Made by a program: the position numbers and the translations under genes. Below the pieces are notes generated by a model. It made no database searches. It was given only the letters and a program-made list of their open reading frames with translations, and was not told the origin of the DNA. A DNA stretch of 64,000 bases from Modestobacter marinus (GTDB lineage: Bacteria; Actinomycetota; Actinomycetes; Mycobacteriales; Geodermatophilaceae): the NCBI RefSeq assembly GCF_011758655.1, contig NZ_JAAMPA010000001.1, positions 1,302,001 through 1,366,000 on the forward strand. Direction: 5' to 3'. Numbering within the stretch: the first letter of the stretch is position 1; every line of letters starts with the position of its first letter. Below are positions 1 to 64,000 of this stretch, in pieces.

Positions 1-41
1 CCTACGCGCGCCTGGCCCCCGGGGAGTCCGTCGAGGTCTGA
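1..41 (+). CDS. possible 3' end of an upstream gene (partial)
   Basis: Reading from position 3, the frame gives YARLAPGESVEV and then TGA at 39-41. The composition resembles a real C-terminus, but only 12 codons are visible. It would overlap the tail of the convergent EAL gene by about 40 bases. No function can be given. Confidence 0.25.
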   Translation, partial: YARLAPGESVEV

Positions 42-1885
42 GGTCCTTCGCCCGGCGTCGCGAGGGACAACGGGACCCCGACCCGCGCGTCCAGCTCGGC
101 GATCCGGGCCGCGTACCGCCGCACCCGGTCCCGCTCGGTGCGCAGCGCCCGTTCGGTCTCCACCTGCTCGGTGACGTCGGCCTGGATGCCGATGTACTGG
201 ACGACGGCGCCGGTCCCGTCGGTCACCGGGGTGAGCGTGCACTCGTTCCACCAGGTGCTGCCGTCGGAACGCCGGTTGAGCAGCACCTCCCGGCACTCGT
301 CGCCCACCTCGATCGCCGCGCGGATCCGGCCCACGGCCGCGGGGTCGGTGTCCGGGTGCTGCAGGAAGCGGCAGTTGCGGCCCAGCAGCTCGGCGGCGGG
401 CTGCCCGGCCAGCCGCTCGAACGCGGGGTTGACGTAGACCAGCGGCTGGTCGGGCAGCCGCAGGTCGACGATGGTGACGCCGGTGCCGACCGCGGCCAGC
501 GCCCGGTGCAGGAGCGCCTCGCCCGGGTCGCCGGCCGACCGCCCGGTGAGCAGCGAGGCCACGCCGGCCGGCACGTCCGCCACCGCCTGACCGTCCGCCG
601 CGGGCCCGCGCCGCGTGGTGCTCGGCGCGACCCGGGAGAGCAGCGCCCGGGCGGCCCGGACCACCGTGTCGCGCTCGTAGGTGAGGGAGAACGCGAACCG
701 GCGGGCCAGGTCCGACCCGTCGTCCCCGAGGTCGCGGGCCAGCAGCGCGGCGCTGAAGTGCGGGCTGAGCACCACGACGTCCCACTCGCCGCGCACCGGG
801 TCACCGGGTGCCAGGTCGGCCCCGCGCAGCCCCGGCAGCGGCTCCGCCGGCAGGTCCTCGCCGAGGGCAGCGACGAAGCCCACCCGCTCGACCAGGTCCC
901 GGTACCGCAGCCGGGTCGCCGGGGTGACGTGCCGCGCCTCCTGGAACGTCGTCGCGACCACGCAGGTCTCCCCCAGCCGCATGGCCTGCCGTTCCAGCTG
1001 CTTGCTGAGCTCGATCAGCAGCGCCTTGGGCGCCTCCCGGACCGGCACGTGCGCCGGCAGGCACTCGAACGGGGAGAGCAGCCGACCCTGCGGGTCAGGG
1101 GGCGGGACGGCGGGCAGCCGGAGCGCTCCGGGTCGTGCGCCCGGGGCGGCGCCGGGCCCCGGGCGGCCGAACAGCCAGCCCTGCCCGAGCGTGGCGCCCA
1201 GGCCCCGCGCCATCGCCAGGTGCGGGCCGGTCTCGATGCCCTCGGCGAGCACCAGGGCACCGGTCGACTCGGCGTAGGCGTTGACCGCGTTCATGATCTC
1301 GGCGATGGCCGGGCCGGGGCGTCCCTGCACCAGGCGCAGGTCGAGCTTGACGACGTCGGGGCGCAGCAACGGCATGAAGGCCAGCGAGAGCGACTCGGCG
1401 CCGACGTCGTCCAGGGCGATCGCCCAGCCGAACTCCCGCACCCGCGCGACGGTCCGGAGCAGTTCCGCGGGGCGGGCGGCCAGCGCACGCTCGGTGATCT
1501 CCAGGACCACCCGCAGGTCCCCCGGCACCGGCACCTCGGGGTCGAACAGCCCCGCCACGGGGGTGTCGTCCAGCACCTCGGGCTCGACGTTGACGAAGAC
1601 GGTGGAGGGGGCCAGCAGGCCGCGCGCCACCGCGCCGCGCAGCGCGGCGGCCCGGCACGCCTGGTCCAGCTCGGTGAGGCAGCCCTCGGCGCGCGCCGCG
1701 GCGAAGAGTGCGTCCGGCGCCTCCAGCGGCCCCTGCGGGCCGCGGGCGAGCGCCTCGTAGGCGACGACCCGCCCGCTGTCCAGCTCGACGATCGGCTGGA
1801 ACACGCTGCGCACGGCACGGTCCGCGATCACCGCCCGGGCACCGGTCGTCCGCTGCTCCTGGAACTGCTGCACGTCGTCCCCCAT
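2..1885 (-). CDS. EAL-DICT-LOV protein, probable light-sensing c-di-GMP phosphodiesterase
   Basis: A 627-residue protein with three domains. The EAL domain (about 25-245) keeps the catalytic set: YEALARG, the Asn of VFVNVEP, the Glu of LEITE, the two Asp of LDDVG, the Lys of VVKLDL, the Glu of AEGIE and the Gln of GQGWLFG. It should therefore hydrolyse c-di-GMP. A DICT sensory domain follows (about 270-440), then a PAS domain (about 480-600) carrying GRNCRFLQ, the flavin-adduct motif of LOV blue-light receptors; the cysteine is residue 505. A helical tail follows the LOV core. The ATG at 1885 was chosen because EAL homology begins soon after it, although the frame stays open far upstream. The gene is divergent from the GAF-domain gene at 1991. 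Light control of the EAL activity is inference from the domain order. Confidence 0.85.
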   Translation of the reverse strand: MGDDVQQFQEQRTTGARAVIADRAVRSVFQPIVELDSGRVVAYEALARGPQGPLEAPDALFAAARAEGCLTELDQACRAAALRGAVARGLLAPSTVFVNVEPEVLDDTPVAGLFDPEVPVPGDLRVVLEITERALAARPAELLRTVARVREFGWAIALDDVGAESLSLAFMPLLRPDVVKLDLRLVQGRPGPAIAEIMNAVNAYAESTGALVLAEGIETGPHLAMARGLGATLGQGWLFGRPGPGAAPGARPGALRLPAVPPPDPQGRLLSPFECLPAHVPVREAPKALLIELSKQLERQAMRLGETCVVATTFQEARHVTPATRLRYRDLVERVGFVAALGEDLPAEPLPGLRGADLAPGDPVRGEWDVVVLSPHFSAALLARDLGDDGSDLARRFAFSLTYERDTVVRAARALLSRVAPSTTRRGPAADGQAVADVPAGVASLLTGRSAGDPGEALLHRALAAVGTGVTIVDLRLPDQPLVYVNPAFERLAGQPAAELLGRNCRFLQHPDTDPAAVGRIRAAIEVGDECREVLLNRRSDGSTWWNECTLTPVTDGTGAVVQYIGIQADVTEQVETERALRTERDRVRRYAARIAELDARVGVPLSLATPGEGPQTSTDSPGARRA

Positions 1886-1990
1886 CGGAGCCGGGCATCG
1901 ACCCCCCGAGTCTGACAGCATCGTCGTGCCCGGGACGGGCGAGCACACCGGTGGGGTCGCCGGGCAGGCTGCAGGCGAACAGGGGGAACG

Positions 1991-3103
1991 GTGAGTGCCG
2001 CGTACGAACTGCCGACCTGGGCCGTCCTGCCGGCCCGGGCCGACGCGGCCTTCGACCGGCTCGCCCGGTCGGCGGCCGAGGCGCTGCGCACCCCCCGGGC
2101 GCTGGTGGTCCTGGTCTCCAAGGGCGGGCAGGTCTTCCCGGGCGCCCACGGGTTGCCCGAACCGTGGGCCAGCCGCCGCTCGATGCCGCTGAGCCACTCG
2201 ATCAGCAAGTCGGTGGCCACCAGCGGCAGCCCCCTGGCGCTGCGCGACGCCCGGGAGCACACGGAGTTCGCCACCGGCCCCTCCGTCCAGGAGCTGCACG
2301 CCGTCGCCTACGCCGGGGTGCCGCTGTGGGGCGTGCACGGGGAGCCCATCGGCGTGCTGAGCGTCATCGACACCGCGCCCCGGGACTGGACCGACGCCGA
2401 GCTCTCGACGCTGCACCGGATGGCCGACGAGACCTCGCGGCAGCTGCGGTTCCGGGTGATCGAGCTGGCCGAGCAGGAGGCGCACGCGGTCGCCGTCCGC
2501 GACGACAGCGCCGCCCAGAGCGCCGCCGAGGCGGCGCGCGCGGCGTTCGTGCTGGCCGAGGCCGACGCCGACCGGGCCCGGGTGGTCGCCCGGCTCAGCA
2601 CCGCCCTGCTGACGGCGGAGACGCTCCCCGACCTGCTGCACACGGTCGACCGGCTGGTCCGGTCCCCCCTCGGTGCCACCACCGTGCTGCTCGGGGTGGC
2701 CGAGGCGGGCTGCCCGGAGCTGCGGGTCTGGTCCGCCGTCCGGGCAGCGGCCGGCCCGGACCCGGTCGCGGGTCTCCGGGTGACGGACGCGCACCCGCTG
2801 GCGGTGGCGATGCGTGAACGGGACCTGGTGGCGGTCGCCACGCCGGAGGAGGCGGACGCCTTCCCCGGGCTGGTCGCGCTGCCCGGCCCGGGACCGGTCC
2901 TCGCCGTCCACCTGCCGCTCGGACAGCACCACTCCGACGCGGCGCTGCTGGTCGGCTGGCGGCAGCCCCGGGGACTGGACGCACCGGTGCGGGCCGTCGT
3001 CACCGACCTGGCCCGGCCGGTCGGCCACGCCCTGGACCGGGTGCTGCTGCGCGACCAGCGGCTGCGGCTGGCCGATCTGCCGCCGGGGCCGGCCCGGAGC
3101 TGA
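1991..3103 (+). CDS. GAF-domain sensory protein
   Basis: A 370-residue soluble protein. Residues about 10-160 form a GAF domain of the type seen in actinobacterial sensors (PLSHSISKSVATSG, then AGVPLWGVHGEPIGVLSVID). An Ala/Glu-rich helical linker follows, then a second GAF-like region (about 195-355). No output domain such as SpoIIE, kinase or HTH is present, so it is either a stand-alone sensor or works with a partner. The GTG start is preceded by AGGGGGA. It is divergent from the EAL-DICT-LOV gene, with about 105 bases between the two starts, so the two may share a promoter region. The ligand is unknown. Confidence 0.7.
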   Translation: MSAAYELPTWAVLPARADAAFDRLARSAAEALRTPRALVVLVSKGGQVFPGAHGLPEPWASRRSMPLSHSISKSVATSGSPLALRDAREHTEFATGPSVQELHAVAYAGVPLWGVHGEPIGVLSVIDTAPRDWTDAELSTLHRMADETSRQLRFRVIELAEQEAHAVAVRDDSAAQSAAEAARAAFVLAEADADRARVVARLSTALLTAETLPDLLHTVDRLVRSPLGATTVLLGVAEAGCPELRVWSAVRAAAGPDPVAGLRVTDAHPLAVAMRERDLVAVATPEEADAFPGLVALPGPGPVLAVHLPLGQHHSDAALLVGWRQPRGLDAPVRAVVTDLARPVGHALDRVLLRDQRLRLADLPPGPARS

Positions 3104-3123
3104 CCCGTCCCGACGGACCAGGC

Positions 3124-3864
3124 TCAGCGACCGCCGACGGAGACCTCGAACTCGACCTGGCTCACGTCGGGCCGCAGCCGGCTGAACGAGTGCACCAGCG
3201 GGTGCCCCGAGGTGTCCCGGACGGTGGTGCGCACGACGAGCAGCGGGGAGCCCGCGGTCACCTGGAGCACGTCGGCCTCGTCCGCCGCCGCCGTCCCGAC
3301 GTCGACGACGAGCCGGGCGTGCGCCAGGTCGGCGGAGTACTCCCGGCGGAGGAACTCGTAGAGGGAGCCGTGGCTGAAGTCCTCGGTGGCCGCCTTGGGG
3401 TAGCGGGCGGCGGGCAGGAAGCTGCGGACGACGTGGTTGGGCAGCCCGTCGACGCTGCGCAGCCGGACCAGCTCCACGACGTCGTCGGCGGTGGCCACGG
3501 CCAGCTCGGCGGCGATCGGCGGGGCGGCCGGCACGACGCGCTGGGTGAGCACCGAGGTGCCCACCTGGGCGCCCTGCTCGGTCATCACCGAGTGGAAGCC
3601 GGCGATCCGGTGCACGAAGCTCTCGCGGTACTCGTGCCGGATCCCCGGCCGGCTGACGAACGTGCCCCGGCCCTGCTCGCGGACCAGGTGCCCGTCGGCG
3701 ACCAGCCCGTCGACCGCGCGGCGCAGGGTGATCCGGCTGACGCCGTACTCGGCGCACAACACCGGCTCGGGAGGGAGGAGGGTGTGTTCCGGCAGCGCGG
3801 AGGCGCGTCGCCGCAACGCCTCGCGCACGGCGAGGTACTTGGGCCCCGCCTCCGAACTCGCCAC
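3124..3864 (-). CDS. GntR-family transcriptional regulator (HutC/UTRA type)
   Basis: A 246-residue repressor. The N-terminal winged helix (about 8-75) shows the GntR pattern: LPPEPVLCAEYGVSRITLRRAVDGLVADGHLVREQGRGTFV. The C-terminal UTRA effector domain (about 95-240) places it in the HutC subfamily, which binds small ligands such as sugars or amino acids. The start is GTG at 3864. It is divergent from phosphofructokinase, and a perfect 14-bp palindrome with the GTCTAGAC core typical of this subfamily lies between the genes. It probably controls itself and perhaps pfkA. The effector cannot be read from sequence. Confidence 0.85.
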   Translation of the reverse strand: MASSEAGPKYLAVREALRRRASALPEHTLLPPEPVLCAEYGVSRITLRRAVDGLVADGHLVREQGRGTFVSRPGIRHEYRESFVHRIAGFHSVMTEQGAQVGTSVLTQRVVPAAPPIAAELAVATADDVVELVRLRSVDGLPNHVVRSFLPAARYPKAATEDFSHGSLYEFLRREYSADLAHARLVVDVGTAAADEADVLQVTAGSPLLVVRTTVRDTSGHPLVHSFSRLRPDVSQVEFEVSVGGR

Positions 3865-3888
3865 GCCCAGAAAGGTACTGCACCATGA

Positions 3889-3902
3889 GACGTCTAGACG
3901 TC
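3889..3902. promoter_or_regulatory. candidate GntR operator
   Basis: GACGTCTAGACGTC is a perfect palindrome centred at 3895/3896, between the GntR start (3864) and the pfkA start (3950). HutC-type GntR repressors such as DasR bind sites with a GTCTAGAC core. That this protein binds here is inferred from position and core sequence. Confidence 0.55.
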
Positions 3903-3949
3903 ATGACGTACGGTTGCCCCGCCCGACCCCCTCGTCCGGAGGAGAGCAC

Positions 3950-4978
3950 GTGCGCATCGGAGTCCTGACCGGCGGCGGAGACTGCCCCGGTCTCAACGCC
4001 GTCCTACGAGCGGTGGTCCGCACCGCGGAGAAGCAGTACGGCAGCGACGTCGTGGGGTTCCGCAACGGCTGGCGCGGCCTGCTCGACGACGACGCGATGC
4101 CGCTGGACCGCCCCATGGTCCACAACCTGCTGACCCGGGGCGGCACGATCCTCGGCTCGGCCCGGGTCGCACCGGAGAAGATCCGCGACGGGCTGGGCCG
4201 GATGCGCGAGGTGCTCGACGCCCACGGGGTCGACGTGCTGGTGCCCATCGGCGGCGAGGGCACCCTCACCGCCGCCGCCTGGCTCTCCTCGGAGGGCGTG
4301 CCGGTGGTCGGCGTCCCGAAGACGATCGACAACGACATCGACGGCACCGACCTGACGTTCGGCTTCGACACCGCGGTCAGCATCGCCACCGACATGATCG
4401 ACCGGCTGCACACCACCGCCGAGTCCCACCAGCGGGTGCTGCTGGTCGAGGTGATGGGCCGGCACGCCGGCTGGATCGCGCTGAACTCCGGGATGGCCGC
4501 CGGGGCGCACCTGATGATCACCCCCGAGGAGCCCTTCGACATCGAGGAGGTCTGCGAGCTGGTCACCGCCCGGTTCGAGCGGGGCCACCGGCACGTCATC
4601 GGGGTCATCAGCGAGGGGGCGACGCCGAAGCCGGGCACGATGCCGCTGCGCGACGGCGGGCTCGACGAGTTCGGCCACCGCCGGTTCACCGGCGTCGCCC
4701 AGCAGCTGGGCGAGGAGCTGGAACGGCGCACCGGCAAGGAGGTGCGGACGACGGTGCTCGGCCACGTGCAGCGCGGCGGGACCCCGACGTCCTTCGACCG
4801 GGTGCTGGCCACCCGCTTCGGGCTGCACGCCACGATCGCCGCCCACGAGGGGCACGTCGGGCAGATGGTCGCCCTGCACGGCACCGAGATCGCGCTCGTC
4901 CCGCTGGCGGACGCCGTGGCCCGGCTGAAGACCGTGCCCCCGTCGCGCCTGGGCGAGACGACGGCCTTCACCGGCTGA
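3950..4978 (+). CDS. pfkA: 6-phosphofructokinase
   Basis: A 342-residue phosphofructokinase that phosphorylates fructose 6-phosphate to the 1,6-bisphosphate in glycolysis. It shows GVLTGGGDCPGLNAVLRA, the nucleotide motif PIGGEGT, the catalytic PKTIDNDIDGTD, MGRHAGWIA and LGHVQRGGTPTSFDR. The GGEG form (Gly where PPi-dependent enzymes have Asp) predicts ATP as donor, although PKTIDND carries the Lys otherwise seen in PPi enzymes; this mixed pattern is usual in actinobacterial ATP-PFKs. The GTG start follows GGAGGAGAG. It is divergent from a GntR regulator with a palindromic site between them. Confidence 0.92.
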   Translation: MRIGVLTGGGDCPGLNAVLRAVVRTAEKQYGSDVVGFRNGWRGLLDDDAMPLDRPMVHNLLTRGGTILGSARVAPEKIRDGLGRMREVLDAHGVDVLVPIGGEGTLTAAAWLSSEGVPVVGVPKTIDNDIDGTDLTFGFDTAVSIATDMIDRLHTTAESHQRVLLVEVMGRHAGWIALNSGMAAGAHLMITPEEPFDIEEVCELVTARFERGHRHVIGVISEGATPKPGTMPLRDGGLDEFGHRRFTGVAQQLGEELERRTGKEVRTTVLGHVQRGGTPTSFDRVLATRFGLHATIAAHEGHVGQMVALHGTEIALVPLADAVARLKTVPPSRLGETTAFTG

Positions 4979-5024
4979 GCGGCTCCCGCCCCGCCGTCCG
5001 CCCGGGCCGGTGCGTGCCGGGCCC

Positions 5025-5933
5025 TCACCACTCCCAGCGGTAGCCCAGCACGCACCGGCCCGGCGGCACCAGCTCGAAGGACGCCTGCCCGTCGACCAGT
5101 TCCACGGGCTCGACCCGCTCGGCGGTCTCCGACTCCACCGACGCCCAGCACCCGCGCAGCAACCGCCGCGGCCGGGCGGCCGGGTCGAAGTGCACGGTGA
5201 TCGCCAGGTGCCGGACCGAGGCGGTGACCCCGCGCCGGAACTCCGGTGCCGGGGGCTCGGGGTAGGCGAACACCGTCTGGTACTCCAGGTGGGTGGTCTG
5301 CCCGGCCAGCAGCGGCCGGGACAGCAGCACCTCCACCACGTGGATCGGCGTGCCGGCCACCCGGAACGCCCGGACCGGGTCCCCGCCGTGCAGCACCGAC
5401 ACCGCGGCGTACGCGGTGTCGAAGGCGTAGGTGTACCGGTCGGTCGCCTCGACCGCCTCCAGCAGCTGCCGGGTGTGGTGCAGCCGGGGAGACCGGTCCG
5501 GGCCGACGTGGTGCTCCTCGGCCAGCTGCAGGGTGCGCCACGGCCGCGGCGGCATGGGCTCCTCCGGCCCGAGCGCGTCGGCGACCACCAGCTGACGGGC
5601 GGTGCTCCGGCCGCTGCGCAGGTTGCGCAGCTCGTCGGCGTCCTCGTCGGTGAACTCGAACGCCCGGATGAACAGCTCGAGGGTCGCGTCGGAGAGCCGG
5701 TCACCGTTCAGCGCCCGGCCGACCCGGTTCTCCAGGCTGCGCGACCGGTGCCCGTCGTCGACCTCGCCGGCGTCGAACAGGTGCTCGGCCAGGACGGCGG
5801 CCACCGCCGCCCGGGACAGCTCGGCACGCCGCACCACGCTGTGCACCTGCCAGCGCCGCCGGTACCGCGGCTCCCCCAGCAGGTCGGTCAGCCGCCGGGC
5901 CGCCAGCCGCAGGCCCCACGCCGGGTCCACCAC
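5025..5933 (-). CDS. hypothetical protein
   Basis: Not recognised. The frame is open back to 6092, but the first 50 or so codons look like low-complexity noise. The GTG at 5933 follows a GGGGGTGG ribosome-site-like stretch, so it was chosen; the start is uncertain. This gives about 302 residues. The N-terminal third is helical and Arg-rich (LRLAARRLTDLLGEPRYRRR), followed by a segment resembling a small helix-turn-helix region (ALNGDRLSDATLELFIRAFEF). The C-terminal half is beta-rich with no membrane segment or catalytic motif I recognise. It lies tail-to-tail with pfkA. Confidence 0.55.
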   Translation of the reverse strand: MVDPAWGLRLAARRLTDLLGEPRYRRRWQVHSVVRRAELSRAAVAAVLAEHLFDAGEVDDGHRSRSLENRVGRALNGDRLSDATLELFIRAFEFTDEDADELRNLRSGRSTARQLVVADALGPEEPMPPRPWRTLQLAEEHHVGPDRSPRLHHTRQLLEAVEATDRYTYAFDTAYAAVSVLHGGDPVRAFRVAGTPIHVVEVLLSRPLLAGQTTHLEYQTVFAYPEPPAPEFRRGVTASVRHLAITVHFDPAARPRRLLRGCWASVESETAERVEPVELVDGQASFELVPPGRCVLGYRWEW

Positions 5934-6123
5934 CGCGCCCACCCCCGTCCACCTGCCGGGCCGGGCGTCCGCGGCGGACACGTCACGGCCACGTCCGATG
6001 TGTACCAACGCGGAGCGGCGTCCGCGAGGCGCGGGGGGACCCACGGCAGCCGCCGACCGGCTCGTCAGCAGGCACCGGTCGGGTCCGCACACCGCCCTGT
6101 CCCCGCGGGGTGCGGACCGCAGG

Positions 6124-7455
6124 TCACCGCGGCGGAGCGGTGACCGGCCCGGGCTGCAGCTCGATCACGGTCACCTCCGGGCGGGCGCCCACCCGCATCG
6201 GCGGACCCCAGTAGCCGGCGCCGGCGGTCACGTACAGCTGGGTGTCGCCCTGGGTCGACCAGCCCTCGACGACCGGCTGGTCCAGCAGGACGGCGTAGTC
6301 GAAGGGCCACAGCTGACCGCCGTGGGTGTGCCCGGACAGCTGCAGGTCGACCCCGGCGGCGCGGGCCTGCTCCACCTGCACCGGCTGGTGCGCCATCAGC
6401 ACCACAGGGACGGCGTCGTCCCGGCCGTCCAGGGCCGCGTCGAGGTCGGCGCCGTGGCCGGGCAACCCGGACGCGGCCGCCGTCCGGTCGTCGATGCCGG
6501 CCAGGTCCACCGTGGCGCCCCCGCGGCCGATCGGGACCCGCTCGTTGCGGAGCACGTCGACGCCGAGCGTGGACAGGTGCCGCAGCCACTGCCCGGTGTC
6601 GACGAAGTACTCGTGGTTGCCGGTCACGAAGTAGACGCCCTGGTCGCTGACCAGGTCGGCCAGCGGGGCGACGTCCTCCCGCAGCTCGCTCACCTCGCCG
6701 TCGACCAGGTCACCGACGATCGCCACCACGTCGGGGCGCTGGGCGTTGACCGTCTCCACCACCCGCTCGAACCGCCGCCCGCCGTAGGTGCTGGACAGGT
6801 GCCCGTCGGAGAAGGTGACGATCCGCAGCCCGGCCAGCGCCGGGTCCAGCCGCGGGATCCGGATCGGCACGCGCCGGACGACCGGGGCCGAGTTGGCCAG
6901 GACGACGCCGGTGCCCGCCGTCCCGACCGCGATCGCACCCGCCCCGACGGCCAGCGTGCGCGCCAGGAACAGCCGGCGGGAGGGGTCGGGCACCTGGTGG
7001 TCCAGCCGGACCGCACCGCCGGCGGGTGCCGCGCCGGGCCCCGGCGGAGCCGGCTCGTCGAGCCGGCCCGGACCGCTCCGGGCGCTCACCGGCTCCACCG
7101 CGGCGCTCGCCGGGAGCGGCACGTCGACCGGCTCGGGCCGGCGCCGGCGCTGCACCAGCCGGACCAGCACCCGTACCGGCTCGGTCGCGAGCGTCGCGAG
7201 GAACAGGTAGAAGGCCAGGCCCAGCCAGGTGTAGCCGGCCCAGTCCAGCACGCCGGCACCGACCGGCAGCCGGCCGCGCAGCAGCACGACGAGCACCGGC
7301 AGCACTGCCAGCACGACCAGGAGGACCGTCAGCCGGCGCCGGACACGCCCCGGCCGGGTGGTGCTGCGGACCAGCCGCCACCACAGGTAGCCGTGCAGCA
7401 GGACCACGACGAGCAGCACGGTCAGGCCGAAACCGAGCAGGCCGATCAGGGACAC
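6124..7455 (-). CDS. membrane-anchored metallophosphoesterase (YkuE/YaeI-like)
   Basis: A 443-residue protein. Three or so hydrophobic helices occupy about 1-110, with a further hydrophobic stretch after RRLFLARTLAVGAGAIAVG (about 165-185). The catalytic domain follows with the calcineurin-like metal-binding set: FSDGHL, GDLVDGE, GNHEYF, AHQP and SGHTHGGQ. The first motif has the D-x-H form. Family members act as phosphodiesterases outside the membrane, and some cleave lipid intermediates; the substrate here is unknown. GTG start after AGGAGCG. It lies 36 bases downstream of the CYTH-CHAD gene on the same strand, so the two are probably co-transcribed. Confidence 0.85.
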   Translation of the reverse strand: MSLIGLLGFGLTVLLVVVLLHGYLWWRLVRSTTRPGRVRRRLTVLLVVLAVLPVLVVLLRGRLPVGAGVLDWAGYTWLGLAFYLFLATLATEPVRVLVRLVQRRRRPEPVDVPLPASAAVEPVSARSGPGRLDEPAPPGPGAAPAGGAVRLDHQVPDPSRRLFLARTLAVGAGAIAVGTAGTGVVLANSAPVVRRVPIRIPRLDPALAGLRIVTFSDGHLSSTYGGRRFERVVETVNAQRPDVVAIVGDLVDGEVSELREDVAPLADLVSDQGVYFVTGNHEYFVDTGQWLRHLSTLGVDVLRNERVPIGRGGATVDLAGIDDRTAAASGLPGHGADLDAALDGRDDAVPVVLMAHQPVQVEQARAAGVDLQLSGHTHGGQLWPFDYAVLLDQPVVEGWSTQGDTQLYVTAGAGYWGPPMRVGARPEVTVIELQPGPVTAPPR

Positions 7456-7491
7456 CGGCGCGCTCCTGGAGGTCGGGGTGGGGCCCCGAGG

Positions 7492-9081
7492 CTACTTCGG
7501 CTGGGTCTTCAGCACCGAGCGCAGCTCCGGCCAGCGCAGCCAGAAGTCCCGCTCCGCCTGCTGGCAGCGGGCCTCCTCCAGCGCGTGCAGCCGGCCCCAG
7601 GTGAAGGTGTTCTCCCCGGCGGCGAACGCCGCCCGGCCGAGCTGGACGCACAGCGGCCGGGTGACGAAGGTGTCCTGCCGGTCGCCGAGCACCTCCTGGA
7701 CGCCCTTGAGCACCGAGACCAGGTCGGCCACCGGTGCGCCCAGCACCGGCACCGCCGCCTCCGAGGTGTACCGCAGCCGCTTGGCGGCCTTGCGCACGTC
7801 GTGCAGGGCCTCGGCCTCGTGGCTGTCCTGGGCGGCCTCGACGCTGCGCCGCAGCCGGCGGCCGGCGCGGGCGACGACCTCGCGGAGCACCTCCTCCGCC
7901 GGCCGGCCGGCCGCCTCGGTCAGCGGCGGCTCCTCGACCAGGGCGTCGAGGTCGTCGCGCAGCTGCAGGTAGGCGGGCGTGTTCAGCGCCTTGCGGGCCT
8001 GGGCGTCGCCGGCCTGCTCGTCCCGGACCGCCTCCTGCTGCAGCCGGGCGACCACCGGGCCGACGACCAGCTCGTCGGGCTGGGCGTCGACGAGGTCGCG
8101 CAGGTGCGCGACCGCGACCTCGCCGTCCCGGCTGGGCGACAGGGCCGACCCGACCCGGGCGAGCTCCTCGCGCAGCGGGTCGGTCTGCGTGCGGTCGAGC
8201 ACCGGGCGGAACGCGGCGAGCGTGCTGCGCAGCCGGCGACAGGCCACCCGGACCTGGTGGACGCCGTCCGGCTGCCCGGTCCGGACCATCAGGTCGGCGT
8301 CCTGCAGCGCCAGGACCTGTGCGGCCAGCGAGGCACGGACGACGTCACCGGCCGGCGTGCCCGGGGCGTGCCGGTGCTTCTTCCCGCCCTTCTTCTTCCC
8401 GCCCTTCTTCTTCCCGCCCTTCTCCGGTGCCGCGGCCGGCGGCTGCAGAGCACCGTCGGCGTCCGGCAGCCGGTGGGCGAGCACGCGGGTCAGCTTGGCC
8501 GGGGACGACGCCGGCCGGGCGCCGGCGGCGACGAGCAGCCCGGCGACGTCCGCGAGCAGCTGCTCGTCGCCGTCGACCAGCTCCACCTCCACCTCCCGCC
8601 AGGTGGTGACGACGGCGGCCTCCCCGGGCGCGGCCGGCAGCGCGGTGCCCGTGACGTGGTCGTCGGCGACCTCGGCCAGCACCCGGCCGTCGGCGTCGAC
8701 GAGCTCGCGGACCACCCGGCGGGTGCGCAGGGACGCCACCTGCGGCGCCGGGGCGCGGCGGACGATGCCCAGCACCGGCTCCAGCACGGCCTTCGGCGGG
8801 GTCTTGGTGGCCCGGCCGAGGGGGGAGTGCAGCTCCCGGCGGGCGCCCGCGACGGCCGGCAGCTTCACGTGCCAGCCGGCGTCCGGCCCGCCGGTGCGGC
8901 GGCGCATCGTGACCCGGGCCCGGGCCAGCCGGAGGTCGGCGGTGTCGTGGTAGGCGGCCTCCAGCGCGTGCTCGACCGGCTCGCGGACCTCCACCACGCC
9001 CGGGGCACCGCTGAGGTCGGGCAGTTCGAACGCCTCGTCGACGTCGAACTTCCGCTCGATCTCCAGCTGCTCGACAGCCAC
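7492..9081 (-). CDS. CYTH-CHAD domain protein
   Basis: A 529-residue protein. The N-terminal CYTH domain (about 1-205) opens with the signature LEIERKF and resembles inorganic triphosphatases. The C-terminal CHAD domain (about 250-520) is an all-alpha, Arg/Lys/His-rich fold known to bind polyphosphate (HQVRVACRRLRSTLAAFRPV, DVRKAAKRLRYTSEA). They are joined by a linker containing three perfect 15-bp repeats that encode alternating Gly-Gly and Lys-Lys-Lys. The fusion points to polyphosphate or triphosphate handling. The GTG at 9081 follows GGAGGAGGAG. It is the first gene of a likely two-gene unit with the metallophosphoesterase. Confidence 0.88.
   Translation of the reverse strand: MAVEQLEIERKFDVDEAFELPDLSGAPGVVEVREPVEHALEAAYHDTADLRLARARVTMRRRTGGPDAGWHVKLPAVAGARRELHSPLGRATKTPPKAVLEPVLGIVRRAPAPQVASLRTRRVVRELVDADGRVLAEVADDHVTGTALPAAPGEAAVVTTWREVEVELVDGDEQLLADVAGLLVAAGARPASSPAKLTRVLAHRLPDADGALQPPAAAPEKGGKKKGGKKKGGKKHRHAPGTPAGDVVRASLAAQVLALQDADLMVRTGQPDGVHQVRVACRRLRSTLAAFRPVLDRTQTDPLREELARVGSALSPSRDGEVAVAHLRDLVDAQPDELVVGPVVARLQQEAVRDEQAGDAQARKALNTPAYLQLRDDLDALVEEPPLTEAAGRPAEEVLREVVARAGRRLRRSVEAAQDSHEAEALHDVRKAAKRLRYTSEAAVPVLGAPVADLVSVLKGVQEVLGDRQDTFVTRPLCVQLGRAAFAAGENTFTWGRLHALEEARCQQAERDFWLRWPELRSVLKTQPK
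8377..8421 (-). repeat. three 15-bp tandem repeats encoding a Lys/Gly linker
   Basis: Three identical 15-bp copies (8377, 8392, 8407) lie inside the CYTH-CHAD gene and encode Gly-Gly-Lys-Lys-Lys units. The A/T-rich lysine codons stand out against the surrounding GC-rich sequence. Copy number could vary by slippage. Confidence 0.8.
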
Positions 9082-9200
9082 CAGTACCGCTCCTCCTCCG
9101 CCGGGCCGCCCCTGCTGAGCGCCCCGCTGTGAACCCCCCGTCCTACCGCACGGAGGTGAACGGCGCACCCGGCGGTGATCACCGGACGGCGCTGGGCACC

Positions 9201-10184
9201 ATGGACGCCGTGTCCCGCCGACCCCTGCCCCGCCGCCGCTGGACCCCCACCGTCGTCGCCGTCCCGTGGGCCGTGGCGGCCGCGCTGCGGCTGACCGGCA
9301 CCGAACGGGGCTTCCCGCTCGTGCCCGCACTGGCCTTCACGCCCTACGTCGCGGCCACCAGCGTCCTCCCGCTGGCCACCGCGCTGGTCTCCCGTTCCCG
9401 CGGCGCGGCCTGGCTGGCGGCCGCCTCCGCCGCGGCACTGGCGGCGGCGGTCTCCCGGCCGACGACGCCCCCGCCCCCGGCGGCGCGACCGGAGGGGCCG
9501 CGGCTGCGGGTCGTCTCGGCGAACATGCTGCACGGCCGGGCCGACGCGGCCGCCCTGGTCGCCCTCGCCGCCGACCAGGACGCCGACGTGCTGGCCCTGA
9601 TGGAGGTCACGCCCGAGGCGGTGTCCGCCCTGCTGGACGCCGGGGTCGCCGACCTGCTGCCGTCGGCGCACGTGGTGCCCGCCGGGGAGGGCCAGCCCGC
9701 CGGCGCCGGCGGGGCGCTGTGGACCCGGCTGGAGATCCGGGGGCGCACGGTCGTGCCGGGGCGCTTCGGGCAGCCCGCGGCCCGGCTGGCCGTGCCCGGC
9801 GCGCCCGACGTCGAGCTGACCGCCGTGCACACGCACCCGCCGACCAGCTCCCCCGCCCAGGTCGCCAGCTGGACGGCGGACCTGCGCCTGCTGCCCGACC
9901 CGGAGCCGGAGGTGCTGCGGGTGCTGGCCGGGGACTTCAACGCCACCCCCGACCACGCCGCCTTCCGCCGGCTGCTGCGCCGGGGCTGGGTGGACGCGGC
10001 CACGGCGGTCGGCGCGCCCCGCCGGGCCACCTGGTGGCCGATGCGGATGCCGCACCCGCGCCTCACCCTGGACCACGTCCTGGTCGACCCGCGGATCGCC
10101 GTGCACGGCCTGACGGTGGTGCACGTGCCCGGGACCGACCACCGGGCCCTCGTCGCCGACCTGCGGCTCCCGGCGGTCGGCTGA
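9201..10184 (+). CDS. endonuclease/exonuclease/phosphatase family membrane protein
   Basis: A protein of about 327 residues. Two or three hydrophobic helices lie in the first 75 residues, followed by an EEP (DNase I-like) domain with SANMLHGRAD, DVLALMEVT, VHTHPP, AGDFNATPDH, LDHVLVD and a final GTDHRALVADL. The metal and catalytic Asp/Asn/His residues are present. The catalytic domain probably faces outside, as in other membrane-tethered EEP proteins of actinobacteria; the substrate (nucleic acid or phospholipid) is unknown. Start choice: the ATG at 9201 has a weak GGACGG upstream; GTG at 9129 or 9210 are alternatives. It is divergent from the CYTH-CHAD gene. Confidence 0.8.
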   Translation: MDAVSRRPLPRRRWTPTVVAVPWAVAAALRLTGTERGFPLVPALAFTPYVAATSVLPLATALVSRSRGAAWLAAASAAALAAAVSRPTTPPPPAARPEGPRLRVVSANMLHGRADAAALVALAADQDADVLALMEVTPEAVSALLDAGVADLLPSAHVVPAGEGQPAGAGGALWTRLEIRGRTVVPGRFGQPAARLAVPGAPDVELTAVHTHPPTSSPAQVASWTADLRLLPDPEPEVLRVLAGDFNATPDHAAFRRLLRRGWVDAATAVGAPRRATWWPMRMPHPRLTLDHVLVDPRIAVHGLTVVHVPGTDHRALVADLRLPAVG

Positions 10185-10202
10185 CGGTCGGGAGAGGAGT
10201 GT

Positions 10203-10236
10203 CCCGGGCGGCGGGTTCGCGGCACCGCCGCCCGGG
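10203..10236 (+). terminator. hairpin downstream of the EEP-family gene
   Basis: A perfect 12-bp GC stem (10203-10214 with 10225-10236) and a 10-base loop lie 18 bases after the stop. There is no T tract. It probably works as a terminator in a high-GC genome. Confidence 0.5.
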
Positions 10237-10359
10237 CTGTGCATCTCATGCCCGCAGTCCGGCGGCGTGCACCTGAGTCGTGTGAACTCTGTGTGAACTC
10301 GTCCCACCCTGCGCGCGCGGGGTGACGCCACGCGCACGGTCACGCACCGGACCGGCAGG

Positions 10360-10575
10360 TCAGCCGATGCGCACGTCGTCCTGACCGGCCACCGAGACGA
10401 CGTCGCCACGGTGCAGCTGGCGGCCGCGACGCTCCTCCGGCTCGCCGTTCACCTGCACGTCCCCGGCGAGCAGCACGTCCTTGACCTGGGCGCCGGTGGG
10501 AACGGCGTCGACGAGCTTGAGCAGCTGACCCAGCCGGATGGTGTCCTCGCCGGAGCGGAGTTCGATGGTGCGCAC
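10360..10575 (-). CDS. S4-domain RNA-binding protein
   Basis: A 71-residue protein made almost entirely of one S4 fold: IRLGQLLKLVDAVPTGAQVK, then LLAGDVQVNGEPEERRGRQL and GDVVSV. It resembles the YbcJ/YaaA group of small S4 proteins that bind structured RNA, often ribosomal. It is the last gene of a probable three-gene unit (epimerase, MOSC, S4), 19 bases after the MOSC stop. Its exact RNA target is not known. Confidence 0.85.
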   Translation of the reverse strand: MRTIELRSGEDTIRLGQLLKLVDAVPTGAQVKDVLLAGDVQVNGEPEERRGRQLHRGDVVSVAGQDDVRIG

Positions 10576-10594
10576 GGCACCGATCCTCCCCGCG

Positions 10595-11323
10595 TCACAC
10601 CGGGGTCAGCACATCGCCCACCGCGAGCTCTCCGGAGCGGGCCACGAGCGCCCCCACCGCGAGGGCGCCCCCACGGTCGCGGTGGATCGTCTTCAGCACG
10701 GCCGTGTCCCGTCCGATGCCCCCGGACTGCGGCCGGGTGGTCATCACGCACCGGGGCACCCGGCGGACGACGTCCAGCTCGACGTCGCCCACCCGCACCC
10801 GCCGGCCCACCAGCTCGTCCTCGCCGGCGCCGGCCAGCACCAGGTTGGTCCGGAAGCGGCGGCGGTCCCAGCCGTCCAGGGTGCCGAGGGACACCAACGT
10901 CACCCGGGCGTCGGCGTTGTCGTGGAAGGCGCCGTCGGCCCCGGAGAACGGGTTCCACCGGCCGGTGTCCTCGTCGTCGGCGTCGGCCGGGTTCTCGTAC
11001 CGCCGGGCACCGGCGACCGCCGACGACGGGCGCAGGCCGACCCGGCGCCCGGCCCAGTCGGAGAGGACCCCGTCCTGGGCGGTCACCGTGCCGTCGGGCA
11101 GCACGACCTCGGCCGCGCCGTCGGCGCGCAGCCGACCGGCCGCGAACAGCAGCTCGGGCACCCGGCGGGCGGTCAGCCCGAGCCCCGTGGTCAGGTCGAA
11201 CAGCGCCCAGCCGCGGTCACCGGCGACGCCCTCCGCGCCGACCTCGGCCCGGGCCAGCCGCTCGCCCTGCAGCGACTTCACCGGGAACCGCCAGACCTCG
11301 GTGACCCGGAGGCCACCGCTCAC
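10595..11323 (-). CDS. MOSC domain protein
   Basis: A 242-residue protein with the MOSC N-terminal beta barrel (VTEVWRFPVKSLQGERL, GDRGWALFD) and the MOSC core (NADARVTLVSLGTLDG, RFRTNLVL, VGDVELDVVRRVPRCVMTT). The cysteine in PRCVMTT matches the conserved sulfur-carrying Cys of the family. MOSC proteins move sulfur from or to molybdenum cofactor, or reduce N-hydroxylated substrates (mARC, YcbX). The GTG start overlaps the stop of the epimerase gene by four bases (GTGA), which suggests coupled translation. Confidence 0.85.
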   Translation of the reverse strand: MSGGLRVTEVWRFPVKSLQGERLARAEVGAEGVAGDRGWALFDLTTGLGLTARRVPELLFAAGRLRADGAAEVVLPDGTVTAQDGVLSDWAGRRVGLRPSSAVAGARRYENPADADDEDTGRWNPFSGADGAFHDNADARVTLVSLGTLDGWDRRRFRTNLVLAGAGEDELVGRRVRVGDVELDVVRRVPRCVMTTRPQSGGIGRDTAVLKTIHRDRGGALAVGALVARSGELAVGDVLTPV

Positions 11324-12255
11324 GCCGGCGTCCAGCTCACGGTCCAGGTGCCCGACCAGGTCTCCCCCGGCGCGAGGACCAGCACGTCGACGTCGTCGGC
11401 CAGCGCGTTCGGCGGGCAGGTCATCGGCTCCACCGCGACGCTCCGCCGCCGCTGGTCCGGGGGCAGGGTGTCGCCGGTGTAGACCTGCAGCCAGGTCCAG
11501 GCCTGGTCCACGGCCACCTCGAGCGCACCGGCCGGCCCGCTGAGCCGGGTCCGCGCCCAGCCGTCGTCGTCCCGGACCAGGTCGGTCACCGCGGTGTCGA
11601 TCGCCTGGTCCCCGACCCGGCCGACCGCACCGTCGTAGGGCCGCCGCTCGCCGGTGGGCAGGCCGCCGTCGAGCACGAGGGCGGTGCGGGCCGGCACGGT
11701 CAGCTCGGCCGCGGCCACGTCACCCGGGGCCGGCGCGCCGACCGAGAAGTAGGGGTGCATGCCCGCCCCGAACGGCGCGTCCTCGTCCCCGTCGTTGCGC
11801 ACCCGCACGGTCACGGTGAGCCGGTCGGGCGTCAGCGTGTGGTCGACCGCGGCGGCCAGCCGGAAGGGGTAGCCGGTGCGCGGCTCGATCGCCGTCCCGA
11901 CCGTGACGGCGTCCGGGCGCTGGTCCAGCACCTGCCACGGCTGGGCGGTGACCAGCCCGTGCACCGCGTTCGGGGAGGCCTCGCTGACCACGTCGAGCTG
12001 GAGGTCCCGGCCCCGCCAGGACCAGCGCCCGCCGCGCAGCCGGTTGGGCCAGGGCAGCAGGACGCCGCCTCGCCGGCCGGCCGGGACGGTGCCCGACACG
12101 TAGCCGTCCAGCACGTGCCAGTCGCCGACGACGAGCTCGCGCAGGGCTCCGCCGCGCAGGTCGACGGCCAGCCGGGCGGGGCCGGCGGCCACCTCGGCGT
12201 CCCGCGGTCCGGTGGCCGGCCAGCGGAGGTCGGTGGACGAGGGCTCGAGCGGCAT
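11320..12255 (-). CDS. aldose 1-epimerase family protein
   Basis: A 311-residue galactose mutarotase-like protein that interconverts alpha and beta sugar anomers. It shows LPWPNRLRGGRW, the NAVHGLV histidine motif, the GMHPYFSVG motif and a late VAVEPMTCPPNAL segment with the catalytic Glu. The ATG at 12255 is preceded by GGGAGGA, so it was preferred over the longer open frame. It is the first gene of a unit with MOSC and S4 genes. A parS-like palindrome lies 56 bases upstream. Confidence 0.85.
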   Translation of the reverse strand: MPLEPSSTDLRWPATGPRDAEVAAGPARLAVDLRGGALRELVVGDWHVLDGYVSGTVPAGRRGGVLLPWPNRLRGGRWSWRGRDLQLDVVSEASPNAVHGLVTAQPWQVLDQRPDAVTVGTAIEPRTGYPFRLAAAVDHTLTPDRLTVTVRVRNDGDEDAPFGAGMHPYFSVGAPAPGDVAAAELTVPARTALVLDGGLPTGERRPYDGAVGRVGDQAIDTAVTDLVRDDDGWARTRLSGPAGALEVAVDQAWTWLQVYTGDTLPPDQRRRSVAVEPMTCPPNALADDVDVLVLAPGETWSGTWTVSWTPA

Positions 12256-12310
12256 GTGGTCCTCCCGGGGAGACGGTTCGCAGGACACCTCACCACAGCG
12301 GCGGTCCACC

Positions 12311-12326
12311 GGTTCCACGTGGAACC
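12311..12326. other. parS-like ParB-binding site
   Basis: GGTTCCACGTGGAACC fits the parS core GTTnCACGTGnAAC, and the palindrome extends perfectly from 12308 to 12329. It sits in the intergenic space upstream of the epimerase gene. Three more copies lie in this window, two beside parA, and ParB is encoded at 55782. Confidence 0.8.
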
Positions 12327-12428
12327 GGTCGCCTGACCCCGGTCACCGCCGGGTCGTGACAGACGTCAGTGGCCCTGGGGCGTCGTGCGGCGACAGACTG
12401 GACGGGCACCGACGACGAGGAGCCCCCG

Positions 12429-12944
12429 ATGCCCGAGCCCCACCTGCGCGCCGCCGACTCCGACCGCACCGCGGTGGCCGAGGTCCTCGGCCGGCACATG
12501 TCCGCCGGCCGGCTCACCGTCGCCGAGTACGACGAGCGGCTGGCCCGGGCCTACGCGGCGCGGACCTACGGCGAGCTCGCCGAGCTGACCAGCGACCTCC
12601 CCACCGCCGAGCCGGTCGGGAGCCACTCCACCGCGACCCCCGCCGTCGCCGGCCCGCCGGCCGGCCCGGCCGGTGGCGGCGCCTGGGCGGCGCACGGCTG
12701 GTACGGCAGCTTCGGCCCCTGGGCCGGCGGCGCGAGCATGCGGGCGGCCTGGGCGAGCTGGCTGAGCACCGCCGTCATCGTGGTGGGCATCTGGCTGATC
12801 ACCTCGCTGGCCAGCGACGGGTGGCTCTACCCGTGGCCGATCTGGGTCATCGGGCCCTGGGGGCTCGTCCTGCTCGCCCAGACGGCCGGCGCGCGGCGGG
12901 GAACCGACCGGCAGCCGCAGCTCCCGCACGGCGCCGGGAACTGA
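12429..12944 (+). CDS. DUF1707 membrane protein
   Basis: A 171-residue protein. The N-terminal DUF1707 domain (about 5-58) reads LRAADSDRTAVAEVLGRHMSAGRLTVAEYDERLARAYAARTYGEL in pieces typical of the family. A Pro/Gly/Ala linker follows, then two membrane helices (about 110-130 and 138-155, PWPIWVIGPWGLVLLAQ). The function of DUF1707 is unknown; it often acts as a small N-terminal module on membrane proteins. The ATG at 12429 has GAGGAG seven bases upstream, better than the earlier in-frame start at 12369. Confidence 0.8.
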   Translation: MPEPHLRAADSDRTAVAEVLGRHMSAGRLTVAEYDERLARAYAARTYGELAELTSDLPTAEPVGSHSTATPAVAGPPAGPAGGGAWAAHGWYGSFGPWAGGASMRAAWASWLSTAVIVVGIWLITSLASDGWLYPWPIWVIGPWGLVLLAQTAGARRGTDRQPQLPHGAGN

Positions 12945-13121
12945 GCCGGGCGTGTCCCGGGTGCGCAGCGGGGAGCCGTCCACCGACCGCGGCGTCACCG
13001 TGATCGGGCGGACGAGGAGCAGCTGAGCGGCGTCCGGACGTCCCACGACCCGGCCGCCTCCCTCCCCGGTCCGCCTGACCTCCGCACCACTGCAGCGCAG
13101 CATCGCCGTCCGTCACTTGCA

Positions 13122-13139
13122 CATACCCCCCGGGGTATG
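13122..13139. promoter_or_regulatory. CsoR/CstR-type operator
   Basis: CATACCCCCCGGGGTATG has 8-bp inverted arms around two central C. This is the GC-rich ATACCCC/GGGGTAT palindrome bound by CsoR/CstR-family repressors. It ends 4 bases before the chosen start of the repressor gene, as expected for autoregulation of the cassette. Confidence 0.8.
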
Positions 13140-13143
13140 CATG

Positions 13144-13419
13144 ATGGACGGCGTGGACATCCCCCAGGGCGAACTCGCCGACGTCGTCAAGCGCCTCCGC
13201 CGGATCGAGGGTCAGATCGGCGGCATCGTGAAGATGATCGAGGACGGCCGGGACTGCTCGGCCGTGGTCACCCAGCTGGCGGCGGCCTCGAAGGCGCTGA
13301 GCAAGGCCGGGTTCGCCGTGGTCTCCACCGGGATGCGCCACTGCTCGACCAACGAGGACGGCGAGGAGCGCGAGGTCGACCTCCGGGAGCTCGAGCGCCT
13401 CTTCCTGTCCCTGGCCTGA
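13144..13419 (+). CDS. CsoR/CstR-family repressor, probably persulfide-sensing (CstR-like)
   Basis: A 91-residue all-helical repressor with the family core VVKRLRRIEGQIGGIVKMIEDGRDC. Two cysteines, C38 and C67, have the 29-residue spacing of the family sensing pair. Copper-binding CsoR has a His four residues before the second Cys; here that residue is Gly63. The metal site is therefore incomplete and a dithiol sensor (CstR type) fits better. The genes downstream process sulfane sulfur, which agrees. ATG starts at 13141 or 13144 avoid overlap with the operator; 13144 was chosen. C67 lies in GMRHC. Confidence 0.85.
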   Translation: MDGVDIPQGELADVVKRLRRIEGQIGGIVKMIEDGRDCSAVVTQLAAASKALSKAGFAVVSTGMRHCSTNEDGEEREVDLRELERLFLSLA

Positions 13420-13440
13420 CCACCGACCACAGGAGCAGTC

Positions 13441-13752
13441 ATGGACCCGCAGATCCCCCAGCTCACCCCCGCCCAGGCTGCCGACCGCACCGAGGCCGTC
13501 CTGCTCGACGTCCGCGAGGCGTCCGAGGTCGCCGAGGGCCGGATCGCCGGGAGCACGCACATCCCGTTGGGGCAGCTGGCCGCCCGCACTGTCGAGCTCG
13601 ACCGCGGCCGGCCGGTCATCACCGTCTGCCGCAGTGGCGGACGCAGCTCGCAGGCCGCCCGGTTCCTCGCCGCTCAGGGCCACGACGTGGCCGATCTCGC
13701 CGGCGGCATGACCGCCTGGACCGCCGCGGGACGGCCGGTCACCACCCGCTGA
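13441..13752 (+). CDS. single-domain rhodanese
   Basis: A 103-residue sulfurtransferase. It shows LLDVREASEVAEGRIAGSTHIP, the active-site loop CRSGGRSS with the persulfide-forming Cys, and the LAGGMTAW ending. It moves sulfane sulfur between carriers such as glutathione persulfide, sulfite and thiols. It starts 21 bases after the repressor stop, with AGGAGCAGTC before the ATG, so it is in the same unit. It corresponds in position to CstA-like sulfur carriers of cst operons, but lacks their extra domains. Confidence 0.88.
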   Translation: MDPQIPQLTPAQAADRTEAVLLDVREASEVAEGRIAGSTHIPLGQLAARTVELDRGRPVITVCRSGGRSSQAARFLAAQGHDVADLAGGMTAWTAAGRPVTTR

Positions 13753-13811
13753 ACCGTCTTCCATTTCACCGGCAGATACCCCTGCCCCGTACCGTATCCG
13801 GGAGTTTCCCC

Positions 13812-15191
13812 GTGCAGATCGACATCATCGAGACCACCGGCCTCGGCGACCGCAGCTACCTGATCAGCGCCGGCGGCGTCGGCGTGGTCGTCGACCCGCA
13901 GCGCGACATCGACAGGGTGCTGGCCCTCACCGAGAAGCGCGGCGTCCAGATCGCCCTCGTCCTCGAGACCCACCTCCACAACGACTACCTGACGGGCGGG
14001 CTGGAGCTGGCCCGCACCGTCGGCGCGGACTACGCCGTCCCCGCCGGGGACACGGTCGCCTTCGAGCGGACCCCGGCCACCGATGGCGACGTGCTCGCCG
14101 CCGGTCCGATGCGGCTGCGCGTGCTGCACACCCCCGGGCACACCCACCACCACGTCAGCTACGTGCTCACCGACGCTGACGGCGCGGTGCAGGCGGTGTT
14201 CACCGGCGGGTCCATGCTCTACGGCTCCACCGGCCGCACCGACCTGGTCGGCCCCGACCACACCGACGAGCTCACCCACGCCCAGTACCACTCGGTGCGC
14301 CGGCTGGTCGACGAGCTGCCCGCCGGCACGCCGGTGTTCCCCAGCCACGGCTTCGGCTCGTTCTGCGCGGCCACCCCGACCAGCGGTGACTCCTCCACCG
14401 TCGGCGAGCAGGCGCGGGTGAACCCGGCACTGACCCAGGACGAGCAGACGTTCGTCGACGAGCTCATCGCCGGGCTCACCGCGATCCCCGCCTGGTACGC
14501 CCACATGGGCCCGGGCAACGCCGCCGGCCCGGCACCGGTGGACCTCTCGATGCCGAAGCCGGTCGACCCCGCCGAGCTCGCCGACCGGCTGGCCGCCGGC
14601 GAGTGGGTGATCGACCTGCGCAGCCGCACCGCGTTCGCCGCAGGTCACCTGCCCGGCGCGCTGAACTTCGAGCTGGCCATCGCCAACTTCGTCACCTACG
14701 TCGGCTGGCTGGTCCCGTGGGGTGCACCGCTGACCCTGATCGGGGAGACGGGACAGCAGGTCGCCGACGCCCGCCGCGAACTGGTCCGCATCGGCATCGA
14801 CCGGCTCGCCGGTGCCGCGATCGGCAGTCCCGAGCAGCTCGCCGCCGGTCGGCAGCTGGACTCCTACCCGGTCAGCGACTTCCCCGGCCTCGCCGCGGCG
14901 ATGGCCGCCGATCCCGACCTGGTGGTCGTCGACGCCCGCCGCGACGACGAGCGCGCCGGCGGCGGGGTCCGCGGATCGGTCCACATCCCGATCCACGAGC
15001 TGACCGACCGGATCGACGAGGTCCCGGGCGGCGAGGTGTGGGTGTACTGCGGCTCGGGCTACCGCGCCTCGATCGCCGCCTCGCTGCTCGCGCGCGCCGG
15101 CCGCCGCCCGGTGCTGGTCGACGGCGGCTACGGCGATCCCGACACCGGCGCGGCCGCCGCCGGCCTGCACGCCCAGCCCGCCACCGTCTGA
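13812..15191 (+). CDS. persulfide dioxygenase-rhodanese fusion (CstB-like)
   Basis: A 459-residue protein. The N-terminal metallo-beta-lactamase domain (about 1-235) has ETHLHNDYLTGG, TPGHTHHHVSY, GRTDLVG and SHGFGSF, the iron-ligand pattern of ETHE1/CstB persulfide dioxygenases. Two rhodanese domains follow. The first (about 255-355) has lost its cysteine loop (TLIGETGQQ). The second (about 360-450) keeps it (VYCGSGYRAS). The enzyme should oxidise persulfides to sulfite and, through the last domain, form thiosulfate. The GTG start has GGGAG upstream. It is central to the cassette under the CstR-like operator. Confidence 0.88.
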   Translation: MQIDIIETTGLGDRSYLISAGGVGVVVDPQRDIDRVLALTEKRGVQIALVLETHLHNDYLTGGLELARTVGADYAVPAGDTVAFERTPATDGDVLAAGPMRLRVLHTPGHTHHHVSYVLTDADGAVQAVFTGGSMLYGSTGRTDLVGPDHTDELTHAQYHSVRRLVDELPAGTPVFPSHGFGSFCAATPTSGDSSTVGEQARVNPALTQDEQTFVDELIAGLTAIPAWYAHMGPGNAAGPAPVDLSMPKPVDPAELADRLAAGEWVIDLRSRTAFAAGHLPGALNFELAIANFVTYVGWLVPWGAPLTLIGETGQQVADARRELVRIGIDRLAGAAIGSPEQLAAGRQLDSYPVSDFPGLAAAMAADPDLVVVDARRDDERAGGGVRGSVHIPIHELTDRIDEVPGGEVWVYCGSGYRASIAASLLARAGRRPVLVDGGYGDPDTGAAAAGLHAQPATV

Positions 15192-15293
15192 CCCCCGCCG
15201 GCCCCGGTGGCCACCAGGCACTCCCCGCCCGGTGGCTGCCGGCTCCCGGCTGCCCGCAGCACCTCGACGACCGACCCAGAGGACGACCTCCCC

Positions 15294-15869
15294 GTGAACT
15301 CCCGCACCACCGACCTGGTCACCCCCACCGAGCTGACCGCCCGGTCCACCGACGCCACCGCCCCCACCCTCATCGACGTGCGCACGCCGGCCGAGTACGA
15401 GACCGCGCACATCGCCGGCTCGATCAACATCCCGCTGCCGCTGGTCCAGGCGCACGCCGAGCAGCTGGCCGGCGACCTGGACGGGCCGGTCGTGCTCGTC
15501 TGCCAGGCCGGCGGCCGGGCCCGCACCGCGCACGCCGCACTGACCGCGGCCGGCGCGCAGCAGCTGACCGTCCTCGACGGCGGCATCGCCGCGCACACCG
15601 CGGCCGGGCAGCCGGTCCGCCGCGGCCGCCCTCGCTGGGCGCTGGAGCGCCAGGTCCGGCTGGTCGCCGGCAGCCTGGTCGCCGGCAGCGTCCTGACCAG
15701 CCTGCGGTTCCCCCGCGCCCGGTTCCTCGCCGGCGGCGTCGGCGCCGGCCTGGCCACCGCCGCGCTCACCGACACGTGCGCGATGGGCGCCGCGCTGGCC
15801 AAGCTGCCCTACAACCGCGGTGGCCGTCCGGTCACCGTCGACGACGCCCGGGAAGCGCTCCGGTCGTGA
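15294..15869 (+). CDS. membrane rhodanese (rhodanese-DUF2892)
   Basis: A 191-residue protein of the YgaP type. The rhodanese domain (about 8-110) shows TLIDVRTPAEYETAHIAGSINIP and the active-site loop CQAGGRAR. The C-terminal part (about 120-175) is a two-helix membrane module (LVAGSLVAGSVLTSL, FLAGGVGAGLATAAL, then CAMGAALAKLPYN). It would handle sulfane sulfur at the inner face of the membrane. The GTG at 15294 has AGAGGACGACC upstream. Its stop overlaps the next start (GTGA), so it is coupled to the TauE transporter. Confidence 0.85.
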   Translation: MNSRTTDLVTPTELTARSTDATAPTLIDVRTPAEYETAHIAGSINIPLPLVQAHAEQLAGDLDGPVVLVCQAGGRARTAHAALTAAGAQQLTVLDGGIAAHTAAGQPVRRGRPRWALERQVRLVAGSLVAGSVLTSLRFPRARFLAGGVGAGLATAALTDTCAMGAALAKLPYNRGGRPVTVDDAREALRS

Positions 15870-16639
15870 TCGTCGCCGTCGTCGCCGGGCTGGTCATCGG
15901 CGCGCTCGTCGGCCTGCTCGGCGGCGGCGGCTCGATCCTCGCCGTCCCGGCGCTGGTCTACGCCGCGGGGCAGGACCTGCCCCAGGCCGTCGCCACCTCC
16001 CTGCTGGTCGTGGGCATCACCTCGCTGGTCGCGGTGCTGCCCCGGCTACGGGCCGGCCAGGTCGCCTGGCGGATCGCTGTCCTGTTCGGGGCGGCCGGCG
16101 CGGCCACCGCCTTCGCCGGCGCCGCGGTCAACCGGCTGCTGCCCGACGACGTCGTCCTCGGCCTGTTCGCCGCCCTCATGATCGGCGCCGGGGTGCGGAT
16201 GCTGGCGGAGAAGCCCACCACCGGTGCGGCCTGCGCGGTCGACGGCGGCCGGGTCGACTGGCGCCGCTGCCTGCCGCGCACCCTGGCCGGCGGGCTGGTG
16301 GTCGGGTTCCTCACCGGTCTGCTCGGCGTCGGCGGCGGCTTCCTGATCATCCCCGTGCTGGTCATCGTGCTCGGCCTGCCGATGACCACCGCGATCGGCA
16401 CGTCCCTGGTCGTCATCGCGGTCAACTCCGCGGCCGGCTTCGCCGCGCACGCCGGCGAGGCGCCACTCGACGTGCCGATCACCGTCGCGTTCACCGCCTC
16501 GGCCGTCGTCACCGCGCTGGCCGCCGGCCGGCTCGCCACCCGGGTCGACACCGGCCGGCTCCGCCGGTGGTTCGCCTACCTGGTGTTCGCCGTGGCGGCT
16601 CTCATCCTCGTCCAGGTCGGCGCCGGCCTGCTCGGGTAG
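15866..16639 (+). CDS. TauE/SafE-family sulfur anion transporter
   Basis: A 257-residue membrane protein with seven or eight hydrophobic helices. It has the duplicated TauE repeat: [21 protein letters not shown] near the start and [20 protein letters not shown] in the middle. The family exports sulfite, sulfoacetate or related anions. Last gene of the persulfide cassette, overlapping the membrane rhodanese stop by four bases; probably it removes sulfite or thiosulfate made by the dioxygenase. Confidence 0.87.
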
Positions 16640-16645
16640 GCCCGC

Positions 16646-16661
16646 CCCCCGGCGTCGGGGG
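16646..16661 (+). terminator. short GC hairpin after the TauE gene
   Basis: A 6-bp C/G stem with a GCGT loop starts seven bases past the stop. There is no T tract, so it is only a weak candidate. Confidence 0.3.
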
Positions 16662-16770
16662 AGCAGCAGGCAGTCGGCAGCGCGGTGAGCGGCGTCCGGT
16701 CCGGGAGGCCTGGTACGTACCGCCGGGTGGCTGCCAGGCGCACTCGCGCCGCACCGGCCACGGACGAAGA

Positions 16771-16808
16771 AGACCGGCAGCCCCGCCCTGGGGCGGCGCT
16801 GCCGGTCT
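16771..16808 (-). terminator. terminator of tRNA-Leu
   Basis: An 11-bp stem (16771-16781 with 16798-16808) plus an inner C/G stem. On the minus strand it is followed by TTCTTCGTCC. It lies 29 bases downstream of the tRNA 3' end. Confidence 0.65.
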
Positions 16809-16836
16809 CTGTCCCGAGCCCCTGGGACTCGGGAGC

Positions 16837-16922
16837 TGGTGGGCAAGGGGGGAGTTGAACCCCCACGTCCTCTCGGACACACGGACCTGAACCGTGCGCG
16901 TCTGCCATTCCGCCACTTGCCC
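16837..16922 (-). tRNA. tRNA-Leu (CAG)
   Basis: A class II tRNA of 86 bases including an encoded CCA. The acceptor stem GGGCAAG pairs with CTTGCCC. The anticodon loop TTCAGGT gives CAG. There is a long variable arm and a T arm GGGGGTTCAACTCCCCC. Mycobacterial genomes also have a tRNA-Leu beside fhaA. Confidence 0.95.
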
Positions 16923-17144
16923 TGGCGAGGAAGGACAGTAGCAGCCCTCCGCACGGCCTCCCGCAGCCCCCCACCGGGGCGGCACCGACCGCCCCCGGCG
17001 GCGCGCTGGTAGAACGGTGTGCCGACGCGGCACGGACGAGATCGTCCGGGGCGTCCCGCGCTTCCCGACCGGTCCGGCGACCCTCCCCCGGTTACGATCG
17101 GCGCTCAAGGCAGTGGGAGGTCGACCGAGCGCAAGGGAGCGACT

Positions 17145-17942
17145 GTGGGTGCGCTGCAGCGCTTCGAACGACGCCTCGAGGGCATGGTCGGGCTGGCCTT
17201 CGCCCGGGTGTTCAAGGGCAAGGTCCACCCCGCCGAGATCGCCCACGCCCTCCAGCGCGAGGCCGACGAGCAGCGCTCGGTGCTCAGCGGTGACCGGGTG
17301 CTCGCCCCGAACGTCTACGTCGTCACCCTCGGCCCCACCGACCACGAGAACCTGGTCGAGTGGTCCGAGCAGCTGGCCGCCGAGCTCGCCGACATGGTCG
17401 CCGAGCACATCGAGCGCGAGGGCTACCAGACCTTCGGCGACATCGAGGTCCGGCTGGAGCTCGACGAGGAGCTGCGCACCGGGGTCTTCGAGGTCGCCTC
17501 GCACGTCACCGGCGGGGCCTCGCAGCGTTCTCCGGCCCCGCCACCGCCACCCCCGCCCGGCCTGCCCCCGCTCCCCCGGCTCCCCGGCGCCGGGATGGGG
17601 GCCACCGACACCGGCGCACAGGAGCCCTCGGTCGTGGGCCGCCCCGGGCAGCGGGTCAGCCACGTCCTGGTCGTCGACGGCCCCGGCACCAAGCACGTGC
17701 TCCAGCAGGGCAGCAACGTCCTGGGCCGCGGCACCGAGGCCGACGTCCGGCTGCCCGACACCGGGGTGAGCCGCAAGCACGCCGACGTCCAGCTCGTCGG
17801 CAGCGCGGTCGTCGTCGAGGACCTCGGCTCCACCAACGGCACCCTGGTCAACGGCCGCCGGGTGGGGCGGCAGGAGCTGGCCGACGGCGACGTGCTGCGC
17901 ATCGGTCACTCGGTGCTGGTCTACCGGCAGGACGGCGCGTGA
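17145..17942 (+). CDS. fhaA: FhaA: DUF3662-FHA phosphothreonine-binding protein
   Basis: A 265-residue protein. The N-terminal DUF3662 domain (about 1-115) starts LQRFERRLEGMVGLAFARVFKGKVHPAEIA. A Pro-rich linker follows (about 128-150), then a C-terminal FHA domain (about 180-262) with VLGRG, GVSRKHAD and EDLGSTNGT. FHA domains bind phosphothreonine on proteins modified by the PknA/PknB kinases. In mycobacteria FhaA binds the phosphorylated MurJ pseudokinase; a homologous pseudokinase is encoded at 62273. The GTG start has AAGGGAG upstream. First gene of the fhaA-fhaB-pstP-rodA-pbpA-pknA-pknB run. Confidence 0.92.
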   Translation: MGALQRFERRLEGMVGLAFARVFKGKVHPAEIAHALQREADEQRSVLSGDRVLAPNVYVVTLGPTDHENLVEWSEQLAAELADMVAEHIEREGYQTFGDIEVRLELDEELRTGVFEVASHVTGGASQRSPAPPPPPPPGLPPLPRLPGAGMGATDTGAQEPSVVGRPGQRVSHVLVVDGPGTKHVLQQGSNVLGRGTEADVRLPDTGVSRKHADVQLVGSAVVVEDLGSTNGTLVNGRRVGRQELADGDVLRIGHSVLVYRQDGA

Positions 17943-17963
17943 GCGTGGTCCCCGGGGGTCGCC

Positions 17964-18425
17964 GTGCCCGCTGAGATCGTGCTGCAGGCCTTCCGCTTCG
18001 GCTTCCTGATCCTGCTCTGGCTGTTCGTCTTCGCCGCCTTCCGGGTGGTCCGCGCCGACCTCTTCGGTGGCCGGGCCGGCCGGGTGGCCTCGGTGCCGCC
18101 CCGCGCAGCCGCCGTCCGCAAGCGCGCCGGTCGCGGGCCCCGGCACCTCGTCGTCACCGCCGGCCCGCTGTCGGGCACCCGGATCACCTTGGGGGAACAG
18201 GCCATCCTGATCGGCCGCGCCGACGACTCGACCCTCGTGCTCACCGACGACTTCGCCTCCTCCCGGCACGCCCGGCTGACCAACCGCGGCGGCCAGTGGT
18301 ACGTGGAGGACCTCGGTTCCACCAACGGCACCTACCTCGACCAGCAGCGCGTGCAGGGCCCGCTGCTGGTCGCCCCCGGTCAGCCGATCCGGATCGGGCA
18401 GACCGTCCTGGAGCTGCGTTCATGA
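17964..18425 (+). CDS. fhaB: FhaB/FipA: membrane-anchored FHA protein
   Basis: A 153-residue protein with one N-terminal membrane helix (about 8-28, FGFLILLWLFVFAAFRVV) and a C-terminal FHA domain (about 70-150; ILIGRADDS, SSRHARL, EDLGSTNGTYL). It recognises phosphothreonine targets of the clustered kinases and links signalling to division and elongation proteins. Its stop overlaps the pstP start (ATGA). Confidence 0.92.
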   Translation: MPAEIVLQAFRFGFLILLWLFVFAAFRVVRADLFGGRAGRVASVPPRAAAVRKRAGRGPRHLVVTAGPLSGTRITLGEQAILIGRADDSTLVLTDDFASSRHARLTNRGGQWYVEDLGSTNGTYLDQQRVQGPLLVAPGQPIRIGQTVLELRS

Positions 18426-19834
18426 GCTTGGTCCTCCGCTATGCGGCTCGTTCCGACCGCGGTCTCATCCGCGGCACCAACCAGGACTCGGTGTACGCCG
18501 GGCCCCGGTTGCTGGCCGTCGCCGACGGCATGGGCGGGCACGCGGCGGGCGACGTCGCCAGCAAGGTCGTCATCGCCGCCCTGGAGCACCTCGACGAGGA
18601 CGCCCCCTCCGGCGACCTGCTCCAGGCGCTGCGGCACGCGGTCTTCGAGGGCAGCGAGCACCTGCGCGAGGTGATCCGGGAGTCCCCGCAGCTGGAGGGC
18701 ATGGGGACGACGCTCACCGCCGTCCTCTTCGCCGGCGGCCGGCTGGGGCTGTGCCACGTCGGCGACTCCCGCGCCTACCTGATGCGCGACGGCGAGCTGC
18801 ACCAGATCACCCACGACGACACGTTCGTCCAGACGCTGATCGACGACGGCCGGATCACCGAGGAGGAGGCCAACAGCCACCCGCAGCGCTCGCTGCTGCT
18901 GCGCGCCCTCAACGGCCAGGACGTCGAGCCGGACCTCTCGATGCGCGACGCCCGCGCCGGCGACCGCTACCTGCTGTGCTCCGACGGCCTCTCCGGCGTG
19001 GTCAGCCACGAGACGCTCGCCGGCGCGCTGCGCGAGCCGGACGCCCAGGCGACCGCCGACCGGCTGATCGAGCTGGCGCTGCGCAGCGGTGGCCCGGACA
19101 ACATCACCTGCATCGTGGCCGACGTCGTCGAGGACGACGGCCGGGGCGTGCTCGTCGAGCCGGTCGTCGACGGCGCGGCCGGCGACCACGTGGGCCAGCG
19201 GGAGGTCGACCCCCGGTCGGCCGCCGGCCGGGCCGCACTCGCCGACCCGCAGGCCACCGGGCAGCCCACCGCGCTGACCACGAGCTCCCCACCACCGCGC
19301 CGCCGCCGGCCGTTGCGGACCGCGCTGTTCGCGCTGGCCGCCGTCGTGGTGCTCGGCGCCGCGACGATCGGCGCCTACCTGTTCGTGATGGGCCACTGGT
19401 TCGTGGGGGTCGCCGAGACCGCCGAGGGCGACCGGGTCGGGGTGTTCCGCGGGCTCAACGCCTCCGTCGTCGGGCTGGACCTCTACCGCCTGGACGAGGC
19501 GACGGCGCTGGACACCACGGACCTCACCCAGGCCGCCCGCAACCGGGTCGCCGACGGCATCCCGGCCGACGACCCGGACGACGCCGCGCGGATACTGTCC
19601 AACCTCCGCGGCCAGCAGTTGCCGCTGTGCCGGACGACGTCGGCGCTGAGCACCAGCACCCCGTCCGCCGCACCGACCCCGCCGGCGGAGCCCGCCCCCG
19701 CTCCCGTCGAGGGGCAGCCGGAGGCCGCCGCCCCGACCACCGCGCCCAGCGCGGACGCCACGGAGCTGGCGACCCCGACCACCGGGCTGTCCCGCACCGG
19801 TGAGCCGGGAGTGGACTGCCGGGAGGCCGACTAG
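18422..19834 (+). CDS. pstP: PstP: PP2C-family Ser/Thr phosphatase
   Basis: A 470-residue phosphatase that reverses PknA/PknB phosphorylation. The catalytic domain (about 5-240) shows ARSDRGLIRGTNQDS, LAVADGMGGHAAGD, HVGDSRAYLMR, LCSDGLSG and GGPDNITCIV, with the metal-binding Asp residues. A Pro/Arg-rich juxtamembrane stretch precedes one membrane helix (about 297-320). The outer part (about 325-435) is followed by a Pro/Ala/Thr-rich tail. The start overlaps fhaB by four bases and the stop overlaps rodA by one. Confidence 0.93.
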   Translation: MSLVLRYAARSDRGLIRGTNQDSVYAGPRLLAVADGMGGHAAGDVASKVVIAALEHLDEDAPSGDLLQALRHAVFEGSEHLREVIRESPQLEGMGTTLTAVLFAGGRLGLCHVGDSRAYLMRDGELHQITHDDTFVQTLIDDGRITEEEANSHPQRSLLLRALNGQDVEPDLSMRDARAGDRYLLCSDGLSGVVSHETLAGALREPDAQATADRLIELALRSGGPDNITCIVADVVEDDGRGVLVEPVVDGAAGDHVGQREVDPRSAAGRAALADPQATGQPTALTTSSPPPRRRRPLRTALFALAAVVVLGAATIGAYLFVMGHWFVGVAETAEGDRVGVFRGLNASVVGLDLYRLDEATALDTTDLTQAARNRVADGIPADDPDDAARILSNLRGQQLPLCRTTSALSTSTPSAAPTPPAEPAPAPVEGQPEAAAPTTAPSADATELATPTTGLSRTGEPGVDCREAD

Positions 19835-21261
19835 TGGCTTCGCCGGTCAACGGCCCCGGCACCGACCCGCGCGCTGCCATCGCCCCCGGCACGGCCATCC
19901 CCACCCGGCGGGGCACCGAACTGCTCCTGCTCGGCTTCGCGGTGCTCATCACGATGGCCGCGCACCTGATCATCGACATCACCGTCACCGGCTCGCCGGG
20001 CACGGAGCTGGCCACCTTCGGCCTCTGGTTCTCCGGGCTGTGGGTCGTCGCGCACGTCGTCGTCCGGCGGTTCGCGCCGTACGCCGACCCGCTGCTGCTG
20101 CCCTGCGTCGCGGTGCTGTCCGGCCTGGGCCTGTCGATGATCCACCGGCTGGACATCGCCGGCGGCCAGCCCGGCGGCGCGGACACCACGAGCGTGGACG
20201 CCCCGGTCCAGCTGGTGTGGGCCACGGTCGGGCTGGTGCTGTTCATCGCCGTGCTGGTGATCGTGCGCGACCACCGGACCCTGGCCCGCTTCGCCTACAC
20301 CCTGGCCCTTGTCGGGCTGGTGCTGCTGGCGATCCCCGCGGTGCTGCCCAACTCCGAGATCAACGGCGCGAAGCTGTGGATCCGGGTCGCCGGGTTCTCC
20401 ATCCAGCCCGGCGAGTTCGCCAAGATCTGCCTGATCGTCTTCTTCGCCGCCTACCTGGTCGACAAGCGCGACGTGCTCGCGCTGGCCAGCCGCCGGGTGC
20501 TCCGCCTGGAGCTGCCGCGCGGCCGCGACCTCGGCCCGGTGCTGCTGGCCTGGGTCGCCTCGATCCTGGTGCTGGTCTTCGAGCGCGACCTGGGCAGCTC
20601 GCTGCTGCTGTTCGGCATCTTCGTGGTGATGCTCTACGTGGCCACCGAACGGGCCAGCTGGCTGGTCATCGGCCTGCTGCTGTTCGCCGGCGGGGCGTTC
20701 GTGGCCTACCAGCTCTTCAGCCACGTCCGGGTCCGGGTGGACACCTGGCTGGACCCGTTCGCCTACGCCGACACCGGCGGCTACCAGGTCGTCCAGTCGC
20801 TGTTCAGCCTCGGCACCGGCGGCCTGTTCGGCGCCGGGCTGGGCGGCGGGCGGCCGGACCAGGTGCCGGTGGCCAAGAGCGACTTCATCGCCGCCGCGAT
20901 CGGTGAGGAGCTCGGTCTCTTCGGCCTGGTCGCGATGATCGTGATCTACCTGGTGCTGGTCGAGCGGGGGCTGCGCACCTCGCTGGTCGTCCGGGACGGC
21001 TTCGGCAAGCTGCTGGCCGCCGGGCTGGCCTTCTCCCTCGCCTGGCAGGTCTTCGTCGTCCTGGGCGGTGTCACCGGCCTGCTGCCGCTCACCGGGCTGA
21101 CCACGCCCTTCCTGGCCTACGGCGGCTCGTCCCTGGTCGCCAACTTCGGGCTCGTCGCGCTGCTGGTGCGGATCAGCGACGCCGCCCGCCGCCCGGCGGC
21201 CACCGCGGCGGCCACGCCGCCGAAGCTCACCGACGCACCGACCGAGGTGGTGCAGCCGTGA
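19834..21261 (+). CDS. rodA: RodA/FtsW-family peptidoglycan polymerase (SEDS)
   Basis: A 475-residue membrane protein with 10-12 helices. SEDS motifs are visible: GFSIQPGEFAKICLIVFFAAYL, a loop with ERDLGSSLLLFGIFVVMLY, GGYQVVQSLFSLGTGGLFGAGLGGG in pieces, AIGEELGLFG and FLAYGGSSLVANFGLVALLVR. It polymerises glycan strands from lipid II with its partner PBP. The GTG start shares one base with the pstP stop, and the stop overlaps pbpA, so the pair is made together. Position next to pbpA supports RodA rather than FtsW. Confidence 0.92.
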   Translation: MASPVNGPGTDPRAAIAPGTAIPTRRGTELLLLGFAVLITMAAHLIIDITVTGSPGTELATFGLWFSGLWVVAHVVVRRFAPYADPLLLPCVAVLSGLGLSMIHRLDIAGGQPGGADTTSVDAPVQLVWATVGLVLFIAVLVIVRDHRTLARFAYTLALVGLVLLAIPAVLPNSEINGAKLWIRVAGFSIQPGEFAKICLIVFFAAYLVDKRDVLALASRRVLRLELPRGRDLGPVLLAWVASILVLVFERDLGSSLLLFGIFVVMLYVATERASWLVIGLLLFAGGAFVAYQLFSHVRVRVDTWLDPFAYADTGGYQVVQSLFSLGTGGLFGAGLGGGRPDQVPVAKSDFIAAAIGEELGLFGLVAMIVIYLVLVERGLRTSLVVRDGFGKLLAAGLAFSLAWQVFVVLGGVTGLLPLTGLTTPFLAYGGSSLVANFGLVALLVRISDAARRPAATAAATPPKLTDAPTEVVQP

Positions 21262-22697
21262 ACGCCCCGCTGCGCAAGGTCGCGATCAGCGTGCTGGTGC
21301 TGTTCACCCTGCTGATCGTCAACGTGAACGTGATCCAGGTGATCCGCGCGGAGAGCCTGCGGGAGAACCCGCGCAACACCCGGGTGCTCACCGACGAGTA
21401 CGGCCGGGAGCGCGGCGCGATCGTCGTCGGCGGCAACGAGATCGCCTCCTCCGTCGAGACCACCGACACGCTGCGGTACCTGCGCACCTACGCGAACGGG
21501 CCGCTGTACGCCCCGGTCACCGGGTTCTACTCGGTGCTGTTCGGCAACCGGGGCATCGAGCGGGCCGAGGACGACGTCCTCAGCGGCACGGACGACCGGC
21601 TCTTCGGCCGGCGGCTGGCCGACCTGTTCACCGGCCGCGACCCCTCCGGCGGCAACGTCGAGCTGACCCTCGACCCCGCCGTGCAGGAGGCGGCGATGGC
21701 CGGCCTCGAGGGGCGGGTGGGTGCGGTCGTCGCCCTCGACCCGTCCACCGGGGCCGTGCTCGGCCTGGCCAGCACGCCGACCTACGACCCGAACCTGCTC
21801 TCCAGCCACGACCCCGCCGCGATCCGCGCCTACGACGAGCAGCTGGACGCGCTGGAGACCGACCCCCGGGTCAACCAGGCCATCTCCGAGCGCTACGCGG
21901 CCGGGTCCATCTTCAAGGTGGTCGTCGCCGCCGCGGCGCTGGCCACCGGCGACTACACGCCGGACACCGTGATCCCCGCGCCGCAGGACTACGTCCTGCC
22001 GGGCACCGACACCGACCTGCAGAACTTCGGCAACGAGCCGTGCAGCCCGACCGGCGAGCAACCGCTGATCGAGGCGCTCACCATCTCCTGCAACACCGCC
22101 TTCGCCCAGCTCGGCATCGAGCTCGGCGAGGACGCCCTCCGGGAGATGGCCGAGGCGTTCGGCATCGACGGCGAGGAGCGCCAGATCCCCCTGGACGTGG
22201 CAGGCAGCACGATCGGCGAGATCGACGGCGACGCCGCCCTCGGGCAGACCTCGATCGGCCAGCTGGACGTGGCCCTGACCCCGATGCAGGCCGCGATGAT
22301 CGCCGCCGCGGTGGCCAACGACGGCGTGCTGATGAACCCCTACCTGGTGGAGTCGGTCCAGGCCCCGGACCTGTCGGTCCTCGACCAGACCGAGCCCGAG
22401 CCGCTGTCGGAGCCGTTCTCCGAGGAGGTCGCCGACCAGCTCACCGCGATGATGACCAACGTCGTCGACGAGGGCACCGGCCGGCGCGCGCAGATCAGTG
22501 GCGTCGAGGTGGCCGGCAAGACCGGCACGGCGGAGAACGCCGGCCCGGACCACAACTGGTTCATCGGCTTCGCCCCCGCCGAGGACCCGAGCATCGCGGT
22601 GGCGGTCTTCATCCGCAACGGTGGCGGCACCGGCGGGGACATCTCCGCCCCGATCGCCCGCTCGGTCATCGAGGCCCACCTGCAGGGCCGCGGCTGA
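21258..22697 (+). CDS. pbpA: PbpA: class B penicillin-binding protein
   Basis: A 479-residue transpeptidase that cross-links peptidoglycan. One N-terminal membrane anchor (about 7-27) is followed by a pedestal domain and a transpeptidase domain with S217-I-F-K220, the SCN motif (TISCNTAFAQLG) and KTGT (VAGKTGTAEN). The start overlaps the rodA stop (GTGA) and the stop overlaps the pknA start, so it is translationally coupled to both. It works with the SEDS partner just upstream. Confidence 0.93.
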   Translation: MNAPLRKVAISVLVLFTLLIVNVNVIQVIRAESLRENPRNTRVLTDEYGRERGAIVVGGNEIASSVETTDTLRYLRTYANGPLYAPVTGFYSVLFGNRGIERAEDDVLSGTDDRLFGRRLADLFTGRDPSGGNVELTLDPAVQEAAMAGLEGRVGAVVALDPSTGAVLGLASTPTYDPNLLSSHDPAAIRAYDEQLDALETDPRVNQAISERYAAGSIFKVVVAAAALATGDYTPDTVIPAPQDYVLPGTDTDLQNFGNEPCSPTGEQPLIEALTISCNTAFAQLGIELGEDALREMAEAFGIDGEERQIPLDVAGSTIGEIDGDAALGQTSIGQLDVALTPMQAAMIAAAVANDGVLMNPYLVESVQAPDLSVLDQTEPEPLSEPFSEEVADQLTAMMTNVVDEGTGRRAQISGVEVAGKTGTAENAGPDHNWFIGFAPAEDPSIAVAVFIRNGGGTGGDISAPIARSVIEAHLQGRG

Positions 22698-24421
22698 TGG
22701 CCGTGCGCCTCGGCAGCCTGCTGGCCGGCCGCTACGAGATCACCGCCCCCATCGCCACCGGCGGGATGGGCGAGGTATGGCAGGCCCGCGACCGCACCCT
22801 CGGCCGGATCGTGGCCGTCAAGGTGCTGCGCAGCGAGTACACCGGCGACTCGAGCTTCCTCATCCGCTTCCGCAACGAGGCCCGGCACACCGCCGCCCTG
22901 TCCCACCCGAACATCGCCTCGGTCTACGACTACGGCGAGACCACGGAGGACGGCCAGCGGCTGGCCTACCTGATCATGGAGTTCGTCGAGGGCAAGCCGC
23001 TGGTCACCATCCTGGCCGAGCGCGGGCGGCTCACCGCCGAACAGACCCTCGACGTCCTCGGCCAGGCCGGTGACGGCCTGTCCGCGGCGCACGCCGCCGG
23101 CATGGTGCACCGGGACATCAAGCCCGGGAACCTGCTCGTGCGACCCGACGGCGTGGTCAAGCTGACCGACTTCGGCATCGCCTACGCCCGTGACGCCGCG
23201 CCCCTCACCCGCACCGGCATGGTCGTCGGCACCGCGCAGTACCTCTCCCCCGAGCAGGCCCAGGGGCACGTGGTGACCGCCGCCTCCGACGTCTACTCGC
23301 TCGGCGTGCTCGGGTATGAGTGCATCGCGGGCGTGCGTCCGTTCGACGGCGAGTCGCAGGTGGCGATCGCGCTGGCGCAGATCAACCGCCCCCCGCCCCC
23401 GATGCCCGCGGACGTGCCGTGGCAGGTGCGGGCCCTGATCGAGCGCGCCCTGGCCAAGGACCCCGCGGCACGCTTTCCCGACGGCGCGGCCTTTGCCTCA
23501 GCGGTGCGGCAGGTGGCGGCCGGTGGCCCCGTGCCCGCAGCCACCGCCATGACCCAGGTGGTCGGGGACGACGGCACGGCGACCACGATGTTGCCGGCGA
23601 CCGGCCCGGGCACCACCGTGAGCCCCTCCACCGCACCCCGCACCATGCCACCGCTGCACGGGCCCCCGGTCGACGGCGACGGGACGGGCACCTGGACCGA
23701 CGGCGACGCCGACCCGCACGACGCCCGGCGCACCCGCCTGCTGTGGGCCGCCACGGCGCTGGCCCTCGTCGGGCTGGTCGCCGCCGCGGTGTTCCTGGTC
23801 CTCAGCCGGTCCGAGGAGCCGGGTGGCTCGGCCGCGCCGAGTGGCACCACCTCCCCCGCGACCTCCGCACCGGCCACCACCAGTGCCGCCGGCACCATCG
23901 CCTTCGACGTGGCCGGCTACGTCGGGGAGGACGCCGACGACGTCGCGGAGGAGCTCGAGGCGCTGGACCTCGAGGTGCGGCAGCGGGAGGCCACCGCGGA
24001 GGAGCTGGCGACAGCCGGCGTCGCGCTGGCGGAGGACGCCGTCGTGACCGCTGACCCGGCGCGCGCCACCCTCGCACCGGGCGAGCGGGTCACGCTCGCC
24101 GTCGCGGCCGCGGCCTACGACCCCCAGGCCGGGGAGGACGCCGAGCCGAGCAGTCCGCCGACGTCGGCGGCCCCCACGTCGGAGGCCGAGGACGAGGGCG
24201 AGGACGGCAGCGGCACCACCCCGACGACCGCCACGGTGACCGCGACGGTCACGCGCAGCCCGACCAGCGCGAGCAACACGAGTTCGTCGGCACCGCCGAC
24301 GAGCACCGCCCCCACCAGCACCCCCGCAACCAGTTCGGTCGAGCCGGCTCCGGAGCCCACCGTCTCCCCGAACGCGGACGCACCGGTGTCGACGTCGGCG
24401 AGCATCGCGAGCACCCAGTGA
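22697..24421 (+). CDS. pknA: PknA: receptor-type Ser/Thr protein kinase
   Basis: A 574-residue kinase. The kinase domain (about 10-268) has ATGGMGEV, VAVKVL, HRDIKPGN, DFGIA and SPEQAQG, so it is catalytically complete. One membrane helix lies at about 348-371. Outside, residues about 400-473 look like one degenerate PASTA repeat (FDVAGYVGEDADDVAEELEA, then a VTLAV ending), followed by a Ser/Thr/Pro-rich tail. Mycobacterial PknA has no PASTA, so this outer domain is unusual by comparison. It regulates elongation and division proteins encoded next to it. Confidence 0.92.
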   Translation: MAVRLGSLLAGRYEITAPIATGGMGEVWQARDRTLGRIVAVKVLRSEYTGDSSFLIRFRNEARHTAALSHPNIASVYDYGETTEDGQRLAYLIMEFVEGKPLVTILAERGRLTAEQTLDVLGQAGDGLSAAHAAGMVHRDIKPGNLLVRPDGVVKLTDFGIAYARDAAPLTRTGMVVGTAQYLSPEQAQGHVVTAASDVYSLGVLGYECIAGVRPFDGESQVAIALAQINRPPPPMPADVPWQVRALIERALAKDPAARFPDGAAFASAVRQVAAGGPVPAATAMTQVVGDDGTATTMLPATGPGTTVSPSTAPRTMPPLHGPPVDGDGTGTWTDGDADPHDARRTRLLWAATALALVGLVAAAVFLVLSRSEEPGGSAAPSGTTSPATSAPATTSAAGTIAFDVAGYVGEDADDVAEELEALDLEVRQREATAEELATAGVALAEDAVVTADPARATLAPGERVTLAVAAAAYDPQAGEDAEPSSPPTSAAPTSEAEDEGEDGSGTTPTTATVTATVTRSPTSASNTSSSAPPTSTAPTSTPATSSVEPAPEPTVSPNADAPVSTSASIASTQ

Positions 24422-24557
24422 CACACGCGTCCCCCGGCGCTCGCGTCGCGCCTGCCGCGAGCCGGCCAGCGATTAGGCTCCGCGACGGCGTACCGCTCCC
24501 CGGTCCAGCCGTCCCGGAGCCGCGACCGCCGCACCGCACCACCCGAGAGGACCACCG

Positions 24558-26366
24558 ATGACCACCCCCCAGGTGCTCGGCGAGCGCTACGAGATCGGCG
24601 GGGTGCTCGGCCGCGGCGGCATGGCGGAGGTGCACCGGGGGCGCGACCTCCGGCTGGGCCGGGAGGTCGCGGTCAAGGTGCTGCGCCAGGACCTCGCCCG
24701 CGACCCGTCGTCGCAGGTCCGGTTCCGGCGTGAGGCCCAGGCCAGCGCATCGCTGAACCACCCGGCGATCGTCGCGGTCTACGACACGGGGGAGGACCGC
24801 ACCGCCACCGGCGCGACCCCCTACATCGTCATGGAGTACGTGGAGGGCGACACCCTGCGCGACGTCCTCCGCCGCGAGCGGCGCCTGCCCCCCGAGCGGG
24901 CCATGTCGCTCACCGCCGACATCTGCGCGGCGCTGGACTTCAGCCACCGGAACGGCATCGTGCACCGGGACGTGAAGCCCGGCAACGTCATGATCACGCC
25001 CCAGGGCACCGTCAAGGTCATGGACTTCGGCATCGCCCGGGCGGTCTCCGACTCCGCCGCGACGATGACCTCCACGGCCGCCGTGATCGGCACCGCCCAG
25101 TACCTCTCCCCCGAGCAGGCCCGCGGCGAGGGCGTCGACGCCCGCTCCGACGTCTACTCCGCCGGGTGCCTGCTGTACGAGCTGGTCACCGGCACCCCGC
25201 CTTTCACCGGCGACTCCCCCGTCGCCGTCGCCTACCAGCACGTGCGGGAGGACCCCCGGACGCCGTCGTCGATCAACCCGGAGATCACCCCGGAGCTCGA
25301 CGCCATCCTGCTCAAGGCGATGAGCAAGAACCCGGCCAACCGCTACCAGTCCGCCGCCGACATGCGCGCGGACCTGCTGCGGGCCGTGGCCGGCCAGCGG
25401 GTCGAGGCCACGCCGGTGATGAGCGACGCCGAGAAGACCACGATCATCGGCGTCACCCCCGGCGGGTACGGCAACGACGAGTGGGACGACGGACGGACCG
25501 AGGACAACCGCCGGCGCAACCGGGTCATCGCCGTCGTCGTCGCCGTCGTCCTGCTGGTCGCCGCCGGCGTGGGCCTGGCGCTGGCCCTGAACTCCGGGTC
25601 CGGCGAGCCCGACGCCCCGGTGGTGCAGCAGGTCCCGGTGCCGGACCTGGTCGGTGACCCGCAGGCCGACGCCGAGGCCGAGATCCTGGCCGCCGGCCTG
25701 ACGGTCGGCACGGTCACCCGCGAGCCGAGCACCCAGGCCGAGGAGGACACGGTCCTCAGCTCCAACCCGGGCGCGGGCACCGAGGTCGACCCGGAGGAGC
25801 CGGTGGACCTGGTCGTGGGGGGTGGCCCCAACACCATCGCCGTGCCGAACGTGCTGGGCGACGACCAGGACGAGGCGATCGACCGGCTCGAGGGCGCCGG
25901 CTTCACCGGCAGCACGAGCACCGACCAGGTCGACAGCCTGCAGCCCGCCGGCACGGTCGTGGCGCTCGACCCCGCGCCGGGCAGCCAAGCCGCCCCGGAC
26001 GTGTCGTTCCGGCTGAGCATCTCCACGGGCTCGATCACCCTGCCCGATGTGCGCCGGCTCACCGAGCCGGCCGCCCGGGAGGCCCTCGTGGACGCCGGGA
26101 TCGACAACGGCGTCATCGTCCCGAACAACGTCGAGCGGGACGACGCCACGCCGGGCACCGTCGTCGACACCGACCCGGGCCCGCGGGCCTCGGTGTCGGC
26201 GGGCGAGACGGTCACCCTGCTGATCGCCGTCCCGACCCCGGCGGAGCCGACCCCCACGCCGACGCCGACGCCGACGCCGACAGCGGCGGCGACCCCGACG
26301 GCGACTTCGTCGACCCCGGCTGCGCCGACGGGCCAGGTCACCCCGCCGGCGCAGCCCACCAGCTGA
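24558..26366 (+). CDS. pknB: PknB: PASTA-domain Ser/Thr protein kinase
   Basis: A 602-residue kinase with a complete catalytic domain (about 10-268: LGRGGMAEV, VAVKVL, HRDVKPGN, DFGIARA, SPEQARG). A membrane helix is at about 322-345. Three outer PASTA repeats follow (about 358-420, 424-490 and 493-560), one fewer than in M. tuberculosis, then a Thr-Pro repeat tail. PASTA repeats sense muropeptides or lipid II. Targets known in relatives include CwlM, MurJ's pseudokinase and FhaA-linked proteins, whose homologues are in this window. It starts 136 bases after pknA, so it may have its own promoter. The ATG is preceded by GAGAGGACC. Confidence 0.94.
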   Translation: MTTPQVLGERYEIGGVLGRGGMAEVHRGRDLRLGREVAVKVLRQDLARDPSSQVRFRREAQASASLNHPAIVAVYDTGEDRTATGATPYIVMEYVEGDTLRDVLRRERRLPPERAMSLTADICAALDFSHRNGIVHRDVKPGNVMITPQGTVKVMDFGIARAVSDSAATMTSTAAVIGTAQYLSPEQARGEGVDARSDVYSAGCLLYELVTGTPPFTGDSPVAVAYQHVREDPRTPSSINPEITPELDAILLKAMSKNPANRYQSAADMRADLLRAVAGQRVEATPVMSDAEKTTIIGVTPGGYGNDEWDDGRTEDNRRRNRVIAVVVAVVLLVAAGVGLALALNSGSGEPDAPVVQQVPVPDLVGDPQADAEAEILAAGLTVGTVTREPSTQAEEDTVLSSNPGAGTEVDPEEPVDLVVGGGPNTIAVPNVLGDDQDEAIDRLEGAGFTGSTSTDQVDSLQPAGTVVALDPAPGSQAAPDVSFRLSISTGSITLPDVRRLTEPAAREALVDAGIDNGVIVPNNVERDDATPGTVVDTDPGPRASVSAGETVTLLIAVPTPAEPTPTPTPTPTPTAAATPTATSSTPAAPTGQVTPPAQPTS

Positions 26367-26396
26367 GCTGAGCCGCTCGCGGGGCCGGCTCAGCTC
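26364..26396 (+). terminator. pknB terminator hairpin
   Basis: A perfect arm AGCTGAGCCG pairs with CGGCTCAGCT across a short GC loop, overlapping the pknB stop codon. The right arm is also part of the first 32-bp repeat. Confidence 0.6.
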
Positions 26397-26478
26397 CTGA
26401 TGGTGCTGAGCCGGGGTCGGCTCAGCTCCTGATGGTGCTGAGCCGGGGTCGGCTCAGACCGTGACGGTGCTGAGCCGG
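26387..26478. repeat. 32-bp tandem repeat, two perfect copies and one diverged
   Basis: Copies begin at 26387, 26419 and 26451. Each is a hairpin bounded by GGCTCAG and CTGAGCC. The first two are identical; the third differs in the loop and contains the last codons and stop of pabA. Lying between convergent pknB and pabA, the array probably works as a bidirectional terminator made by duplication of the pabA 3' end. Confidence 0.8.
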
Positions 26479-27116
26479 CGGGCGGTGGCTGCCGCGGCCT
26501 CGACCCGCGCCGGGTCCGGGGCCAGCCCACAGCCGGACAGCCAGTTGGCCAGCAGTTGGTGCCCGCCCTCGGTGAGCACCGACTCGGGGTGGAACTGCAC
26601 CCCCTCGATCGGCAGCTCGCGGTGCCGCAGCGCCATCACGATGCCCGACGGCGTGCGTCCGGTGACCTCCAGCTCGGCCGGGACGCTGTCGGACTCCACC
26701 GCGAGCGAGTGGTACCGCGTGGCATTGAACGGGCTGCCCAGCCCGGCCAGCACGCCCACGCCCTCGTGCACCACCTGGCTGGTCTTGCCGTGCAGCAGCT
26801 CCGGAGCCCGGCTCACGACGCCACCGAAGGCCTCGGCGATGGCCTGGTGCCCCAGGCAGACCCCGAGCGCCGGCAGTCCGGCGTCCGCGGCGGCCTGCAC
26901 CATCGGCACGGTCACGCCGGCGTCGACCGGTGTGCCGGGGCCCGGGGAGAGCAGCACCCCGGCGACGTCCAGGTCGGGGAGCTCGTCGACGGTGACCGCG
27001 TCGTTGCGGCGCACCACGCTGGGCACCCCGAGCTGCCCCAGGTACTGGACGAGGTTGTAGACGAAGCTGTCGAAGTTGTCGACGACGAGCACCGGCCGCA
27101 CGGCGGGCAGGCTCAT
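26454..27116 (-). CDS. pabA: glutamine amidotransferase, aminodeoxychorismate/anthranilate synthase component II
   Basis: A 220-residue class I glutamine amidotransferase. It shows VDNFDSFVYNLVQYL, SPGPGTP, the nucleophile motif GVCLGHQ, RYHSLAV and the His-Glu of VQFHPES. It supplies ammonia to chorismate for folate (p-aminobenzoate) or tryptophan synthesis. In mycobacteria the gene at this place, next to pknB, is called trpG; which partner subunit it serves cannot be told here, as none is in the window. The ATG has only a weak ribosome site. Convergent with pknB. Confidence 0.88.
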   Translation of the reverse strand: MSLPAVRPVLVVDNFDSFVYNLVQYLGQLGVPSVVRRNDAVTVDELPDLDVAGVLLSPGPGTPVDAGVTVPMVQAAADAGLPALGVCLGHQAIAEAFGGVVSRAPELLHGKTSQVVHEGVGVLAGLGSPFNATRYHSLAVESDSVPAELEVTGRTPSGIVMALRHRELPIEGVQFHPESVLTEGGHQLLANWLSGCGLAPDPARVEAAAATARRLSTVTV

Positions 27117-27262
27117 CGCTGGACACTCACGTCGGTGCGGGGCACGAGGGCTCGATCTCCAGAGGGCGGTGGGCGGCGACCCGGGTGGGTCCCCGCGGGC
27201 TCAGGTGTACACGGAGGGCCGTGCGCCGTCACCCTGACCGGGGACGGCCGCCTCAGGACGGC

Positions 27263-28009
27263 TCAGCCGGCGCTGGCGTACTGCATGTCCAGGGCGCCGT
27301 CGTAGGCCGGCAGCGTCAGCTGGTCCTGGTCCTCGACGTCGAAGGTCAGCCCGTAGGCGTCGGCCGCCTCCTGGAAGACCTGGACGCCCGGGGAGGCGGC
27401 GAGCTCCTCCCGCATCGCGTCGCCTTCCCCGACGGCGGTGATCACGTAGGGCGGGGAGTACGTCCGGCCGTGCAGGAGCAGGGTGGGGCCGACGCAGATG
27501 ACGGCGCTGGTGGCGACCAGCCGCTGCCCCATGATGGCCACCCCGTCGGCGCCGGCGGCCCACAGCGCGTTCACGACCCCCTGGACGTCGGACTGGTGGA
27601 TCACCAGGTTGTCCGGGTTCTCCTCGGTCGGGGTCGTCCCGGAGGACTGGCGCGGGGCGTCGTCCAGCTCGATGGACAGCCCCGGCCCGGTGAGCTCGGC
27701 GAGGCCGGCGGACCCGATCCCGGGGGCAGCACCCTGCTGCACGGCGGCGACCTCGCCGTTCCGCGAGGCGGCCAGGTCGGTGAGCGCCTGCACCTGCAGC
27801 TGCAGGGCGGCCAGCTCGGCCTGCTGGCCGGCGACGGTGGAGTCACGCTCCTCGATCAGCGCCGACAGCTCGGTGACCTCCCCGCCCCGCAGGTCGGTGC
27901 CCTGCGCGGTCTTGCCGGAGGTGGCGAACAGCAGACCGGCGGCCAGGGCGACGACGGGCACGAGCCCGACCCACGGGTCGAACCGACGGGGGGCCCCGCT
28001 GCGGGTCAT
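27263..28009 (-). CDS. DUF881 membrane-anchored protein
   Basis: A 248-residue protein with one N-terminal membrane helix (about 13-31, VGLVPVVALAAGLLFATSG), a coiled-coil (about 45-85), and the DUF881 domain with GPGLSIELDDAP, NLVIHQSDVQGVVNALWAAGADGVAIMGQR in pieces and PPYVITAVGEGDAM. The family is conserved beside crgA in actinomycetes and resembles divisome-associated anchors, but its function is unproven. AGGAGGTGTGC precedes the ATG at 28009, which is why the longer frame was cut. Confidence 0.88.
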   Translation of the reverse strand: MTRSGAPRRFDPWVGLVPVVALAAGLLFATSGKTAQGTDLRGGEVTELSALIEERDSTVAGQQAELAALQLQVQALTDLAASRNGEVAAVQQGAAPGIGSAGLAELTGPGLSIELDDAPRQSSGTTPTEENPDNLVIHQSDVQGVVNALWAAGADGVAIMGQRLVATSAVICVGPTLLLHGRTYSPPYVITAVGEGDAMREELAASPGVQVFQEAADAYGLTFDVEDQDQLTLPAYDGALDMQYASAG

Positions 28010-28158
28010 GCACACCTCCTGGTGTCGGCGCCCACCCCGGAGGGGCGAACAGGGGTGACGCCGCCGCGGCACGGGGCGGGATGGCTGGCCTCTCAGCTTA
28101 GGCTGGTGGGCGTTCACGCCGGGGCGTCAGGCCACCGGCCCGGGAGGGAGTCCGCCAG

Positions 28159-28431
28159 GTGCCCAAGTCGAAGGTGCGCAAGAAGTCGGTCTACACGCCG
28201 CCGGAGGGCGTGCTGCCCACCAGCGCGGCCCGGGCCCAGTCCGCGCAGCCGAGCCCGCGGTGGTACGCCCCGGTGATGGTCGCGCTGATGCTCATCGGCC
28301 TGCTGTGGATCGTCGTCTACTACGTCGCCGGCGACCGGATCCCGCTCATGACGACGCTGGGCCCGTGGAACTTCGCCATCGGCTTCGGCGCCATGGTCGC
28401 CGGGTTGATCATGTCGATGCGCTGGCGCTGA
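28159..28431 (+). CDS. crgA: CrgA: cell division inhibitor/scaffold
   Basis: A 90-residue membrane protein starting MPKSKVRKKSVYTPP, the conserved CrgA opening, followed by two membrane helices (about 36-55, WYAPVMVALMLIGLLWIVVY, and 65-85, GPWNFAIGFGAMVAGLIMSM). CrgA interacts with FtsZ, FtsI and related divisome proteins at the septum. The GTG start has GGGAGGGAG upstream. Divergent from the DUF881 gene. Confidence 0.93.
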   Translation: MPKSKVRKKSVYTPPEGVLPTSAARAQSAQPSPRWYAPVMVALMLIGLLWIVVYYVAGDRIPLMTTLGPWNFAIGFGAMVAGLIMSMRWR

Positions 28432-28455
28432 CACCCGCGCCCGGTCCGACCGACA

Positions 28456-28482
28456 GGCCCTCGTCCCTCCGGGACGGGGGCC
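28456..28482 (+). terminator. crgA terminator
   Basis: A stem GGCCC..CGTCCC with GGGACG..GGGCC and a TCC loop starts 25 bases after the crgA stop, followed by TTCGTCGT. Confidence 0.6.
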
Positions 28483-29153
28483 TTCGTCGTGCGGGCCCCG
28501 GGACGAGGCCTCCGTCCTGCGCGGGGGCCCTCCGCCTGCGGACGTCGAGACGCGGTCCTCGTCCCGCGGACCGCCAGCACCGGCGCCCGTGGCCTGTGGA
28601 CGCCGGGTACGCAGGCGCGCCTCCTGTGGACCCAGGGCGCGGGGACCGCCGTCCCGACGACCTCGGGGGCGAGGACCCGGTCGTGCGGACCGGGTCGGCT
28701 CGGGCGGCCCTGACCGGTCGGTACTCCGTTCGGTGACCGGTGCACAGCGAGCCGTGACCGCCCCGCTGGGTCGACAAACGGTCAACGTGCAGGTCAGGGG
28801 CTCGCGCGAAGATCGACTGTGCACAGCGGGCTCCGTCGTCCACAGGCAGGCCGTTCCACCATCCACCGGGTTGTCCACGTTCTGTGGGTTACCGGCACGC
28901 CCTCACCCGACGCTGACCTGCAGGAATGCCTGCGATGTGACCACTGGGACGGAAACGGCACAGGGGTAACTACACCCGTGGAACTCCGTCCCCAGCTGTG
29001 TACACAGCTGTGGGAAAAGCGCACGCCACAGCGGCTCGCCGAGCGCTTACTACCCGCCACCCGGAAGCGCAAACCAGCAGCGTGACGGGCCGTTCCCGCG
29101 CGTGTCCGGGCGAGTTGTCGACATCCCCACCCCGGGGGACGACCGCAGGAACG
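28483..29153. other. gene-free region with DnaA-box-like words
   Basis: No convincing gene was found on either strand. The region holds three 8/9 matches to the actinobacterial DnaA box TTGTCCACA: 28836-28844 (TCGTCCACA), 28871-28879 (TTGTCCACG) and 29115-29123 (TTGTCGACA). There are weaker TGTGGAC words at about 28596 and 28616. A palindrome CAGCTGTGTACACAGCTG lies near 28994. Local composition is lower in GC than the flanks. Confidence 0.45.
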
Positions 29154-29187
29154 CCACAGCCCCCGTCCGTGGGGACGGGGGCTGTGG
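29154..29187 (-). terminator. thiolase terminator hairpin
   Basis: A perfect 15-bp stem (29154-29168 with 29173-29187) and 4-base loop lie 16 bases downstream of the thiolase stop on the minus strand. Confidence 0.65.
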
Positions 29188-29202
29188 ACGGCCGGCACCG
29201 GC

Positions 29203-30363
29203 TCAGTGGTCGAGGAGCTCCAGGATCGTGGCGTTGGCCATGCCACCGCCCTCGCACATCGTCTGCAGCCCGTACCGGGTGCCGGTGGCCTGCATGTGGT
29301 GCACCAGCGTGGTCATGATCCGGGCCCCCGAGGCGCCCAGTGGGTGCCCGAGCGCGATCGCGCCGCCCAGGGGGTTGACCGCGTCGGCTCCGACCCCGAT
29401 GTCCCGGCACCAGGCGAGCGGCACCGGGGCGAACGCCTCGTTCACCTCGAAGACGCCGATGTCGGTCAGCGCCAGCCCGGAACGGTCCAGCACCTTGCGG
29501 GTGGCCGGGATGGGGGCGGTCAGCATGATCACGGGGTCGTCCCCGGCGACGACGGTGGTGTGCACCCGGACCACGGGGGTCAGCCCGAGCTCGCGGGCCC
29601 GCTCGGAGGTGGTGACCAGGAGCGCGGCGGACCCGTCGGAGATCTGGCTGGCGTTGCCGGCGCTGATCACACCGTCGGCCTGGAACGGGGTCTTGAGCGC
29701 CCCGAGCGCCTCGAGCGTGCCCCCGGTGCGGATGCCCTCGTCGGCGGTGACCACCGCACCCTCCGGGGTGTGCACCGGGACGAGCTGCGCGTCGAAGGCC
29801 CCGTCGGCCTGCGCCTTGGCGGCCCGCTCGTGCGAGCGCAGCGCGTACTCGTCCAGCTCGGTCCGGGACAGGCCCCACCGCGCGGCGATCATCTCCGCGC
29901 CGACCCCCTGGTTGGGTGCGACGCCGCCGTAGCGGGCCAGGTACCGCGGGCCGAGCGGGCGGCCGGCCGACCCGTCGCCGGCCGAGGAGCCCATCGGCAC
30001 CCGGCTCATCGACTCGACCCCGCCGGCGACCACGACGTCCGCCTGACCGCTGACGACGGTGGCGGCGGCGAAGGCGACCGCCTGCTGGGAGGAGCCGCAC
30101 TGCCGGTCGATGGTCGTGCCGGGCACCGTCTCCGGCCAGCCGGCCGCCAGCGCCGCGACCCGGCCGATGTTGCTGGTCTGCTCACCGACCTGGCTCACGC
30201 AGCCCCAGAGGACGTCGTCGACGACGGCGGGGTCCAGGCCGGTGCGGTCCACCAGGGCCCGCAGCACGGTGGCGGACAGGTCGGCGGCGTGCACGCCGGA
30301 CAGCCCGCCGCCCCGCTTCCCCACCGGCGTGCGGACGGCGGCACAGATGACGGCATCGCGCAT
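29203..30363 (-). CDS. acetyl-CoA C-acyltransferase (thiolase)
   Basis: A 386-residue thiolase II-type enzyme acting on acyl-CoA. It shows the acylated cysteine in DRQCGSSQQAV, VAGGVESMSRVPMG, VNEAFAPVPLAW, the His of GGAIALGHPLGASGAR and the second Cys in MCEGGGMANA. Family members either cleave 3-ketoacyl-CoA or condense acetyl-CoA; the direction here is unknown. It stands alone, with no hydratase or dehydrogenase partner nearby. It is an addition to the usual crgA-PH gene order. Confidence 0.9.
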   Translation of the reverse strand: MRDAVICAAVRTPVGKRGGGLSGVHAADLSATVLRALVDRTGLDPAVVDDVLWGCVSQVGEQTSNIGRVAALAAGWPETVPGTTIDRQCGSSQQAVAFAAATVVSGQADVVVAGGVESMSRVPMGSSAGDGSAGRPLGPRYLARYGGVAPNQGVGAEMIAARWGLSRTELDEYALRSHERAAKAQADGAFDAQLVPVHTPEGAVVTADEGIRTGGTLEALGALKTPFQADGVISAGNASQISDGSAALLVTTSERARELGLTPVVRVHTTVVAGDDPVIMLTAPIPATRKVLDRSGLALTDIGVFEVNEAFAPVPLAWCRDIGVGADAVNPLGGAIALGHPLGASGARIMTTLVHHMQATGTRYGLQTMCEGGGMANATILELLDH

Positions 30364-30462
30364 GGACCACTCCTCGGCGCAGACGGTGACGTCCCAGACG
30401 TCTGATCACCCGATGCTAGGCGCCGCCGCCTCCTCCGCGAACGGTCCTGACAAGCTGGTCCC

Positions 30463-30864
30463 GTGGACTGGTCGCCCCGGATCGGCGAGGCGGTGGCGAT
30501 GGCCGCCGCCGGGGTGGCCCTCGCGCTGGCCACCCTGCTGGTCGACCCGGTGGGCCGGGTCCTCGTCGGGGGCGGCGCCGCCCTGCTGCTGGGCCTGGCC
30601 GCCCGCGACCTCCTGCTGCGCCCCCGGCTGCGGGCGGACGCCTCCGGGGTGACCGTGCGGGCGCTCCGCGGCGGCACGACGATCGCCTGGCCCGTCCTGC
30701 GCGCCCGGGTGCGGACGTCACGGCGGTGGGGGCTGCGCGCCCGGACCCTGGAGCTCGAGGACGGCACGGACGACGCGGTCCTGGTCGTGCTGGGCCGCCG
30801 GGAGCTGGGCCAGGACCCGGACGCGGTCGCCCGGGCGCTGCACGCGGCCGGCGCAGGGAGCTAG
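30463..30864 (+). CDS. PH-domain membrane protein
   Basis: A 133-residue protein with two N-terminal membrane helices (about 8-25 and 30-47) and a bacterial PH-like domain (about 52-130; LRADASGVTVRALRGGTTIAWPVL, LELEDGTDDAVLVVLGRREL). It is the counterpart of the small PH protein that lies between ppiA and crgA in mycobacteria. Function unknown. The stop TAG shares CTAG with the convergent rhomboid stop. Confidence 0.82.
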   Translation: MDWSPRIGEAVAMAAAGVALALATLLVDPVGRVLVGGGAALLLGLAARDLLLRPRLRADASGVTVRALRGGTTIAWPVLRARVRTSRRWGLRARTLELEDGTDDAVLVVLGRRELGQDPDAVARALHAAGAGS

Positions 30865-31742
30865 CGCAGCCCGCCGAACACGAGCACCAGCAGCACGGCC
30901 ACCAGGACGGCGACCCCGCCGACCACCACCGGCCGCCGGCGGCCGCCCAGGACGAGGATGCCGGCCGTCAGCGCACCGACGACGAGGCCACCGAGGTGCC
31001 CGAGCAGGGAGACCCCGGGGAGGAAGCTGATTGCCAGGTTGATCACCAGCAGGGTGAGCAGCCCGCGGAGGTCCTGCTTCTGCTTCAAGAGGACGACGCC
31101 GAAGGCGCCCAGCAGGCCGTAGATCGCCGCGGAGGCGCCGACCACGCCGCCCAGGTAGGCGCCGAAGAGCTGCAGGGCCGCGGCCCCACCCAGGGCGGAC
31201 ACCAGGTAGACGGTCAGGAACCGGCCGCGGCCCAGCTGGCGTTCGAGCTCGGAGCCGAACAGCAGCAGGGCGAGCATGTTCAGCGCCAGGTGCACCGGCC
31301 CGACGTGGGTGAAGGCGCTGGTGACCACCCGCCACCACTCACCGGCGTCGACGAGGTACGGGACGATCGCGAAGTCGTCCTGCAGCGGCGAGCGGAAGCT
31401 GCGCAGCGGGTTGACGCCCACGCTGATCGCCGAGCCGGCGGTCGCCAGTGCGACCAGCACGTTCAGCGCGATGAGGGAGAGGGTGACCGCACCCCAGCGC
31501 CGGGCCGCGGTGCGCAGCCCGGTGGTGCGCCGGGGACGGCGGACGCCGGCGTTGCCGGCCCGCACGTCGTCCGGGCACTGGAAGCCGACCGCGGCCGGGT
31601 TCATGCACTCCGGGCAGATGGGCCGGCCGCAGCGGGTGCAGCGGACCCCGGTCGGCCGGTCCGGGTGCCGGTAGCAGGTGGCTGGGGGCGCCGGCCGCGC
31701 GTCCTCCGCGCCGGCGCCCCCGTTGCCCTCGGGCGTGCTCAG
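30861..31742 (-). CDS. rhomboid-family intramembrane serine protease with N-terminal zinc ribbon
   Basis: A 293-residue protein if read from the CTG at 31742. The first 50 residues hold [24 protein letters not shown] and FQC, a zinc ribbon common on actinobacterial rhomboids. Six or seven membrane helices follow with HLALNML, the nucleophile motif GASAAIYG and the His of GHLGG, so the protease is complete. No ATG, GTG or TTG lies upstream of the ATG at 31604, yet the zinc-ribbon coding continues in frame to a CTG that overlaps the ppiA stop (CTGA); GAGG lies about ten bases before it. The 31604 start would cut the ribbon in half. Confidence 0.82.
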
Positions 31743-32275
31743 CTGCGCTGCACCTCGACGGAGGTGATCACGATGTCCTCGACCGGGCGGTCGCCGCGGG
31801 CGGTCGGAGCGGTGGCGATCGCGTCGACGACCTGGCGGCTGGCGTCGTCGGCCACCTCACCGAAGATCGTGTGCTTGTTGTTCAGGTGCGGGGTGTTGGT
31901 GACGGTGATGAAGAACTGGGAGCCGTTCGTGCCGGGACCGGCGTTGGCCATGGCCAGCAGGTAGGGGCGGTTGAACGACAGGTCGGGGTGGAACTCGTCG
32001 CCGAAGCGGTAGCCGGGGCCGCCGGTGCCCTGACCGAGCGGGTCGCCGCCCTGGATCATGAAGCCCTGGATGACCCGGTGGAACACCGTGCCGTCGTAGA
32101 GCTTCGCGGTGGTCTTCTCGCGGGTGCGCGGGTCGGTCCACTCGCGGCTGCCCTCGGCGAGCTCGGCGAAGTTCGCGACCGTCTTGGGGGCGTGGTCGGG
32201 GAACAGGTCGACGGTGATGTCGCCGTGGTTGGTGTGCAGGACGGCGCGCCGTGCGGCGGAGGTCTGTTCAGTCAC
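31739..32275 (-). CDS. ppiA: cyclophilin-type peptidyl-prolyl isomerase
   Basis: A 178-residue cytosolic cyclophilin that speeds proline cis-trans isomerisation. It has [16 protein letters not shown] with the catalytic Arg, [12 protein letters not shown], and HTIFGEV. There is no signal peptide. Of the two nearby GTG codons, 32275 has GGGAGA at a good distance, whereas 32284 would be too close to it. Located between tRNA-Ala and rhomboid, as ppiA in mycobacteria; its stop overlaps the rhomboid CTG. Confidence 0.9.
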
Positions 32276-32369
32276 GACGACCACTCTCCCACTGCCGCCC
32301 GGGTGGCTGCTGAGCGCCCGGTGCGCAGGAGCTGTGCCGGCGTCCGGCGAAGGCCCCGAGGGGCCGGAG

Positions 32370-32442
32370 TGGAGACGAGGGGAATCGAACCCCTAACCCC
32401 CGCCTTGCAAAGGCGGTGCTCTGCCAATTGAGCTACGTCCCC
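32370..32442 (-). tRNA. tRNA-Ala (TGC)
   Basis: A 73-base cloverleaf: acceptor GGGGACG with CGTCTCC, anticodon stem-loop CCGCC-TTTGCAA-GGCGG, T arm AGGGGTTCGATTCCCCT. CCA is not encoded. Confidence 0.95.
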
Positions 32443-32470
32443 GAAGGGCATTTCTACAACGTCCCCGGGG

Positions 32471-32490
32471 ACTGCGGTCGATCGACCGCA
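32471..32490 (-). terminator. 20-bp perfect palindrome after the DLW-39 gene
   Basis: CTGCGGTCGATCGACCGCAG is a perfect inverted repeat 10 bases downstream of the DLW-39 stop on the minus strand. It may act as a terminator or RNA-processing hairpin upstream of tRNA-Ala. Confidence 0.45.
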
Positions 32491-32499
32491 GCGGCGGGA

Positions 32500-32640
32500 T
32501 CAGGCCCCGGGCGTGCTCACCGAACCGGGACCGCGGGTGGCCTCGGCCCACAGGTCGGCCTCGCCCTTGCCGGAGCTGCGCTTGCGCACGGCCGCCAGGG
32601 CACTGGCCGCGAGCGCTGCCATCGCCAGCTTCTTCAGCAC
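32500..32640 (-). CDS. DLW-39 family small protein
   Basis: A 46-residue peptide starting MLKKLAMAALAASALAAVRKR and containing GEADLWAEAT, the DLW motif that names this actinobacterial family (39 residues in the founder). The N-terminal part is hydrophobic and basic, like a short membrane or amphipathic helix. The GTG start is preceded by AGGAGGTCCCGC, an excellent ribosome site. It sits between tRNA-Ala and tRNA-Ile, the usual place of this family. Function unknown. Confidence 0.85.
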   Translation of the reverse strand: MLKKLAMAALAASALAAVRKRSSGKGEADLWAEATRGPGSVSTPGA

Positions 32641-32756
32641 GCGGGACCTCCTCGAACGGTGTGGGCCACCGCGGTGCCGGTGACCGCTGCCGGGACCCAG
32701 CGGCGGGCGACCGCGACCCCCGTGGGGATCACTGCCGCCCGCCGTCGGTGCACGGG

Positions 32757-32830
32757 TGGGCCTGGGAGGACTTGAACCTCCGGCCTCATCCTTATCAGGG
32801 ATGCGCTCTAACCGTCTGAGCTACAGGCCC
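32757..32830 (-). tRNA. tRNA-Ile (GAT)
   Basis: A 74-base cloverleaf: acceptor GGGCCTG with CAGGCCC, anticodon stem-loop CATCC-CTGATAA-GGATG, T arm GGAGGTTCAAGTCCTCC. CCA is not encoded. Confidence 0.95.
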
Positions 32831-32858
32831 GTGGACCGGTGAACAGCTTACCTGCCCC

Positions 32859-32889
32859 GCTGAGGCCCCCCGACGCGGGGGGCCTCAGC
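32859..32889 (-). terminator. terminator after the DUF3566 gene
   Basis: A 13-bp stem (GCTGAGGCCCCCC with its complement) and a 5-base loop lie 14 bases past the DUF3566 stop. It probably ends the gyrase-DUF3566 transcript. Confidence 0.65.
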
Positions 32890-32902
32890 AGAGCGAGTCG
32901 CC

Positions 32903-33958
32903 TCAGTCGCGCTCGGCGAGGGTGACCTCGAGGCCGCCGACCAGGTCGGAGCAGAGGTTGTAGACGAACGTCCCCACGGTGCACAGCGCCGTGAGCAGCA
33001 CGATGTTGATCGCCCCGATCACCGCGGCGCCACCGAAGACGACGCCGGCGGTGATCACCTCTCCGCCGCCGTCCGTGGCGTCGGTGGTGGTGGCCAGCTG
33101 CCCGACCAGGTCGTTGACCGTGTCGAAGACGCCCAGGCTGCTGAGCACCCCGTACAGGATGCCGACCGCGACCATCCACACGAAGAAGAGGGCGATCGAG
33201 AGGACGAGCGAGATCTTCAGCGCCGACCAGGTGTCGATGTGGCGCAGCTGCAGCCGGGCCCGGCGCGGGCCCCGGTTGGCGGTGCTGCGGCCCTTGGCCG
33301 CGGGGGCCGTCCGGCCGGCACCCTGACCGGCCGGCCGGGACGCCGCCGGCCTGGGCGTGGCGCGTGCGGGCTCGGGCCGGGCTGCGGTGTCGATCGGCCG
33401 GGCAGCCGCCGGGGGCAGGCCGACCGCCTGGGTCGAGTCGATCGGGACCGAGCCAGCCGCGGGCACCCCGCTGCGCGGCGCGGCGCCACGGGCCGCGCCC
33501 GCCGGCCGGTTCCCCGGAGCGGACGGCGTGCCCGCCGCGGGGGCACCGCCCCGACCCCGGCCACCGGCCGGGGAGGGCTCGTCCGCCGGGGGCCTGCCCG
33601 CTGCTGCCGTGCCGGCCGCAGGGCTCCCGGCCGCCGGGGTGGCGGCCGCAGAGGTGCCGGCCGCTGCAGCCCGGGCTGCACCGCCGGCCGACGAGGCACC
33701 GTTGCCCTCGGCCGGGTCGCCGGCGGCCTTCGCCGGGGCGGCCTTCGCGGGAGCGGCCTGCGTCGCCTTGGCGGGGGCCTCTGCCGGCGAGCCGGACGAG
33801 GACCGGCTCCCGTCCTTCGACGACGACGACGACGACGAGGGTGCGGTGCCCGACCCGGACCGGCCGGCGACCGGGGTGGCGCCCTCCGGTACCGCGTCGG
33901 CGCTGCCGTCCCCCTCACGGGAGTCGGTACGCACCGAACTGCGTGCCCGGTCGCTCAT
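32903..33958 (-). CDS. DUF3566 membrane protein
   Basis: A 351-residue protein. The first 235 or so residues are Ala/Pro/Ser-rich low complexity, probably unfolded and cytosolic. The C-terminal DUF3566 domain begins RARLQLRHIDTWSALKISLVLS and has two membrane helices (LVLSIALFFVWMVAVGILYGV and a later GGAAVIGAINIVLLTALCTVGTF in parts). The gene directly downstream of gyrA is of this family in mycobacteria too; function unknown. The ATG at 33958 was chosen. The very long disordered N-terminus is notable. Confidence 0.85.
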   Translation of the reverse strand: MSDRARSSVRTDSREGDGSADAVPEGATPVAGRSGSGTAPSSSSSSSKDGSRSSSGSPAEAPAKATQAAPAKAAPAKAAGDPAEGNGASSAGGAARAAAAGTSAAATPAAGSPAAGTAAAGRPPADEPSPAGGRGRGGAPAAGTPSAPGNRPAGAARGAAPRSGVPAAGSVPIDSTQAVGLPPAAARPIDTAARPEPARATPRPAASRPAGQGAGRTAPAAKGRSTANRGPRRARLQLRHIDTWSALKISLVLSIALFFVWMVAVGILYGVLSSLGVFDTVNDLVGQLATTTDATDGGGEVITAGVVFGGAAVIGAINIVLLTALCTVGTFVYNLCSDLVGGLEVTLAERD

Positions 33959-34114
33959 CCCAGTCTCCTGTCGCCCTGCGGCCCTCGCCGCGTCGGTGCA
34001 CCCACCGGGTCCGCCGTGGTGCGCGGGGAGGTGGGCCGGTCACTGCCGTGGTCGTCGCACAGCCCGGGTTGCGGACGCCGTCGTCCGCGACACCGGTCTG
34101 GCATCCGCCCCACC

Positions 34115-36583
<2,469 letters not shown>

Positions 36584-36647
36584 GTCTGGTTCTCCACAAG
36601 TCGATACACAGCGGTGGATGAATGCGCAGTACAGGTGCCCTCAGGCC

Positions 36648-36714
36648 CTGCCCCCGGCCCCCTCGCAGGGGCCCACGCCGAGCGGAGCGAGGCGTGGGGG
36701 GCGAGGGGGTCCTT
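36648..36714 (-). repeat. hairpin element between gyrB and gyrA, related to the 49-bp repeats
   Basis: GGCCCCCTCGC near 36658 pairs with GCGAGGGGG near 36699 around a GC-rich inner part. The same words occur in the triple repeat at 39039. It lies just after the gyrB stop and may be a partial terminator or RNA-stability hairpin. Confidence 0.5.
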
Positions 36715-36716
36715 CC

Positions 36717-39038
<2,322 letters not shown>

Positions 39039-39185
39039 CGGCCCCCTCGCAGGGCCCCGCCGCGTGCGGAGCGCGTGGTGGGAGGCACGGCCCCCTCGCA
39101 GGGCCCCGCCGCGTGCGGAGCGCGTGGCGGGGGGCACGGCCCCCTCGCAGGGCCCCGCCGCGTGCGGAGCGCGTGGCGGGGAGCG
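39039..39185. repeat. three tandem 49-bp repeats
   Basis: Copies start at 39039, 39088 and 39137. Each contains CGGCCCCCTCGCAGGGCCCC and later GCGTGCGGAGCGCGTGG. The copies are nearly identical, with small differences near their ends. AGCGAGGGGGTCC follows the last copy and can pair with the GGCCCCCTCGC of any copy, making alternative terminator-like hairpins downstream of the permease gene. Confidence 0.85.
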
Positions 39186-39198
39186 AGGGGGTCCTTCG

Positions 39199-40629
39199 TC
39201 AGTTGACCGGGCCCTCGCCGGTCAGCTGCGTCGGGTCCAGCCGCCCCGCGGGCCGGCCGCTGCGCCGGTTCACCAGCACCGTCACCGCCCACAGGACGAC
39301 GCCGATCACCAGCAGCACCCCGGCGATCCGGTACTGCTCGGTGGGCCGCCCGGCCCAGGGGGTGGCGAGGAACGCGCAGGCCAGGGCCCCGACGACCGGC
39401 AGCACCGTGGGCGTGCGGAAGTGGTCGGCGTCCACCGGGTCGCGGCGCAGCACCAGGACGGCGACGTTCACGACGGTGAAGACGATGAGCAGCAGCAGGG
39501 CCGTCGTCCCCCCGAGGGCGGGCACCGCCCCGACGAAGGTGATCAGGCCGAACGCCAGGGCCGTGGTGAACAGGATCGCCGTGGTCGGCGTGCGGCGGAC
39601 GACGTGCACCCGGCCCAGCAGCGGCGGCAGCACGCCCTGCGTGCTCATGCCGTAGACCAGCCGGCTGGCCATCAGCATGTTGATCAGGGCCGAGTTGGCG
39701 ACGGCGAACATCGTGATGACCCCGAAGAGGCCGAGCGGGAAGGCGGGGGCGCCGGCCGCGACCACCTGGAGCAGCGGGGTGTCCCCCTCGCTGAGCGCGT
39801 CGGACGGCACCAGGGCGATCGCCGAGATCGACACCAGCACGTAGATGAGCCCGGTCGCCAGCAGGCCGCCGAGCAGCACCTTCGGGAAGATCCGCCGGGG
39901 CTCCTTGCACTCCTCGGCCATGTTCACCGAGTCCTCGAAGCCCACCATCGCGAAGAAGGCCAGGCCGGTCGCGGCGATCACCCCGCCCACCACCGAACGC
40001 TCGCCGGTGTCGAACTCGACGACCCGGGAGAAGTCGCCCTCGCCGCCGCCCAGCGCCCAGACGCCGATCCCGATGATGATGAGCAGCCCGGTCAGCTCGA
40101 CGCAGGTCAGCACCACGTTGGCCTTGACGCTCTCGCCCACCCCGCGGTGGTTGACCAGGGCGACCAGGGCCATGAAGCCCAGCCCGATCAGGGTGATGCC
40201 GATGCCGTCGGAGAAGCCCAGGTCGAAGACGCTGGCGGCGTTCGCGCTGAACGCCCGGGCCGCGGTCGAGGCGGAGGTGATGCCGGAGCTCATCACCGCG
40301 AAGGCGACCAGGAACGTGACGAAGTGGATGCCGAAGGCCTTGTGCGTGTACAGCGCCGCGCCCGCCGCCTGCGGGTACTTGGTCACCAGCTCCAGGTAGC
40401 TGAACGCGGTCACCAGGGCGACCAGGAAGGCGACCAGGAACGGCAGCCAGACGACCCCGCCCACCTGCGCGGCCACCTGGCCGGTCAGGGCGTAGATGCC
40501 GGTGCCGAGGACGTCGCCGACGATGAACAGCAGCAACAGGCCCGGGCCCATCACCCGTTTCAGGCTCGGCTGCCCCCCGGGGGCACCGTCCCCGCTGGCG
40601 TCGTCCTCGGTGCGCACGATCTCGGCCAT
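39199..40629 (-). CDS. APC-family amino acid permease
   Basis: A 476-residue transporter with about 12 membrane helices. The APC pattern is visible: VLGTGIYALTGQVAAQVGG, AFSYLELVTKYPQAAGAALYTHKAFG in pieces, FFAMVGFEDSVNMAEECKEP and a late VVNVAVLVLRRDP. It probably imports an amino acid or polyamine; the substrate cannot be told. AGGAGG precedes the ATG. It lies between gyrB and the ABC exporter, an addition to the usual replication cluster. A parS-like site is 82 bases upstream. Confidence 0.87.
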   Translation of the reverse strand: MAEIVRTEDDASGDGAPGGQPSLKRVMGPGLLLLFIVGDVLGTGIYALTGQVAAQVGGVVWLPFLVAFLVALVTAFSYLELVTKYPQAAGAALYTHKAFGIHFVTFLVAFAVMSSGITSASTAARAFSANAASVFDLGFSDGIGITLIGLGFMALVALVNHRGVGESVKANVVLTCVELTGLLIIIGIGVWALGGGEGDFSRVVEFDTGERSVVGGVIAATGLAFFAMVGFEDSVNMAEECKEPRRIFPKVLLGGLLATGLIYVLVSISAIALVPSDALSEGDTPLLQVVAAGAPAFPLGLFGVITMFAVANSALINMLMASRLVYGMSTQGVLPPLLGRVHVVRRTPTTAILFTTALAFGLITFVGAVPALGGTTALLLLIVFTVVNVAVLVLRRDPVDADHFRTPTVLPVVGALACAFLATPWAGRPTEQYRIAGVLLVIGVVLWAVTVLVNRRSGRPAGRLDPTQLTGEGPVN

Positions 40630-40710
40630 CTGGTGCCTCCTGGGTTGGCAGGCATCGTGCTCCGCGCACGCAGTCCCGTCGAGTCCACGTCGGCGCGCCG
40701 CCGGTGCCGG

Positions 40711-40726
40711 CGTTCCACGTGGAACG
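40711..40726. other. parS-like ParB-binding site
   Basis: CGTTCCACGTGGAACG fits the parS core, and the palindrome extends from 40709 to 40728. It lies in the gap between the permease and the ABC exporter genes. Confidence 0.8.
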
Positions 40727-40795
40727 CCGCCTGACGGCCCGCTCTCCGGGGCCCGCCACGAGGGACGAGTGGCGCGGGGAGAGGGGGGTCCTCCT

Positions 40796-42583
40796 TCAGA
40801 CCAGCAGCTGGGCGGTGGCGAGCTCCCGGTAGAGCGGGCTGGTGTCGACCAGGTCGGCGTGCGTGCCGACCGCCACCACCCGGCCGGCGTCCAGGACGAC
40901 GATCTGGTCGCTGTCGATGACCGTGGACAACCGGTGCGCCACGACGAGCAGCGCCCGGTCGGCCGCCGCCGCGGCGAGGGTGTCCCGCAGCAGGCCCTCG
41001 TTGCGGGCGTCGAGACTGGCGGTGGGTTCGTCGAGCAGCAGCAGCGCCGGGCGGGCCAGCAGGGACCGGGCGATCGCCAGCCGCTGCCGCTCCCCGCCGG
41101 ACAGCAGCACCCCGTCGTCCCCGACCGCGACGTCCAGCCCGCGGGCGGAGCGCTGCACGACGCCGGTGAGGCCCACGTCCGACAGCGCCTGCCACAGCTG
41201 CTCCTCGCCGGCGTCCGGCGCGGCGAGCAGCAGGTTCTCCCGCACCGTGCCGGCCAGCACCGGCGCCTCCTGCTCGACGTAGCCCATCCGGGCCCGCAGC
41301 GCGGCGCGGGGCAGCTCGCGCACGTCGGTGCCGGCCCACCGGACCGCCCCGGCCGACAGCGGGTAGAAGCCCTCCACCAGCGCCAGCACCGTGGACTTCC
41401 CCGCCCCCGACGGCCCGACCAGGGCCACCCGGCTGCCGGCCGGCACGGCGAAGGAGACGTCGTGCAGCACCGCCGTGCCGTCCGGGTAGCCGAAGCCCAC
41501 GCCGTCCAGCTGGAGCAGTGGCACCGGGTCCGCGCCCGTCGGGGTGCGGAGCACCACCGGCGACCGGCCGGCGACCGGTCGCTCGGGCACCTCGTCGTGC
41601 TCGGGCTCCAGCGCGAGCACCTCCTGGACCCGGGCGAGCGCCCCGAGGCCGGTCTGCAGCTGGGTGTAGGAGCCGATCAGCTGCCCCAGCGGCATGACCA
41701 GCAGGAACAGGTAGAGGATGAAGGCGACCAGGTCGGCGACGGCGATCGAACCGGTCGCCACCCGGTAGCCGCCCAGCCCCAGCACCGCCAGGAAGGCCCC
41801 CTGCACGGCGATCGAACCGGCCGGCGAGACCAGCGCCTCGAGCCGGGCGACCTGCACCCCGGCGGTGAACGCCCGCTCGGCGCTGGCGCCCACGGTGTCC
41901 ACCTCGCGGGCGGTGGCCCCGCTCGCCCGGATCGTGCGCACCGCCGACAGCGCCCGCTCGACCGCGGCGCTCATCGCACCGACCTGCTCCTGCGCCTGCC
42001 GGGACAGCTCCCGGACCCGGCGGGAGGCCAGCACGGCGGTGGTCACCCCGACGCCCACCGCGACCACGGTGACCAGCAGCAGCCAGACGTCGACCAGCGC
42101 CATCGCCACCAGCGCGCCGACGCCGACGACCACCGACCCGACGATCTCCACCACGCCGCTGGTGACCGCGGCCCGTAGCAGCGTGGTGTCCGAGCCGACC
42201 CGCGACATGAGGTCGCCGGTCCGCCGCCGGTCGTACTCGGCGATCGGCAGCCGGAGCAGCCGGTCGACCAGCAGCCGCCGGGTGCTGAGCACGACGCCCT
42301 CGGCGGTGCGCTGCAGCAGGTACTGCTGCCCGGCCCCGAGCACCGCGGCCGCCACCAGGACGACGACCAGCGCGACCACCCCGGGCAGCACCGCACCACC
42401 CGAGCCGACCGCGCTGATCACCTGCCCCACCAGCGCCGGCTGGGCCAGCGCGGCCGCGGCCGAGAACAGCGAGAGCACCGCGGCCGCACCCAGCGCCCGG
42501 CGGTGCGGGCGCAGCAGCGGCAGCAGCTCGCGGAGGCCGGCGGACGGCGTCGGTGACTCCTCCGCCGTCCCGCCCGGCGTCAT
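40796..42583 (-). CDS. ABC transporter, fused permease and ATPase (exporter type)
   Basis: A 595-residue half-transporter. The membrane domain (about 30-310) has six helices. The ATPase domain (about 355-590) has Walker A GPSGAGKST, signature LSGGERQRLAIARSLLARP, Walker B LLLLDEPTASLD and the H-loop VVAHRLSTV. It probably dimerises to export a drug, lipid or peptide. It lies 14 bases downstream of no partner gene on its 5' side, where an unknown gene follows on the other side of its stop; no second half-transporter is present, so a homodimer is likely. Confidence 0.88.
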   Translation of the reverse strand: MTPGGTAEESPTPSAGLRELLPLLRPHRRALGAAAVLSLFSAAAALAQPALVGQVISAVGSGGAVLPGVVALVVVLVAAAVLGAGQQYLLQRTAEGVVLSTRRLLVDRLLRLPIAEYDRRRTGDLMSRVGSDTTLLRAAVTSGVVEIVGSVVVGVGALVAMALVDVWLLLVTVVAVGVGVTTAVLASRRVRELSRQAQEQVGAMSAAVERALSAVRTIRASGATAREVDTVGASAERAFTAGVQVARLEALVSPAGSIAVQGAFLAVLGLGGYRVATGSIAVADLVAFILYLFLLVMPLGQLIGSYTQLQTGLGALARVQEVLALEPEHDEVPERPVAGRSPVVLRTPTGADPVPLLQLDGVGFGYPDGTAVLHDVSFAVPAGSRVALVGPSGAGKSTVLALVEGFYPLSAGAVRWAGTDVRELPRAALRARMGYVEQEAPVLAGTVRENLLLAAPDAGEEQLWQALSDVGLTGVVQRSARGLDVAVGDDGVLLSGGERQRLAIARSLLARPALLLLDEPTASLDARNEGLLRDTLAAAAADRALLVVAHRLSTVIDSDQIVVLDAGRVVAVGTHADLVDTSPLYRELATAQLLV

Positions 42584-42597
42584 CGCGGGGGTGCCGC

Positions 42598-43632
42598 TCA
42601 GGCCGCGGCGGCGAGGGCGCCGACCACCGCGGCCAGCAACCGGGCGTGGTGCTCGATCAGCTGCGGCCGGTTGGCGTCGGGGCGGATGGCGGCGACGAAG
42701 CCGGCCGCCGACCAGACCTCGTCGCCGTCGTCACTGCCCAGCAGCGACTGCCGGACGACGGGGTCCTCGGCGATCCGGCGGACCTGTGGGCCGTCCTCGG
42801 CGGCGAGCAGCACCCAGCGGCGGTCGAACTCGGGGTCGGTGCTGGGGATCTGCAACATCCCGCCGGTGCCGTGCCGCCACATCCGGGCCGGGGAGAGCCG
42901 GAAGGCAGGCACCCCGCCCAGCACCGGCGCCGCCGTGATCGCGTGGGTGCTCACGAAGCCGCGACCGACCGGGGAGACGATGTCGAAGGCGACCAGGTCC
43001 AGGCCGTTGCCCCGGCCGCGCACCACCCGGCTCGCCTGGTCCTCCTTCCCGGGCCGGACCGGCGCCGACCGGACCAGCGCGCCGAGCGGCTCGTCCTCGG
43101 GGGCGGTGCCGTCGGACAGCACCCAGCCGTACTGCTGGGCCCACGCCTGGGTGCCGAACGGGTCGGCGGCGAGGGCCGGGTCCGGCGGGACGTCGGGGCG
43201 CCCGGCGCCGATGTCGTCCGCGGGGCGGGAGCGCCCACCGCCGAACAGGCCGCCCAGGCCCCGCCGGGGACGGTCGGACTGCTCGGTCGGCGGCGCGTCG
43301 GGGTACCGCTGGTCACCCGGCGGCGGCCAGGCGGCCTGGTCCCGGGTGGCCTGGTCCCGGGTGGCCGGCGGGGGCGGGGACGCCGCGGCCGGGCGCTCCG
43401 GCTCCACCGAGGGCAGGTCCCAGCCCGGTGGCTGCCACGCCTGGGAACCGGACCGCTCACCTCCGGTCTGGTCGGGGCCGGGCTGGTCAGGGCCGTCGTG
43501 GTCGGGGCGGGGAGCGGCGGGGCCGGGCCCACCGTCGCCGGCCGGGTCCCCGCCGAGGTGCGCGGGCTCCTGCCACTGGCCGCCGGCGCCGTCGTCGAAC
43601 CCGTCCCGGTCGCGGTCGCGCGGGCTGCTCAT
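42598..43632 (-). CDS. hypothetical protein with disordered N-terminus
   Basis: Not recognised. A 344-residue protein. The first 165 or so residues are Asp/Pro/Gly/Arg-rich low complexity with a repeat ATRDQATRDQ. The C-terminal part (about 170-340) looks folded and contains YGWVLSDGTAPEDEPLGALV, GRGNGLDLVAFDIVSP, VPAFRLSPARMWRHGTG and RRWVLLAAEDGPQVRRIAEDP. There are no membrane helices. GAGGAGTCAGCG precedes the ATG. It lies between dciA (22 bases) and the ABC exporter (14 bases), so all may be co-transcribed. Confidence 0.75.
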   Translation of the reverse strand: MSSPRDRDRDGFDDGAGGQWQEPAHLGGDPAGDGGPGPAAPRPDHDGPDQPGPDQTGGERSGSQAWQPPGWDLPSVEPERPAAASPPPPATRDQATRDQAAWPPPGDQRYPDAPPTEQSDRPRRGLGGLFGGGRSRPADDIGAGRPDVPPDPALAADPFGTQAWAQQYGWVLSDGTAPEDEPLGALVRSAPVRPGKEDQASRVVRGRGNGLDLVAFDIVSPVGRGFVSTHAITAAPVLGGVPAFRLSPARMWRHGTGGMLQIPSTDPEFDRRWVLLAAEDGPQVRRIAEDPVVRQSLLGSDDGDEVWSAAGFVAAIRPDANRPQLIEHHARLLAAVVGALAAAA

Positions 43633-43654
43633 CGCTGACTCCTCGTCTCGCTGG

Positions 43655-44155
43655 TCATCCGTACGTGTCACGTGGCCCACGGCCACGGACGGTGCGCGGG
43701 CCCTTCTTCCAGCTCGGCGCCGTCGGACCGACAACGCGCAGCTTGGTCACGACGTCCCCGCCGACCCCGGCGCGCAGCTTGCCCAGGATGGACGGGGCGA
43801 GCAGGCGCAGCTGCGTCGCCCAGGCCGTGGACTCCGCCACCACCAGCAGCTCGCCCTCGTTCAGCGACTCCGGCCGGCAGTGCGCGGCGATCTCCGGACC
43901 GACCAGGGTGTCCCAGCGGCCGAACACCGCACCGACCTTCGTCCGGGCGGTCCAGTCCTGCTGGGTGACCAGCGAGTCGACCAGGGAGCCGAGCGGCTGG
44001 GGGTCGTCGGCGCCGGGTCCGGGGCCGGTCCAGCGGCGGCGCGGGCCGGCCACCCGGCGCCGGGTCGGCTGCGGGCGGGAGGCCGAGGCCGCGCGGGCGG
44101 CCTCGAGTGCCGCGCGGGCGATGTCGGAGGGTCGTGCCGGACGTTCCTCAGCCAC
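43655..44155 (-). CDS. dciA: DciA: replicative helicase loader (DUF721)
   Basis: A 166-residue protein. The N-terminal half is Arg/Ala/Pro-rich. The DUF721/DciA domain (about 55-140) shows [27 protein letters not shown] in pieces, [22 protein letters not shown] and [14 protein letters not shown]. DciA helps load DnaB helicase in bacteria lacking DnaC. The GTG start overlaps the recF stop by eight bases, so translation is coupled. Confidence 0.9.
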
Positions 44156-45347
44156 GGTCCACCCCTGCCTCCTCCGCCGGCGCGCTCGCGTCGGCCGGTT
44201 CCCCGGGCAGGACCCGGGCCTGCCCGTCGGCGACCTGCACCCTGGTGCCCAGCAGCACCGCCGGGACGTCCTCGGCGACCGCCGCGGTGATCAGCGTCTG
44301 CTCGGCGCTGCGGGCGACCTCGGCCAGCGCGGCCCGCCGGCCGGAGTCCAGCTCGGCGAAGACGTCGTCCAGCACCAGGATCGGGTCGTCGCCCTCGGCC
44401 CGCAGCAGCGCGAAGCAGGCCAGCTTCACCGCGAGGGCGAACGACCACGACTCACCGTGGCTGGCGTAGCCCTTGGCCGGCGCCGGGCCCAGGTGCAGCA
44501 CCAGGTCGTCCCGGTGCGGGCCGACCAGGGTCACCCCACGGTCGACCTCCTCCTTGCGCCGCTCGCCGACCCGCTCGCGCAGCGCGGCGGCGAGCTCCTC
44601 GGCACCGGGCAGCACCCGCGCCGGGTCGACCGGCGTCCCGTCCCCGGCCAGCGGCACCGAGCTGCTGTAGCCCAGCGCCGCGCGGTCGGCGCCCGGGCCG
44701 GCCACCCCGGCGTAGGACTCGGCCACGTAGGGGGCCAGGTCGGCGACGAGCTGCAGCCGGGCGGCCAGCAGCTGCCCGCCGAGCTCGGTCAGGTGACCGT
44801 CCCAGACGTCCAGGGTGGCCAGCGCGTCGCCCCGGGCGAGCTTCGCCGTCTTCAGCAGGGCGTTGCGCTGCTTGAGCACCCGGTCGTAGTCGCTGCGCAC
44901 CCCGGCCAGCCGCGGTGTCCGGCTGACCAGCAGGTCGTCGAGGAAGCGCCGGCGTTCGGCCGGGTCACCACGCACCAGAGCGAGGTCCTCGGGTGCGAAG
45001 AGCACCGTCCGGACCAGGCCGAGCAGCTCCCTCGGCCGGGGCAACGGGGCGCGGTTGACCCGCACCCGGTTGGCCCGGCCGGGGTTGATCTCCACCTCGA
45101 CCAGCAGCTCGCGCTCGTCCTTGCGCAGCGCCGCCCGCACCACCGCCTGGGTGGCGCCGTGCCGGACCAGAGGGGCGTCGGCCGAGACCCGGTGGCTGCC
45201 CAGCGTGGCCAGGTAGCCGACCGCCTCGACCAGGTTGGTCTTGCCCTGGCCGTTGCGGCCCACCAGCACGGTCGGGCCCGGGGTCAGCGCCAGGTCGGCT
45301 GACTCCCAGCTGCGGAACTGCCCGACCTGCAGGTGCCGGAGGTACAC
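44148..45347 (-). CDS. recF: RecF: recombination and gap-repair ATPase
   Basis: A 399-residue SMC-like ATPase. Walker A is GRNGQGKTN, and the C-terminal part has the Walker B region [17 protein letters not shown]. It loads RecA at single-strand gaps with RecO and RecR. The start is GTG. It is in the usual place downstream of gnd and upstream of dciA. A 38-bp perfect palindrome lies 16 bases upstream of its start. Confidence 0.95.
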
Positions 45348-45362
45348 GGCTCAGCCCCGCTC

Positions 45363-45400
45363 CCGTCCTCCACCAAAATGGCCATTTTGGTGGAGGACGG
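45363..45400. repeat. 38-bp perfect palindrome between gnd and recF
   Basis: Both 19-base arms match completely, centred at 45381/45382, with the A/T-rich core AAAATGGCCATTTT. It is sharply less GC-rich than everything around it. It lies downstream of gnd and upstream of recF on the minus strand. It could be the gnd terminator, an operator, or a copy of a dispersed palindromic repeat. Confidence 0.9.
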
Positions 45401-45415
45401 ACGTCGACCCGGTGA

Positions 45416-46357
45416 TCACGCGGGGTTCTCGGCCTCCGCCGGCTCGGCCGCCTCGACGGCCTGGACGGCGTGCCCACCGAACTGGTTGCGCAGCGCGGCC
45501 ACCGCCTTCATCGTCGGGGAGTCGCCCTGGCGGGAGGCGAAGCGGGCGAACAGCGAGGCCGAGATCGCCGGCATCGGGACGGCGTGCTCGATCGCCTGCT
45601 CCACGGTCCAGCGGCCCTCGCCGGAGTCCTCGGCGTAGCCGGAGATCTTCTCCAGTGCCGGGTCCTCCTGCAGCGCGCGGACCAGCAGGTCCAGCAGCCA
45701 GGAGCGGATGACGGTGCCCTGGGTCCAGGACGCCACGACGCCGGGCACGTCCTCGATGAGGTCGACGGCCTCCAGCAGCTCGTAGCCCTCGCCGTAGGCC
45801 TGCATCATCGCGTACTCGATGCCGTTGTGGACCATCTTGGCGAAGTGGCCGGCGCCGCACGGGCCGGCGTGCACGAAGCCGGCACCGTGGATCGGCTGAC
45901 CGGCCTCGTCCTTGGGTGCCGGCGGCTTGAGCGCGTCAAAGATCGGCTGGGCCTTGGCGACGTCCTCCACCGAGCCACCGACCATGAGGGCGTAGCCGTT
46001 CTCCAGCCCCCACACGCCACCGGAGACCCCGGCGTCGAGGTAGCCCAGGCCCTTGGCGCCCAGCGCCGCGGCGTGCTCCTTGTCGTCGGTGAAGCGGGAG
46101 TTGCCGCCGTCGATGACCACGTCGCCGGGGCTGAGCAGGTCACCCAGCGCGCGCACCGTCGAGCGGGTCGGCTCACCGCTGGGCACCATCACCCAGACCA
46201 CGCGGGGCGCCTCAAGGGCCTCGACCAGCGCCTCGAGGTTCTCGACGTCCCGCTTCTCCGAGAACTGGTCGTAACCGACCACCTCGTGGCCTGCGCGGCG
46301 GAGCCGCTCGGCCATGTTGCCGCCCATCTTGCCCAGCCCGACCATCCCCAGCTGCAC
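45416..46357 (-). CDS. gnd: 6-phosphogluconate dehydrogenase, decarboxylating (short form)
   Basis: A 313-residue pentose-phosphate pathway enzyme turning 6-phosphogluconate into ribulose 5-phosphate. The Rossmann motif GLGKMGGNMAERLRRAGH, DGGNSRFTDD, VSGGVWGLENGYALMVGG and KMVHNGIEYAMMQAY are present. The length of about 310 is the short GndA/YqeC-like type, usually NAD-linked. GAGGAGCAGAC precedes the GTG start. Insertion of gnd between dnaN and recF is common in actinomycetes. Confidence 0.92.
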   Translation of the reverse strand: MQLGMVGLGKMGGNMAERLRRAGHEVVGYDQFSEKRDVENLEALVEALEAPRVVWVMVPSGEPTRSTVRALGDLLSPGDVVIDGGNSRFTDDKEHAAALGAKGLGYLDAGVSGGVWGLENGYALMVGGSVEDVAKAQPIFDALKPPAPKDEAGQPIHGAGFVHAGPCGAGHFAKMVHNGIEYAMMQAYGEGYELLEAVDLIEDVPGVVASWTQGTVIRSWLLDLLVRALQEDPALEKISGYAEDSGEGRWTVEQAIEHAVPMPAISASLFARFASRQGDSPTMKAVAALRNQFGGHAVQAVEAAEPAEAENPA

Positions 46358-46527
46358 GTCTGCTCCTCAGTCTCGGTGTCTCGCTCGTGGTCCGCGGTCC
46401 TCCCGCGGCAGGTCTCGGTGGGCAGCCGCGTCGTCGCGGCGCACCCGTCGCGCCCAAGCCGGGCCCGGGCGCGCGCCGACGTCCATCGTGCTCGCCCTCC
46501 CGGGTGCACGCGCGCCCGGGCCCGCTG

Positions 46528-47688
46528 TCAGCCGGGCAGCCGCACCGGCATGATCAGGTACCGGTAGGAGCCGGCCCGCTCGGCGGGCCTGCCGTTGTCC
46601 GCGTCGTCGGCGGAGGGCTCGTCGACCCCGGACAGCACGGCCGGCTTGAGCGCCGTCGTGAAGTCCATCCGGGCGCGGTCGGTGTGCACCGCGGCCAGGC
46701 CGTCGAGCAGGAACGTCGGGTTGAACCCGATCGTCAGCGGCTCACCGTCGAACTCGACGTCGCAGCGCTCCTCGGCCTGCCCCTCGTCGTCGGTGCCCCC
46801 GGCGCGCAGGGTCACCTGGCCGGGGGTGAACTCGCAGCGCAGCGGCGTGCCGCGCTCGGCGACCAGGGCCACGCGCTTGGCGGCGTCGGTGAACAGCCCG
46901 ACCGGCAGGGTGGCGAAGGACGACGACTCGCTGGGCATGATCGCGCGGTACTTCACGAACTCCGCGTCCAGCAGCCGGGTCGTGGTCCGGCGGTCCTTGC
47001 CGGACATGCCGAGGATGCCCTCCCCGGAGCCGCCGGACGCCAGCGAGAGCACCACCTCGGGGCCGCTGGTCAGCGTCTTCGCCGCGTCGGCCAGCGTGCG
47101 GGCCGGCACCAGGACGGCGGCGGACAGGCCCGGGGTCTCCGGACGCCAGGCGAACTCCCGGACGGCGAGCCGGTAGCGGTCGGTGGCGGCGAGGGTGACC
47201 AGGTCGTCCTCGATCTCCAGTCGCACGCCGGTCAGCATCGGCAGGGTGTCGTCGCGGCCGGCGGCGACGGCGACCTGGCCGACGGCCTCGGCGAACGCGT
47301 CGCTGTCCACGACCCCCGCGGTGGAGGGCATCGACGGCAGGGACGGGTAGTCCTCGACCGGGAGCGTGGGCAGGCTGAACTTCGCGTTGCCACAGGTGAT
47401 GGCCAGCCGGGCTCCCTCGGCGACCACGTCGACCGGGTGCGGTGGCAGGGCCCGGGTGATCTCGGCGAGCAGCCGGCCGGGGACCAGCGCGCGGCCGGCC
47501 TCGGTGGACTGCACGTCGACCTCGGCCCGGGCCGAGACCTCGTAGTCGAAGCCGGAGACCGCCAGCTGGCCGCCCTCGACCTCCAGCAGGATCCCGGCGA
47601 GCACCGGCACCGACGGCCGCGGCGGCAGGCTGCGCGCCGTCCACGCCACGGCCTCGGCGAGCACCTCACGTGCCACCCGGAACTTCAT
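46528..47688 (-). CDS. dnaN: DNA polymerase III beta subunit (sliding clamp)
   Basis: A 386-residue clamp of three repeated domains that tethers polymerase to DNA. Conserved segments include MKFRVAREVLAEAVAWTARSLPPRP in pieces, LPTLPVEDYPSLP, ATDRYRLAVREF and the C-terminal YLIMPVRLPG. It is the first gene on the dnaN side of oriC. Confidence 0.96.
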   Translation of the reverse strand: MKFRVAREVLAEAVAWTARSLPPRPSVPVLAGILLEVEGGQLAVSGFDYEVSARAEVDVQSTEAGRALVPGRLLAEITRALPPHPVDVVAEGARLAITCGNAKFSLPTLPVEDYPSLPSMPSTAGVVDSDAFAEAVGQVAVAAGRDDTLPMLTGVRLEIEDDLVTLAATDRYRLAVREFAWRPETPGLSAAVLVPARTLADAAKTLTSGPEVVLSLASGGSGEGILGMSGKDRRTTTRLLDAEFVKYRAIMPSESSSFATLPVGLFTDAAKRVALVAERGTPLRCEFTPGQVTLRAGGTDDEGQAEERCDVEFDGEPLTIGFNPTFLLDGLAAVHTDRARMDFTTALKPAVLSGVDEPSADDADNGRPAERAGSYRYLIMPVRLPG

Positions 47689-48432
47689 GCGTTACCCACC
47701 CCAAGCTCGTCTGCGCCGGCTGCTCCTGCGCGGTGTGCGGCGCCCATCCTCTCCTGCCCGCCCCCCTGCGTGACCAGTCCCCTGGTGACAGCTGCGCTGG
47801 GAGGTCACCGGACTCCCTCCGCAGGTGCTCGCCGGCCGGTGGGCGCAGCCCCCGGAACGGCCCGTCCCCACCGAGAGTGCTGTTCGAGAAGACCTGGGAG
47901 AGATAGCTCATCCTCGTCATCACGGGTGTGGATCCTGGGGATGGGACCCCTTCCTGCAGGTCACCCCGGGAATGGGCCTGTTGGCCCGCTGTGGGCCGGT
48001 GAGCGTCGGTCTGTGTCGACACGTGGACAACTCGACCGCCGTGCACCGTCGTCGTCCGCTCTCCACCCCGTGTCCCCCCACCACCCGCAGGTCCGTCCCC
48101 ACCCGATGTGGGTGCACGGGGCTGTCCACCGGCGCCGGTGGGCGACTTGTGGACACCCGGGGGACGTCGGCGTCTGGGCACACCCGCTGGACCTGCACAG
48201 ATGCGGCCGGCCGCGGGATCCACCCGGCCACGGCCAGTGCACACCCGCTCTCCCCAGGCTGTGTACAGATCTGGGGACAAGGAGACACGGGCCGCATCCG
48301 GACCGTTGCGAGAGCACCGTCACCGGTCGACACCGGGGCGTGCGGGAGGACCACCGGACCGGTGACCGGGCGGTGGGAGGACGTGCGGCGGCCGAGCCCG
48401 GCCCGGTTCGGGGCTGGGCTCGGCCGGGCAGG
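47689..48432. other. replication origin (oriC), dnaN-dnaA intergenic region
   Basis: A 744-base gene-free region between dnaN and dnaA, the usual actinobacterial oriC position. It holds three 8/9 DnaA-box matches on the TGTGGACAA orientation: 48022-48030 (CGTGGACAA), 48148-48156 (TGTGGACAC) and 48272-48280 (TGGGGACAA). Weaker words include CTGTCCACC at 48122. A relatively A/T-richer stretch lies near 47880-47940 (GAGAAGACCTGGGAGAGATA). Confidence 0.85.
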
Positions 48433-50298
48433 TCAGGAGCGGGCGCGGCTCTTGATCCGGGCGGTGAGCTCGGTGACCTGGGTGTAGGTGGCCCGGCGCT
48501 CGCTCATCAGGCCGGTGATCTTCTTGACCGCGTGCATGACCGTGGTGTGGTCCTTGCCGCCGAACGAGGCACCGATCCGGGGCAGGGAGAGCTCGGTTAG
48601 CTCGCGGCACAGGTACATCGCGATCTGCCGGGCGTTGACCAGCGTGCGGCTGCGGTTGGCGCCCTGCAGCTCCTCCATCGTCACGGAGAAGTACTCCGCC
48701 GTGGCGGCCATGATGATCGCCGCGGTGATCTGCGGGCCCTGCTCGTCGCTGATCAGGTCCTTCAGCACGAGCTCGGCCAGCGCGAGGTCGACCGGCTGCT
48801 TGTTCAGGCTGGCGAAGGCGGTGACCCGGATCAGCGCGCCCTCGAGCTCGCGGATGTTGGTCTGCACCTTGCTGGCGATGAACTCCAGCACCGCGTCGGG
48901 GGCCTGCAGCCGCTCGCCCCAGGCCTTCTTCCGCAGGATCGCGATGCGGGTCTCCAGGTCCGGCGCCTGGACGTCGGTGATGAGGCCCCACTCGAACCGC
49001 GTCCGCAGCCGGTCCTCCAGCGTCGTCAGCTTCTTCGGCGCGCGGTCGGAGGTGATGACGATCTGCTTGCTGGCGTTGTGCAGCGTGTTGAAGGTGTGGA
49101 AGAACTCCTCCTGGGTGCGCTCGGCGCGCTCCAGGAACTGGATGTCGTCGATCAGCAGGAAGTCGATGTCCCGGTAGCGACGGCGGAAGTCCTCGGCCCG
49201 GCCGGAGTGCACCAGGTTGATGAACTCGTTGGTGAACTCCTCGGTGCTGACGTACCGCACCCGCACGTTGGGGAACATCCGCGCCGCGTAGTGCCCGATC
49301 GCGTGCAACAGGTGGGTCTTGCCCAGCCCCGAGTCGCCGTAGATGAACAGCGGGTTGTAGGCCCGGGCCGGGGCCTCGGCGACGGCGACGGCGGCCGCGT
49401 GCGCGAACCGGTTGCTGTTGCCGATGACGAAGCTGTCGAAGACGTACTTGGCGTTCAGCCCCGGGTCCAGGCCGGCGGGGCGCCGGTCGGCGAACAGCGG
49501 GACGGCGCCGCCTCCGCGGCCGGCGCGCTCGGCCGGACGGTCACCGGTGCGCTCCTCCCCCGGCGCCTGGTCGCGGCCGGCGTCGCCCGGGTCGCGGTCC
49601 CAGGGGGCGAGCCGGCGGGGGCCGCCGTCGGCCTGGTCGTCGGAGGCCGACCCGCGCGACCAGTCGCGCCCGTCGCCGGACTCCGGCAGCCACGCCTCGG
49701 CCCGCACGGCGTCGGTGCGCACCCCGAAGGCGCTCCGCCCGTCGTCCACCCGGTCCCGGTCGGCGCGGTCCTCGGCGGCGCGGTCGTGCGCCGCCCGCTC
49801 GCGGGCCGCGAGCTCCTCCGAGGCCCGGTCGTGGGCGAGCCGGTCCTGGGCGAGGCGGTCCTGGGCCAGCCGGTCCTGCGCGTGCCGGTCCTGCGCGTGC
49901 CGGTCCTGGCCGAGCCGGTCCTCCGACGTCCAGTCCGGCAGCGGCCCGTCGGCCGGACGGTCCCGTTCGGCGCCGGGCCAGCGGCGGGCCTCGGACTCGG
50001 CGCCGAGCCGCGGTGCCTCGGGGGCCGGGGGCGGCACCGGCATGTCCTCCAGCTGCACCGCCACCCGGATGTCCCGGCCGATCTCGGCCGACAGCGCCTC
50101 GGCCAGCACCATGCGCATGCGGGACTCGAGCACCGTCTGGGTGAACTCGTTGGGCGCGGCGAGCACCGCGGTGTCCTCGAACAGTCCGAGCGGGCGGGTG
50201 AGGTTGAGCACCGCCTTCTGCTGCGGGGTGAGACTGCTGGCGAGCCTCTCGCGGGCCTGGTCCCAGACCGTCGCCAGGTCGACCGGATCGTCGGCCAT
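48433..50298 (-). CDS. dnaA: DnaA: replication initiator
   Basis: A 621-residue initiator. Domain I is about 1-90 ([21 protein letters not shown]). Domain II is a very long charged linker (about 91-285). The AAA+ domain (about 290-510) has [15 protein letters not shown] and LIDDIQFLE. Domain IV has the DNA-binding signature [15 protein letters not shown]. Residues about 129-158 of the linker are built from 5-residue units of the D-R-x-A-Q type encoded by six 15-bp repeats. The ATG at 50298 was chosen by homology of domain I. Confidence 0.97.
49825..49914 (-). repeat. six 15-bp tandem repeats in dnaA domain II
   Basis: Units beginning at 49825, 49840, 49855, 49870, 49885 and 49900 all start with CCGGTC or GCGGTC and differ by a few bases. 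They encode the D-R-(L/H)-(A/G)-Q units of the DnaA linker. Confidence 0.85.
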
Positions 50299-51001
50299 CG
50301 ACTGTGTCCCTTCCCGTGCCTTCAGTGCTCTGCCTCCGGTGTGTCCCCGGAGCGTCGGTGCGGCCCCGGAGCCGTCGTCCACAGGTGGGACGGTGTCGGA
50401 GACTCGCTGGATCCCCCGTCGGGTCCCCAGCTGTGGACGTCCGGCGGTGCTGTGTCCACACGAGTGTCCACAGTCTGTGCACGCTCGGCGACACGTGGTC
50501 CGGGCGACCGGCGTCCGCGCTGCCGGGCACGACGTCATGGCTGGTGAGCGCCCCGGCAGGGGCGATCGGAAGAGGGTCCGGCGAGCAATCGGCCGACGGG
50601 GTCGGCAGGAGAACCGGCGCCCGGTCGTCCGACCCGGAGCGACGGCGACGCTAACAGCCCCGTCCACAGGCAGGCAACGACGACGCCACCCGGCACGCTG
50701 GACGGCCCCGGCGTGTCCGGTTCCGGGTGACCCGATCAACGGTGCACCATGACCGGTCCGGCCAGCAGACCGGGACCCGCCGGGTCTCGGCTATGCTGGT
50801 CGGAGTCTGTGCACGGAGGACGGCGCACGCCCTGAGCTCGTGGGGTGTGACCACCGGGTCCGTCGCACAGCAGACCAGCCTCGGGAGTCCGGGACGGTCG
50901 CAGGCCCAGGGACACCGGGGTCGATGACCAGCCCGGCCCCGCGCGTGCGCTGCCCGACCGGGTGCGCGCCGCATCGACGTCGTCAGCAGTGGGAGTCCCT
51001 C
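50299..51001. promoter_or_regulatory. dnaA-rpmH divergent regulatory region
   Basis: A 703-base gap without a supported gene, between divergent dnaA and rpmH. It holds DnaA-box-like words: 50375-50383 (TCGTCCACA), 50452-50460 and 50464-50472 (both GTGTCCACA), and weaker ones near 50431 and 50661. Clustering near dnaA fits autoregulation, or a second part of the origin. TATGCT at 50792 is a possible -10 box for rpmH. Confidence 0.55.
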
Positions 51002-51139
51002 GTGAGCAAGCGCACGTTCCAGCCGAACACCCGTCGTCGGGCCAAGACCCACGGCTTCCGGCTGCGGATGCGCACCCGGGCCGGGCGGGCGATCCTCGCC
51101 GCTCGCCGTGGCAAGGGTCGCACCAAGCTCTCCGCCTGA
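51002..51139 (+). CDS. rpmH: 50S ribosomal protein L34
   Basis: A 45-residue basic protein with the invariant pattern [27 protein letters not shown]. The GTG start has GTGGGAG upstream. It heads the conserved rpmH-rnpA-yidD-yidC run. Confidence 0.97.
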
Positions 51140-51140
51140 G

Positions 51141-51533
51141 GTGCTGCCTGCGCAGGCACGCCTGCGCCGGCGGCCGGAGTTCACCGCGGTCGTGCGGTCC
51201 GGCCGGCGTGCCGGGCGGCCGACCCTGGTGGTGCACTACCTCTCCGAACGGCCCGTCGCCCGGGTCGGGGGTCCCTCGGGCCCCGCGACCGGGCCACGGG
51301 CCGGTTTCGTGGTCGGCAAGGCCGTCGGCAACTCCGTGTGCCGGCACCGGGTCACCCGTCAGCTCCGCCACCTGGTGGGTGCCCGGCTGGACCGGCTCCC
51401 GCCGACCGCGGACCTGGTCATCCGGGCCCGCCCGGAGGCGGCCGACGCCGGCTCGGCCGTGCTGAGCCGCGACCTGGACGCCGGCCTCGACCGGGTCCTC
51501 GGCGTACGCGACCCCCGGGCCCGGCGGCCGTGA
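51141..51533 (+). CDS. rnpA: RNase P protein component
   Basis: A 130-residue basic protein. It opens [18 protein letters not shown] and has the RNA-binding motif [16 protein letters not shown], the family's RNR region with His in place of Asn. It helps the RNA subunit cut 5' leaders from pre-tRNAs. The GTG at 51141 is one base after the rpmH stop; an earlier start would overlap rpmH. Confidence 0.92.
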
Positions 51534-51958
51534 TGAACGCGCCCGCGCGCGGGCTGCTGGCCGCCGTCCGCTTCTACCAGCGCGCGATCAGCCCGGCGTT
51601 CCCGCCGCGCTGCCGCTTCGAGCCCAGCTGCAGTGCCTACGCGGCCGAGGCGATCGAGGTCCACGGCGCCGGGCGGGGCAGCTGGCTGGCCGTGCGCCGG
51701 CTGGCGAAGTGCGCGCCCTGGCACCCCGGCGGCGTCGACCTGGTCCCGCCCCGGCGCGAGGACCCCGCGACGCCCGGCGACGCAGGTCCCGACCCCGACC
51801 CAGGAACCGCTGGGCCCACCCACTCGTCGTGCACAGCGGCGCAGCCGCCGGAACCGTCCGCGGCCACCGCGTCGACGGCCGACGGCACACGTCGTCCCGA
51901 CCGTGCCACCCCGCCGGCTCCGCGCCGGTCTGCGCAGCAGGAGGCTGGCGTTGCTTGA
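51533..51958 (+). CDS. yidD: YidD membrane insertion efficiency factor
   Basis: A 141-residue protein. The core (about 5-75) shows [29 protein letters not shown] and HPGGVDLVP, with the three conserved cysteines. A disordered Pro/Ala/Thr-rich tail follows, longer than usual. It assists YidC. The ATG shares a base with the rnpA stop; a GTG three bases earlier is also possible. Confidence 0.9.
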
Positions 51959-53054
51959 CTGGCTGTACACCGCGATCGCGTGGGTGATGAAGCAGTGGCA
52001 TGCACTGTTCTCCACGTTCCTGGACCCGGCGAGCGGCATCGCGTGGGCGCTGTCGATCGTCTTCCTGGTCGTCACCATCCGCGTGCTGCTCTTCCGGCTG
52101 TTCGTCAAGCAGGTGAAGAGCCAGCGGGCGATGCAGGAGATCCAGCCGGAGATCCAGAAGCTCCGCAAGCAGTACGGCAGCGACAAGCAGGGCTTCAGCC
52201 AGGCGATGATGGCGCTGAACAAGGAGCGCGGGGTCAACCCGCTCGCCGGCTGCCTGCCGATCCTGCCGCAGATCCCGATCTTCCTCGCGCTCTTCCACGT
52301 GCTGCGCCGGATCGCGCCCGGCAAGGACGGCCTCTACAGCTGGGACGACACCCTCACCGACCAGGCTGCCTCGGCGCAGCTGTTCGGCGCACCGATCTCC
52401 TCCTCGTTCAACATGGTCGGGGAGAAGGAGCGGCTGATCCTCGGTCTGCCGGGGGTCGACTACACCAACATCCGGATCGTCGCCTTCCTGCTGATCGTGA
52501 TCATGTGCTTCACGACCTTCTTCACCCAGAAGCAGATCATGAAGCGCTCCGGCCCGGTCGAGGGTCAGGCCGCGATGGTGCAGAAGCTGCTGCTCTACGG
52601 CATGCCGCTGAGCCTCTTCGTCTCCGGCTTCTTCTTCCCGATCGGCGTGCTCCTCTACTGGTTCACCAACAACCTGTGGACCCTGGGCCAGCAGTTCTAC
52701 ATCCTCAAGAAGCTGCCCCCGCCCGGGTCGCCGGCCGCGCTGGCCAAGGCCGCCGCCGACAAGCCGCAGATCGACCCCAAGGCCCTCGCCCCCAAGCCGG
52801 GCGCGAAGCCGGTGCGCCCCAAGTCGGGCAGCCGGGGCGCGACGGCCGCCCCCGCCTCCACGGTGGACGGCGACGCCGCCACCCCCGACGCCCCGCCGGC
52901 CGGCGCGACCCCCGCCCAGGGGCACGGGTCCACGGACGGCGGCTCGGCGAACGGGCGGCCCCCCGGTGGCGGAGGTGCCCGCCCCCGGACGGGCTCCTCG
53001 GGCAACCGGTCCTCGGCCGGGCCCGCCAACCGAGGCAAACGCAAGCGCCGCTGA
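51951..53054 (+). CDS. yidC: YidC/Oxa1 membrane insertase
   Basis: A 367-residue insertase with five or six membrane helices. It shows [17 protein letters not shown] at the start, [39 protein letters not shown] and [20 protein letters not shown]. The TTG start at 51951 has GCAGGAGG at ideal distance and overlaps the end of yidD. The C-terminal 110 residues are Pro/Ala/Gly-rich and end GKRKRR, a ribosome-binding type tail. Confidence 0.94.
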
Positions 53055-53143
53055 CCGGCTGCGGCACCCGGGCCTGCGCCCGCGGCGTGCCCGCCCCCGA
53101 CCACCGGGCTCGCCCGGCCGCCTGCACGACCCTGGAGGACTCC

Positions 53144-53800
53144 GTGAGTGCATCCGACAACGACACCGTGGCGACGTCCGAGGCCACCTCGGACGCACTG
53201 CTGACCCCGGCCGGCGGGAGCGGTGACCCCGCGCTGCCCGACGCCGACCCGGCGTCCTCCGACGCCGTCGTCGAGCCGGTCGACGTGGACGACGAGTCCG
53301 ACGACGACGCTGACGACGACGAGGCCGAGGAGGGCGGCGACGGCCTGCTCGTCCGCGAGGGCGACGTGGCCGGCGACTACCTCGAGCGGCTGCTCGACAT
53401 CCTCGACGTCGACGGCGACATCGACCTGGACGTCGAGGGAGACCGGGCCTCGGTCGCGGTCGTGGGCGGCCAGCTGAAGACCCTCATCGGGCCCGACGGG
53501 GCGACCCTGGAGGCCCTGCAGGAGCTGACCCGGCTCGCGGTGGCCCAGTCCACCGGCGTCCGCAGCCGGCTGATGCTCGACATCGGCGGCTTCCGGGCCA
53601 AGCGCCGGGCCGACCTGACCAGCCTGGCGTCCGAGGCGGCCGAGCGGGTCGCGCAGAGCGGGGCCCCCGAGCGCCTGTCGCCGATGAACCCGTTCGAGCG
53701 CAAGGTCGTCCACGACGTCATCGCGGCAGCGGCCGGGGTGCGCAGCGAGTCGGAGGGCGAGGAGCCGAACCGCCGCGTCGTGGTCCTGCCCGACCGGTGA
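53144..53800 (+). CDS. khpB: KhpB/Jag: KH-R3H RNA-binding protein
   Basis: A 218-residue protein. An acidic N-terminus (about 1-65, with a run of Asp/Glu) is followed by a KH domain (about 75-150; LKTLIGPDGATLEALQELTRLAV in pieces) and an R3H domain (PMNPFERKVVHDVIA, then a Ser/Glu-rich GVRSESEGEEPNRRVVV). It binds RNA and affects division and wall growth in relatives. The GTG at 53144 has TGGAGGACTCC upstream. The stop overlaps rsmG by four bases. Confidence 0.93.
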   Translation: MSASDNDTVATSEATSDALLTPAGGSGDPALPDADPASSDAVVEPVDVDDESDDDADDDEAEEGGDGLLVREGDVAGDYLERLLDILDVDGDIDLDVEGDRASVAVVGGQLKTLIGPDGATLEALQELTRLAVAQSTGVRSRLMLDIGGFRAKRRADLTSLASEAAERVAQSGAPERLSPMNPFERKVVHDVIAAAAGVRSESEGEEPNRRVVVLPDR

Positions 53801-54507
53801 CCGGCGCGGAGGGGCAGTCAGACGGGGCCCCGGTCGATCCGTCCGTTGCCGTTCCGGAGCCCTCGGCGGCCGCCGTCGCCGTGTTCGGGCCGGCCGTCGA
53901 CCAGGCCGCCCGCTACGTCGCGATGCTCGCTGGTGACGGTGTGGTGCGTGGGCTGATCGGGCCGCGTGAGGTGCCCCGGTTGTGGGACCGGCACGTGCTC
54001 AACAGCGCCGCGCTGGCCGAGGTGGTGCCGCAGGGTGCCCGGGTGGTGGACGTGGGCAGCGGTGCCGGCCTCCCCGGGGTGCCGCTGGCGCTCGCCCGCC
54101 CCGACCTCACCCTGACGCTGGTCGAGCCGATGGCCCGCCGGGTCGAGTTCCTCCAGGACGTCGTGACGGAGCTCGGCGCTCCCTGGCGGGTGGTCCGGGG
54201 GCGCGCCGAGGAGCGGTCCGTCGTGCGGGCGGTCGGCCCGGTCGACGTGGTGACGGCGCGGGCGGTGGCCCCGCTGCCACGACTGGTGGGCTGGTGCCGC
54301 GGACTGCTCGCCCCGGGCGCCCAGCTGATCGCCCTGGTCGGTGCCCGGGCGGCAGCCGAGGTGCCGGATCTCGTGCCGGAGCTCGAAGCGGCGGGGATGC
54401 GGGATGTGCACACGCGGGCAGTCGGTGTCGAGCTCGGTGCTGCAGCCACTACCGTGGTGCTCATGACCCGCGCGCACACCTCACGGTCCGGGCGCTCGGC
54501 AGGGTGA
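53797..54507 (+). CDS. rsmG: RsmG: 16S rRNA m7G527 methyltransferase
   Basis: A 236-residue SAM-dependent methyltransferase that modifies G527 of 16S rRNA. It shows LIGPREVPRLWDRHVLNSA and the SAM motif VDVGSGAGLPGVPLALARP. The GTG start overlaps the khpB stop (GTGA). Loss of RsmG gives low-level streptomycin resistance in other species. Two parS-like sites lie between it and parA. Confidence 0.95.
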   Translation: MTGAEGQSDGAPVDPSVAVPEPSAAAVAVFGPAVDQAARYVAMLAGDGVVRGLIGPREVPRLWDRHVLNSAALAEVVPQGARVVDVGSGAGLPGVPLALARPDLTLTLVEPMARRVEFLQDVVTELGAPWRVVRGRAEERSVVRAVGPVDVVTARAVAPLPRLVGWCRGLLAPGAQLIALVGARAAAEVPDLVPELEAAGMRDVHTRAVGVELGAAATTVVLMTRAHTSRSGRSAG

Positions 54508-54511
54508 GCCC

Positions 54512-54525
54512 GTTTCACGTGGAAC
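54512..54525. other. parS-like site, imperfect
   Basis: GTTTCACGTGGAAC matches the parS core with one arm base differing between the two halves. It lies four bases after rsmG and 21 bases from the next site. Confidence 0.7.
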
Positions 54526-54540
54526 TCGCCGAAGCGATCG

Positions 54541-54566
54541 CACCCTGTTCCACGTGGAACAGGGTG
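54541..54566. other. parS site, 26-bp perfect palindrome
   Basis: The core TGTTCCACGTGGAACA (54546-54561) is extended by CACCC and GGGTG to a perfect 26-bp palindrome. It is the strongest parS-like site in the window and lies directly upstream of parA, 18 bases before the start. Confidence 0.9.
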
Positions 54567-54583
54567 GTGGGGAGGCAGCACCG

Positions 54584-55714
54584 ATGACGGACCCGGGCGA
54601 GCGCCTGCGCAACAGCCTCGCCGCCGATCTGCCGGTCGGTCCCGACTTCGACAGCCCGATCGCCATGGAGGCGATGCGGGCCACGCGCGTCCTGCACGCC
54701 GCCGACCAGGACCCCTTCCCGGCCCCGGGGCGGATCCGGGTGGTCACCGTGGCGAACCAGAAGGGCGGCGTCGGGAAGACCACCTCGACGGTGAACCTGG
54801 GTGTCGCCCTGGCCATGTACGGGCTCCGGACACTGGTCATCGACCTCGATCCCCAGGGGAACGCCAGCACCGCCCTCGGGGTGGAGCACACGGTGGGCAC
54901 GCCCTCGATCTACGACGCCCTGGTCGGCGACAGCACGCTCGCCGAGGTCATCCACCCGACGACCGCCAGCCCGAACCTCTTCTGCGTGCCGGCGACGATC
55001 GACCTCGCCGGTGCGGAGATCGAGCTGGTCTCCGTGGTGGCCCGCGAGCACCGGCTGCGTCGCTCGATCGAGACCTACCTGCACGAGCTCCCCGCCGAGG
55101 AGCGCCCGCACTACGTCCTGATCGACTGCCCGCCGTCCCTGGGCCTGCTGACGCTGAACGCGCTGGTGGCCGGGGACGAGGTGCTCATCCCCATCCAGTG
55201 CGAGTACTACGCCCTGGAGGGCCTGGGTCAGCTGCTCTCGAACATCGACCTGGTGCGGGCCCACCTGAACCCGGGCATCTCGGTGAGCACGATCCTGCTC
55301 ACCATGTACGACGGGCGCACCAAGCTCGCCGACCAGGTGGCCGACGAGGTGCGCAACCACTTCGGCGACGTCGTCCTCACGGCGGTCATCCCGCGGAACG
55401 TCCGGGTCAGCGAGGCGCCGGGCTACGGGCAGTCGGTGCTCACCTACGACCCGGGGTCCCGGGGCTCGACCAGCTACGTGGAGGCCGCCCGGGAGTTCGC
55501 CCGCCGGGGAGTCGCGCTGCCCGCGTCGACCGTCCAGCCGGTCAGCCAGCCTCCTCCTCCCCCGCCGCCGGTCGCCCCACCGGTCTACCCGCCCCCGGTC
55601 AACGCGCCGTCCACGGCGAGCGCCGGGCCACCGCCAGTGGCCGGGCCGCCGTCGGTGGCGGCATTGGTGCTCGGTGAGCCGGCGACGGCCCCGCGCGGAC
55701 GGCACGCGACGTGA
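54584..55714 (+). CDS. parA: ParA: chromosome segregation ATPase
   Basis: A 376-residue deviant-Walker ATPase with KGGVGKTT (residues 60-67), [12 protein letters not shown] and [17 protein letters not shown]. It moves ParB-parS complexes along the nucleoid. An N-terminal extension of 50 residues and a C-terminal Pro-rich tail flank the core. GGAGGCAGCACC precedes the ATG. It forms an operon with parB. Confidence 0.95.
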
Positions 55715-55781
55715 GCCCGGTGCGCCCCATTCCCACCCCCGAGCCGCGTCTGCGGACACCGGGCATCTGCGAGGAGGACCA

Positions 55782-56816
55782 GTGACCAAGCGCGGCGGTC
55801 TGGGGCGGGGCCTGGCGGCTCTGATCCCCACGAGTGCACCGGCTCCCACGGCGACCCCGGCGGCGCGCGCCGCCGAGGCAGCCGAGGTCGCCGCCACCGC
55901 GGTCGACCAGGCCGGGGCCACCCCTCCGGACGAGTCGACCCGCACGGCGTCGGTGCACGAGCTCCCGAGCCGCGCGCTCGAGGAGGTCGCCGGCGTTCCC
56001 GGCGCGCAGCTGCGCGAGGTCCCGGTCGGCGACGTCGTCCCGAACCCCAAGCAGCCGCGGCAGGTCTTCGACGACGAGGCGCTGGAGGAGCTCACCCACT
56101 CGGTGCGCGAGTTCGGCCTGCTCCAGCCGATCGTCGTCCGGGAGGCCGGCGACGGCCGCTACGAGCTCATCATGGGCGAGCGCCGGCTGCGCGCCTCCCG
56201 GGCGGCCGGCCTGGAGGCCGTGCCCGCGATCGTCCGGGACACCACCGACGACGCGATGCTGCGCGACGCGCTGCTGGAGAACATCCACCGGGTCCAGCTC
56301 AACCCGCTGGAGGAGGCGGCCGCCTACCAGCAGCTGCTGGAGGAGTTCGGCGCCACCCACGAGGAGCTGGCCAGCAAGATCGGGCGCAGCCGCTCCCAGG
56401 TCACCAACACCATCCGGCTGATGAAGCTGCCGGTGAAGGTGCAGACGCGGGTGGCCGCCGGGGTCATCTCGGCCGGGCACGCCCGGGCCCTGCTCGGCCT
56501 GCCCGAGGCCGAGGCCCAGGACGCCCTGGCCACCCGGATCGTCGCCGAGGGCATGTCGGTCCGGGCGACCGAGGAGGCCGTCGCGATGGCGGTCGCCGAC
56601 TCCCCCACCGCGGCGCGCCGCTCGGCACGGAAGATCAGCGCCCCGGGGGTCGAGGACCTCGCCGGTCGGCTGTCCGACGTCTTCGAGACCAAGGTGAAGG
56701 TGCAGATCGGCCGGGCCAAGGGCCGGATCGTGGTGGAGTTCGGCTCGGTCGACGACCTGCAGCGGATCGTCGGCATGATGGCGCCGGACATCACCGGGCG
56801 CAGCCAGTCGGAGTGA
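55782..56816 (+). CDS. parB: ParB: centromere-binding CTPase
   Basis: A 344-residue protein. It starts [15 protein letters not shown]. The N-terminal CTP-binding domain has [19 protein letters not shown] and [14 protein letters not shown]. The middle HTH part ([21 protein letters not shown]) binds parS, and the C-terminal part dimerises ([24 protein letters not shown] in parts). GAGGAGGACCA precedes the GTG start. The four parS-like palindromes in the window are its likely targets. Confidence 0.96.
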
Positions 56817-56820
56817 TCAC

Positions 56821-56878
56821 GGTCAATACGTCACAGACGTAATGACCGTGGGGGCGTCGTCCGCACGGGCGACGCCCC
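56821..56878. terminator. bidirectional terminator between parB and ddl
   Basis: Two hairpins lie between the convergent stops. One at 56821-56847 has 12-base arms with one mismatch. The other, 56851-56859 with 56870-56878, is a perfect 9-bp stem (GGGGCGTCG) and runs up to the ddl stop. Confidence 0.65.
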
Positions 56879-57883
56879 TCAGCTGGTGATCGGCCCCTCG
56901 GCCGCGGCGCGGGCGAGCAACCGGCCGAGGACGTCGCCGAGGCCGTACCCGGCGGCCTCGACCGCCATCGGGAACATCGACGTCTCCGTCAGGCCCGGGG
57001 AGACGTTCACCTCGAGGAACTGCACGGTGCCGTCAGGGGTGACGATCGCGTCCGTGCGGGACAGGCCCGCCAGGCCGAGCACCTCGTGCACCCGCAGCGC
57101 CACCTCCGCCGCACGGGCGGCGACCTCGTCGGAGACCCGCGCCGGCGAGTGGTACTCGGTCATCCCGGGGGTGTACCGGGAGGTGTAGTCGAAGACGCCG
57201 GACTCCGGGGCGATCTCCACCGCCGGCAGTGCCTCCGGGCCGTTCCCGAGGTCGATCACCGACAGGGCCAGCTCCACCCCGTCGACGAACCGCTCCACCA
57301 TCACCGTGTCGCCGTAGGCGAAGCAGCTGACCATCGCGGCCGGCAGGTCCTCGACCCGGCTGACCTTCTGCACACCGAGCGAGGAGCCACCCGACGCGGG
57401 CTTCACCATGAGCGGCAGCCCGAGCCGGGCCACGATCAGGTCCAGCACGGCGCCGGCGCCCAGCTCCCGGAAGGTGCTGTGCGGCAGCGCGACCCAGTCC
57501 GGCGTGGAGATCCCGGCGGTGCGGACGACCGACTTGGCGGCCGGCTTGTCCCATGCGAGCCGGCAGGCCGCGGCCGGGGAGCCGACGTAGGGCACGCCGG
57601 CCAGGTCCAGCACCGCCCGCAGCGCGCCGTCCTCGCCGGTGGCGCCGTGCAGCGCGATGAACACCGCGTCGGCCGGCGAGGCCGCCAGGCCGGGCAGCAG
57701 CTCGGCGTCGGCGTCGTGCATCTCCGCCTCCACGCCGGCCCGGGTCAGCGCCGCGACCACCTGCCCGCCGGAGTTGATGCTGACCTCACGCTCGAAGGTG
57801 AGCCCACCGGCGAGCACCAGGGCCCGCAGCGGCGTGGTGGAGGTGCCGGATGCCGCCACCGGGGCGGCCGCCTGGTCGGTCAT
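56879..57883 (-). CDS. ddl: D-alanine-D-alanine ligase family protein (ATP-grasp)
   Basis: A 334-residue ATP-grasp enzyme. It shows LAGGLTFEREVSINSGGQVVAAL, FIALHGATGEDGALRAVLD, PLMVKPASGGSSLGVQKV, SGVFDYTSRYTPG and FLEVNVSPGLTETSMFP. It probably joins D-Ala for the peptidoglycan stem. The gene next to parB in several actinomycetes is of this type, and a second Ddl elsewhere is common, so whether it is the main ligase is uncertain. Its start overlaps the aminotransferase stop (ATGA). Confidence 0.85.
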   Translation of the reverse strand: MTDQAAAPVAASGTSTTPLRALVLAGGLTFEREVSINSGGQVVAALTRAGVEAEMHDADAELLPGLAASPADAVFIALHGATGEDGALRAVLDLAGVPYVGSPAAACRLAWDKPAAKSVVRTAGISTPDWVALPHSTFRELGAGAVLDLIVARLGLPLMVKPASGGSSLGVQKVSRVEDLPAAMVSCFAYGDTVMVERFVDGVELALSVIDLGNGPEALPAVEIAPESGVFDYTSRYTPGMTEYHSPARVSDEVAARAAEVALRVHEVLGLAGLSRTDAIVTPDGTVQFLEVNVSPGLTETSMFPMAVEAAGYGLGDVLGRLLARAAAEGPITS

Positions 57884-59322
57884 GGCTGACGGTCCTCGCT
57901 CTGGTCGCTGTTCGCCGGCCCGATGACCGGCGGCGGGGCCGGCCGGCTGCTCTCCGGCCGGGCCGTGGCCGCGCTCACCGCGCGGAAGGTCCCGGTGTCG
58001 ACGGCGTCGAAGGTGGAGTGCAGGTCCAGCTCGGCCTCGATGACCCGGGCGAGCCGGCGCACCCCCTCCCGGATCTGGTGGGGCTCGGGGTAGCAGTAGG
58101 ACAGCCGCATGTGCTCCCGGCCGCCACCGTCGGCGTAGAAGCCGATCCCGGGCACGTAGGCGACGTGGGCGGCGACGGCGCGTGGCTGCATGAGCTTGGC
58201 GTCCAGGCCGTGCGGGAGCTTCAGCCAGACGTAGAACCCGCCCTCGGGCTTGGTCCAGGTGGTGCCCGGCGGCATGAGTGCGGTGAGCGACTCCAGGGTG
58301 GCGTCGCGGCGCTCGCGGTAGAGCTCGGTGAAGACCTTGATCTGCTCGCGCCAGGGCTGGGTGTCCAGGTACCGGGCGACCGCGTACTGGGTGAGCGAGG
58401 GCGGGCAGAGCACCTGCGCCTCGGTGGCCAGCACCAGCTTCTCCCGCACGGCCAGCGGGGCGAGCACCCAGCCCACGCGCAGGCCCGGGGAGAAGGTCTT
58501 GGAGAACGAGCCGAGGTAGACGACCCGGTCGGCGTTGCGGGCGCGCAGGGCGCGCATCGGCTCCTTGTCGAAGCCGAGCAGGCCGTAGGGGTTGTCCTCG
58601 ATGACCAGCAGGTCGTACTGCTCGGCGATCGCGACGATCGCCTCGCGGCGGGCCTCGGTCAGCGTGACGCCGGCGGGGTTGTGGAAGTTGGGCACCGTGT
58701 AGAGGAACTTCACCCGGTCACCGCGGGCCCTGCACTCCAGCAGGGCCTCCTCCAGCGCCTCGGGGATCAGCCCGTCGTCGTCCATCGCGACGTGCCGGAC
58801 CCGGGCCTGGGCGGCCTGGAAGACGCCGAGGGCCCCGACGTAGGACGGCGCCTCGGCGAGGATGACGTCACCGGGGTCGACGAACACCCGGGTGACGAGG
58901 TCGAGGCCCTGCTGCGAGCCGACGGTGACGACCACCTCGCTGGGCGAGGCGTCGGTGATGCCCTCCAGGGCCATGACGTCGCAGATCCGCTCCCGCAGCC
59001 GGGGATCGCCCTGGCCGGAGCCGTACTGCAGCGTCTGGGCGCCCATGCCCGACACCAGCTCGCCGATCATCGACCCGACCGCGTCCAGCGGCAGCGCGGT
59101 GACCGCGGGCATGCCACCGGCGAGCGAGACGACCTCGGGCCGGCTGACCACGGAGAACAGTGCCCGGATCTCCGAGCTCTTCATGCCGTGGGTGCGTGCT
59201 GCGTACCGGTCGGCCAGGGGGTCCAGCCGCGGGTGCCGCGGGGAGACGTGCGGGGACGCACCGCTGGAGTGCGCCCCGCCCTGACCGGTTCCGACCGAGG
59301 GGTCGGGCACAGGAGGGGTCAC
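57880..59322 (-). CDS. PLP-dependent aminotransferase, class I/II
   Basis: A 480-residue protein. MKSSEIRALFSVVSRPEVVSLAGGMP, YGSGQGDPRLRERI, VGSQQGLDLVTRVF, NFHNPAGVTL and the PLP lysine in LGSFSKTFSPGLRVGW mark the 2-aminoadipate aminotransferase-like group. There is no GntR domain. About 45 extra residues precede the conserved part, so the true start may be downstream of the GTG at 59322. Coupled to ddl. The substrate amino acid is not known. Confidence 0.85.
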   Translation of the reverse strand: MTPPVPDPSVGTGQGGAHSSGASPHVSPRHPRLDPLADRYAARTHGMKSSEIRALFSVVSRPEVVSLAGGMPAVTALPLDAVGSMIGELVSGMGAQTLQYGSGQGDPRLRERICDVMALEGITDASPSEVVVTVGSQQGLDLVTRVFVDPGDVILAEAPSYVGALGVFQAAQARVRHVAMDDDGLIPEALEEALLECRARGDRVKFLYTVPNFHNPAGVTLTEARREAIVAIAEQYDLLVIEDNPYGLLGFDKEPMRALRARNADRVVYLGSFSKTFSPGLRVGWVLAPLAVREKLVLATEAQVLCPPSLTQYAVARYLDTQPWREQIKVFTELYRERRDATLESLTALMPPGTTWTKPEGGFYVWLKLPHGLDAKLMQPRAVAAHVAYVPGIGFYADGGGREHMRLSYCYPEPHQIREGVRRLARVIEAELDLHSTFDAVDTGTFRAVSAATARPESSRPAPPPVIGPANSDQSEDRQP

Positions 59323-59449
59323 CTGTCGGAGTCTAGGCGGCCCACCCCGCAGTCGGACCGGTCCGTCCGAGCGAGCCGTGTCGACTCTCCCGCGCGCGCC
59401 CGACCGGCGCGTGCGAGGAGTGGGGGCGAAAGGGGCTTACCCGACGTCC

Positions 59450-60583
59450 TCAGCTGCTGCGGGCGGGCAGCAGGAACGTGCCGGTGGCCGGGTCGGCGTC
59501 GGCGGGCAGGAACAGCCGCTGGACGGCGGCGACGACCGCCTGGGCGACGGTGCTGCGCAGCCGGGCGTCCAGCAGCAGCAGCCGGTCGACCGGGTGGGAG
59601 AGGTAGCCGCAGTCGACCCGGACGGCGGGCATCCGCGTCATCCGCAGGATGTCCCAGGTCTTGGGGTGGGAACCGCAGTCGAGCATGCCGGTGCGGGCGA
59701 TGACCTCGCGGCGCACCAGGTTGGCGAACTCCTCGCCGACCGTGGAGCTCGCCCCGGACCCGGTCCCGTAGTAGTAGCTGGCGACCCCGCGGGCGTGCGC
59801 CGACCCGTGGGCCTCCATGTGCAGGGAGAGGAAGAGGTCGGCGCGCGCCTGGTTGGCGAAGGCGGTGCGGTCGGCCGCGGTCGCGTCCACCGTACGGCCG
59901 CGGGTCAGGTAGACCGTGGCGCCCGCGGCGGCCAGCCGCCCCTCGATCCGGGAGGCGAGGTCGAAGACCAGGTCGGCCTCGGTGGTCTCCCCGGCGGTGT
60001 ACCCGCTGTCCGCTCCCCCGTGGCCCGGGTCGATGACGATGACCCGGCCGATGAGGTGGGGCCCGGAGTCGACCAGCGAGGCGCTCTGCCGCAGCAGCTG
60101 CGGCCGGCCACCGGTGACCCGGCGGCCCAGCTGCTTGAGCGCGCGCAGCGTGGCCGGACCGCACGTTCCGTCGGCGGTGAGCCCGTAGTCGCGCTGGAAG
60201 GCCCGCAGACCCAGCTCCGTGTCGGCACCCAGCATGCCGTCGGCCCGGCCGGCGTCGTAACCGAGCTCCAGCAGCAGCTCCTGGAGCCGGCGGACGTCGT
60301 CACCGCGGGTCGGCCGTTCGGGGTCGAACCGCAGCAGCCGGTCGCCGAGGGACCAGCGCGCCTCGTGCAGTGCCCGGTAGGTCTCGTCACCCACCCGGCC
60401 GTCGACGGAGAGGCCGCGGACCTGCTGGAAGTGCCGGACGGCGAGCTCGGTGGCCGCGTCGTAGCCGGCGTCGTCCGGACCCTCGGGTCGCTCCGGCTCG
60501 TCGGTCAGCAGGCCGAGGGAACGGAGCACGGCCTGCACCTCCGCCACGGCGGGACCGGTGCTGCCGGGTCGCAGGACGTCCAT
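59450..60583 (-). CDS. cwlM: CwlM-type N-acetylmuramoyl-L-alanine amidase homologue
   Basis: A 377-residue protein without a signal peptide. Two peptidoglycan-binding repeats (about 1-75 and 85-150) precede an amidase_3 domain (about 175-365) with VIDPGHGGADSGYTAGETTEADLVF, SLHMEAHG and VDCGYLSHP. In active amidases the last motif has Glu where Asp is found here. In mycobacteria the cytosolic CwlM is a PknB substrate that activates MurA rather than a hydrolase; a similar role is inferred. The ATG at 60583 was chosen. Located between trxA and parAB as in M. tuberculosis. Confidence 0.88.
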   Translation of the reverse strand: MDVLRPGSTGPAVAEVQAVLRSLGLLTDEPERPEGPDDAGYDAATELAVRHFQQVRGLSVDGRVGDETYRALHEARWSLGDRLLRFDPERPTRGDDVRRLQELLLELGYDAGRADGMLGADTELGLRAFQRDYGLTADGTCGPATLRALKQLGRRVTGGRPQLLRQSASLVDSGPHLIGRVIVIDPGHGGADSGYTAGETTEADLVFDLASRIEGRLAAAGATVYLTRGRTVDATAADRTAFANQARADLFLSLHMEAHGSAHARGVASYYYGTGSGASSTVGEEFANLVRREVIARTGMLDCGSHPKTWDILRMTRMPAVRVDCGYLSHPVDRLLLLDARLRSTVAQAVVAAVQRLFLPADADPATGTFLLPARSS

Positions 60584-60718
60584 GCGCAGGTCGTCGCTCC
60601 TCGCTCGGGTCGGGACGGCCGGTGGGGACCGTTGCAGACGATTGTGGCGGGTGTGCACGACCGGACGGTGCACCGGGTGACCCGGCACCCCTGTCCGGGT
60701 GACGGTCGTGGGAACGGG

Positions 60719-60755
60719 CGAGGCCCGCCGGTCCGGGGGGACGGGCGGGCCTCAC
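60719..60755 (-). terminator. trxA terminator
   Basis: A stem GAGGCCCGCC with GGGCGGGCCTC around a GC-rich loop lies about 65 bases after the trxA stop on the minus strand. Confidence 0.55.
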
Positions 60756-60820
60756 CATGCGATCCGCGTCTCAGCGCAGCGGCTGCGACGTCCCGTCGGC
60801 CGGTGGCCGGCCCGACGGGA

Positions 60821-61150
60821 TCAGAGGTAGTCGGACAGGTCCGACAGGATGGCGCCCTTGGGCTTGGCGCCGATGATGCTCTTGACCGGCTTGCCGCCCT
60901 GGAACACGGTCATGGTCGGGATCGACATGACCTGGTAGTCGCGGGCGATCTGCGGGTTCTCGTCGATGTTGAGCTTCGCGATCGTGAGCTTGTCGGCGTG
61001 CTCGGCCGCGATCTCCTCCAGCACGGGGGCGACCATCTTGCACGGCCCGCACCACTCGGCCCAGAAGTCGACCAGCACGGGCTTGTCGCTGCCCAGGACG
61101 TCACTGGCGAAGCTGGCGTCGGTGACGGTCACGGTGTTCTTGCCTGCCAT
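60821..61150 (-). CDS. trxA: thioredoxin
   Basis: A 109-residue thioredoxin with the active site WCGPCK (C34, C37), the cis-Pro in SIPTMTVFQGG, and FWAEW. It reduces protein disulfides using electrons from the reductase encoded 41 bases upstream. AAGGAGCAGCACC precedes the ATG. Confidence 0.97.
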   Translation of the reverse strand: MAGKNTVTVTDASFASDVLGSDKPVLVDFWAEWCGPCKMVAPVLEEIAAEHADKLTIAKLNIDENPQIARDYQVMSIPTMTVFQGGKPVKSIIGAKPKGAILSDLSDYL

Positions 61151-61191
61151 GGTGCTGCTCCTTGCTCTGAGGGGACTGTGCAGTCTGTGGT

Positions 61192-62199
61192 TCAGCGCTC
61201 GTCGAAGGTCTCGGCGAGCCAGCGCTCGGCGTCGATGGCCGCGGCGGCGCCGGTGCCGGCCGAGGTGATCGCCTGCCGGTAGATGTGGTCGACGACGTCG
61301 CCGCAGGCGAACACGCCGTCGATGGAGGTGCGGGTGGTCGGGTGGTCGACGACCACGTACCCCTCGTCGTCCAGCTTCAACTGCCCGACGAAGAGCTCGG
61401 TGCGCGGGTCGTGGCCGATGGCCACGAACAGGCCGCTGACCGGCATCTTCTCGGTCGACCCGGTCGCGACGTCGGTCAGCTCGACGGCCTCCACCGTGCT
61501 GTCGCCGTGCACGTCGGTGACCTGCTTGCCCAGCGCCCAGCGGATCTTGGCGTTGTCCTGCGCGCGCTTCTGCATGATCTTCGACGCGCGGAGCTCCTCG
61601 CGGCGGTGCACCACGGTCACCGACTTGGCGAAGCGGGTGAGGAAGGTGGCCTCCTCCATCGCCGAGTCGCCGCCGCCGACGACCACGATGTCCTGGTCGC
61701 GGAAGAAGAAGCCGTCGCAGGTGGCGCAGGCGGAGACGCCGCGGCCGAGGAGCCGCTGCTCGTTGTCCAGCCCGAGGTAGCGGTACTTGGAGCCGGTGGC
61801 GACGATCACCGCGTGGGCGCGGTGCACCTCATCGCCGACCTTGACGATCTTCGGGTCGACGGTGAGGTCGACCTCGCTGACGTCCCGGGCGACCAGCTCG
61901 GCGCCGAAGCGCTCGGCCTGGGTGCGCATGTCGTCCATGAGCTGGGGGCCCTGGATGCCCTCGGGGAAGCCGGGGAAGTTCTCGACCTCGGTGGTCGTCA
62001 TCAGCGCACCGCCGAACTGCGACCCCTCGAACACCAGGGGGTGCAGGTTCGCGCGGGCGGCGTACGTGGCAGCGGTGTACCCGGCGGGGCCGGACCCGAT
62101 GATGATCAGGTCGCGGATCCCGTCGTGCTCCGCCGGGGGGATGGCGGGCGGGCCGTCGGTCGAGACCGCGGGACCGGGCGTCGGCTGGTTCGTCGTCAC
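61192..62199 (-). CDS. trxB: thioredoxin reductase
   Basis: A 335-residue FAD/NADPH enzyme. It shows [20 protein letters not shown], the redox motif [26 protein letters not shown] and the C-terminal [11 protein letters not shown]. It passes electrons from NADPH to thioredoxin. Two GTG starts are possible (62208 and 62199); 62199 matches the usual MTTN opening, but neither has a clear ribosome site. Confidence 0.95.
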
Positions 62200-62272
62200 G
62201 GGGCGCACAACGGCCAGCCTAGGACGCGCATTCCCGGCGGACCGGTGCCGTCCCTCCCCCCGGGGGGCGTCC

Positions 62273-63922
62273 TCAGCCGGCAGGGAGGACGGCCACCTCG
62301 GCCAGGTCGCCGCTGTAGCCCTCGTCGACGGGGACCAGGGAGGTCAGCCACACCAGCACGTAGCGGCTGGTCGCCGGCTCGGCGAAGGACAGCAGGTCCT
62401 CGCCGGTCAGCTCCGCGGAGGCGGCGACGTCGAAGGACTCCAGACCGGCCTCCGGTGACCCCCCGGTGCGCACCTCGACGGTCTCCCCGGGCCGGGTCGT
62501 CCGCAGGGAGACACCGCTCACCGCCTGCTCGCTGCCCAGGTCGTACAGGACGCCGACCCCGGGCTTCAGGTTGCCGAAGTCGGGCGTGCCCCGGTAGTTC
62601 AGCGTCGACCACGCCGTGCCCGGGTCGCCGTCGAAGGTCAGCGGGACGTCGCCGTCGTTCTCGGGTTCGCCGTCGCCGAACGGGTCGAAGACCGTGGCGC
62701 CGGTGATCGGCAGCGGTGCACCGGCGGCCGGCGGGGCCGGTGCGGCGGGGTCGGGGGCGGGATCGGCGGAGACGCTCGTGTCGGGGGTCAGCCGGGTCGG
62801 GCCGCTCTCGACGCTGCCGGCCACCGAGAGCACGTTCGTGCCGAACCACCAGCCGATGACCACGACCAGCGCCAGCGCCAGCACCGGCAGACCGATCACG
62901 GCCAGCCGCCGCCGGGCCGACGGCTCCGGCTCGCGCTCGACGACGCCGTCGTCGTCGTCCTCGGCCACGAAGGTCTCGCCGAGGACGAGGTCGTCCTCGG
63001 CGTCGTCCCGGTACCCCGTGGACCCGGCGGACAGCGGGCGGGACGGCGCCGCTCCGGGGACCGGCGGCAGGGTGCTGCGCACCAGCCGGACCGGCTGGTC
63101 CTCGTCGCCGTCGTCCTCGACGTCGGTCAGGTCGCGCCGGTCCCGCAGCCGGCGCACCCAGCCGCTGTCGGTGATCCCGTCGGGCCGGGCGCTCTCCTGC
63201 GGGCCGGTACGCGGACGCTCGACGAGCAGCGAGACCATCGTGGTCACGCTCGACAGCCCGGTGGCCGGGTCGCTGGAGCGTGCCCGCCGCACCAGGGCGG
63301 CGAGGTCGGGTGAGGAGATCTCGGCGGGCTGGCTGCCGGGCAGGCCGGTCAGGCACAGCTCCAGCAGCGCCCCGAGCGCGGTGATGTCGCCCTTCTCGGT
63401 GCCGCTGGCCGCCGGCACCGACAGCAGGCCGACCAGGCCGCCCGGACGCAGCACGACGTGCTCGGGCGTGAGGCCGCCGACGGCGAGGCCCACCCGGTGG
63501 GCCTCCGCGACCCCCTCGGCCAGCCGGCGGACCACCGCGCGCGCCTCGCGCTCGGACAGCGGGCCCTCGGCGGCCAGCCGGTCGGAGAGCCGGATGCCCT
63601 CGATCCACTCGTTGACGACGTAGGCGGCCCCACCGGGCTCGCTGCGTCCGGTGCCCTCGGCGGCGTCGTAGACCATCGCCAGCGCGGGGGTGGCCAGCCC
63701 GCCGGCGGTCAGTGCGCGGTTGATCCACTCGCGCGCGGCCGGGCCGCCGGGGGTGTGCACCCGCAGCGCCACGTCGCGGTTGAGCACCCGGTCACGGGCG
63801 CGCCAGGAACGGATGACGCCGGTGGGCGTCTCCTCGTCGGGCGCCACCTGGTCCAGCGGGCGGTAGCGATCGGGCAGGCCGGTTGTCGTCGACGTCACGG
63901 ACGCTGCCGACCCCCTGCTCAC
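62273..63922 (-). CDS. MurJ-associated pseudokinase with outer carbohydrate-binding-like domain
   Basis: A 549-residue protein. The N-terminal kinase-like domain (about 15-235) lacks key residues: the VAIK Lys is replaced (DVALRV), the HRD region reads GLTPEHVVL, and no DFG is found. So it is a pseudokinase. A disordered acidic stretch, one membrane helix (about 331-355), a Pro/Ala linker and a beta-rich outer domain (about 400-545, discoidin-like: [19 protein letters not shown]) follow. In M. tuberculosis the same parts are fused to the lipid II flippase MurJ, and phosphorylation recruits FhaA. Here it is separate, with murJ probably just outside the window. Confidence 0.85.
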
Positions 63923-64000
63923 TCACCGCCGGGGACGGCGCCCCCGGTTCCGGTCGCTCGGCCGCCGGTCACCGTGAGCGCCCGAGACGAGCCCGGACCC
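63919..64000 (-). CDS. possible 3' end of the upstream gene, perhaps murJ (partial)
   Basis: Two minus-strand frames stay open from the window edge. One ends with TGA overlapping the pseudokinase GTG start (GTGA). The other ends with TGA directly before it and has a basic C-terminus (DRNRGRRPRR). By the mycobacterial parallel the upstream gene should be murJ, but fewer than 30 codons are visible, so this cannot be confirmed. Confidence 0.3.
   Translation of the reverse strand, partial: GPGSSRALTVTGGRATGTGGAVPGGE

Follow-up and report, generated by a model that had tools for sequence, protein, structure and literature searches.

A LOV protein of Modestobacter marinus that has probably lost its GGDEF domain and kept a probable c-di-GMP phosphodiesterase

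Introduction

Where a multidomain c-di-GMP protein has two effectors, the one to which its PAS or LOV sensor is wired is usually guessed from the order of the domains. A gene at one end of a 64,000-nucleotide stretch of the Modestobacter marinus genome (hereafter the window; contig NZ_JAAMPA010000001.1, positions 1,302,001 to 1,366,000) poses this problem directly, as it encodes an EAL domain, a DICT domain and a LOV domain in that order, with the sensor last. A sequence-only reading had proposed a blue-light-controlled c-di-GMP phosphodiesterase. The question raised by the locus is whether the LOV domain is wired to the EAL domain at all. The domain in the middle gives little guidance: DICT is predicted to act in the light response (PMC8612252, excerpted text), and the excerpted text of PMC8846402, where DICT, LOV, EAL and GGDEF are treated together, places it among domains without discernible purpose.

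Results

An EAL-DICT-LOV protein with a conserved flavin pocket

The proposed combination of EAL, DICT and a C-terminal PAS domain in one reading frame was borne out by Pfam matches along a complete 627-residue ORF (Table 1). The DICT match scored 39.7 bits against a curated cut-off of 23.8 for PF10069 (residues 286-385, E=5.7e-10), placing this region in the DICT family, and PAS_9 matched residues 477-573 (E=1.3e-18). An AlphaFold2 model built on a 46-sequence alignment (mean pLDDT 84.8, pTM 0.66) was confident for all three domains, with residues 424-453 below a pLDDT of 50, an exit helix at 572-601 and disorder in the tail from residue 609 on. Among the matches listed by Foldseek and VIA-align no DICT match was present, both lists being filled by LOV and EAL. 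VIA-align rows for YkuI (2bas, 2w27) spanned residues 14-570 at an rmsd above 14 and were not usable.

Table 1. Features of the EAL-DICT-LOV gene and its immediate neighbours (window coordinates)
Feature	Position	Strand	Evidence
Complete CDS, EAL-DICT-LOV protein, 627 aa	2..1885	-	ATG 1885-1883, TAG 4-2
EAL domain, residues 21-242, signature residues complete	1160..1825	-	Pfam EAL E=1.4e-36
EAL loop 6, residues 158-172, LDDVGAESLSLAFMP, non-canonical	1370..1414	-	Genome EAL alignment and family rows
DICT domain, residues about 271-420 (Pfam core 286-385)	626..1075	-	Pfam E=5.7e-10; AlphaFold2 pLDDT about 95
Flexible DICT-LOV tether, residues 424-453	527..616	-	pLDDT <50; variable length; dN/dS
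LOV domain, residues 454-571	173..526	-	Pfam PAS_9, YtvA model, PDB matches
Codon of Cys505, photoactive cysteine of GRNCRFLQ	371..373	-	Translation
LOV exit helix (J-alpha), residues 572-601; leads into GGDEF in relatives	83..172	-	AlphaFold2 and dN/dS
C-terminal tail, residues 602-627, where relatives have GGDEF; ends DSPGARRA	5..82	-	
Tail-to-tail overlap with convergent MBL-fold (beta-lactamase superfamily) gene	2..41		
Divergent GAF-domain protein	1991..3103	+	Pfam GAF E=1.5e-14

The PAS domain was of the LOV type. Residues 458-604 matched the LOV portion of the NCBIfam YtvA model (E=4.4e-34) with 118 bits; the whole-protein cut-off of 250 bits lies higher, as would be expected when a single domain is shared. 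LOV proteins gave the best sequence matches in the PDB (6hmj, E=8.9e-34; 9vf7, E=3.5e-32; also aureochrome and short LOV proteins), and the modelled domain superimposed on 9vf7 with Z 21.4 and an rmsd of 2.6 over 140 aligned residues (VIA-align). Cys505 lies in GRNCRFLQ where the sequence-only reading had placed it. That reading had also named loss of the FMN-contacting Asn and Gln residues as grounds for refuting its proposal, and no such loss was found: relative to C505, residues N537, N547, Q568 and D570 are spaced at +32/+42/+63/+65, identical to C450, N482, N492, Q513 and D515 of AsLOV2 as given in the excerpted text of PMC9098866. Based on these residues, blue-light sensing by the window protein is likely.

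The EAL signature is complete but loop 6 is non-canonical

All twelve EAL signature residues were present (Q30, E44, L46, R48, N99, E129, E132, D159, D160, K180, E215 and Q235), which we take, by reference to RocR, to be the catalytic residues and metal ligands. The EAL model superimposed on PdeA (3s83; Z 23.5, rmsd 3.1, 240 aligned) and on BlrP1 (3gfx; Z 22.6, rmsd 2.9, 226 aligned) in VIA-align. The active site had previously been described as fully conserved, which holds for the twelve signature residues but not for loop 6. There (DDVGAESLSLAFMP) the window protein has DDVGAE in place of DDxGxG, the second glycine of GxG being replaced by glutamate, and is thus not of the canonical DDFGxG type. 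For comparison, the genome has 28 EAL matches besides those in the four DICT proteins, and all but one short fragment were aligned; of these 27, 23 carried the full signature together with DDxGxG and four did not carry the full signature.

Across 90 family proteins, assembled as described below, the twelve positions were kept in 90/90, except E215 in 89/90. Residue 164 was Asp or Glu in every one of the 90, and the loop 6 deviation is therefore a family trait. What it weakens is the assignment to the canonical class I EAL domains, not the case for an active one. Because loop 6 is non-canonical, phosphodiesterase activity is not certain, and from its sequence we regard the EAL domain as a probable but unproven phosphodiesterase. 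The single change at E215, presumably the general base, is an E215A substitution in L012 (genome G014), one of the GGDEF-less proteins described below, whose EAL domain is possibly inactive.

Most relatives carry a GGDEF domain after LOV

Family loci were extracted on both strands. The proteins sampled are close relatives, drawn from the best 80 of 115 relatives plus 30 same-genus loci and loci of the window genome itself. From 114 loci, 15 exact duplicates and ten partial, truncated or frame-affected rows (L023, L029, L033, L034, L070, L076, L098, L100, L107 and L112) were dropped, leaving 90 with the window protein included. Two of the dropped rows, L098 and L100, showed non-EAL letters at the EAL motif in a smaller extraction, where they were probably out of frame.

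In the 46-sequence alignment the region from EAL to LOV was alignable throughout, in the same domain order and at 60-88% identity to the window protein, which thus belongs to this family. Its nearest named relatives are from Modestobacter (Geodermatophilaceae), at up to 89% identity; several of these are identical in sequence to loci of the same-genus genomes, which places the window in Modestobacter or its GTDB equivalent. An EAL-DICT-LOV-GGDEF composite was found in Geodermatophilaceae, Kineococcus, Cellulomonas and others among the best 80 of 115 relatives. Among 296 genomes of the class searched with a profile, 16 had a match at E<=1e-100, covering EAL-DICT-LOV in nine (window genome included) and EAL-DICT only in seven. 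The window genome has 32 EAL, 42 GGDEF and four DICT matches; each of the four DICT proteins has the order EAL-DICT-LOV, continued directly by GGDEF in the three other than the window protein, and one GGDEF-bearing paralogue is encoded at C2:689974-692169. Neither the EAL-DICT-LOV-GGDEF architecture nor its GGDEF-less derivative was found among the open-licence papers listed in literature searches. The large LOV census of Glantz et al. (2016) may list the architecture.

The domain following LOV was an intact GGDEF in 65 of the 90 proteins (63 with GGDEF, one with AGDEF and one with GGDEL), degenerate in 13 and absent in 12; Pfam searches on five examples agreed with this classification. All twelve GGDEF-less proteins are from Modestobacter. 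The sequence-only reading had stressed that the sensor stands last, which is true of the window protein but is a derived state in this family. Eleven of the 13 degenerate domains are from Blastococcus, forming a clade (including L045, L048 and L054) in which the motif reads, for example, TRDSF, ARDSF or GRDAF and the linker length is unchanged; this clade represents an independent route to cyclase loss.

The residues of the LOV pocket were retained across the family: C505 is a cysteine in 89 of 90 rows, and N537, N547 and Q568 are each kept in 89 of 90. In the GGDEF-less clade, C505 and all other tested LOV positions (ten in total) were kept in 12/12 members, as were the EAL positions, with E215 in 11/12. 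A conserved pocket shows that LOV has been retained, not that it communicates with EAL. A single protein, L109 from Kineococcus siccus, has lost the pocket (Cys to Ala, with N504, Q509, N537, N547 and Q568 also changed); its GGDEF signature is intact, a normal copy (L049) is present in the same strain, and L109 is probably a light-blind copy.

Constraint on the LOV exit helix follows the GGDEF domain

The spacing between LOV and GGDEF was nearly invariant. In 76 of 78 GGDEF-bearing proteins, 32 positions separate the Asp of DIT from the Asp of DxLT, equivalent to 35 residues if the count runs from the first Asp to the Leu of DxLT. The remaining two are L004, the third paralogue of the window genome, with 21 residues, and the aberrant L109. 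In LadC proteins the same measure defines a long class of 35 residues and a short class of 21, and the long class shows fold changes beyond 10,000 upon illumination (PMC10396304, excerpted text). A LadC spacing of either 35 or 21 was thus found in 77 of 78 GGDEF-bearing relatives and is absent from the window protein. On the other side of LOV, the distance from residue 419 (the end of DICT) to residue 469 (the start of LOV) varied from 40 to 81 across the 90 rows.

Selection on the two connections differed likewise. With dN/dS calculated as Nei-Gojobori sums over pairs, ignoring the tree, and with codon-bootstrap 95% ranges that are indicative, the exit helix gave 0.15 (0.05-0.27) for ten GGDEF-bearing paralogues from Modestobacter, 0.15 (0.06-0.28) in twelve Blastococcus proteins with GGDEF, 0.18 (0.05-0.39) in seven Geodermatophilus proteins with GGDEF, 0.32 (0.17-0.52) in eleven Blastococcus proteins with a degenerate GGDEF and 0.81 (0.45-1.37) in the clade of twelve without GGDEF. 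The DICT-LOV tether gave 0.73-1.07 in all five groups. Purifying selection remains on the domains of the GGDEF-less clade (EAL 0.21, DICT 0.25, LOV 0.39 with a range of 0.28-0.53); the corresponding values in the Modestobacter GGDEF paralogues are lower (0.12, 0.15 and 0.26), and the faster evolution in the GGDEF-less clade fits a weakening function. An AlphaFold2 model of the GGDEF-bearing L068 (mean pLDDT 76.9, pTM 0.47) was of low quality around DICT, and conclusions were drawn from it for two stretches only, the tether (415-442, pLDDT <50) and the exit helix (563-590).

The fixed LOV-GGDEF linker, the constraint that tracks the GGDEF domain and the free tether together argue that LOV was wired to GGDEF, not to EAL. 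As stated, the proposal that LOV controls EAL was not supported, since in the family LOV is joined at fixed length to GGDEF and its connection to DICT-EAL is variable, unconstrained and predicted to be disordered.

Probable loss of GGDEF in Modestobacter

The direction of change was examined in an IQ-TREE phylogeny of 32 rows with bootstrap and SH-aLRT support, in which the outgroup paralogue L004 forms a very long branch. The twelve GGDEF-less proteins formed one clade (100/100), whose sister clade holds three further Modestobacter proteins; together they make up a 15-row clade (100/99). The three comprise L017, with an intact GGDEF and the same sequence as L040; L076, with an internal deletion in GGDEF; and L112, which is EAL-DICT only. 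The outgroup L004 also carries a GGDEF. Because GGDEF-bearing relatives and outgroup surround the clade, a single loss is the simplest reading of the tree. The sensor-last order is best read as a truncation and not as a new wiring scheme, since LOV is fixed to GGDEF in the family and loosely attached to DICT-EAL, and GGDEF appears to have been lost here.

The order of the Modestobacter locus is constant: phosphofructokinase, GntR, divergent GAF, the EAL gene and a convergent MBL-fold gene. Between GAF and MBL lies EAL-DICT-LOV-GGDEF in L040, EAL-DICT-LOV in the window and its clade, EAL-DICT in L112 and in L133 (same contig), and no EAL gene in the five genomes of L135-L139. Modestobacter lapidis has EAL-DICT only (451 aa) at the same locus. 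In L076 the cut GGDEF stands beside MBL and the contig ends before GAF. At L131:2297-4500 (G003), EAL, DICT, LOV and GGDEF are found beside GAF, with EAL and DICT in different frames; an MBL match was not found in the 2.5 kb beyond GGDEF. The locus shows a natural deletion series within one genus: full gene, GGDEF cut, GGDEF lost, LOV and GGDEF lost, and no gene, the last by loss or by original absence.

Two further copies were irregular. At L132:2171-3955 (G024), GGDEF comes after EAL-DICT and no LOV match lies in between, so that LOV alone appears to be missing. In Modestobacter caceresii (G021; L023/L070) the frame changes within the EAL part, with matches to residues 1-253 and 215-627 in different frames; the break may mark a pseudogene or reflect an error of assembly.

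Discussion

A probable GGDEF-stripped photoreceptor

We consider it probable that the window protein is an EAL-DICT-LOV-GGDEF photoreceptor that has been stripped of its GGDEF domain and keeps a probable phosphodiesterase, with any route from light to EAL being non-rigid. Under blue light a Cys505-FMN adduct would form and the LOV dimer would rearrange together with its exit helices, a change that in the ancestor would have switched on c-di-GMP synthesis by GGDEF, as in LadC. With the presumed loss of GGDEF in the Modestobacter clade, the exit helix would lead to a tail whose coding sequence overlaps the convergent neighbouring gene, and the remaining output would be the EAL-DICT part, probably a c-di-GMP phosphodiesterase, on a floppy tether. 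An effect of light on EAL, if any, would most likely proceed through LOV dimerisation or a change in docking and not through a rigid helix, and the window protein would lower c-di-GMP instead of raising it. We place light control of EAL by any route at somewhat under even odds. The designation as a blue-light-controlled phosphodiesterase thus stands for its two ends, the LOV pocket being conserved and the EAL signature complete; control of the one by the other was not supported as stated. A bolder extension, offered tentatively, is that the family is a one-chain c-di-GMP light switch with opposing enzymes at its ends, EAL-DICT loosely tethered and GGDEF attached through the 35-residue LadC switch, and that deletion of GGDEF in Modestobacter would by itself have inverted the sign of the light response, turning a light-driven maker of c-di-GMP into a light-modulated breaker.

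Other explanations assign different roles to the LOV and EAL domains. A purpose-built blue-light phosphodiesterase of reversed domain order, with LOV directly and rigidly controlling EAL, would account for the retention of the LOV and EAL positions after GGDEF loss and for a LOV dN/dS below 1, and a C-terminal LOV is known from 6hmj (LOV match at 236-361 of 373 aa); we nevertheless find this unlikely, as the DICT-LOV tether is disordered, variable in length and unconstrained, and the constrained output of LOV, the exit helix to GGDEF, is relaxed in the window clade. That same relaxation, together with the faster evolution of LOV than in the paralogues, is what would be seen if LOV were a slowly decaying leftover on a light-independent EAL-DICT phosphodiesterase, and both the M. 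lapidis protein and the EAL-DICT-only matches in 7 of 16 class genomes agree with this. A leftover sits poorly, however, with the ten pocket residues kept in every member of the clade and with a LOV domain still under purifying selection, and we consider it rather doubtful. It is more improbable still that EAL is a c-di-GMP receptor rather than an enzyme, and the protein a light- and c-di-GMP-sensing adaptor: the replacement of DDxGxG by DDVGA(D/E) across the family and the E215A change in one member point that way, but the twelve signature positions are kept in 89-90 of 90 proteins.

The GGDEF-stripped reading leans on the family's own history as an experiment, in which constraint on the exit helix falls with GGDEF decay and loss while the tether is free in five groups; this points to GGDEF as the wired output. 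The deletion series provides a natural test of the effect of light on each remaining part within one genus, and the family offers optogenetic candidates.

Relation to known systems

LadC proteins (MsLadC and others; PMC10396304 and PMC12805367, both in excerpt) resemble the family in that LOV is joined to a following GGDEF by a coiled-coil-type linker, that of the family being of the published 35-residue class, and the window LOV matched the LadC dark-state structure 8c05. They differ in that the family has EAL-DICT before LOV and the window protein has no GGDEF. The long-linker LadC spacing is thereby extended to an EAL-DICT-LOV-GGDEF composite. SL2 of Synechococcus elongatus likewise combines LOV, GGDEF and EAL in one polypeptide and is a blue-light phosphodiesterase in which light drives hydrolysis (PMC8846402, excerpted text); there EAL is last, in the order as named, and here it is first, with DICT added and, in the window protein, no GGDEF.

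Short LOV proteins (PpSB1-LOV, W619_1 and PF5-LOV) consist of a LOV core flanked by short helices, as do residues 454-601, but are stand-alone, whereas the window LOV is tethered to EAL-DICT. BlrP1, whose EAL fold was matched by the model, also joins a blue-light flavin sensor to EAL, but the sensor, which we take to be BLUF and not LOV, comes first, and DICT is absent. The best LOV match in the PDB, 6hmj, presumably NmPAL of Nakamurella, shares the LOV domain at the C-terminal end but has an RNA-binding output, according to the entry title, and neither EAL nor DICT. A C-terminal LOV (6hmj), the combination of LOV, GGDEF and EAL (SL2) and LOV-GGDEF with such a linker (LadC) were thus already known separately.

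Neighbouring genes and the C-terminal tail

The convergent MBL-fold gene (Pfam Lactamase_B_3, E=1.1e-20) lies on the plus strand, starting outside the window (L115:11403) and ending at position 41, so that the stop codon of the EAL gene sits inside it. An overlap of about 40 nt was found in 11 of the 12 GGDEF-less loci. The terminal peptide DSPGARRA and its variants were rejected as a functional tail, as they fall within this overlap in 11/12 and are absent from the non-overlapping L016; conservation of the peptide is explained by antisense coding of the MBL gene.

The GAF gene was present in 23/23 same-genus genomes searched (own included). It was rejected as an obligate partner, since in five genomes GAF stands beside MBL with no EAL gene between them. 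The intergenic region was scanned for sigma-70 promoters and none was found, a result that is uninformative in such G+C-rich DNA. The GAF protein is fast-evolving, with 50-89% identity to same-genus copies compared to 88-100% for the neighbouring GntR. Outside the window, L115:8340-8801 is tandem-repeat-like DNA with an ORF of repeated VRRAW units.
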